Of a stretch of DNA of 33,451 nucleotides, positions 1 through 33,451 are shown in pieces. The stretch comes from Balneolaceae bacterium (lineage in GTDB: Bacteria; Bacteroidota; Rhodothermia; Balneolales; Balneolaceae). The position numbers and the translations under genes are program-made. The notes beneath the pieces were generated by a model that was given only the letters and a program-made list of their open reading frames with translations, ran no database searches and was not told the DNA's origin. The stretch covers positions 32,001-65,451 of the forward strand of contig JAEPQH010000020.1 of assembly GCA_017640605.1 (NCBI GenBank), written 5' to 3'. Numbering within the stretch: the stretch's first letter is position 1; each line of letters starts with the position of its first letter.

Positions 1-2
1 CC

Positions 3-2591
3 TGGCAAAGACACCGAAATGTTGCTGCATATATGGGTGGCGGACCGGGATCAGGAATTCATAAATCTACCGATGGTGGAAACACCTGGAAGCCATTAAA
101 GAGAGGAATTCCGGGATCCAATCTTGGAAAAATAGGTCTGGCAATCTCGCCACAAAATCCTGACATCGTGTATGCTGCCATCGAGCTGGATCGTACCAAA
201 GGCGGTCTGTTTATGTCAGAAGATCGTGGCGAAAGCTGGAAGAAAATGTCGGATATGGTTTCCGGTGGAACCGGCCCGCATTACTATCAGGAATTGTATG
301 CTTCGCCGCATCACTTCGGGCGCATTTATTTGATGAACGTTCGAACCATTGTTTCTAACGATCATGGACGAACGTACAGCAACTTGCCTGAGCGCGATAA
401 ACACTCCGATAATCACGCACTCGCTTTCCGAGCAGATGATCCCGATTATTTACTAATGGGATCGGATGGAGGTGTGTACGAAACCTTCGATCATGGCGAT
501 AACTGGAGATACATCCCGAATTTACCGCTCACACAATACTACAAAGTTGCGGTAGACGACGAAAAACCGTTTTACAACATGTACGGCGGAACGCAAGACA
601 ACGGAACGCACGAAGGACCTTCCAGAACCGATTTATCGCACGGAATCCGTAACACCGACTGGAAGCACATTTTATTTGCTGATGGCCACGACGTTGCCAC
701 CGAGCCGGGCAATCCGAATATTGTATACGGCGAAACCCAACAAGGTGGTTTGCACAGGATAGATCGAGTTTCAGGTGAGCGCACTTTTGTTCAGCCGCAA
801 CCACTGGAAGGTGATGATTTTGAACGCTACAATTGGGATGCCCCAATTTTAATCAGCCCGCACAGCCCGACTCGAGTTTATTTTGCATCGCATCGAGTTT
901 GGAAATCGGAAGATCGCGGCGATAGCTGGACTCCCATTTCCGGTGATTTAACCCGCGACGAAGAGCGCATTACCTTACCAATTATGGGGCGGCAGCAAAG
1001 CTGGGATAACGCCTGGGATGTAAACGCGATGTCGAACTACAACACCATTACTTCGTTGGGAGAATCTCCTTTGGTTGAAGGATTAATCTACGTTGGTACC
1101 GACGATGGCATAATTCAGGTTACCGAAGATGGTGGCGAGAACTGGAGAAAGCTGGAAGTGGGTAATATTCGCGGAATTCCCGAAACAGCCTTTGTGAATG
1201 ACATCAGAGCGGATTTACACGATGAAAATACCGTGTACGCTGCACTCGATAATCATAAATATGGAGATTTTAAGCCGTACTTGATCAAAAGTACCGATCG
1301 TGGTAAGTCATGGAAATCCATCGCAGGGAATATCCCTGATCGCCATTTAGTGTGGAGAATGGTGCAGGATCATGTGCAACCAAATCTTCTTTTTGCGGCT
1401 ACCGAATTCGGAATTTTCTTTACGGTTGATGGTGGCAATGAATGGGTAGAATTAGATGGCGGAGCTCCAACCATTTCCTATCGTGATATCACCATTCAGC
1501 GACAACATGACGACTTAGTTGCGGCATCTTTCGGTCGTGGTTTCTTTGTATTGGATGATATTTCGCCGTTACGATCGGTAAGTGAATCTCTACTCAATCA
1601 GGAAGCGGCATTAATTTCTGCTCGCGATGCATTCTGGTATCTGCCGAGAAGCGTTGAGATTGATCCCGGTGCCTCGTTCTATACCGCGGAAAACCCTGAT
1701 TTCGGAGCAATGTTCACCTACTACTTGAAAGACGGATTATCATCGATGAAAGCTGATCGGGTGAAATATGAAAAAGCAATCGAAGAGGGAGAAGATATTC
1801 CATTCCCTGGTTGGGATGCTTTGGATGCCGAAATGCGTGAAGTAGCGCCTTATATTCGAATTACCATTAAAGATATGGACGGACAAGTAGTGCAACGTGT
1901 GAAAGGCAGCGCCCGAAAAGGGATGAACCGCGTAAATTGGGATTTACGACTTCCATCAAAAAATATCATTGAATTAGGTCAATCCTATGGCGGAGGCGGC
2001 TGGTTTGGTGGTGGCTTTATGGCCGTTCCGGGAACGTACACCGCAACACTTTCGAAAGTGGAAAACGGCGAAGTGACCGATTTAAGCGAACCCATGGAAT
2101 TTGACGTAGTTCCACTGCGCGAAGGAACGCTTGATGGAGCAGATTACGATGAAATGGTAGCTTTCCAGAATGATGTGATCGAGCTTCAACAAGCGCTTAC
2201 TGCCTTCGAAAACGATGTAGAAAAGCACATCGATATGGTGAAAGCGATGCAAACAGCCTATGCGAGAGCCGATCAGGAAAACACCGCCCTCGAAAAGCAA
2301 TTGCACGATACCCACATGGATTTGTTGGAGTTGATGGAAAAACTGGATGGAAGCGAAGCCAAAAACGAAATCGGCGAACGCAATCCGCCATCACCATCCG
2401 ATCGAATGTTTGTTGGCATTCGGGCCATGTTCACCAGCCTGTATGGACCAACCGAAATGCATAAACAAATGATCGAAATTGGTAACAACGAGTTCGACGC
2501 CATGAAAGGCGGACTCAACTCCATCGCCAATCGGTTTGCACAATTCGAGCGACAACTAACCGCCATTGGCGCCCCTCCCATTCAGGAGTAA
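3..2591 (+). CDS. Asp-box beta-propeller protein (sortilin/VPS10-like glycosyl hydrolase family), 5' partial
   Basis: The reading frame is open to the left window edge. The codons before the ATG at 33 (WQRHRNVAAY) continue the same protein, so the true start and any signal peptide lie outside the window. About 863 residues are visible. At least seven Asp-box (BNR) motifs of the form S/T-x-D-x-G-x-x-W can be seen, such as STDGGNTW, SEDRGESW, SEDRGDSW, TEDGGENW and STDRGKSW. These mark the blade turns of a beta-propeller like that of sortilin N-terminal and sialidase-like proteins. The C-terminal third (about residue 540 on) has no Asp boxes. It contains an immunoglobulin-like stretch with a Gly-rich loop (YGGGGWFGGGF) and ends in a charged helical segment. 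Members of this family are usually exported and annotated as glycosyl hydrolases without a proven substrate. The gene ends just before a strong terminator. The family call is firm; the activity is unknown. Confidence 0.85.
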   Translation, partial: WQRHRNVAAYMGGGPGSGIHKSTDGGNTWKPLKRGIPGSNLGKIGLAISPQNPDIVYAAIELDRTKGGLFMSEDRGESWKKMSDMVSGGTGPHYYQELYASPHHFGRIYLMNVRTIVSNDHGRTYSNLPERDKHSDNHALAFRADDPDYLLMGSDGGVYETFDHGDNWRYIPNLPLTQYYKVAVDDEKPFYNMYGGTQDNGTHEGPSRTDLSHGIRNTDWKHILFADGHDVATEPGNPNIVYGETQQGGLHRIDRVSGERTFVQPQPLEGDDFERYNWDAPILISPHSPTRVYFASHRVWKSEDRGDSWTPISGDLTRDEERITLPIMGRQQSWDNAWDVNAMSNYNTITSLGESPLVEGLIYVGTDDGIIQVTEDGGENWRKLEVGNIRGIPETAFVNDIRADLHDENTVYAALDNHKYGDFKPYLIKSTDRGKSWKSIAGNIPDRHLVWRMVQDHVQPNLLFAATEFGIFFTVDGGNEWVELDGGAPTISYRDITIQRQHDDLVAASFGRGFFVLDDISPLRSVSESLLNQEAALISARDAFWYLPRSVEIDPGASFYTAENPDFGAMFTYYLKDGLSSMKADRVKYEKAIEEGEDIPFPGWDALDAEMREVAPYIRITIKDMDGQVVQRVKGSARKGMNRVNWDLRLPSKNIIELGQSYGGGGWFGGGFMAVPGTYTATLSKVENGEVTDLSEPMEFDVVPLREGTLDGADYDEMVAFQNDVIELQQALTAFENDVEKHIDMVKAMQTAYARADQENTALEKQLHDTHMDLLELMEKLDGSEAKNEIGERNPPSPSDRMFVGIRAMFTSLYGPTEMHKQMIEIGNNEFDAMKGGLNSIANRFAQFERQLTAIGAPPIQE

Positions 2592-2620
2592 AACACAGTT
2601 GTAGTTTTAACCCAAATTCT

Positions 2621-2656
2621 AAAAAGCTTCGCGGAGAGATCTGCGAAGCTTTTTTT
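2621..2656. terminator. Rho-independent terminator, probably bidirectional
   Basis: A 12-bp perfect stem (AAAAAGCTTCGC at 2621-2632 with GCGAAGCTTTTT at 2643-2654) encloses a 10-nt loop and is followed by more T residues. It lies 30 bases after the beta-propeller gene. The A-rich 5' side gives a T tract on the minus strand as well, so it can also stop transcription coming from the convergent fbpC gene. Confidence 0.9.
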
Positions 2657-2723
2657 GGTTCGTGAAATTAATCGTGCTTTAAAAGTACTCAATTAGGCGA
2701 ATGACTGATTTGGAATCAGAAAA

Positions 2724-3488
2724 CTACCCATTACCCTTCAACGACAACAAGTGCCTTGCTTGGGTCTGAATTTGTTCGAGGTACATCCGCACTTTTTCTT
2801 CGTCTTGATTGAGTAAGTCGGAAGTGTCGCAAGAGAGTAGAAGCTCGCCGTTTTGGAGAAATACTACTTCATCCGCAATGTCGATGGCATCATAAATATC
2901 GTGGGTGACGAACATCACTGAAATAGACAATAACTTCGCGATTTTTCGTATTTCTTTTCGAAGGGTAGATTTTGTGATCAGATCCAGGTTACTGAACGGT
3001 TCGTCGAGCAATAATAAATCAGGTTTTACAGCCAGCGTGCGTGCAATAGCAACGCGCTGTTTTTGTCCGCTACTCAATTCATGCGGATATTTCTTCTCCT
3101 TGCCACTCAGTTTGATCAACTTGATGAGTTTATCAGCGCTTTCGATTTCACTTTTTGAAACTCCAAAGCGGATATTTTCTTCCACCGTTAAATGCGGAAA
3201 TAAGGCATAATCCTGAAATACCATCCCCACTTTACGCTTATGCGCAGGTTTAGAAATAGAAGTACTGCTCACCACTTCTCCATCAATTTGGATAGAACCC
3301 TGCTCTGGAACCTCAAGTCCGGCAATCAATCGTAACAGCGTAGTTTTACCGCATCCGCTTTCTCCAACCACGGCGCACACTTTTCCGGCTTTCAGTTGAT
3401 AATCCACCCCGTGGAGCGCACGTTCTGTTTGATCAAACGATTTGGTTAATCCGGATACTTCTAAAATGGGGGCGTTATTTTTGGTCAT
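2724..3488 (-). CDS. fbpC: Ferric iron ABC transporter ATP-binding protein (FbpC/FutC-like)
   Basis: This 254-residue ATPase powers uptake of periplasmic iron by the adjacent permease. All ABC motifs are visible: Walker A GESGCGKTT (about 42-50), Q-loop Gln in MVFQDYALFPH (about 92), signature LSSGQKQR (about 138; Ser replaces the usual Gly of LSGGQ), Walker B LLLLDEP (about 158) and the H-loop THD. I chose the ATG at 3486-3488 (MTKNNAP). A longer frame runs to a TTG at 3527, but it only adds residues inside the upstream permease gene. With the chosen start the gene overlaps fbpB by 14 nt, which suggests translational coupling. The short C-terminus lacks a large TOBE domain. Iron as substrate is inferred from the binding protein encoded upstream; ATPases of this family also serve thiamine, sulfate or spermidine transporters. 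Confidence 0.85.
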   Translation of the reverse strand: MTKNNAPILEVSGLTKSFDQTERALHGVDYQLKAGKVCAVVGESGCGKTTLLRLIAGLEVPEQGSIQIDGEVVSSTSISKPAHKRKVGMVFQDYALFPHLTVEENIRFGVSKSEIESADKLIKLIKLSGKEKKYPHELSSGQKQRVAIARTLAVKPDLLLLDEPFSNLDLITKSTLRKEIRKIAKLLSISVMFVTHDIYDAIDIADEVVFLQNGELLLSCDTSDLLNQDEEKVRMYLEQIQTQARHLLSLKGNG

Positions 3489-5118
3489 TGCTGAGCTTTG
3501 TAACGATGAACATGGTTGCGCACACAATCAAAATAAGAATTAGCGAGGTGATTGCCGCTTCCGAAACGCGCTCGTCGTCGGCGTATTCATAAGCTTTAAT
3601 CGCTAAGGTTTGCAACTGATAGGGTTTTAACAAAAGCGTGAGTGGAAGTTCTTTCATCACATCGATAAACACGATGAGAAATCCGCTTACCAGCGAGCTT
3701 TTTAAAAGTGGGAGTTCAATATTGAACAGGGTACGAATTCTGGATTTCCCCAACATATAGGCCGATTCGGCCAGGTTTGAGCCCACTCGTAATGAATGTG
3801 CTTCAATGGGATTATAGGCCACGGCAAGAAATCGAAAGAGATAGGCAAACAGCAGTAAAAACAATCCCGAATAAATCAGGTAGCCAATTTCAAGGCCGAA
3901 CCAATCATTAAATGATCGAACAAAAAAACCACTGCTAGCCACTAAGGTAATGCCGATTACTGCCCCGGGAATAATGTATCCAACCGTACTTAGTTTGATA
4001 AGAGATTTCGTAAACTTTTGCGGACTCCATTTCGGAAAAAATACCAGCATCACGGTAACAGAAACGGTGATCAGCGAAGCGATGACGGCAATAAATAGAC
4101 TTTGAGTGCTGATCCATAAAAAGTCGGTACTTAGCTGCTCATGCAGGTGAAAAGTTGCCCAATAGCCCAGTTGTAACACAGGAAGTAAAAAGCCGAGAAC
4201 AAATGGGAGCGCACAAATAATTGGAATACCCACTTTTTGAAAACTGCCGATGGGCTTTCTACGCTGAATATCTGTTTGTGCCAGATCGGGTGTGACGTAC
4301 GATTTCCGTCCTCGAATCGCTTTGTTGATGCTCATCAGAATTAACACTAACACCACCAAAATAAATGCGAGATATATCGCAGTTTGGAGATCTTCGAGGG
4401 CGGTCCATGTACGAAAAATCCCCGTCGTGAAGGTGTTGATACCATAATATTTCGCTGCCCCGTAATCGTTCAACACTTCCATCAACACCAAAAATAAACC
4501 GCCAAAAATAGCAGGTGAAGCAACGGGAAGCGCGATTTTCCAGAAATAACGCTTGTGACTAATTCCGAGTAACTCCGCCGATTCTTTGATGGATCCGGAG
4601 GCGCTGCTGAACATCACTCGTGAACTTGCAAACACATACGGGTATAGGCTGATGCTCAGCACAAACATCAATCCCCAGATGTTCATCATGCTGATATTGA
4701 AGCCACCGAAACCGAGTGCATTTCCCAGTTTTTCTAAAGAGCCACCATGTCCGAACATCCCGACATACGCATACGACATGATGTAACTAGGTATGGCCAA
4801 TGGAATGTAGAGCAACCAGTTTAATGCGTTTCGAAAGGGGAAGTCGTAGTTTGAAATGAACCAGGCAGCCGGCACACCGAAAAGTAACGCGAGGATTCCG
4901 GTTCCGATCAGCAACACAAAAGAATTGGACAGATAATCAATCAGAAGATATTCGGCAACGTGGCTCCACATCTCTCCTACGCCACCGCTCAAGTTACCGA
5001 TAATGGTAAATAGTGGAATACAGATTATACAAACAATGGCCACTGTTAAAAGCGACCATCGGTTTGTATCTCTGATAAAAAGTTTGGTTCTATCTATGAC
5101 AGAAAGTTTTATTGCCAA
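3475..5118 (-). CDS. fbpB: Ferric iron ABC transporter permease, two-domain (FbpB-like)
   Basis: A 547-residue inner-membrane protein with about twelve hydrophobic segments, made of two BPD_transp_1 (MetI-like) permease domains in one chain, as in FbpB/AfuB. Each half has an EAA-type cytoplasmic loop that would contact the ATPase: ESAELLGISHKRYFWKIALP in the first half and ESAYMLGKSRIRTLFNIELP in the second. No ATG or GTG lies between the end of fbpA and the first membrane segment. The likely start is therefore the TTG at 5116-5118, which overlaps the last 10 nt of fbpA. Translation would then be coupled to fbpA, and the weak start may reduce output relative to the binding protein. The next ATG (in GEMWSHV) would delete the first membrane segment. 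The permease call is firm; the start rests on exclusion. Confidence 0.87.
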   Translation of the reverse strand: MAIKLSVIDRTKLFIRDTNRWSLLTVAIVCIICIPLFTIIGNLSGGVGEMWSHVAEYLLIDYLSNSFVLLIGTGILALLFGVPAAWFISNYDFPFRNALNWLLYIPLAIPSYIMSYAYVGMFGHGGSLEKLGNALGFGGFNISMMNIWGLMFVLSISLYPYVFASSRVMFSSASGSIKESAELLGISHKRYFWKIALPVASPAIFGGLFLVLMEVLNDYGAAKYYGINTFTTGIFRTWTALEDLQTAIYLAFILVVLVLILMSINKAIRGRKSYVTPDLAQTDIQRRKPIGSFQKVGIPIICALPFVLGFLLPVLQLGYWATFHLHEQLSTDFLWISTQSLFIAVIASLITVSVTVMLVFFPKWSPQKFTKSLIKLSTVGYIIPGAVIGITLVASSGFFVRSFNDWFGLEIGYLIYSGLFLLLFAYLFRFLAVAYNPIEAHSLRVGSNLAESAYMLGKSRIRTLFNIELPLLKSSLVSGFLIVFIDVMKELPLTLLLKPYQLQTLAIKAYEYADDERVSEAAITSLILILIVCATMFIVTKLSNDQK

Positions 5119-6131
5119 CCCGCCTGATCAAAAATGATTACCGCTTGCTGATTTAATTCGCCAAGTTTCTGAAGCGGAAGGGGATCCTCTTTAAAGCTTC
5201 CCCAAGATTGGAGTAGTTCTGAGATATTAGCCTCAGGATTTACAGGATACTCATAGTTTTCGCTCGCAAAAATTTCCTGCACGTCTTTGCTGAGTAGATA
5301 CTCGATAAATTGTGTAGCCATTTCAGCTTTCTTAGAGTGTTTTGCAATCCCAATTCCACTCACATTGATGTGGGTTCCACGATCTGCCTGATTGGGGAAA
5401 AACACATTCACCGCGTTTCCGGCATTGCGCTCGAGTTCATCCGAACTGTTGATTAAACGACCAAGATAGTAAGTGTTTACCACAGCAAGATTTCCTTCAC
5501 CGGCAAGAATAGCCTTCACCTGATCGCGATCATTTCCTTGGGGATTTCGTGCAAAATTTTCAACTACTCCCTCAGTCCACTCTCTTGCAGCTTCTTCACC
5601 ATTATTTGCGATGATGGAAGCAAGCAGCGACTGATTATAGATATTTCCCGAAGAACGAATCAGAACTTCATCTTCCCATTTATCATCAGTGAGTGCTTCG
5701 TAGGTAGAAAGTTCAGCAGGATCCACTTCGTCTTTGTCGTACACAATGACGCGTGCTCTTTTGGTGATACTTACCCAGGCATTATCATTATCCTGCAAAT
5801 AATCGGGAACGGTATTTTCGATCATTTCCGATTCAAAAGGCTGCAATAATCCTTTCTCTTTAGCACGTACTAATCGACCTGCATCCACACTGATGAGTAG
5901 ATCGGCAGGAGATTGCTCGCCTTCGTTTTCGAGGCGTTGGATGAGCTCATCGGCACTGGCATTCACCACATTAATTTTGATTCCGGTTTCAGCTTCGAAG
6001 TCGTCGAAAATTTGCTGGTCGGTGTCGTAGTGGCGATGAGTGTAAAGCGTTAATGCATCGTCGTTGTTCGGTTGAGCGCATGATGCGGCTACAAATAGCA
6101 TCAAAACGGCAATAAATAGAGGTGATCGCAT
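5109..6131 (-). CDS. fbpA: Iron(III) ABC transporter substrate-binding lipoprotein (FbpA/FutA-like)
   Basis: A 340-residue periplasmic binding protein. The N-terminus is a lipoprotein signal (hydrophobic 5-17, then AAS-Cys18), so it is probably tethered to a membrane. The mature start LTLYTHRHYDTDQQIFDDF is typical of the FutA/FbpA ferric-binding class. The adjacent tyrosines in NTYYLGRL (Tyr221-Tyr222), Tyr165 in SGNIYNQS and His34/Tyr35 in THRHYDTD are at places where this family coordinates ferric iron. It is first in the operon fbpA-fbpB-fbpC, as expected for the most abundant component. A short palindrome (TTAG-A-CTAA, 6246-6254) lies about 115 bases upstream and could be a metal-regulator half-site, but I cannot assign it. 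Family confidence is high; ferric iron as substrate is likely rather than proven. Confidence 0.88.
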   Translation of the reverse strand: MRSPLFIAVLMLFVAASCAQPNNDDALTLYTHRHYDTDQQIFDDFEAETGIKINVVNASADELIQRLENEGEQSPADLLISVDAGRLVRAKEKGLLQPFESEMIENTVPDYLQDNDNAWVSITKRARVIVYDKDEVDPAELSTYEALTDDKWEDEVLIRSSGNIYNQSLLASIIANNGEEAAREWTEGVVENFARNPQGNDRDQVKAILAGEGNLAVVNTYYLGRLINSSDELERNAGNAVNVFFPNQADRGTHINVSGIGIAKHSKKAEMATQFIEYLLSKDVQEIFASENYEYPVNPEANISELLQSWGSFKEDPLPLQKLGELNQQAVIIFDQAGWQ

Positions 6132-6315
6132 TCCTGAAATAGTCGTTGTTCTGATTAATAAGTCCTTGTTATTTCTGTGCGCACTTGTATAAATTAAAAG
6201 CGAGAAACTTTATCCGATAAACCGGAAAAATCACAGATATGTAATTTAGACTAATTTTAAATAAAATGTGATCTCAAAGAGTTTTCGGAATGTTAAAGCT
6301 TGCTATTGCTGAGAC

Positions 6316-6996
6316 TTACTCTTCAAAAACGAGCGCATCCGGTTCGGCGCCCAGTTCTTTTAGGTATTCGATCATGGCTTCGTTGAAAGGCATTGGTCCG
6401 CACACATAAAACGCTTGATCAAAATCGGAGATATGCGATTTTAGAAAATCTTTGTCGATGAAACCATCTAGGAATAGATGCTTTTCGGAAGCTTCGTCAG
6501 TAATCACATTAATAAGATTAGCTCCCAGCATTTCCGACAACTCCTCTTCAAGGATAATATCCTTTTCAGATTTATTTGAGAATATGAGAGTATTCGAACC
6601 TATTTCACCCTTTCGATGTAAATCGCGAAGAATAGCAATAAATGGAGTGATGCCCGCTCCTCCGGCCAGAAATACGCCTTCAGATTTATATTCGATCGTT
6701 CCCCATGGCTCGTCGATGATCAGAGAGTCACCAATCCGTAAATCACCGATTTGTTCCGTAACTCCATTGTGGTCAGGATAAATTTTGATGATAAACTCGA
6801 GGTGTTCGTCCTCATTGAGTGAAGTAAAAGTAAACGGACGTTTTTCCTCTTTCCATCCGGCTTTGTTGATGGCAATTTCGGTTGCTTGACCCGGTGAAAA
6901 GGAATATCCATCCGGTTTTTCGAGTGTAAGTTGCACCACATCATGGGTGAGTTGTTGTTTTTCTAATATAACTACGGTGTAAGGCATAATTTTCAT
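6316..6996 (-). CDS. FAD-binding ferredoxin/flavodoxin-NAD(P)H reductase-like protein
   Basis: A 226-residue single-polypeptide oxidoreductase of the FNR superfamily. The FAD-binding beta-barrel carries RPFTFTS (53-59), where the Arg-Pro-Phe-Thr/Ser motif contacts FAD. The nucleotide-binding half has GGAGITPF (112-119) and ends with CGPMPF (199-204), both characteristic of NAD(P)H-dependent FNR enzymes. There is no [2Fe-2S] ferredoxin domain, so it would pass electrons to a separate partner. The gene may start at the ATG at 6994-6996 or at the internal ATG three codons later (MPYTVV); neither has a clear Shine-Dalgarno site. It lies 184 bases upstream of fbpA on the same strand. A role in reducing iron after uptake is an attractive but unproven idea. 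Substrate and partner are unknown. Confidence 0.8.
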   Translation of the reverse strand: MKIMPYTVVILEKQQLTHDVVQLTLEKPDGYSFSPGQATEIAINKAGWKEEKRPFTFTSLNEDEHLEFIIKIYPDHNGVTEQIGDLRIGDSLIIDEPWGTIEYKSEGVFLAGGAGITPFIAILRDLHRKGEIGSNTLIFSNKSEKDIILEEELSEMLGANLINVITDEASEKHLFLDGFIDKDFLKSHISDFDQAFYVCGPMPFNEAMIEYLKELGAEPDALVFEE

Positions 6997-7107
6997 TGAT
7001 GTTAGTTCTTTACTAAAACCACAATCCTAAGAAAATTATCGTTCGGTGGGGGAATGATCGGAAGTTAAAGAGGCATAGTAATAGTAAATTCCGTAATTAA
7101 TGAAATG

Positions 7108-8037
7108 TTACACTGAAGGTTCTAAACAGGCAAATAGTGCCTTTTTCTGGCTTTCATACTTATCAGGATTATTCTCAATAAGCTTTCTAATATTCTGGAG
7201 TTTCCATTGGATGGCAGGCAACTCACTTATCTTAGCAAAAGGAAAGAGATCCCAGGATGGCTCACCTTCCACAAAGCTAACTAATAACTTCTTATCGTTA
7301 TCGGTTAGCATTTCCAAAAGTTCTGTCGTCAATTGTTCGCGTGTTTCTTCAAAATCCTCATAAGAAAAAGGAGCATTGGTCATACCAACAAATTGCCGTT
7401 CAAATACTTCCTTCTGATCCAGCAGGTTAGGACTTAGTAATTCATGTACTGGTCGGTTATGGCTGAGTAACGCGGAAATGAATCCATATTTGATTTCTTT
7501 GGTTAGCCCTTCATTTTGTAGCAAGTAATGCACATCAAATAAATCCCTTGGATGTTGGCGATCCAGAGCTGCACATATTTTACCACCAAATAGCTCAGCT
7601 TTTGAAATTACGGTAATTTCCGCAAACTGCTCGAATAGTTCCTGAACTGCTGGAGAGAGCGTATGTCGTTCTGGCTCAAAGAGGTGTCCTCTCATAATCG
7701 TATTTACTTCAATCTTAATCTGTGCTTCTCCGAATTGAACGGTGAGCTTGGCTACCGTTCCATCTTTTTGGGCAACTTCATTCACGCTACAATTTGGAAT
7801 GGTTTGCTGAATGCGATTTCCAATTTTCCATAACGAGGAGGTGATTGTTTGGAGCGCGGTTTTTCGATCATCAAAAGGTAGATATGTTAAATCGATATCA
7901 ACGGACAAACGGGGTAAATCCCGGAGGAAAAGATTAATGGCTGTGCCCCCTTTCAACGCAAAGACCTTTTCCTCATCAATGATGGGTAAGATTTTAATGA
8001 GTAGATCAACCTGGGCTTTGTATATACTATCAAACAT
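7108..8037 (-). CDS. abiEii: AbiEii-type nucleotidyltransferase toxin
   Basis: A 309-residue protein of the AbiEii/DUF1814 nucleotidyltransferase family, the toxin half of type IV toxin-antitoxin systems that can act in abortive phage infection. The family motifs are all visible: GGT (30-32) in LKGGTAINLF, the metal-binding pair Asp47/Asp49 in SVDIDLTY, the Lys/Gly motif KAELFGGK (146-153), and RDLFD (164-168). The intact catalytic residues argue for an active enzyme. Its ATG overlaps the last 8 nt of the upstream abiEi gene, so translation is probably coupled and the antitoxin is made first. The C-terminal half is variable in this family and I recognise nothing specific in it. The native target is not deducible; characterised relatives modify tRNA or bind GTP. 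Confidence 0.85.
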   Translation of the reverse strand: MFDSIYKAQVDLLIKILPIIDEEKVFALKGGTAINLFLRDLPRLSVDIDLTYLPFDDRKTALQTITSSLWKIGNRIQQTIPNCSVNEVAQKDGTVAKLTVQFGEAQIKIEVNTIMRGHLFEPERHTLSPAVQELFEQFAEITVISKAELFGGKICAALDRQHPRDLFDVHYLLQNEGLTKEIKYGFISALLSHNRPVHELLSPNLLDQKEVFERQFVGMTNAPFSYEDFEETREQLTTELLEMLTDNDKKLLVSFVEGEPSWDLFPFAKISELPAIQWKLQNIRKLIENNPDKYESQKKALFACLEPSV

Positions 8038-8800
8038 AGTCTACCAATTCTTTCGGTAGTACCAATTTAAATTGGGAGTCATAGACCCCGCTCTTCACTA
8101 TACTGCGATCCCCTGCTCCCAGGTCGATTTTTTCAAGCTCTATATATTTCATTACCGGAAGCTGTGCTTTATCAGCCATAAACAGAAAAAGCCGTTTTAC
8201 TTTTATAGAAGTGCATTTTTCCAGCAATTCCTGCATCAAGTTAGGGCGTAAAGTGGTAAGCCCTTCCAAGATTTGATAAGACTCCAACAGCTCAAAGTTT
8301 TTCTTAGATACATATATTTTCTCAAGTATTGCTCGTTCAGCCGTTGATGAAGCTAGTGGAAAACTACCATATCCCAGTTCTCTGATACCATGCTTTTCAG
8401 GTAAAAAGGATGTATTCACAGACTCTATCTCAACTCCCCAGTTCTGTTCTGTAAACCACTTGGGTAAGGATAAATTTCCGGAGGAAAAGATAAAAACCCG
8501 CTTTTGATTTGGGCGGAGATAATGAGCCATCCCCAGGGAATTTAAAGCCGTGATTCCACCGATATGTACATTAAGTTTTAACTGTTTTTGTAATGCATAT
8601 ATCGCGCCCTGCCAATCTAATTTATCTTTACTCTTTACATAAGCTCCTCTTCCTAGCCCAGTCAGCCACCCCGATTGTTTGTACTTTTGAATAAGCTGCC
8701 GGGATATTCCTAGTTCATTAAACCATGGTGTGGTCCCGACCATCCCCGGTACCCAAGCATTTAATAGCTTCATTAATTTATTTTCATCAGGTAAACTCAT
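8030..8800 (-). CDS. abiEi: AbiEi-type antitoxin / transcriptional autorepressor
   Basis: A 256-residue protein matching the AbiEi_3 antitoxin layout. An N-terminal winged helix-turn-helix (about residues 20-60, with GISRQLIQKYKQSGWLTGLG followed by RGAYV) precedes a C-terminal domain (about 70-256) with the usual HIGGITALNSLGMAHYL motif. Antitoxins of this family repress their own promoter and neutralise the nucleotidyltransferase without the tight complex seen in type II systems. The gene is first in a two-gene operon and overlaps abiEii by 8 nt. The start ATG (8798-8800) lies in the spacer of an inverted repeat (8791-8807), and an identical repeat lies upstream (8867-8883). Both are likely operators. 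Confidence in the pair is high because both partners and their order match known AbiE loci. Confidence 0.85.
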   Translation of the reverse strand: MSLPDENKLMKLLNAWVPGMVGTTPWFNELGISRQLIQKYKQSGWLTGLGRGAYVKSKDKLDWQGAIYALQKQLKLNVHIGGITALNSLGMAHYLRPNQKRVFIFSSGNLSLPKWFTEQNWGVEIESVNTSFLPEKHGIRELGYGSFPLASSTAERAILEKIYVSKKNFELLESYQILEGLTTLRPNLMQELLEKCTSIKVKRLFLFMADKAQLPVMKYIELEKIDLGAGDRSIVKSGVYDSQFKLVLPKELVDYV

Positions 8801-8807
8801 AGTTTAC
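8791..8807. promoter_or_regulatory. AbiEi operator candidate 1 (spans the abiEi start codon)
   Basis: Perfect inverted repeat GTAAAC-TCATA-GTTTAC with 6-bp arms and a 5-nt spacer. The abiEi ATG falls in the spacer. Binding here would block transcription or translation initiation. Confidence 0.6.
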
Positions 8808-8866
8808 AAATAGCAAATATTTTAAAGTAATGCAATACATATCCCACTTTGGGAAATATTGAATAG

Positions 8867-8883
8867 GTAAACTATTGGTTTAC
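8867..8883. promoter_or_regulatory. AbiEi operator candidate 2 (upstream)
   Basis: Perfect inverted repeat GTAAAC-TATTG-GTTTAC with the same arms and spacer length as the repeat at 8791-8807, 76 bp away. Both sites share the longer string AGGTAAACT on the left. A further small palindrome TCCCA-CTT-TGGGA (8842-8854) lies between them. Confidence 0.6.
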
Positions 8884-8992
8884 GTTTGAGAAGGATTTTG
8901 AAGTAAAGACTACTATCACTTCTCAAGCACGGCTTTTCAATACATTCGAGAAGCCAATGATTCAATTTGACCATTAAAAAATATCGTGCATG

Positions 8993-9028
8993 AAAAAAGC
9001 CCCGCCGGATGTGAATTCCAACGAGGCT
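8993..9028 (-). terminator. Rho-independent terminator of the tRNA-Arg gene
   Basis: Read on the minus strand, AGCCTCGTTGGA pairs with TCCGGCGGGGCT (12 bp, some G-T) around a 7-nt loop and is followed by six T residues. It begins 11 bases after the tRNA 3' end. Confidence 0.85.
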
Positions 9029-9038
9029 TATTTAGGTG

Positions 9039-9112
9039 TACACCCGAGAAGATTCGAACTTCTAACCGCCTGATTCGTAGTCAGGTACTCTATCCAGTTG
9101 AGCTACGGGTGC
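9039..9112 (-). tRNA. tRNA-Arg (anticodon ACG)
   Basis: The 74-nt cloverleaf reads on the minus strand. The acceptor stem GCACCCG pairs with CGGGTGT (one G-T), the D-arm is GCTCAACTGGATAGAGT, and the anticodon stem CCTGA/TCAGG encloses loop CTACGAA with anticodon ACG. The T-arm contains GTTCGAATC. The ACG anticodon is read as inosine after deamination and decodes CGU/CGC/CGA. CCA is not encoded after the discriminator base, so it must be added post-transcriptionally. The gene stands alone and has its own terminator. Its 3' end faces the AbiE locus. Confidence 0.95.
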
Positions 9113-9214
9113 ATATCATTTCAGTAATTGAATTCTCAAAAACATGAGAGCCTCAAATATAAGGAGCTTTTAGCCGGTGAACAATAGTAGAATGGATTTT
9201 TTTAGAGAATATTG

Positions 9215-9262
9215 GAGTTACAGAGTTACAGAGTTACATAGTTACATAGTTACATAGTTACT
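9215..9262. repeat. Octanucleotide tandem repeat (K)AGTTACA x6
   Basis: Six consecutive 8-bp units: three GAGTTACA, two TAGTTACA and a final TAGTTACT. The first base switches from G to T halfway along, consistent with growth by slippage or unequal exchange. It lies in the 296-base gap between the tRNA and ahcY. Apart from this repeat and the ahcY terminator I see nothing else in that gap. Confidence 0.9.
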
Positions 9263-9345
9263 AAGGCAGGTACTTCTTTGAATAGAGTATAAATGTTGAC
9301 AGCTCCAAAAATCCTGCAAATCCTTAAATCAGTATAATCAAGGTC

Positions 9346-9382
9346 AAAAAAAGCTCCCTCACGCGGTGCATGAACAGGAGCT
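9346..9382 (-). terminator. Rho-independent terminator of the tlpA-ahcY operon
   Basis: On the minus strand, AGCTCC pairs with GGAGCT, enclosing a second stem TCATGC/GCGTGA with loop ACC. A run of seven T residues follows. It is 27 bases past the ahcY stop codon. Confidence 0.85.
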
Positions 9383-9408
9383 CTTTAAAGTTTCGTAAGA
9401 ACTAATTT

Positions 9409-10716
9409 TTAATATCTATACTCATCCGACTTATACGGACCGGTAATCGGTACACCAATGTAATCGGCTTGTTCTTGAGACAGAGTTTCTAAGTCTGCAC
9501 CGATTTTTGATAAATGTAATCGGGCTACTTTTTCATCTAACGATTTTGGTAGTACGTGAACTCCGGGAGCGAATTCTTCAGGACGGTTCCAAAGTGCGAT
9601 CTGAGCAAGTGTTTGATTTGCAAAACTGTTACTCATTACAAAAGATGGATGTCCGGTCGCATTCCCTAAATTCATTAATCGTCCTTGAGAAAGAAGGATT
9701 ACCTGATTGCCATTCTTTAGAGTAAAAATATCTACCTGTGGCTTGATGTTTTCTTCTTTAGAATTAGCTTTTAACCAAGCAACGTCAATCTCGTTATCAA
9801 AGTGACCAATGTTTCCAACAATCACTTTGTCTTTCATAGCTTCGAAGTGTTCACCACGAACAATGTCTTTGTTTCCGGTTGCAGTAACAACGATGTCAGC
9901 TCGAGGTGCAGCATCATCCATGCGTTTTACTTCAAAGCCATCCATAGCTGCCTGAAGTGCGCAAATCGGATCGATTTCGGTAACGATTACCCGAGCTCCG
10001 GCACCACGTAGTGAAGCAGCTGTTCCTTTCCCTACATCTCCGTATCCTGCAACAACGGCAACTTTTCCGGCCATCATCACGTCGGTTGCGCGACGAATAG
10101 CATCAACAGCTGATTCTTTACATCCGTACTTGTTGTCAAATTTTGATTTAGTTACCGAGTCGTTCACGTTAATTGCTGGAAGTGGTAGTGTTCCTTTACG
10201 CTCGCGTTCGATTAATCGAAGTACACCGGTAGTAGTTTCTTCCGAGATTCCACGAATTCCAGATACCAATTCCGGGTAGTTATCTAACACCATGTTGGTA
10301 AGGTCGCCACCATCATCTAAAATCATGTTCAATGGTTGGCCATCCGGGAAGAAAATGGTTTGTTCGATACACCAGTCAAACTCTTCTTCGGTCATATCTT
10401 TCCATGCATACACAGGAATTCCCGCTTCAGCAATTGCAGCAGCTGCATGATCCTGAGTTGAATAAATATTGCAAGATGACCAGGTAACTTCTGCGCCCAA
10501 ATCAACTAAAGTTTCAATGAGAACAGCAGTTTGGATAGTCATGTGTAAACAGCCTGCAATCCGAGCACCTTTTAATGGTTGTTCGTTTTTGTATTCTTCA
10601 CGAATAGCCATTAATCCCGGCATTTCTGCCTCTGCCAGTTCTATTTCTTGCCGACCATATTTAGCCAGAGTAATATCTTTAACTTTATAAGCGAGTTTTT
10701 CCTCTACGTGTGCCAT
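9409..10716 (-). CDS. ahcY: Adenosylhomocysteinase (S-adenosylhomocysteine hydrolase)
   Basis: A 435-residue cytosolic enzyme that splits S-adenosylhomocysteine to adenosine and homocysteine, clearing the product inhibitor of methyltransferases. Conserved features are visible along the whole length: [32 protein letters not shown], the substrate region [20 protein letters not shown], the NAD-binding [17 protein letters not shown], and the invariant C-terminus KSDEYRY, which reaches into the partner subunit's NAD site. The length fits the shorter bacterial form. The ATG at 10714-10716 follows the tlpA-like gene by 14 bases, so the two are co-transcribed. With so short a leader, no riboswitch specific to ahcY can fit directly in front of it. 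A strong terminator follows. Confidence 0.97.
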
Positions 10717-10730
10717 GTGTTCTTTTTTTA

Positions 10731-11270
10731 TTAAGATCTTTTGTTTTCTTCTATAATAACTTTTGCTTTCTCGTAATCGCCTTGTGTTCCGGCAGAGCCT
10801 AATTCAGCCTTTATCAAAAAACCATCAGGATCGACGAATACTTTGAACGGTATTCCAAGTGTGATAATTTCATCGCCAATATCGTTCACATCCATTGAAT
10901 ACACGAAATCGTAATCGTTATCGGCCATAAACTGTTCCACATCAGTTTTTGTGTCTCCATCAATCAAATTTACAGTGAGTACTTCAAAATCATCGGGGTA
11001 TTCATTTTTTAGTGCGTCCATTGCAGGGAAAACTTGTAAACAAGGCCCACACCAGGTTTCCCAGAAATCAATTAATAAAACTTTGCCTTCAAAATCGGCG
11101 AGAGTTACATCGTTGCCGTCCAAATCCTGAAAAGTTGCGCGTTGAATTACCGCCTCGATCTTGGCATTTGCTTCGCTTAGCTGTCGGGGATTCTGTGATT
11201 TTTGATCTGCACAGGAGATAGTGATAAACAAGCCAATCAGGCTCAGAAAAAATAGTCGTGTAGTTTTCAT
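10731..11270 (-). CDS. TlpA-family thioredoxin-fold lipoprotein
   Basis: A 179-residue TlpA/ResA-like thiol-disulfide protein on the periplasmic side. A lipoprotein signal (hydrophobic 6-18, ITIS-Cys20) precedes a thioredoxin fold. The redox motif is WCGPC (Trp73 to Cys77) in [10 protein letters not shown], with the cis-proline at Pro141 ([13 protein letters not shown]). Relatives reduce or oxidise disulfides of exported proteins, for example during cytochrome c maturation. The gene heads a two-gene operon with ahcY, an unusual pairing with no obvious pathway link. A possible promoter box TATCTTCA lies at 11291-11298 on the minus strand. The specific partner is unknown. Confidence 0.88.
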
Positions 11271-11415
11271 GCATTCTTTTAATTAGTTCATGAAGATACA
11301 ATCTTCAGTGCATAATCTATAATCACCAACATCTATCGGTAGACTAACATTTATTGATGATTCAAGATTCTGAGTAAACCCAAAAAGAAGTGCTGTCGTT
11401 TTATGTTAGTTGCCT

Positions 11416-11423
11416 TATCTTTG
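11416..11423 (+). promoter_or_regulatory. Promoter -7-type box TATCTTTG before lhgO
   Basis: An exact match to the TAnnTTTG box used by the primary sigma factor of Bacteroidota, ending 17 bases before the lhgO ATG. I do not see a clear TTTG-type -33 element at the usual spacing. Confidence 0.4.
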
Positions 11424-11440
11424 GCGGGTAAAATTCATCT

Positions 11441-12652
11441 ATGAGACAGACTACCTACGATTTTATTATTGTCGGAGCCGGAATTGTCGGTTTATCAACG
11501 GCATACAAATTGAGCCTTGCTTTTCCTGAAGCGAAGATTCTAGTACTGGAAAAAGAAGAGAAAGTAGCAGCACATCAAACCGGGAAAAACTCCGGGGTGA
11601 TTCATTCGGGAATCTACTATAAGCCGGGGAGTTACAAAGCTAAAAATTGCAGAGATGGGCGACTTCAGCTGGTAGATTTCTGCCGCGAACATGATGTAGC
11701 GATGGAAGTTTGCGGTAAAGTGATTGTTGCCACAAAAGAAGAAGAACTCGGTCGGCTTGATAATATTTTTGAGCGTGGTATTGCCAATCAGATCGAAGGA
11801 ATCAAGAAAATAAACCGCGAAGAATTACTCGAAATTGAACCACACGTGAATGGAATTGCAGCCATCCATGTGCCTTGTACCGGTATTGTAGATTTTGCCG
11901 GGATGTGTGAGGTGTTGAGCTCACTGATCGAAGAAAAAAATGGAGAAGTTCATTTCGGGCAGAAAGTGATGCGTATCAACCAAAACGGTGAAGCATTACA
12001 TGTTGATACGGACAAGAAAACTTATAAAGGACGATTTCTAATCAATTGTGCCGGTTTATACAGCGATCATATCGCAAAATCAGCTGATATAGATTCACCC
12101 GTAAAAATAGTGCCATTTAAAGGTGAATATTACGAGCTGAAACCCGAAGCCGAATACTTGGTTAAGCATTTGATTTATCCGTTACCCAATCCTGAGTTTC
12201 CATTTCTGGGTGTGCATTTTACTCGTATGGCTTTGGGTGGGATTGAATGCGGCCCCAACGCAGTGTTTGTATTCAAACGGGAAGGCTACAATAAATTCGC
12301 CTTCGATTTTAAGGAGTCCTTAGAATCACTCACCTTTCCGGGGTTCTGGAAAATGGGCTTCCGCCATTGGCGCATGGGCTTAGATGAATATAAGCGCTCT
12401 TTTTCGAAGGCTGCTTTTGTGAAAGGGTTGCAGGAATTGATTCCTGAGGTTACTGAAGACAAACTCAAGCATTCGCCGGCAGGTGTTCGTGCAATGGCGC
12501 TTCAGCCTAATGGCGAAATTCTGGATGATTTCCACTTTGAGGTGATCGAGCGCCAGATTCATGTGCTAAACGCACCAAGTCCGGCAGCTACGGCCGGACT
12601 TTCAATAGGTGACGAAATTGTGCGGCGTGCAAAAGAGCACTTTAATTTGTGA
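11441..12652 (+). CDS. lhgO: L-2-hydroxyglutarate oxidase
   Basis: A 403-residue FAD-dependent enzyme of the DAO family that oxidises L-2-hydroxyglutarate to 2-oxoglutarate, passing electrons to quinone or oxygen. The dinucleotide fold starts at once with FIIVGAGIVGLSTAYKL (GxGxxG at 12-17). The LhgO-class hallmark HQTGKNSGVIHSGIYY (45-60) follows, then the C-terminal PSPAATAGLSIGDEIV typical of the family. Length matches the usual 395-425. The gene is monocistronic, preceded by a TATCTTTG box. It converges on the universal stress protein gene with only 5 bases between the stop codons. A large FAD/Fe-S dehydrogenase probably acting on the D-enantiomer is encoded 1.1 kb downstream. Confidence 0.92.
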   Translation: MRQTTYDFIIVGAGIVGLSTAYKLSLAFPEAKILVLEKEEKVAAHQTGKNSGVIHSGIYYKPGSYKAKNCRDGRLQLVDFCREHDVAMEVCGKVIVATKEEELGRLDNIFERGIANQIEGIKKINREELLEIEPHVNGIAAIHVPCTGIVDFAGMCEVLSSLIEEKNGEVHFGQKVMRINQNGEALHVDTDKKTYKGRFLINCAGLYSDHIAKSADIDSPVKIVPFKGEYYELKPEAEYLVKHLIYPLPNPEFPFLGVHFTRMALGGIECGPNAVFVFKREGYNKFAFDFKESLESLTFPGFWKMGFRHWRMGLDEYKRSFSKAAFVKGLQELIPEVTEDKLKHSPAGVRAMALQPNGEILDDFHFEVIERQIHVLNAPSPAATAGLSIGDEIVRRAKEHFNL

Positions 12653-12657
12653 AAAGC

Positions 12658-13581
12658 TTAAAGAGCTAAAGCATCCCAAAGTTTGATGCTCTCACCTTTA
12701 TTTTTTACCACTATCATAGGCAAGTATTGATCGCGATCGATTAACGCTTCGGTTACACGCCCTAAGAATAACGACGATAATGTGCTTCCACCACGCGAAC
12801 CTAGTACAATAGCATCAATCTTTTGATTGAAGGAGAATCGATTGATCATATATGGCACTCCGTTTGAATTTAGCATTCGGTAATGCATCGTAAAGCGATT
12901 TTCATCCACTTCCGCTTCTTCTACAAATCGGCCAATTTCACCACGGGCATGATTTACCATCTCATCGATAAATTCATCTTTGGATAAGCCGGTTTTAAAA
13001 TACCCATGCGGTAATTTGTAAATATGCAATCCATGGATGTGCATGTCGTCATGTTTATTGCATAACGCTTTTGCTGTTTGTAGTGCTAATAAACTACTGT
13101 TTGAAAAGTCCATCGGTACCAAAATATTCAAAATGTTGGTAGGAACAGACGGAGGCACCAAAGCCACAGAACAAGAGGAACGGCGAATCATTTTTTGGAG
13201 AAAATTTACCTCATCATCATCCACATCAGTACGGTTTACCACAAACAAGTCGATGTCCTTATCATGAATAAACTCTGCAATCTGTCGTGTTTTCACACCA
13301 CCCAAAGTAGTAGTGGTAATCTCCGGAATCGCTTTGATGTGCTCGTAATTCTCAAGTTTTCCTTCAATGGCTTGATTAATCGATTCGTCAATGCTGGGAA
13401 CCAGGCCGGGGTACTTGTCTAAGATCGCTTTGGGGATGTCTAAATCCTCAGTTACATGAATAAATGCTACTGATTCTAAATCCGATTCAAGTACACCCGC
13501 AATACGATTCACAAAATCGAAGATGATATCGTCGTATTCGTTTAGTTCGATGTTTACGAGCAGTCGTTTTACTAATGCCAT
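12658..13581 (-). CDS. Tandem-domain universal stress protein (UspA family)
   Basis: A 307-residue protein with two Usp domains (about 1-148 and 149-300), a common double form. The second domain keeps the ATP-binding glycine motif G-S-R-G-G followed by STLSSLFLGRVTEAL. The first domain lacks a clear version (VVNRTDVDDDEVNFLQK), as is usual when only one half binds nucleotide. Such proteins are cytosolic and induced by starvation or stress; their biochemical role is mostly undefined. The upstream region (13582-13791) is shared with the divergent dehydrogenase gene and holds a hairpin at 13666-13682 that could regulate either gene. Confidence 0.87.
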   Translation of the reverse strand: MALVKRLLVNIELNEYDDIIFDFVNRIAGVLESDLESVAFIHVTEDLDIPKAILDKYPGLVPSIDESINQAIEGKLENYEHIKAIPEITTTTLGGVKTRQIAEFIHDKDIDLFVVNRTDVDDDEVNFLQKMIRRSSCSVALVPPSVPTNILNILVPMDFSNSSLLALQTAKALCNKHDDMHIHGLHIYKLPHGYFKTGLSKDEFIDEMVNHARGEIGRFVEEAEVDENRFTMHYRMLNSNGVPYMINRFSFNQKIDAIVLGSRGGSTLSSLFLGRVTEALIDRDQYLPMIVVKNKGESIKLWDALAL

Positions 13582-13665
13582 AATAATTTTTTTGTTGATG
13601 AAGACAGATAGGGGACATTTCTCTCAGATTAAACAACGTCCCAACTAGTTTAGCCTTTAAATATA

Positions 13666-13682
13666 AGCACTTCTAAAGTGCT
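13666..13682. promoter_or_regulatory. Perfect inverted repeat in the divergent usp/dehydrogenase promoter region
   Basis: AGCACTT-CTA-AAGTGCT, with 7-bp arms and a 3-nt spacer. A second imperfectly nested pair, GTTTAG (13648-13653) and CTAAAC (13681-13686), surrounds it. It lies 84 bases from the usp start and 109 from the dehydrogenase start. An operator is the simplest reading; the regulator is unknown. Confidence 0.4.
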
Positions 13683-13791
13683 AAACCTGTTATCGCGATT
13701 AGGCTTTTTTAAGACATAACGGGCATAATTGGACAATTAAAAACCTAAAAAAATTGATGCGCGAAAGGCTGTAATTATTCATCTTTGCGGG

Positions 13792-16632
13792 ATGAATTAC
13801 TACAGCGATTCTCTTACCCGAAAACTATATGCGCAGGATGCCTCGATGTACGAGCAACTGCCAATGGGAGTAGCTTTCCCAAAATCAACAAACGATATCG
13901 TACAATTAGTACGGCAAGCAAATCTGGATCGATTCTCGATCACAGCTCGTAGTGCAGGAACAAGCTTGGCAGGGCAGGCAACCGGCGGTGGAGTAGTGTT
14001 GGATGTATCACGATTTATGACCTCCATACTGGAAGTTGATTCCGAAGAAGGAACAGCAAAAGTTGAACCTGGAGTGATCAGAGATACGCTGAATCGGGAA
14101 GTTGCACAATATGGATTGCAATTCGGGCCGGATACTTCTACCACTAACCGTTGTATGTTGGGAGGGATGATTGGGAATAACTCATCGGGTTCATTTTCGA
14201 TTAAATACAAAACCACTCGCGAGCATGTGAAAGAAATGGAAGTGGTGTTGTCAGATGGATCGGTTGCAGTTTTTAAAGCACTCACCAACGATGAGCTGGA
14301 AGAAAAAATGCTCCATGAAACTCTGGAAGGCGACATTTACCGCGGAATGGTGGAATTAATCAATCAGCATAAAGAACTCATCGAAAAGAGTTATCCGCAC
14401 CCGGAAATTATTCGTCGAAACACCGGTTACGCACTCGATAAATTATGCGAAATGGAGCCATTTACATCGGGAGGCAGACCGTTTAATTTATGCGAGTTAT
14501 TGTGTGGTAGTGAGGGAACATTGGCACTAACTACTCGAGCGATTGTAAACCTAGTTCCTGTTCCCACAAAAAAAATGCTAATTATACCGCACTTCAAAAC
14601 GCTGGAAGATGCGATGAAAGCCACGGTTGAAGCAGTGCGATTTAAACCATCGGCGGTAGAGTTGGTGGATAATGTGATTTTAGATGCAACGAAGAAAAAT
14701 CACGCTCAGGCACAAAACCGTTTTTTCCTTTCGGGAGAGCCAACCCATATTCTAATCATTCAGTTTGATGGGGATAATGAGTCAATCATCGAAAAGAAAA
14801 TCGAACGCCTGAAAGATGCATTACGCGAGAAAAAACTGTGTTATTCGTATCCCGTTGTAAAAGAAGAAGACGATCAGCAAAAAGTGTGGGAGCTTCGAAA
14901 AGCGGGATTAGGATTGCTGATGGGATTAGGCAAGGATTCGCGAACTCCAGCTTTTTGCGAAGATACCGCCGTACGGGTAAAAGATTTACCGGAATACGTA
15001 GCCGAGTTTGAAGAGATTTTAGAAAAATATGATACCGAGTGCGTGTTTTATGCGCATGCCAGTGTAGGCGAATTGCATTTGCGACCTATGATCGATACCA
15101 CTACCGAAGAAGGGGTAGAAACGATGAAAGCAATGGCTTCTGATATTGCTGATTTAGTACATAAATTCGGTGGATCACTGTCCGGTGAACATGGGGACGG
15201 ACGAGCACGAGCGCCATTTATCGAGCAAGTATTGGGCGAGGAAATGATGCCTGTTTTGAAGGAAGTGAAGCACATCTGGGATAAATTCAATGTATTTAAT
15301 CCGGGTAAAATTGTTGACCCGGAACCGATGGAAGATGATTTACGATTTTCACCGGAATATGTAGAACCTGATCCTGAAACGGTATTTGCCTGGCGAAATG
15401 AAGGCGGAATGACGGGCGTAATTGAGAGTTGTAACGGGGCCGGAGTTTGTCGAAAGTTGGCCCAATCTGGTGGTACAATGTGTCCTTCGTATATGGCCAC
15501 TAAAGATGAAAAAGACTCAACCCGGGGCAGAGCTAATGTATTTCGACAGGTTTTTGAAGGGAAAGATCCGGAAGGGTTTGCATCGGAAGATTTAAAAGAA
15601 GCATTGGAATTATGTCTGAGTTGTAAGGCGTGTAAAAGTGAGTGTCCGGCTAATGTTGATATGGCAAAAATGAAGGCCGAATTTGAGCATGGCTGGCATC
15701 AACGAAATGGAGTTACTGCAACGACTCGGTTTTTTGCGAATGCTGCAAAATTGTATCCATTGGCAGCGAAATTCCCCTCACTTTCTAATGCTATGGTTAG
15801 TTCTGATTTGGGTAAGCATATGCTTAATGTGTTTTACAGCATCAGCAAAAACCGAACGCTTCCCCTTTTTGCGAGTAAACCTTTTGATGTGCAGGCATAC
15901 GTAGAACCCACATCTAACCGAAATAAAGTAGCGCTATTTGTTGATGTGTTTACCCGTTATCACCATCCCGAAATTGTAGAAGATGCCATCAAAGTAATTG
16001 AATATTTAGGCTATGAGGTAATCATACCGGATTTACCTGAATCCGGCCGCGTACAGATCTCCAAAGGGATGCTCGGGGATGCCAGAAACATCGCATTTAC
16101 TATTTTGGATGTGTTAGGACCAATCGCCGAGGAGGGAATTCCTATTATTGGACTCGAGCCGTCGGAATTACTCACTTTACGCGATGAATTTCCGGATTTA
16201 GTGGATGAAACGGATTTAGAAAAAGCCAAAGAGATTGCAAAGTCTTCGTATTTATTTGAAGAGTTTGTATTCCGCCACAAAATGAAGCACGAGGTACAAC
16301 CTGCCGGCGAGGTAATCATTCATAATCATTGCCACGCCAAAGTGTTATCTGCAAAAACTACCTTGCAGAAAGTGCTGGAAAATTGGGGTTATGATACCGT
16401 TGTGCTGGATGCAGGCTGCTGCGGAATGGCCGGAAGTTTCGGTTATGATGCCAAGAAATATGAAGTTTCGATGGAAATTGGAAATCAGCGATTATTTCCT
16501 TCTATTAATTCAGCAAAGAAAAAAAGTAACATTTGTGCTCCCGGCTTTTCTTGTAGGCATCAAATTAAGGATGGAACCGGAAGAAACGCCAAACATCCAG
16601 CACAACTAATTGCTTCTCAATTGCCAAATTAA
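13792..16632 (+). CDS. FAD-linked oxidase / Fe-S protein fusion, probable D-2-hydroxyglutarate dehydrogenase (YdiJ-like)
   Basis: A 946-residue fusion of a GlcD-like flavoprotein and a GlcF-like iron-sulfur protein. Residues about 25-160 are the FAD_binding_4 domain, with SAGTSLAGQATGGGVVLD as the FAD-pyrophosphate loop. About 270-520 is the FAD-oxidase C domain, including HASVGELHLRP and GGSLSGEHGDGRARAPF, with conserved His residues for the 2-hydroxyacid. Cysteines in CNGAGVCRK...GTMCPSYMA (about 545-570) and CLSCKACKSECP (about 608) form two [4Fe-4S] sites. A C-terminal HNHCHAK and CCGMAGSFGYD (about 875) form the CCG-type cluster domain. This architecture is that of YdiJ-type D-2-hydroxyglutarate dehydrogenases and some D-lactate dehydrogenases. 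The nearby lhgO gene favours 2-hydroxyglutarate, but the substrate is inferred. A CATCTTTG box ends 4 bases before the ATG. Confidence 0.85.
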   Translation: MNYYSDSLTRKLYAQDASMYEQLPMGVAFPKSTNDIVQLVRQANLDRFSITARSAGTSLAGQATGGGVVLDVSRFMTSILEVDSEEGTAKVEPGVIRDTLNREVAQYGLQFGPDTSTTNRCMLGGMIGNNSSGSFSIKYKTTREHVKEMEVVLSDGSVAVFKALTNDELEEKMLHETLEGDIYRGMVELINQHKELIEKSYPHPEIIRRNTGYALDKLCEMEPFTSGGRPFNLCELLCGSEGTLALTTRAIVNLVPVPTKKMLIIPHFKTLEDAMKATVEAVRFKPSAVELVDNVILDATKKNHAQAQNRFFLSGEPTHILIIQFDGDNESIIEKKIERLKDALREKKLCYSYPVVKEEDDQQKVWELRKAGLGLLMGLGKDSRTPAFCEDTAVRVKDLPEYVAEFEEILEKYDTECVFYAHASVGELHLRPMIDTTTEEGVETMKAMASDIADLVHKFGGSLSGEHGDGRARAPFIEQVLGEEMMPVLKEVKHIWDKFNVFNPGKIVDPEPMEDDLRFSPEYVEPDPETVFAWRNEGGMTGVIESCNGAGVCRKLAQSGGTMCPSYMATKDEKDSTRGRANVFRQVFEGKDPEGFASEDLKEALELCLSCKACKSECPANVDMAKMKAEFEHGWHQRNGVTATTRFFANAAKLYPLAAKFPSLSNAMVSSDLGKHMLNVFYSISKNRTLPLFASKPFDVQAYVEPTSNRNKVALFVDVFTRYHHPEIVEDAIKVIEYLGYEVIIPDLPESGRVQISKGMLGDARNIAFTILDVLGPIAEEGIPIIGLEPSELLTLRDEFPDLVDETDLEKAKEIAKSSYLFEEFVFRHKMKHEVQPAGEVIIHNHCHAKVLSAKTTLQKVLENWGYDTVVLDAGCCGMAGSFGYDAKKYEVSMEIGNQRLFPSINSAKKKSNICAPGFSCRHQIKDGTGRNAKHPAQLIASQLPN

Positions 16633-16655
16633 TCACACTCATTCAGCTCTGTATT

Positions 16656-17318
16656 ATGAAGTTTTTTAACGCCTTTCTTTCTGCATTATTTATTATAGCT
16701 TTTTCAACTCCAACGATTGCTCAGGTTGATTATGCTTCAGAGATTCAACCCATTTTCAATGCGAATTGTACCAGCTGTCATGGTGGTAATGGTGGGGTGA
16801 ATTTACGATCCTATACAGCACTAATGAGTAGTGTTGGCAATAATTACGGATCGAATGTGGTAGTACCCGGCGATCCGGATGCAAGTGGTTTGGTGGATAA
16901 AATTGAGCCAAATCCGCAATTCGGTAATCGTATGCCAAACAGTAGCGGTCTTGCCCAATCAGAAATTGACTTGATTCGCCAATGGATCGCAGAGGGAGCA
17001 AACGAGGTGGCTACAAGTTCAGAAGTTGATGTGCAATTGCCGGAATCATTTCGCTTGATCGGTAATTACCCGAATCCATTTAACCCATCTACAAATATTA
17101 AGTTTGAGATGCCTGAAGCAGCTCAATACACGATTACAATTTATTCCATCCATGGCACGCTTTTAATGGAAAGCATTGGACAAGCAACTGCAGGAGTATC
17201 TTCCATTCCCGTACAATTGGGGCAAAATCCAACAGGTGTGTACATTTATCGGGTTTCAGCTAACATCAATGGCATGAATACTTTGATAGGTACCGGCCGG
17301 ATGACGCTGATTAAATGA
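16656..17318 (+). CDS. Secreted monohaem c-type cytochrome with C-terminal T9SS-type sorting domain
   Basis: A 220-residue exported protein in three parts. A Sec signal peptide (1-23, cleaved near TIAQ) leads into a cytochrome c-like domain with one haem site CTSCH (38-42) and a probable distal ligand Met93 in GNRMPNSS. The domain matches the short 'planctomycete-type' cytochromes that begin YASEIQPIF. From about residue 131 comes a beta-sandwich of about 85 residues with NYPNPFNPST and an IYSIHGTLL strand, typical of type A sorting domains that direct cargo to the type IX secretion system. The protein is therefore probably placed on the cell surface or released. It starts 23 bases after the dehydrogenase stop and is likely co-transcribed. 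Whether it takes electrons from that enzyme is doubtful because the dehydrogenase has no export signal. Confidence 0.85.
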   Translation: MKFFNAFLSALFIIAFSTPTIAQVDYASEIQPIFNANCTSCHGGNGGVNLRSYTALMSSVGNNYGSNVVVPGDPDASGLVDKIEPNPQFGNRMPNSSGLAQSEIDLIRQWIAEGANEVATSSEVDVQLPESFRLIGNYPNPFNPSTNIKFEMPEAAQYTITIYSIHGTLLMESIGQATAGVSSIPVQLGQNPTGVYIYRVSANINGMNTLIGTGRMTLIK

Positions 17319-17326
17319 GGGATTAA

Positions 17327-18019
17327 TCAGCGATTTTTTCTGATGGCAAAGCTCTGATTTTCAGTAGGTTCTATGGTGAGATATATAATCTCCCAACCGA
17401 ATTGTACGCAGAACTCATGAACGGCCTCAACAACTCCATAGCGGAAGGTTGTAATCCAATTACCTGTCACATAATCGTGCCCGGCAATGATTCCTCCTTT
17501 TTTCATTTTAGGAGCGTAAAGTCGAAGTTCGTCGCGGGTAGTTTCGTAGGTATGGTTGGTATCGATATAAATCCAATCGAAATAATTGTCTTCGAAATCG
17601 AAAGCTGCATCTGTTGAAAGCTTTTTATGGATATGCACCTGTTCGTTGTTGATCTGCTCCTGAAAGTAATTTTTTACAGCTTCGTACTTTCCATCATGAA
17701 AGCGATCTGTTCCCCACACATCTACTAGGTGATAGTTTTCCGGGGCATTGATTTCGAAAATCTTTTGGCTGAACTTACCTTCATCAACTCCAATCTCGGC
17801 TACATTGCCGCCTTTGCCTAGCTTTTGAAGCATCAACTCCCTGTTTAATAGTGTGGAACAATTTTCCACATGTTCCGGCTTTAAAGGAATTTTTGGAATC
17901 TGACGCTCTCTCTGTTCCCGAGCTTGTTTTAGCGACTCAGCCACTCGGTTTATTAAAATCTGAGCTTGTTGCTTGCGCTGTTCCGGTGTTAGTGCATTAA
18001 AGTCGATCAATTCTTGCAT
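17327..18019 (-). CDS. Class I SAM-dependent methyltransferase (Methyltransf_24-like)
   Basis: A 230-residue protein. A charged helical N-terminus (1-55) precedes a Rossmann methyltransferase core. The SAM-binding motif I is NVAEIGVDEGKFSQ (about 72-85), the acidic post-I position is HLVDVW (about 98-103), and the active-site region DWIYIDTNHTYETTRDEL (about 143-160) resembles the family acting on sugars or small molecules. GGIIAGHDY (about 172) matches the conserved metal or substrate loop of that family. The substrate is unknown. It converges on the cytochrome gene with 8 bases between the stops, and lies 57 bases downstream of recN on the same strand. Confidence 0.8.
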   Translation of the reverse strand: MQELIDFNALTPEQRKQQAQILINRVAESLKQAREQRERQIPKIPLKPEHVENCSTLLNRELMLQKLGKGGNVAEIGVDEGKFSQKIFEINAPENYHLVDVWGTDRFHDGKYEAVKNYFQEQINNEQVHIHKKLSTDAAFDFEDNYFDWIYIDTNHTYETTRDELRLYAPKMKKGGIIAGHDYVTGNWITTFRYGVVEAVHEFCVQFGWEIIYLTIEPTENQSFAIRKNR

Positions 18020-18076
18020 AACCTGATATCCTGATATTAATAGTTAGTATCAAGGTTAGTACAATTGGTATGCCAA

Positions 18077-19783
18077 TTAATTCAAATTACTCTGCCGATG
18101 TATCAATTCTCTAGCACTTTCAATAGCTGTGCTTGTTATCTCGGCACCACTCATTAGACCGGCAACTTCACGAATATGTTGTTCCTGATCTAGTGCTACA
18201 ATCTCGGTAGTTGTGCGTTCGCCGTGTTCCAACTTTTGCACTTTGTAATGATGATGTGCCTGACTCGCGATTTGTGGTTGATGCGTTATTGCCAGTATTT
18301 GACAATAAGCCGAAAGCTCGCGCATAGCTCGACCAACTTTCTCGGAAATCTCACCACTAATTCCGGTATCAATTTCATCGAACACCATAACGGGCAGACT
18401 TTGTTCTTTGGCTAAGATCGACTTTAAAGCCAGCATTACACGGCTAATTTCTCCACCTGAAGCAATTTTGGCTAGCGGTTTTGGTGCTTCGCCTTTATTG
18501 GTTGATATGAAAAGTCGAACAAAGTCGCACCCTAATTCGGTGCATTCTATGGTTTGATCGTCGATAGAAATCCATCCTTTCGGATTAAGAAGATACTCTA
18601 TCGAAACTTCTAGTTTCGAATTCGGAATACCTAGCTTCGATAATTCCTTTTCTATCTTTTCTGATAAATCTTTTCCAACCGCTAACCTTTTATTGTGCAG
18701 TGACTTTGCAGTAGTTGTTAGTTTCTGTGCTTGGTGTTGAACTTGTTTAGTCAGCTTTTCGATTTCCAGATCGAAATTATCAGCTACAGAAAGCTCTTGT
18801 TTTATCTCACTCAGGTATTGAACTAAACTGGGTATATCGCGCTGATACTTTTTTTGTAGTCGGTTGAGCTCCGATTGTCGCTGCCGGAGTTCTTCGATTC
18901 GTTTTGGATTGAATTCGATATTATTTCGATATCGTTCGGCAAAATGAATGGCTTCTTGAATGCTCACTCGCGCTTGGTTGATCTCAGTCAAATAAGATTC
19001 AAACTCCGGTTCAATACGCGTCAGATCTTCTAAATTTAATTTTAAGTGGTTGAGTAATTGAATGATGTTTGCCTCATCACTATCTGCCATTTCAGAAATG
19101 GCAGCAGCTTTTTGATCGAGTATTTCGGCATTGTCGAGCAGATTCATTTCTGCTTCCATTTCCTCTTCTTCTTCTGCCGATAGCTGAGCATTTTCTAGCT
19201 CTTGCACCTGAAATCGATAAAGCTCCGTTTTTTCCTGAAGTTCATTTTCTCTTTTTCTCAAATGATTGAGTTCGATTCGGAGCGTTTTTAGCAACTCATA
19301 TTCGGTTTGATAACTCTTCAATAATGGCTGAATTTCTTCAAAGCTATCAATCATTGCGCGGTGATTTTCTTCTTTCAACAAAAGTTGATGGTCGTGCTGT
19401 CCGTGTAAATCGACCAGTAAATCACCCACCGATTTTAATATCCCGATATTTACAGGAGTGTCATTTATAAACGCCCGACTTCCGGTTTGGCGGATTTCAC
19501 GTCGAAGGATCAAATATTCCTGTTCTTCTATTTCGTTTTCTTGAAGCAACCCAGTTATTTCATCACTTTCAAACATTTTGATAGTAGCTTCTGCGATAGC
19601 CTTATCCGTTCCATGGCGAATTACGTCCGTATCAGCTCGTTCACCCAGAATCATATTCAATGCCCCAATAATAATCGATTTTCCGGCGCCCGTCTGCCCG
19701 GTTAAAATATTCAGCCCCTCTCCAAACTGAACCTCCAGCTCGTCGATTAATGCAAAGTTTTTGATGAACAATGATTTTATCAT
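18077..19783 (-). CDS. recN: DNA repair protein RecN
   Basis: A 568-residue SMC-like ATPase that acts early in double-strand-break repair. The N-terminal head has IKNFALIDELEVQF and Walker A GQTGAGKS (29-36; the family more often has GETGAGKS, so Glu is replaced by Gln here). The middle (about 150-380) is a long coiled coil rich in Glu, Lys and Leu. The C-terminal head has the signature IASGGEISRVMLALK (about 440) and Walker B VMVFDEIDTGISG (about 463-475), followed by LAITHQPQIA. Length is normal for RecN (about 550). A possible -10 sequence TATAAT lies in the short upstream region. The identification is secure. Confidence 0.95.
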   Translation of the reverse strand: MIKSLFIKNFALIDELEVQFGEGLNILTGQTGAGKSIIIGALNMILGERADTDVIRHGTDKAIAEATIKMFESDEITGLLQENEIEEQEYLILRREIRQTGSRAFINDTPVNIGILKSVGDLLVDLHGQHDHQLLLKEENHRAMIDSFEEIQPLLKSYQTEYELLKTLRIELNHLRKRENELQEKTELYRFQVQELENAQLSAEEEEEMEAEMNLLDNAEILDQKAAAISEMADSDEANIIQLLNHLKLNLEDLTRIEPEFESYLTEINQARVSIQEAIHFAERYRNNIEFNPKRIEELRQRQSELNRLQKKYQRDIPSLVQYLSEIKQELSVADNFDLEIEKLTKQVQHQAQKLTTTAKSLHNKRLAVGKDLSEKIEKELSKLGIPNSKLEVSIEYLLNPKGWISIDDQTIECTELGCDFVRLFISTNKGEAPKPLAKIASGGEISRVMLALKSILAKEQSLPVMVFDEIDTGISGEISEKVGRAMRELSAYCQILAITHQPQIASQAHHHYKVQKLEHGERTTTEIVALDQEQHIREVAGLMSGAEITSTAIESARELIHRQSNLN

Positions 19784-19844
19784 TGAATTATGAATTATAG
19801 GTTATGATTGTGGACATATTTCCTACTATGAATTAACCAAAGTT

Positions 19845-19861
19845 AATTCAAAATTTAAGAT
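19845..19861 (+). repeat. Left inverted-repeat flank of the four-helix-bundle gene
   Basis: AATTCAAAAT (19845-19854) pairs with ATTTTGAATT (20256-20265), and TTTAAGAT (19854-19861) pairs with ATCTTAAA (20242-20249). The paired segments are nested in the order needed for a closing stem around the gene, with an unpaired stretch on the right side. The region is AT-rich, so chance pairing is possible. Confidence 0.5.
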
Positions 19862-19874
19862 GAAAAATGAAAAA

Positions 19875-20231
19875 TTAATTCAGATTCGAACGAGTTGTTT
19901 TAACTATTGCAGATAGAATATTCACTATTTCATGAACCTCGTTCAAGTAGTAATCGACATCAATGCTCGTTAATTCACTTTCCGAAAGTAGTCGTAGCCA
20001 ATATTTCGTTTCTCTGGCTTCTTTGAGTGAGATTGAAATTTTCGCCAAAAAGTCTTTTTTAGATTGCCCTGCAATAGCTTCTTCAATATTTGCTCCAATA
20101 CTAGTACCTGAACGCAACAGTTGTTTTGAAATAATATATTCTCGCTCAACTTGTAGTCTCTTAAATAATCGAATAATTGAAAGCGAGAATTCGAAACTTT
20201 TTTTCTGAATCAGGTTGTCTTTGATAGCCAT
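19875..20231 (-). CDS. Four-helix-bundle protein (23S rRNA intervening-sequence protein family)
   Basis: A 118-residue protein of the S23/IVS family (TIGR02436-like). Typical segments are visible: FEFSLSIIRLFKRL, the conserved ISKQLLRSGTSIGANIEEA, SKKDFLAKISISLKEARETKYWLRLL and a C-terminal helix with IVNILSAIVKTTR. Members were first noticed as open reading frames inside 23S rRNA intervening sequences and also resemble accessory Avd proteins of diversity-generating retroelements. Most chromosomal copies in Bacteroidota stand alone with unknown function. Here it lies between recN and the divergent rluD-like gene, and is flanked by imperfect inverted repeats (19845-19861 and 20242-20265). I see no reverse transcriptase or rRNA near it. 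Confidence 0.85.
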   Translation of the reverse strand: MAIKDNLIQKKSFEFSLSIIRLFKRLQVEREYIISKQLLRSGTSIGANIEEAIAGQSKKDFLAKISISLKEARETKYWLRLLSESELTSIDVDYYLNEVHEIVNILSAIVKTTRSNLN

Positions 20232-20241
20232 GGTATTTTAA

Positions 20242-20265
20242 ATCTTAAATTTTTCATTTTGAATT
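20242..20265 (-). repeat. Right inverted-repeat flank of the four-helix-bundle gene
   Basis: ATCTTAAATTT and ATTTTGAATT here are the reverse complements of segments at 19851-19861 and 19845-19854. The flank starts 11 bases upstream of the gene's ATG, so it would be in the mRNA leader if transcription starts outside it. Confidence 0.5.
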
Positions 20266-20318
20266 ATAAGTAAGACTCCTTCAAAGCAAAGTCCTTACAA
20301 TCTGCCTATCTTTTATGA

Positions 20319-21320
20319 ATGGAAGAACAAGAAAAGAAAACAACTATCTACGAATTTACCGTGCCTCTGGGGCAGCAGGAGATGATTCGACTAGATGTGT
20401 ACATTACCAGTTTTGTAGAAAATGCCACACGGAATAAGGTACAGGAAGCTATTAAAGCCGGATACGTGACGGTAAACGGTAAAAAGGAAAAACCAAGTTA
20501 TAAGCTGCTTCCAAATGACTATATCTACATCGAGTTGCCAAAAGCGCCACCACCAGAGGCGAAAGCCGAAGAGATGGTACTGGACATCCTGCACGAAGAC
20601 GACGATCTCATCATTGTAAATAAAGCAGCAGGAATGGTAGTTCACCCGGCATACGGCAATTGGACGGGCACGCTGGTTAATGGGTTGATGCATCATGTAG
20701 ATGAACTCGGAGAGGCAGACGATGATTTACGCCCGGGAATCGTGCATCGCCTAGATAAAGATACTTCCGGGTTACTTGTTGTAGCAAAAAACGATGAGTC
20801 GCTGGCAAAGCTCTCAGCGAAATTTGCCGAAAAAGATGTGGAAAGAACGTATTGGGCGATTATTTGGGGAACACCTGCAGAAGAAGGAACTATCGAAGGT
20901 GATATTGGTCGATCGAAACACGATCGAAAGTTAATGACGGTACTACAAGGCGGTCGTGGTAAACATGCCGTTACCCATTACAAAGTGCTGGAGTATTTCG
21001 ATTATCTAAGTTTGGTTGAAGTGAAGCTGGAAACCGGGCGTACGCATCAAATTCGGGTGCATTTTAATCATATCGGGCATAATGTGTTTGGCGACACAAC
21101 GTATGGTGGCACCTCCGTCCGTTATGGCCCGAATACCGGAAATCGAAAAGTGATGTTCCACAAATTGATTACAGGTCTTGGCAGGCAAGCCTTGCACGCA
21201 AAAACACTGGGATTTATGCACCCATCAACCGGAGAAATGGTGCGTTTTGATTCAGAATTACCCGAAGATTTTCAGCTTGTGCTGGATACACTTCGTGAGC
21301 ACTGCAAAGGTGAATTTTAA
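20319..21320 (+). CDS. rluD: RluD-type 23S rRNA pseudouridine synthase
   Basis: A 333-residue RluA-family enzyme. The N-terminal S4 RNA-binding domain (about 20-75) includes IRLDVYITSF and AGYVTVNGKKEKPSYKL. The synthase core has the catalytic HRLDKDTSGLLVVAKND (Asp146), then RTHQIRVHFNHIGHNVFGD and a C-terminal ALHAKTLGFMHPSTGE. With the S4 domain and this length, RluD (pseudouridines in 23S rRNA helix 69) is the best match, though RluC-like specificity cannot be excluded. A TATCTTTT box ends 4 bases before the chosen ATG; a second ATG at 20315 is out of frame. It converges on the YdeI-like gene 12 bases downstream. Confidence 0.88.
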   Translation: MEEQEKKTTIYEFTVPLGQQEMIRLDVYITSFVENATRNKVQEAIKAGYVTVNGKKEKPSYKLLPNDYIYIELPKAPPPEAKAEEMVLDILHEDDDLIIVNKAAGMVVHPAYGNWTGTLVNGLMHHVDELGEADDDLRPGIVHRLDKDTSGLLVVAKNDESLAKLSAKFAEKDVERTYWAIIWGTPAEEGTIEGDIGRSKHDRKLMTVLQGGRGKHAVTHYKVLEYFDYLSLVEVKLETGRTHQIRVHFNHIGHNVFGDTTYGGTSVRYGPNTGNRKVMFHKLITGLGRQALHAKTLGFMHPSTGEMVRFDSELPEDFQLVLDTLREHCKGEF

Positions 21321-21332
21321 AGTAAAGCCCGT

Positions 21333-21932
21333 TTACTCTTTTGGTCCCGCGTCTCTGCCTTTTGGATGATTGGCTTTAATATTTTGCGAGGCTTTATGAG
21401 CAGTTTCTTCAATTCTTTTTTGACGAGTTGAAGCCTGTTTCGCAGTTTTTATCCATTCCAGAATTCCACGTTTCGAAGAATCAGGAAAACGGTTGAAATA
21501 GAAAGATGCTTTTGAAGTGGTTTTAAGTGCTACTTGCAAATCCTCCGGTATGATTAACTGTTCCACATCATCCAAAAAATTCCATGCACCGTTTTCTTTG
21601 GCTATTTCTACCAAGTCTAAACCAGGTTTTTTCATCCTGCCTTCTTCAAGCAATCGCGCTACTCGTTCTTTATTTATGCCCGACCAATTACTCTTAGGAT
21701 TACGGGGTGAAATTCTGAGCATGGTTTTTTTCTCATCCAATGCCCGGGGCAAGCTATCCACCCATCCATAGCAAATCAGTTCATCTACAATGGAGTCGTA
21801 ATCCAAATATGAGTTCGTAAATGCTTTTTTCCGGCGAACTAACCACACACTTTCCTTTTGGGGATGATTCTTCTCCAACCAAGATCGAAGTTCTTCGGCA
21901 GACTCGATGAATAACTGCTCGTGATCGGGCAT
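21333..21932 (-). CDS. YdeI/OmpD-associated (OmdA) family protein
   Basis: A 199-residue cytosolic protein of the YdeI family. Typical features are the N-terminal SAEELRSWLEKNH...ESVWLVRRKK, VDELICYGWVDSLPRALDE, the strongly conserved SPRNPKSNWSGINKERVARL, and a C-terminal OmdA-like segment (about 110-180: LIIPEDLQVALKT, FYFNRFPDSSKRGILEWI, TAKQASTRQKRI). Family members are linked to peptide or stress tolerance in some bacteria, but the biochemical function is unknown. The last residues are basic and low in complexity. Convergent with the rluD-like gene. Confidence 0.85.
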   Translation of the reverse strand: MPDHEQLFIESAEELRSWLEKNHPQKESVWLVRRKKAFTNSYLDYDSIVDELICYGWVDSLPRALDEKKTMLRISPRNPKSNWSGINKERVARLLEEGRMKKPGLDLVEIAKENGAWNFLDDVEQLIIPEDLQVALKTTSKASFYFNRFPDSSKRGILEWIKTAKQASTRQKRIEETAHKASQNIKANHPKGRDAGPKE

Positions 21933-21949
21933 GATTATTTATTTATCGA

Positions 21950-22996
21950 TTATTTTTTAACCACAATCACATCCCGTTTGATGGCTGCATCCACACGATG
22001 CTCAATATTATCATAGGGTGGATTATTCAATACTTCCAGATCATGTTCTTCAAAAAAACGCGCCATTTTTTTGCGAGTCATTACGTGAGAATTCCATGCC
22101 AGAACGATGGTGCCACCATTTTTCAGCACTTTTTTCCAAGCCGGGATACATTCGGTGATTAGCTCAACAGGATTCCGGGTTGGACTCCCATAAATTTTAC
22201 CCGCCTTATTGCCATGTTGAATACCATAAGGCAGGTCGCCAACAATCACATGAAAACGCTCTTTTTTAAAATAGTTATAAGCTTCGGCTGCTGCACCATG
22301 CACCATAGCAAGTTTACTACGCGTTTTTTCATCTTTGAATTCAGCCTTCGAAAGTGCGTATTCAAATTCAGTGATTTCTGCAGGAGCGGAATCTTGTTTT
22401 TTAAAAATCACTCGGGATGAACGGGTGTGTTTAATACGTTCTTCTTCCAGAAATTTTTTGAAGAATACCTGCCCTTCTTGCAACGCATTTCCTTCTACCT
22501 CGATACCATAAGCATCATAGCCCAAAGAGGTTGCTTCAAACAAAGTAGTGCCTTTTCCAGAAACCGGATCGAGCAATTCTAGTTTGTTATCGAATTCGAA
22601 ATCAGAAGAATGCACTGCAATGTTTAGCATCATCCTAGTGAAAAGCTCGTTGGTTTTCCCTCTATATTTTAACAGCGTGCTTATTTTTGGATCAAGGTGA
22701 AAATCGGAGGGAAGCTCGATAGGCATTAATGCAATCGGCTCGACTTCAAAAGATTCAATCTTAAAAAGAGCAAATACAAACGAGAGCTTAGAAAGTATAT
22801 TCAAATCGCGTTGGGAAAGTTCACCCTTAGTTGAGAAATGTATATAGCGCAGGTTCGCAATGGTTTTGATTTCAAGAGATCGGATTTCAGCGTCGAATGA
22901 TGTGCCGGCAATTTCTAGTTCGGCCAGTGCAAGTTGGTCTGCCGCGTGATAATACACCCAGTTATGCCCGGGATATTGAAGAATCAGATAATTCAT
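21950..22996 (-). CDS. Trm11/UPF0020-like RNA (or DNA) methylase
   Basis: A protein of about 348 residues with an atypical N-terminal half (no clear THUMP domain) and a C-terminal SAM-dependent methylase. The SAM loop is LLDPVSGKGTTLFEATSLGY (about 140), and the catalytic motif IV is VIVGDLPYG (DLPY, about 253), as in guanine-N2 methylases of the Trm11/UPF0020 group, where DPPY or a variant is usual. The target is probably tRNA or rRNA. The frame extends further to a TTG at 23077, but I prefer the ATG at 22994-22996 (MNYLILQYPG). The longer version would cover the TATCTTTG promoter box of the divergent gldC gene and start 5 bases from it. Another in-frame ATG lies at 23030-23032. Confidence 0.78.
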   Translation of the reverse strand: MNYLILQYPGHNWVYYHAADQLALAELEIAGTSFDAEIRSLEIKTIANLRYIHFSTKGELSQRDLNILSKLSFVFALFKIESFEVEPIALMPIELPSDFHLDPKISTLLKYRGKTNELFTRMMLNIAVHSSDFEFDNKLELLDPVSGKGTTLFEATSLGYDAYGIEVEGNALQEGQVFFKKFLEEERIKHTRSSRVIFKKQDSAPAEITEFEYALSKAEFKDEKTRSKLAMVHGAAAEAYNYFKKERFHVIVGDLPYGIQHGNKAGKIYGSPTRNPVELITECIPAWKKVLKNGGTIVLAWNSHVMTRKKMARFFEEHDLEVLNNPPYDNIEHRVDAAIKRDVIVVKK

Positions 22997-23055
22997 GAAG
23001 TTATGTTGGATAAAATCTTTAGCGATTTGCATGCGATGATGTGTTTGAATCACCG

Positions 23056-23063
23056 TATCTTTG
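23056..23063 (+). promoter_or_regulatory. Promoter -7-type box TATCTTTG before gldC
   Basis: An exact TAnnTTTG match, identical to the box before lhgO, ending 19 bases before the gldC ATG. Confidence 0.4.
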
Positions 23064-23082
23064 ACGAAAATAAACAATCATT

Positions 23083-23415
23083 ATGCAGAAGAAAGATATT
23101 ACAATTAGCGTAGAATTAGATAACGATCATGTACCCACTAACATCCGCTGGCAAGCCGACGACATGACCCAAAAACATGTGGCCGATTGCCGTGCGATGT
23201 TGCTTTCATTGTGGGATGCGCGGAACAAAGACACCTTGAAGCTTGATCTTTGGACAAAAGACATGACTGTGGATGAAATGAAAATCTTTTTCCATCAAAC
23301 GTTAGTCACCATGGCAGATACCCTAGAGCGTTCCATCAACGACGAGCGTATTTCCGGAGATATGCGCGATTTCTGCGATTATTTCGCCGAAAAAATGGAG
23401 ATTAAAGCGAGTTGA
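23083..23415 (+). CDS. gldC: GldC-like protein (gliding-motility-associated)
   Basis: A 110-residue cytosolic protein closely resembling GldC. The family pattern is ITISVELDNDHVPTNIRWQA, then LLSLWDARNKDTLKLDLWTK, then MKIFFHQTLVTMADTLERS and a C-terminal DMRDFCDYFAEKM. GldC was found in the gliding genes of Flavobacterium, yet it is widespread in non-gliding Bacteroidota and Balneolota and has no defined biochemical role. It is transcribed divergently from the Trm11-like gene and is followed by an inverted-repeat element (23429-23607). It is not next to other gld genes here. Confidence 0.85.
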   Translation: MQKKDITISVELDNDHVPTNIRWQADDMTQKHVADCRAMLLSLWDARNKDTLKLDLWTKDMTVDEMKIFFHQTLVTMADTLERSINDERISGDMRDFCDYFAEKMEIKAS

Positions 23416-23428
23416 TTTTTCAACATTA

Positions 23429-23607
23429 AATATCCAACAAGGAATAAACAATGTACAAGTGCTTGAAAAGTTGAGTTAAGATTCAAAAACGTTTCAATAG
23501 AGCTAGTTTAATTCAAATCCTAGTTTTTTGAAGCCGATGATCTAAAAAAGTGATCAGTGAATAATAAAAAAGAAAAGCTGATCCTTGAATATTCCTTGTT
23601 GAATATT
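23429..23607. repeat. Inverted-repeat-bounded intergenic element (MITE-like)
   Basis: The 194-base gap between the convergent gldC and MEMO-like genes is almost filled by a 179-bp element. Its ends are complementary: 18 bases at 23429-23446 (AATATCCAACAAGGAATA) and 23590-23607, with one mismatch. An internal pair GATCAG/CTGATC lies inside, and TTGAATATT occurs twice at the right end (23585-23593, 23599-23607). No reading frame of note is inside. I see no clear target-site duplication. It could be a non-autonomous mobile element or a large hairpin that ends transcription of both genes. Confidence 0.55.
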
Positions 23608-23609
23608 GT

Positions 23610-24866
23610 TTACTGAAACAGAATGCTTCCAAACGTAACGGCGCTTTCGCGTTCTTGTTCGTCCCATAAATCATAGCTTAACACTTCTCCATTAATTCCC
23701 GAGAAAGCAGTCAGAAAAGTTACTAGGGGAGGGAAGCCGCAGATTCGATATTTGTCGTAAGTTTCGCGCATGGCATAAATCAAGTGCTTAGGATTTCCCG
23801 AAGCGCCTGCATTAAGCACTAATTGATCGTTTGGCTGAACATTGCTAAGTAACTCTTTAGCAGGTTCAGAGTCGCCAAATTTTTTGCCAAAATGAGATAA
23901 ATCACCACTTATTAAAAAGAAAGCTTCGGGGTCATTGCCATACGTTTCTTCAAGAAAAGCAGCAAAGGTTTCCATTTGAGCTTGTTTGTGGGATTCATCC
24001 GAGTAAAGCAATTCATCCATCCCGCTAATGAGGATGGGAATGATTTCGAAATCGTGCTTCCAAATGTGGTTTAAGAATAAGAGATGGAGCTCAATACTAT
24101 GTTCAACCCGGTGCGCTCGATCGCGAAAACTTACGCCAATTTTATCCCATTTTTTTGGGGATAACATCCGTCTGAAATCTTTGTTCGATTCAATACTTCC
24201 ATTGGGCAGTTGAAACGTTTTTTCGGAAACGATGAATGGATAATCCTCATACAAATCTCCATACATCCCCGAATAATGCGAGGTAGCAAGGATGAACACT
24301 TTCTTTGGAGTGAGCTCCCGAATTGCTGAAAATGCTTTTACAAAAGCCGAAAGCCCAACTCTCGGATCGATATGTGGAGCAAAAAGTGCACGAGCATGTG
24401 TAGGTTCAGTCTGCTCAAACCGATTAAAAGCTTTATTTAGATACTGTATGAGTTGAGTAGGGGTATTCGGAAATGAAATGCCGGCAGTATTCGAAATATG
24501 ATAGCCCGATTGCTCGTAATCGGTTTCAATATTCTTCGATAACTGCTTGAAATTTTCTGAGTGCAGGATGCCATGTTCATCCAGATAGCGCACGTAATTT
24601 AGTAAATCATTTTTGGATACTTCGCCATGGCTAAGCCCGATTAAATCGTCGATGGATCGGTTTCCATCCAGTAAAGAAAGTATAGATTGCGAATCGGCCG
24701 GCAAGGTAAAATCGCTGGTGCAGTAACTCAGCGAATCGTAAAAATAGAGTAATTCCTCACCATTCTGCTGGATGGGAATTTGTTGAATATCATAACGAAC
24801 CGGTGGGATCGGCTGATCGAAAGAATTGAATAAACTCTCTTGTTTTTCCCCAGTCATCTCTAACAT
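23610..24866 (-). CDS. MEMO-family protein (AmmeMemoRadiSam system B-like) with N-terminal PqqD-like domain
   Basis: A 418-residue protein in two parts. Residues about 35-105 resemble a PqqD/winged-helix peptide-binding domain (LLDGNRSIDDLIGLSHGEVS, then LLNYVRYLDEHGIL). Residues about 158-418 are a MEMO domain, related to class III extradiol dioxygenases. All three metal-ligand positions known for human MEMO1 appear intact: His165 in APHIDP, His197 in ATSHYSG and Cys376 in RICGFPP. The motifs VEHSIELHLLFL and SGDLSHFG also match. In many prokaryotes MEMO genes sit with AMMECR1 and radical-SAM genes; neither is in this window. MEMO alone is about 290 residues, so the extension is real. Function is unknown. 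Of two possible starts (24866 and the ATG three codons later) I list the longer. Confidence 0.82.
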   Translation of the reverse strand: MLEMTGEKQESLFNSFDQPIPPVRYDIQQIPIQQNGEELLYFYDSLSYCTSDFTLPADSQSILSLLDGNRSIDDLIGLSHGEVSKNDLLNYVRYLDEHGILHSENFKQLSKNIETDYEQSGYHISNTAGISFPNTPTQLIQYLNKAFNRFEQTEPTHARALFAPHIDPRVGLSAFVKAFSAIRELTPKKVFILATSHYSGMYGDLYEDYPFIVSEKTFQLPNGSIESNKDFRRMLSPKKWDKIGVSFRDRAHRVEHSIELHLLFLNHIWKHDFEIIPILISGMDELLYSDESHKQAQMETFAAFLEETYGNDPEAFFLISGDLSHFGKKFGDSEPAKELLSNVQPNDQLVLNAGASGNPKHLIYAMRETYDKYRICGFPPLVTFLTAFSGINGEVLSYDLWDEQERESAVTFGSILFQ

Positions 24867-24928
24867 GTATGCTCAACTATGAAGTGGTTGCGATTCTTTT
24901 CATAATGAATAGCAAATATCTTCAATTT

Positions 24929-25621
24929 TCAAGACTCTTTGGATGAGACTTCTCTCATTTTTTTGCACTCGCAGTTCCTTCCGTATTCTACGCACAAGGG
25001 ATGATCAGGAGCCGAAGATAATCGAGCTTTGCAGGCATTTCGCCCATGATGAATAAGTAAATGAGAGAGGTCGGTCCAGTTTTCTTTAGGGAAAAGGGCC
25101 ATTAAGTCACGTTCAATTTTATCCGTGTTTTTCTTCTCCCGGGTAAGTCCAAATCGATTTGAAATACGTTTTACATGCGTATCAACCACAACGCCTTCAT
25201 TGATACCAAAGGCATTTCCCAGTACAACATTGGCGGTTTTTCGGGCGGCACCACGTAGGGTAAGTAACTCATCCATTGTTTTAGGTACTTCTCCGTTAAA
25301 TTCTTCTACCAAAGTTTTCGATGTTTCCTTCAACGAAAGTGCCTTGTTTCGATAGAATCCTGTAGTTCGCACTAATTCTTCGAGTTCTTCGAGTGGAGCT
25401 TCGGCCATTAATTCCGGAGTGGGATACGTCTCGAAAAGTGCGGGGGTGACTTTATTCACCCGAACATCAGTGCATTGCGCACTTAGAATGGTCGCAATCA
25501 ACAACTCGAATGCATTTCTGTGATCCAACTCGCAATGCGGATTTGGATAGTGTTGATACAGTTCATCGAGAATGTTAGCAGCTCTTTCTTTTTGTTGCTT
25601 ACTTTTTCGCGGGAGTTTCAT
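24929..25621 (-). CDS. nth: Endonuclease III (DNA glycosylase/AP lyase)
   Basis: A 230-residue base-excision repair enzyme that removes oxidised pyrimidines and nicks the abasic site. The HhH-GPD fold is clear: LLIATILSAQCTDVRVNKVTP, LRGAARKTANVVLGNAFG with catalytic Lys128, and VVVDTHVKRISNR with catalytic Asp147. Two departures stand out. The helix-hairpin-helix loop, usually LPGVGRK, reads LRGAARK. The C-terminal cysteines (197, 210, 217, 219) are spaced 12-6-1 instead of the usual 6-2-5 for the [4Fe-4S] loop. Catalytic residues are intact. It is downstream of the FKBP lipoprotein gene by 19 bases and is probably in its transcript. Confidence 0.93.
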   Translation of the reverse strand: MKLPRKSKQQKERAANILDELYQHYPNPHCELDHRNAFELLIATILSAQCTDVRVNKVTPALFETYPTPELMAEAPLEELEELVRTTGFYRNKALSLKETSKTLVEEFNGEVPKTMDELLTLRGAARKTANVVLGNAFGINEGVVVDTHVKRISNRFGLTREKKNTDKIERDLMALFPKENWTDLSHLLIHHGRNACKARLSSAPDHPLCVEYGRNCECKKMREVSSKES

Positions 25622-25640
25622 GGGATAAGCTTTGAGTTAG

Positions 25641-26120
25641 TTAATCAGCTACATAAAGCTTTATGGTAAACACTAAGTTCGAATTTGCGGGAATACTTGG
25701 GCGTTCTCGATCTCCATAAGCATAAACTGATGGAATGTATAAAGTGATTTCGCCTCTTTCTTTAATTAGCGGGATCCCGATTTGCCATCCCGCAATCAAG
25801 TTTCTGAGTCCAAATCCTACCGGTCGCGAACTGCTGTCAAACTCCGAGCCATCCGAAAGTAGGGTTCCGGTGTAATCCACCACTACATTACCACATAAAC
25901 CGGGTTTATCTCCATCTCCGGGATTAGCAATAACGTACCGAATACCGGAAGGATGCTCCTCGGCATTGATATTATTCTCTGCTAAGTACGAATCGATTGT
26001 GGCAATATCGGATGCAAGTTGATCGCGATCGACATTTAAGTTTGGTTCAACATCGCAATCCGAGCGATTGCAAGATATTGCAGTGGTAATTAGGAGTGAT
26101 AAGATGAGTAATTTGCGCAT
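25641..26120 (-). CDS. FKBP-type peptidyl-prolyl isomerase lipoprotein
   Basis: A 159-residue exported FKBP that speeds proline isomerisation during folding of envelope proteins. The lipoprotein signal MRKLLILSLLITTAIS-Cys17 fixes the start at the ATG at 26118-26120; the frame runs on to 26210 but that extension has no signal peptide. After a linker (18-55), the FKBP domain shows VVVDYTGTLLSDGSEFDSS, GLRNLIAGWQIGIPLIKERG, the YIPSVYAYGDRE active-site loop and the last strand LVFTIKLYVAD. Substrates are unknown. It lies between a MORN lipoprotein gene (86 bases upstream, with a terminator between) and nth. Confidence 0.88.
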   Translation of the reverse strand: MRKLLILSLLITTAISCNRSDCDVEPNLNVDRDQLASDIATIDSYLAENNINAEEHPSGIRYVIANPGDGDKPGLCGNVVVDYTGTLLSDGSEFDSSSRPVGFGLRNLIAGWQIGIPLIKERGEITLYIPSVYAYGDRERPSIPANSNLVFTIKLYVAD

Positions 26121-26139
26121 ATAAGAATTAGTTCGATAC

Positions 26140-26167
26140 AAAAATAAAGCCCTGCATAAGCAAGGCT
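26140..26167 (-). terminator. Terminator between the MORN and FKBP lipoprotein genes
   Basis: On the minus strand, AGCCTTGC pairs with GCAGGGCT (8 bp, one G-T) around loop TTAT, and TTATTTTTG follows. It ends 20 bases before the FKBP start codon. Confidence 0.7.
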
Positions 26168-26206
26168 CGAAAGTGTTAAAATAAGAAAGTATTGAGGTAG
26201 CTGAAA

Positions 26207-26926
26207 TCAACTATTGTTAAAGTCGACCACATATTGCCCCGGTTCGCTGATAATAATTTGAACCCGATTATCAATAAGTGATGTGTTCATCAGGTTAGGG
26301 ATTTTATAGCTTACAAAAAGTTCAAGCGGGTAAGATGGATTTTCGATGGTGTATTCTAACGTAGAATTTGTACCGGGTTGATTTGGCATGGTGCCGGATG
26401 AATGGCTGATAGTAAGATCAGAAATTACATTCTGTACATTTTCTCCATTTCTTCGAAAACGCAGAAATATTTTTCCGGTATAATCAGAGCCTTGTCTTCG
26501 AATAGAGGTAGATACTACACCACGTTGGTTTACAATTTTATGAGGTCGGTGATCATCTGAAATTACTTCAAGCTCACCTTCGTACCAAAAACCACTAACT
26601 ACTTGTTCTGCTCCATTTTCTACGTACTCGAGTGTTCCGTAGGAATATTGTTTACCTTGGCGCCAGCTGCCGGTGTATTGCCGTTCAGCATGCCAAACGT
26701 AAGTTCCTTCTCCGTGTGGATAACCGGCAACGAAATCACCTTCGTAAGTATGTAATCCCGATGCAACTCCATCGCCGTGGGCAAGACCATTTTTGCAATA
26801 CCCCTCATAATTTTCTGCTATAGAAGCTAATAGCACTTTGCACTCTTTATTGCTTTCACTGGAATGGTACACCGAAGCGCAAGACCATGAAAATAAACCA
26901 AACATTAAAATAGTAGCTATACGCAT
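26207..26926 (-). CDS. MORN-repeat lipoprotein
   Basis: A 239-residue lipoprotein. The signal MRIATILMFGLFSWS-Cys16 fixes the start at the ATG at 26924-26926. A TTG two codons earlier is the only other choice, and AAGG lies upstream of the ATG. Residues about 40-105 hold MORN repeats, clearest in GDGVASGLHTYEGDF, GYPHGEGTYVW and YTGSWRQGKQYSYGTLEY. The rest (about 120-239) is beta-rich and unassigned (YTGKIFLRFRRNGENVQNV, then LFVSYKIPN). This tail, ending in GQYVVDFNNS, resembles an immunoglobulin-like fold but I cannot name it. MORN repeats in bacteria are usually on surface proteins; their ligands are unknown. A terminator follows. Confidence 0.8.
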   Translation of the reverse strand: MRIATILMFGLFSWSCASVYHSSESNKECKVLLASIAENYEGYCKNGLAHGDGVASGLHTYEGDFVAGYPHGEGTYVWHAERQYTGSWRQGKQYSYGTLEYVENGAEQVVSGFWYEGELEVISDDHRPHKIVNQRGVVSTSIRRQGSDYTGKIFLRFRRNGENVQNVISDLTISHSSGTMPNQPGTNSTLEYTIENPSYPLELFVSYKIPNLMNTSLIDNRVQIIISEPGQYVVDFNNS

Positions 26927-27138
26927 ACTCAATACCTTAAATAAACTTAAAATTACTAGATCAATTCATTCGCAACGCCACTTGACTATCTTTTAGTATG
27001 ATTAATGCGCTGAAATAATTGATAAAATAACACATTTTCAATTACCGACGCTGTAACAAATAGTTTCAGTTTAAGATTCAGTATATGCAAACGGGTTTTC
27101 TAGTTTCACATACAACTAAAAAAGCAGATAAACTTTAA

Positions 27139-27173
27139 CCGTAACAGGCACAACCGAAATAGTGCCTGTACGG
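27139..27173 (-). terminator. Strong hairpin after pntB, likely transcription terminator or 3' stabiliser
   Basis: CCGTA-CAGGCAC pairs with GTGCCTG-TTACGG on the minus strand: 12 bp with a single-base bulge and a 10-nt loop. T residues after it are interrupted, and a T6 run follows only about 15 bases later, so termination is probable but not certain. The rest of the 262-base gap 26927-27188 shows no gene or other clear signal. Confidence 0.55.
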
Positions 27174-27188
27174 TGTATTTAATAGCTA

Positions 27189-28610
27189 CTAAACATCTTT
27201 CAAAGCTTCATTCAAAGCTTGTAGACTCTTTTTAGCATCCCCGAAAAACATTTGATTTTTCTCGGCATAGAATAAAGGGTTGTCGATGCCAGCATAACCA
27301 ACACTTAGCGATCGTTTGAAAACGATAGTTCGTTTGGCTTCGTCTACATCTAAAATCGGCATTCCATAAATAGGGCTGCCAGGTGAGGTTTTTGCCATCG
27401 GGTTTACCACATCATTCGCACCGATAATCAGTACCACATCAGTTGAAGCAAACTCCGGATTGATTTGATCCATATCGTATAATACATCGTAAGGCACATC
27501 TGCTTCGGCAAGTAGAACGTTCATGTGGCCCGGCATACGTCCTGCAACAGGGTGAACGCCATATTTAACCTGAACGCCTCGTTCCTCTAAATTCGCTGCA
27601 ACTTCTTTTACAATATGTTGCGCTTGTGCCACAGCAAGACCATAACCCGGTACAATTACCACTTTAGATGCATATGCAACCTGAATAGCTAAATCTTCTG
27701 CTGAGGTCTCACGAACCGATTTATCGCCATCGGCACCACCGCTACCACCGGAGGCTCCATCACCACCAAAGCTGCCAAAAATCACATTCGCTAACGAGCG
27801 ATTCATGGCTTTACACATGATGTTTGTGAGGATCAGTCCGGCGGCTCCAACTAACGCCCCGGAAACGATGAGCAAATTGTTCCCAAGTACAAAACCCGCC
27901 ATCGAAGCAGCGATCCCTGAGTACGAGTTAAGCAGCGAGATTACTACGGGCATGTCAGCTCCACCAATCGGGATAACTGAGGTAACACCGATAAGTAAAG
28001 AAACACCTAATATCACCCAGAAAAGTGTGGTATTAGCTGGATTTATGGTGTATAAAACAATCAAAACCAATACGGCAAACATCGAGCCGATGTTAATGAT
28101 GTTCAATCCCGGAAAAGTGATTGCATTACCCGAGATAAAGCCTTTCAATTTACCAAAGGCGATAAAACTACCGGTAAACGTTAACGAGCCGATGAACACA
28201 CTAAGGCCAATCGTAATCATTCCGGTAGAATCGATAGCACTTATGCTTTCGTAACGGGCAAGTTCTCCCCAGGCAACTAAAGCAGAGGCACCACCACCAA
28301 AACCGTTGAATACGGCAACTAGCTCGGGCATGGCGGTCATGGCTACTTTTTTAGCTAAAATTGCACCAATCAACCCACCAATCAACACGCCAATTATGAT
28401 AAGCTCGAAGGATACAATTTGTTGATCGAACAAAGTAACTACGATACCAATCAGCATCCCAATAGACGCCAGCATGTTACCACGGCGTGCAGTTTGTGGG
28501 GAGTTTAAAAGTTTAAGGCCACGAATAAAGAAGGCCGTAGCCACCAAATAAAGTAACTGGATTACATCAGGTAACCATGTGAGGACGGAATCAGGTAAAA
28601 ACTGGCTCAT
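27189..28610 (-). CDS. pntB: NAD(P) transhydrogenase subunit beta
   Basis: A 473-residue inner-membrane subunit of the proton-translocating transhydrogenase. The enzyme uses the proton gradient to move hydride from NADH to NADP+, supplying NADPH. The first 270 residues contain about eight or nine membrane helices. After a Gly/Ser-rich linker (GGDGASGGSGGADGDKS), the NADP-binding domain III begins, with VPGYGLAVAQAQHIVKE, VHPVAGRMPGHMNVLLAEA and IGANDVVNP, all diagnostic of PntB. Its start overlaps the pntAb stop by 4 nt (ATGA), so translation is coupled. Confidence 0.95.
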   Translation of the reverse strand: MSQFLPDSVLTWLPDVIQLLYLVATAFFIRGLKLLNSPQTARRGNMLASIGMLIGIVVTLFDQQIVSFELIIIGVLIGGLIGAILAKKVAMTAMPELVAVFNGFGGGASALVAWGELARYESISAIDSTGMITIGLSVFIGSLTFTGSFIAFGKLKGFISGNAITFPGLNIINIGSMFAVLVLIVLYTINPANTTLFWVILGVSLLIGVTSVIPIGGADMPVVISLLNSYSGIAASMAGFVLGNNLLIVSGALVGAAGLILTNIMCKAMNRSLANVIFGSFGGDGASGGSGGADGDKSVRETSAEDLAIQVAYASKVVIVPGYGLAVAQAQHIVKEVAANLEERGVQVKYGVHPVAGRMPGHMNVLLAEADVPYDVLYDMDQINPEFASTDVVLIIGANDVVNPMAKTSPGSPIYGMPILDVDEAKRTIVFKRSLSVGYAGIDNPLFYAEKNQMFFGDAKKSLQALNEALKDV

Positions 28611-28897
28611 TTGTCATCCTCCTTTTTCTTGAACATCTCCAACATTCGGTCGGTAACCATAAAACCACCTACCACATTAATGGATGCAAAAATGATGGCT
28701 GCTAATCCGAGATATTTGCCTAAATCGCCGCCAACTCCACCAGCAACAATTAAAGCTCCAACAATGGTGATGCCCGAAATAGCATTGGCACCACTCATCA
28801 GCGGAGTATGCAAGGTGGGAGGAACTTTCGAGATCAATTCAAAGCCGATAAAACAGGCCAATACAAATATGAATAAGGAAAAAATTAATGCGCTCAT
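28607..28897 (-). CDS. pntAb: NAD(P) transhydrogenase subunit alpha part 2 (membrane domain)
   Basis: A 96-residue membrane protein corresponding to the C-terminal membrane domain of the one-piece PntA of E. coli. It has three hydrophobic segments, with LISKVPPTLHTPLMSGANAI, the conserved stretch of this subunit, between the first two. The gene overlaps both neighbours by 4 nt (ATGA junctions). That gives the three-gene arrangement pntAa-pntAb-pntB used by many bacteria with split alpha subunits. Confidence 0.94.
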   Translation of the reverse strand: MSALIFSLFIFVLACFIGFELISKVPPTLHTPLMSGANAISGITIVGALIVAGGVGGDLGKYLGLAAIIFASINVVGGFMVTDRMLEMFKKKEDDK

Positions 28898-30024
28898 GCT
28901 TCTTTCGGTTTAAGTAATGGACTGATTATTTCACCTTGATGGGTGATGGTGGTATTGAGCAAAATTTCGTCTTCAAAATCGAAATTGGCTTTCTCTTCTT
29001 TGATTAGAAGATTCAATAACGCAAACATATTTTTTGAATACAGCATGCTTGCATGGTTGGCTAATTGGCTAGGCAGGTTAAGCGGACCAACAATATTTAC
29101 CTCGTGGGCTTTAACCACTTCCCCAGCTTTAGTGAGTTCACAGTTTCCGCCATTTTCAGCGGCAATGTCCACAATTACGGAACCGGGTTTCATATCTGCC
29201 ACCATTTCTTTGGTGATAAGAAGAGGAGCCGGCCGACCCGGAATTAAGGCCGTGGTTATCACGATGTCTGATTTTTTTACATGCTCGTGAATTACTTGCT
29301 TCTGCCTTTCCTGGCTATCTTTACTCAGTTCTTTCGCGTATCCACCTTTGGTTTCTGTGTCTTCTTCCTCAAGGGGAACTTCCACAAACTTGGCTCCAAG
29401 CGACTCAACTTGTTCTTTCACAACGGGGCGCACATCGTAGGCCTCAACCACAGCTCCGAGTTTTCGGCATGTTGCTATGGCTTGTAATCCCGCCACACCG
29501 GCGCCCAGAATTAAAGCTTTGGAGGGCGGAATCGTACCGGCCGCAGTCATCATCATGGGGAAATATTTATCCAAATGATTAGCTGCAAGTAGCGACGCTT
29601 TATAACCGGCAATGGAACTCATTGATGACAGTGCATCCATGTTTTGCGCCCTAGAGATACGCGGAATGGCATCCATCGCCAAGGCAGTGATACCTTTTGT
29701 TTTCAGCGTTTCAACCAATTCAGCATTTTGAAGTGCCCAAATAAAGCAAACAAGAATGCTGTTCTTTTTCATATGATCGAGGTCGGTTTGGGAGGGAGTT
29801 TGCACTGCCAATACCAAATCCGCCTCAGAAAATAAGGCAGTTCGATCTTTTACAATCGTTGCTCCTGCTTCGGCATATTGAGCATCCAAAAAATTCGATG
29901 CTAACCCGGCGTCGGATTCAACCCGAAGCTCCAGTCCTTTTTGAATTAATTTGCCTGCAATTTCGGGAATAATGGAAACCCGTTTTTCTAGCTCAGCAGT
30001 TTCTTTAGGAATTGCTACAATCAA
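28894..30024 (-). CDS. pntAa: NAD(P) transhydrogenase subunit alpha part 1 (NAD-binding)
   Basis: A 376-residue soluble subunit, related to alanine dehydrogenase, that binds NAD(H). MIVAIPKETAELEKRVSIIP opens the family's N-terminal domain. RAQNMDALSSMSSIAGYKA (126-144) is the PntA signature, and the Rossmann loop GAGVAGLQAIATCRKLGA starts at 174. The initiation codon is TTG (30022-30024), supported by a strong Shine-Dalgarno GGAGG 6 bases upstream and by the conserved N-terminus. The chain stops before the membrane part, which is a separate gene. The 205-base upstream region is shared with a divergent lipoprotein gene and contains an inverted repeat at 30067-30086. Confidence 0.94.
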   Translation of the reverse strand: MIVAIPKETAELEKRVSIIPEIAGKLIQKGLELRVESDAGLASNFLDAQYAEAGATIVKDRTALFSEADLVLAVQTPSQTDLDHMKKNSILVCFIWALQNAELVETLKTKGITALAMDAIPRISRAQNMDALSSMSSIAGYKASLLAANHLDKYFPMMMTAAGTIPPSKALILGAGVAGLQAIATCRKLGAVVEAYDVRPVVKEQVESLGAKFVEVPLEEEDTETKGGYAKELSKDSQERQKQVIHEHVKKSDIVITTALIPGRPAPLLITKEMVADMKPGSVIVDIAAENGGNCELTKAGEVVKAHEVNIVGPLNLPSQLANHASMLYSKNMFALLNLLIKEEKANFDFEDEILLNTTITHQGEIISPLLKPKEA

Positions 30025-30030
30025 TGATAA

Positions 30031-30035
30031 CCTCC
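30031..30035 (-). promoter_or_regulatory. Ribosome binding site that fixes the pntAa TTG start
   Basis: GGAGG on the minus strand, 6 bases before the TTG codon. No ATG or GTG with a comparable site is near, so this decides the start. Confidence 0.75.
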
Positions 30036-30066
30036 AACTTAGTTTGCCTCAACATAATGAAATTGA

Positions 30067-30086
30067 ACATTTACGCAAATAAATGT
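30067..30086. promoter_or_regulatory. Inverted repeat in the pntAa upstream region
   Basis: ACATTTA-CGCAAA-TAAATGT, with perfect 7-bp arms and a 6-nt spacer, 43 bases from the pntAa start. A smaller pair CGCT-TTTTT-AGCG (30092-30104) is next to it. A repressor or activator site for the transhydrogenase operon is likely, but the regulator is unknown. Confidence 0.4.
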
Positions 30087-30229
30087 GGGAGCGCTTTTTT
30101 AGCGAACCTGTTAAAAATCAATAGCATTGTTGAGAGTTTAGCGTTGTTGCATGTGCATCAAGCCACCTTAATGTGAGAAATTAATGTGAAGAAAATGTAT
30201 ACTAATGCAATAAACTTGGGGGAAATTCA

Positions 30230-30991
30230 ATGAAATACGTGTTACGAGGAATCCTGTTTATTGCGCTATGTGCTTCATTTGTAGCCTGCGACGATCTCGA
30301 ATTAGAAGGCGAGGATGCCGGAGAAGTTCGTGGACTGTGGCAAAAATTTGACCGAGAGGGCAGTAATGAATTTGTGCTCATTAGCGATACACGATTTGGA
30401 TTTTATTACTACAACGCAAACACAGGCTGTATGGAAACGGATGTGTATCGTGTAATACAGAGAGATGGCACGGGCTTTTTTCAAGTTATTAAAGATGACG
30501 GCAGTCCTCCGAAAGTATTCGCAGTTTCGTTGAACGGAGATCGAATTCATCTACGGGATATTGATAATACCCAACGTGATATCCAACGTTATTGGGCAAG
30601 CAACATTCAAAATATCGACGATTTTGCACCCGTGTGTTACAATCCGGCACTCACCGGAACGTGGCAGCTATCGAGCGATGAAATCGAAGAGTATCTGTCA
30701 ATAAGCAAGCAAATAGTAGAAATCGCTTCTTTTGATACTTTAGAAACTTGCTTCCAAAACTTTAAATTTGATGTTATTGATATAGATATGCCTGAAATGG
30801 TTATCCGTAATCAAGCGAATTCAACCGAAGAATTTAATTTAGATTTTGTACTTACAGATTCCATTTTAACGGTTACACGAAATGCTGCCGGGGCTAACTT
30901 TGAGTCGACCTATACCCCCGCAGATACATTAATCAGCGAATTAAATCCGTTTTGTAGTAATTCAAGTGAGAGCTCCTCCATCTATCGCTGA
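30230..30991 (+). CDS. Lipoprotein of unknown function
   Basis: A 253-residue protein with a lipoprotein signal (hydrophobic 8-18, SFVA-Cys20) followed by an acidic linker (DDLELEGEDAGEV). I do not recognise a family. The mature part seems to contain two similar beta-rich units. One starts at GLWQKFDREGSNEFVLISD (about 35) and the other at GTWQLSSDEIEEYLSISKQ (about 140). Both open with a G-x-W-Q motif and hold a Cys (NTGCMETDVYRV and LETCFQNFKF), as in small lipocalin-like domains of Bacteroidota envelope proteins. The start has a good ribosome site (GGGGG, 7 bases before the ATG). The upstream region has a doubled TTAATGTGA. It is monocistronic and divergent from pntAa. Confidence 0.7.
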   Translation: MKYVLRGILFIALCASFVACDDLELEGEDAGEVRGLWQKFDREGSNEFVLISDTRFGFYYYNANTGCMETDVYRVIQRDGTGFFQVIKDDGSPPKVFAVSLNGDRIHLRDIDNTQRDIQRYWASNIQNIDDFAPVCYNPALTGTWQLSSDEIEEYLSISKQIVEIASFDTLETCFQNFKFDVIDIDMPEMVIRNQANSTEEFNLDFVLTDSILTVTRNAAGANFESTYTPADTLISELNPFCSNSSESSSIYR

Positions 30992-31091
30992 ACAGATTAG
31001 GCTACTTCTATACTTCCTATAAACAAAAATAGGCAAGGGATTAGGAGCTATTTTCGTACCTTCAGGCACAAATTTTACAGCGTGAAGAATT

Positions 31092-32066
31092 ATGGAAGAC
31101 ATTGCCAACAAAACTTTTAAAGTAGTAATCATCGGAAGCGGTCCTGCCGGTTTAACGGCAGCTCTATATGCTGCACGTGCCGATCTGAATCCAATCGTTT
31201 TTGAAGGTCCGGAACCGGGCGGTCAGCTAATGACAACTACCGACGTGGAGAATTTCCCCGGTTACCCGAACGGTGTGATGGGACCTCAAATGATGCAGGA
31301 CTTCCGCGAACAAGCCACCAAGTTTGGTGCTGATTGTAGATATGGTTACGTAACCGATATCGAGTTTGGAGATCGTCCGTATAAACTCACCGTAGATGAG
31401 AAAACTGAGATTTATGCGCACACTATTATCATTTCTACCGGTGCTTCGGCAATGTGGCTGGGACTGGAAAGCGAAACCAAACTACGTGGAAAAGGAGTTT
31501 CAGCGTGTGCTACGTGTGATGGAGCTTTTTTCAGAAATCAACATGTAGTAATTGTTGGCGGTGGAGACACGGCCATGGAAGAAGCCACTTTCCTAACCAA
31601 GTTTGCCAGCAAAGTTACCGTTGTACATCGTAGAGATGAATTAAGAGCTTCAAAAGCGATGCAAGCTCGGGCTTTCGCTAACGAGAAAATCGAGTTTATG
31701 TGGGATAGTGAAGTCGAAGAGATTTTAGGTGATCAGGTTGTGGAAGGTGTTCGCATCAACAATAGAAAAACCGGAGAGAAAACAGTTTTAGAGGATGTTA
31801 CCGGAGTATTCGTAGCCATCGGACATAAACCTAATACTGATCTATTCAAAGGCGTGCTTACGATGGATGATGTTGGATATATCCAAACAAAAGGCCAATC
31901 CACAAAAACAGACCTGCCAGGAATTTTTGCCTGTGGTGATGCTATGGATGCCATCTATCGCCAGGCGGTTACTGCAGCCGGCACGGGTTGTAAAGCTGCA
32001 TTAGATGCCGAACATTATTTAGGAGAACTACCCAAAGAAGCCATCGCCGAAGAACATTGGAAGTGA
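31092..32066 (+). CDS. trxB: Thioredoxin reductase
   Basis: A 324-residue flavoprotein that reduces thioredoxin with NADPH. The FAD domain opens with VVIIGSGPAGLTAALYAARA (11-30). The NADPH domain contains the redox pair CATC (Cys139/Cys142) in SACATCDGAFF, and then VVIVGGGDTAMEEATFL and VTVVHRRDELRASK, where HRR marks NADPH preference. The C-terminal FAD motif GIFACGDAMDAIYRQAVTAAGTGCKAA is intact (only part quoted: GIFACGDAMD). Length matches low-molecular-weight TrxB. A weak promoter box TACCTTCA lies at 31057-31064. A degenerate inverted copy of the TCACCGAA-type repeat begins 10 bases after the stop codon. Confidence 0.96.
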   Translation: MEDIANKTFKVVIIGSGPAGLTAALYAARADLNPIVFEGPEPGGQLMTTTDVENFPGYPNGVMGPQMMQDFREQATKFGADCRYGYVTDIEFGDRPYKLTVDEKTEIYAHTIIISTGASAMWLGLESETKLRGKGVSACATCDGAFFRNQHVVIVGGGDTAMEEATFLTKFASKVTVVHRRDELRASKAMQARAFANEKIEFMWDSEVEEILGDQVVEGVRINNRKTGEKTVLEDVTGVFVAIGHKPNTDLFKGVLTMDDVGYIQTKGQSTKTDLPGIFACGDAMDAIYRQAVTAAGTGCKAALDAEHYLGELPKEAIAEEHWK

Positions 32067-32076
32067 TAGTTGATGT

Positions 32077-32104
32077 GGTGATTTGGTGATAAAGTGAGGT
32101 GATG
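32077..32104 (-). repeat. Degenerate inverted remnant of the TCACCGAA repeat
   Basis: GGTGATTTGGTGA (32077-32089) differs by one base from the reverse complement of TCACCGAATCACC, and GTGAGGTGATG follows. It faces the main arrays, so an RNA across this region could pair with them. Confidence 0.5.
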
Positions 32105-32133
32105 TTTTACTTTATTCCTTTCTATATGGAAAA

Positions 32134-32273
32134 TCTCTCGATCTGATGGCTTAGAGTCCGTCTGACCGATCTTAGGGGGAGAAAAAAATACTCGGCTTTA
32201 ACCCATCCATTAGACGAGAAATCCGTCAGATGGATTAATAAAGTATACATTTAATAATATTGATCTTACATTC
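32134..32273 (+). repeat. Dispersed structured repeat, core copy A
   Basis: About 140 bases that recur at 33167-33315 with roughly 15 mismatches, mostly transitions, and one 10-base insertion in the other copy. The core has two hairpins: stem 32138-32149/32158-32169 with an 8-nt loop, and a longer imperfect one around 32198-32238 (CCATC...GATGG with flanking TTAA). The core runs directly into the octamer array. The 374-base gap 32067-32440 holds only repeats of this kind. Confidence 0.8.
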
Positions 32274-32369
32274 TCACCGAATCACCGAATCACCGAATCA
32301 CCGAATCACCGAATCACCGAATCACCGAATCACCGAATCACCGAATCACCGAATCACCGAATCACCAAA
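32274..32369 (+). repeat. Octanucleotide tandem array TCACCGAA, 11 perfect units plus one degenerate
   Basis: Eleven identical units fill 32274-32361, followed by TCACCAAA and then two further decayed units (TCGGCGAG, TCACCATT). There are no spacers, so this is not a CRISPR. The unit is open in all three plus-strand frames. Confidence 0.95.
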
Positions 32370-32390
32370 TCGGCGAGTCACCATTTAATC

Positions 32391-32438
32391 TCTCGGTCTG
32401 ACGGCTTTCAGCACGTCTATTGGAAGAAATACTTTCAA
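32391..32438 (+). repeat. Dispersed structured repeat, truncated core copy A'
   Basis: Starts TCTCGGTCTGACGGCTTTCA, matching the beginning of the other cores. It keeps the 5' arm of hairpin 1 and part of the 3' arm, then a decayed GAAGAAATACT segment, and stops at the 3' end of the CPBP gene. No second hairpin and no octamer array. Confidence 0.6.
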
Positions 32439-32440
32439 TT

Positions 32441-33139
32441 TTAGTAGTTGGATGGACTTTTTTTGCGCAAATACAATTTGAATAGGCCATACATCAACAA
32501 AATTGAGAGAGTATAACCTGTGGTTTGAATCCCAAAATCTGTCAATTCAGAAAATTTACGAGTTGCTTCAGATGTTAAAATTAATTGTCCAAATGGTTGA
32601 TAATCAGTAAACAATGATGATTGAAAGTTCCATGATAAATGTGCTGCGATAGGTAGCAGAATTGATTTGGTCTTTGAATACATATATGCCCAAACTAATC
32701 CCATGGAACCGGTTAGCACGAAAATATATGTCATTGGAACTAGGCCACTACCAAACATTCCATAAGTGAACCAATGATATACCCCGAAAGAAACAGCCGA
32801 AATAAAGATGGCCATCTTATTTGAAGTATAATGAATGAGTAAAGCTAGAAGAGCTCCTCTGAAAATGAGTTCTTCAAATAAAACCGATTGTAGGTAGAAG
32901 TAAAACGCTTCTGCGACGGTAGAAATACTTATTGCTTCACTCACACTCCATTCGCAGTTATATGTTATACTTTTAATAAATAATGGTATTACAAACGAAG
33001 CTACGGCAATGATGATGCCTATTCCTAATTCTTTGAGACGTAGTAAAAGTGGTGAAAACCATGTGCTGAACAGCGATTCCTTTAGTACAAAATAAAACAG
33101 GACCCACGAAACTCCTGCTAACATTAAATTTACGAGCAT
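32441..33139 (-). CDS. CPBP family intramembrane glutamic endopeptidase
   Basis: A 232-residue membrane protein with six to eight hydrophobic segments. It belongs to the CPBP (Rce1-like, Abi) family of intramembrane proteases. The three catalytic motifs are present: FEELIFRG (Glu89-Glu90 and Arg94), FGVYHW (His122) and HLSWN (His167, Asn171). Relatives cleave prenylated proteins in eukaryotes, and in bacteria are linked to bacteriocin self-immunity or signal-protein processing. The substrate is unknown. The gene is enclosed by same-orientation copies of a structured repeat: the truncated copy A' ends 2 bases past its stop codon and copy B starts about 30 bases before its ATG. Its promoter must therefore lie within or beyond copy B. 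Confidence 0.88.
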   Translation of the reverse strand: MLVNLMLAGVSWVLFYFVLKESLFSTWFSPLLLRLKELGIGIIIAVASFVIPLFIKSITYNCEWSVSEAISISTVAEAFYFYLQSVLFEELIFRGALLALLIHYTSNKMAIFISAVSFGVYHWFTYGMFGSGLVPMTYIFVLTGSMGLVWAYMYSKTKSILLPIAAHLSWNFQSSLFTDYQPFGQLILTSEATRKFSELTDFGIQTTGYTLSILLMYGLFKLYLRKKSPSNY

Positions 33140-33166
33140 ATGGAAAGAACAGATTTAAAAATTACG

Positions 33167-33315
33167 ATCTCGGTCTGACAGCTTAAAGTCTGTCCGACCG
33201 ATCTTGGGGGAAGAAAAAAATACTCGGCTTTAACCCATCCATCAGACGAGAAATCCGTCAGATGGATTAATATGGATTAATAAATTATGCACTTGATAAT
33301 ATTGAGCTTACATTT
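33167..33315 (+). repeat. Dispersed structured repeat, core copy B
   Basis: About 89% identical to core A, with a 10-base duplication of ATGGATTAAT. Hairpin 1 (33170-33181/33190-33201) is better paired than in copy A. It is followed directly by the second octamer array. Confidence 0.8.
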
Positions 33316-33451
33316 TCACCGAATCACCGAATCACCGAATCACCGAATCACCGAATCACCGAATCACCGAATCACCGAATCACCGAATCACCGAATCACC
33401 GAATCACCGAATCACCGAATCACCGAATCACCGAATCACCGAATCACCGAA
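33316..33451 (+). repeat. Octanucleotide tandem array TCACCGAA, at least 17 perfect units, runs off the window
   Basis: Seventeen identical 8-bp units fill exactly 136 bases to the window end without a single variant. The homogeneity contrasts with the decayed tail of the first array and points to recent expansion or, less likely, an assembly artefact at a contig end. Confidence 0.95.

Follow-up and report, generated by a model that had tools for sequence, protein, structure and literature searches.

Near its end, the 33,451-nucleotide stretch of Balneolaceae DNA analysed here (the window) carries two copies of a core of about 140 bases, each of which runs into a tandem array of the octamer TCACCGAA. 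This arrangement raises the question of whether core and array constitute a single repeat family that moves as a unit, as a preliminary description of the sequence had proposed, or whether they are separate repeats with separate histories. The locus was compared among 77 family genomes, in which G000 denotes the genome of the window and G001 and G002 its congeners.

Cores and arrays in the window

The two cores (32134–32273 and 33167–33315) have the same orientation and are 89% identical (101 of 114 aligned positions), just as first described, and TRF analysis places the change from core to octamer array at the same point in both (Table 1). Sixteen-mer matches to the octamer with at most three mismatches number 30 in the window, against 0.29 expected by chance. 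The truncated third core that had been noted after array 1 (32391–32438) is also present in decayed form, starting at 32390 and traceable to approximately 32456. Contig C15 (65,451 bp) ends at base 33451, and because this assembly break cuts array 2, the length of that array is a lower bound. No copy of the gene expected next by the order in G001 and G002, which we take to be DUF4342-like from a reading of its protein and not from a family search, turned up in the G000 assembly; array 2, or the sequence immediately behind it, is therefore the probable site of the contig break. A further array of 8-mers (GAGTTACA, 5.9 units, 9215–9261) is found elsewhere in the window, in a gap between mechanical ORFs (8800–9409).

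Table 1. Features at the end of the window, in positions counted from its first base.
Feature	Position	Strand	Evidence
Thioredoxin-reductase-like gene (called trxB), left synteny anchor	31092..32066	+	Pfam Pyr_redox_2
Octamer-like stretch in inverted orientation (GTGGTGATTTGGTGAT...), to the left of core 1 and facing array 1	32075..32104	-	Inverted repeat
REP-like hairpin A, core copy 1, stem partly decayed	32138..32169	+	Aligned with 14 other A-B pairs; weak fold, z -0.9
REP-like hairpin B, core copy 1, inverted relative to A	32205..32235	-	Alignment, stem count, fold z -3.5
AT-rich tail, common to core copies 1 and 2	32236..32273	+	Sequence comparison
TCACCGAA array 1, 13.6 units, last units decayed	32274..32382	+	TRF, 93% match
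Decayed BIME adjoining the 3′ end of CPBP, probably orthologous to G001 BIME1	32390..32456	+	Synteny, alignment
CPBP family intramembrane protease gene between BIMEs	32441..33139	-	Pfam PF02517, E = 1e-17
REP-like hairpin A, core copy 2, intact	33170..33201	+	Alignment, stem count, fold z -4.3
REP-like hairpin B, core copy 2, intact, inverted relative to A	33237..33267	-	Alignment, stem count, fold z -4.8
TCACCGAA array 2, 17 units or more, truncated at the contig end	33316..33451	+	TRF, 17 copies, 100% match

The hairpin pair and its associated transposase

Each core contains two hairpins. In core copy 2, hairpin A is formed by TCGGTCTGACAG-loop-CTGTCCGACCGA and, after a spacer of 35 bases, hairpin B, which is A-like but inverted, by ATCCATCAGACG-loop-CGTCAGATGGAT. 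CTGACGG/CCGTCAG cores are common to both, and each stem has one mismatch (T·T or T·C in A, mirrored as A·A in B), which is kept in B in 15 of 15 aligned A-B pairs from G000 and its relatives and is usual in A (12 of 15). When folded as single-stranded DNA, three of the four window hairpins perform better than shuffled sequences (z -3.5 to -4.8), the exception being the decayed hairpin A of core copy 1 (z -0.9). Across the 15-pair alignment, 89.4% of stem cells are paired, a figure that is favoured by the choice of these pairs with sequence patterns requiring most stem bases to be paired, and seven base pairs have changed on both sides. All five measures of stem pairing exceed those of 500 shuffles, none of which reaches the observed values. 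The compensatory changes and slid controls indicate that the structure is real despite the selection, and stem covariation supports both hairpins A and B. Traits of REP/BIME sequences are therefore present, namely imperfect palindromes of 20–40 nt that form hairpins with compensatory changes and that occur as pairs in inverted orientation. No conserved GTAG head (GT(A/G)G at the 5′ foot) was found at A or B in this alignment.

A covariance model of the A-B pair has matches in 22 of the 77 family genomes at E ≤ 0.001, including 13 in G000, 11 in G001, 36 in G019 and a maximum of 48 in G090; in these counts a palindrome may score once per strand, and single hairpins account for many of the weak matches. 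Strong A-B loci are intergenic, lying between mechanical ORFs, in 22 of 23 cases. The preliminary description had proposed that many intergenic copies in related genomes, each followed by the octamer, would support a family. Dispersed intergenic copies do occur in these 22 genomes, but full A-B cores at the loci inspected in relatives stand without the octamer. A simple local duplication was rejected as the whole story, since cores are found at non-orthologous loci in relatives. A DNA search of G000 returned the two window cores and single hairpins elsewhere, and the two window copies are its only high-scoring complete A-B units, the rest being weaker or single hairpins. REPs usually exceed 100 copies per genome, a usual trait and no strict criterion, and the 37 covariance-model matches in G000 at E ≤ 0.1, with palindromes partly counted on both strands, fall below this number.

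G001 encodes a RAYT of 197 aa (L134:1469–2062) that matches the NCBIfam model REP_Tyr_transpos (NF047646) with 66.1 bits and E = 3e-18, which is below the curated cut-off of 80, and scores just at the cut-off of 23 for Pfam Y1_Tnp; another RAYT-like protein, in G032, reaches 117 on the NCBIfam model. An A-like hairpin lies approximately 45–65 bp upstream of the G001 gene and a B-like hairpin approximately 10 bp downstream. A-B pairs stand on both sides of the RAYT gene in G075, G080 and G059, and A/B-type hairpins surround it in G090 and G019. The BIME is present in all nine genomes whose RAYT has an identity of 53% or higher, compared with 13 of the 68 others (Fisher p = 3e-6, shared ancestry being ignored). 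The HUH residues (N53, H54 and H56) and the Y motif YIHQNP are invariant in 12 relatives, with Y or F as the middle HUH residue. Searched against PDB sequences, the RAYT had no match.

Because the A-B pair recurs between genes in many family genomes and flanks RAYT genes in several, the core is assigned to a family that looks mobile. It is very probably a BIME/REPIN-like doublet in which the REP hairpins A and B face opposite ways, non-autonomous and formerly moved by a RAYT (Y1/HUH). The earlier suggestion of a non-autonomous mobile element agrees well with this structured, dispersed and mobile-looking family. Drawing on published TnpA-REP work and the gene neighbourhood, we infer a mechanism in which the RAYT would bind the single-stranded hairpins, cut near the hairpin foot using its catalytic tyrosine and insert copies elsewhere.

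REPs have also been proposed as terminators or mRNA stabilisers (PMC3733652), and the core could in principle be a functional RNA or a bidirectional transcription terminator that is kept by selection at gene ends and does not move. The covariation of the hairpins fits such a role, as does the position of several copies after stop codons and of core copy 1 and the first BIME of G001 between convergent genes, but we consider it unlikely. No site resembling an intrinsic terminator was found at the cores, and Rfam contains no match to the core at E ≤ 1, so that both an intrinsic terminator and a known RNA family were rejected as its identity. The association with RAYT genes and the presence or absence of the element at an orthologous site (see below) point instead to mobility.

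No member of this RAYT clade was found in G000 at E ≤ 1e-15, and the REP doublets of the window are therefore probably orphan copies. A different RAYT-like gene of G000 (C1:223701) was rejected as the partner of the core because its flanks carry another palindrome, AAGCGTCCGCTTG. This second gene on C1 encodes 182 aa on the minus strand (L118:2944–3492, within L118:1140–3860), and the palindromes AAGCGTCCGCTTG / CAAGCGGACGCTTG that are repeated around it are possibly a separate REP-like set. IS200-type transposases of G000 were also discarded, since a scan of two of their loci (L094 and L110) showed no A/B hairpins nearby. Distant RAYT homologs in the family (L150, L154, L147 and L158) have their own, different palindromes on both sides, as would be expected if each RAYT pairs with its own REP, and they form a ready set for the study of RAYT/REP co-evolution.

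A probable local duplication and the octamer arrays

In G002 the DUF4342-like gene comes immediately after trxB, and the interval contains no BIME, CPBP gene or array (L173). The order in G001 is trxB, BIME1 (directly at the trxB stop codon), CPBP, BIME2, TCACCGAATCACCGAATCAACCAATCA (approximately two octamers) and the DUF4342-like gene (L174 and L062), and that in the window is trxB, inverted octamer-like stretch, core 1, array 1, decayed core, CPBP, core 2, array 2 and contig end. CPBP and both flanking BIMEs are jointly present in G000 and G001 and jointly absent from G002 (window 32067–33451 versus L173:300–340), a pattern that looks like the gain or loss of one block in the interval from trxB to the DUF4342-like gene. 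The CPBP gene of G001 is in two parts, on contigs C25 and C24, and is broken across two contig ends (L062:1–250 and L174:2000–2081). The edges carry unrelated sequence, suggestive of an insertion at the break.

The decayed core of the window abuts the 3′ end of CPBP, like G001 BIME1, and is closest to that BIME (85% over 74 aligned positions in a short, heavily gapped alignment); what first appeared as a truncated third core is thus the probable ortholog of G001 BIME1 and would be the original first BIME of the locus. The tail between hairpin B and the array is common to G000 cores 1 and 2, shorter and diverged after G001 BIME2, and absent after G001 BIME1; the array is likewise common to the two G000 copies and G001 BIME2 and not to G001 BIME1. 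Given this sharing and the synteny with G001 and G002, core 1 and array 1 are most simply explained as having been copied from core 2 and array 2 once the lineage had split from that of G001. The BIME-CPBP-BIME arrangement between trxB and the DUF4342-like gene would predate that split, and the octamer would have begun as about two units beside the right BIME and grown, probably by slippage. A later ectopic copy, arising probably through recombination or template switching between BIMEs, would then have put core, tail and array on the trxB side of the older left-hand BIME.

The original claim of a composite unit survives to the extent that core and array were apparently duplicated together once in G000, but they do not form one family. 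It is very improbable that the two transpose jointly as a composite mobile element: the junction lies at the same point in both window copies and G001 BIME2 has about two octamers at its junction, but all three cases represent one ancestral junction or its local copy. Within the family the octamer occurs only in G000 and, as those two units, in G001; a composite core-plus-octamer family was rejected because the octamer is absent from 75 of the 77 genomes and from BIMEs at other loci, those of other genomes included. The only other octamer site in G000, on contig C32, has arrays in inverted orientation on both sides of a 23S-rRNA-IVP gene and contains no core. The locus shows how a single local duplication can make a core and a neighbouring simple repeat look like a composite family. 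Among named genomes, 12 scattered loci from unrelated phyla have at least four octamer units, and no A/B hairpins were seen by eye in the printed flanks of these loci. As its occurrence is restricted, apart from cores and scattered across phyla, the octamer is best seen as a separate, slippage-prone array.

IVP genes (23S-rRNA-IVP, four-helix-bundle, PF05635) were observed to be flanked by 7–8-mer tandem arrays at further loci (L044:925–1530 on G000 C32; L219–L268). A 7/8-mer array lies within 300 bp of the IVP gene in 17 of 21 cases in G000 and G001, whereas 193 kb of control sequence give an expectation of 0.034 per locus; the C32 gene was found through its array, and the count without it is 16 of 20. 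The units differ at most loci, and two-sided arrays are often, not always, inverted. Literature of incomplete coverage yielded no report of arrays flanking IVP genes, which may merit a study of their own.

This frequency, the inverted octamer flanks of the C32 gene and the inverted octamer-like stretch that faces array 1 would all fit a tentative reading of the array only, compatible with the REP assignment of the core, in which the octamer array belongs to the IVP-flanking 7–8-mer class and the array in the window is what remains of, or was copied from, an IVP cassette with the BIME next to it. We regard this as possible and somewhat doubtful, because no IVP match is reported in the interval, the flank of G001 BIME2 (L062) shows no left arm, and TCACCGAA arrays in unrelated phyla imply that the shared unit could be convergence. 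A broader proposal appears improbable, namely that the octamer arrays are a case of a general cassette of inverted, locus-specific 7–8-mer arrays that bracket IVP genes and are made or maintained by an IVP-linked process, with a BIME captured here in place of the IVP gene.

Relation to known repeat systems

Cyanobacterial STRR sequences are intergenic direct repeats of 7–8-mers. TAACTGA repeats, from Beggiatoaceae, Cyanobacteria and some Bacteroidetes, are also intergenic 7–8-mer direct repeats (PMC4679880). The octamer resembles both as a short-unit intergenic tandem array of variable copy number, but its unit differs and it occupies two places in one genome, beside BIMEs and on both sides of an IVP gene.

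The preliminary description knew of no named repeat family with this make-up, but REP/BIME sequences with RAYT (TnpA-REP; Nunvar 2010, PMC2817692), together with REPINs (Bertels, PMC3116915), are a named kind. In common with these, the window elements are imperfect palindromes with stem mismatches, arranged in inverted pairs and dispersed between genes, and they flank a Y1/HUH transposase gene in relatives; in contrast, they have no GTAG head and are few in number, and G000 has yielded no cognate RAYT. A little-studied GTAG-less REP/RAYT system is thereby shown in this bacterial family, and because apparent orphan genomes coexist with genomes that keep the RAYT, its loss and persistence can be compared.

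TnpAY1 subclass 2.6, or RAYT group 5, is reported chiefly from Bacteroidetes and has atypical palindromes with no GTAG (PMC6006769). Judged by motifs and flanks, the RAYT clade described here resembles this group: its members have NHxH and YIHQNP motifs, a length of approximately 180–200 aa, and atypical GTAG-less palindromes with copies elsewhere in the genome. They differ from the published motifs NH[LIV]H and YIH[QN]NP (PMC6006769) in the middle HUH residue, which is Y or F instead of L, I or V. The element at this locus is an apparently orphan REP doublet from a GTAG-less RAYT system of a known kind, beside which an unrelated octamer array was duplicated once with the BIME.
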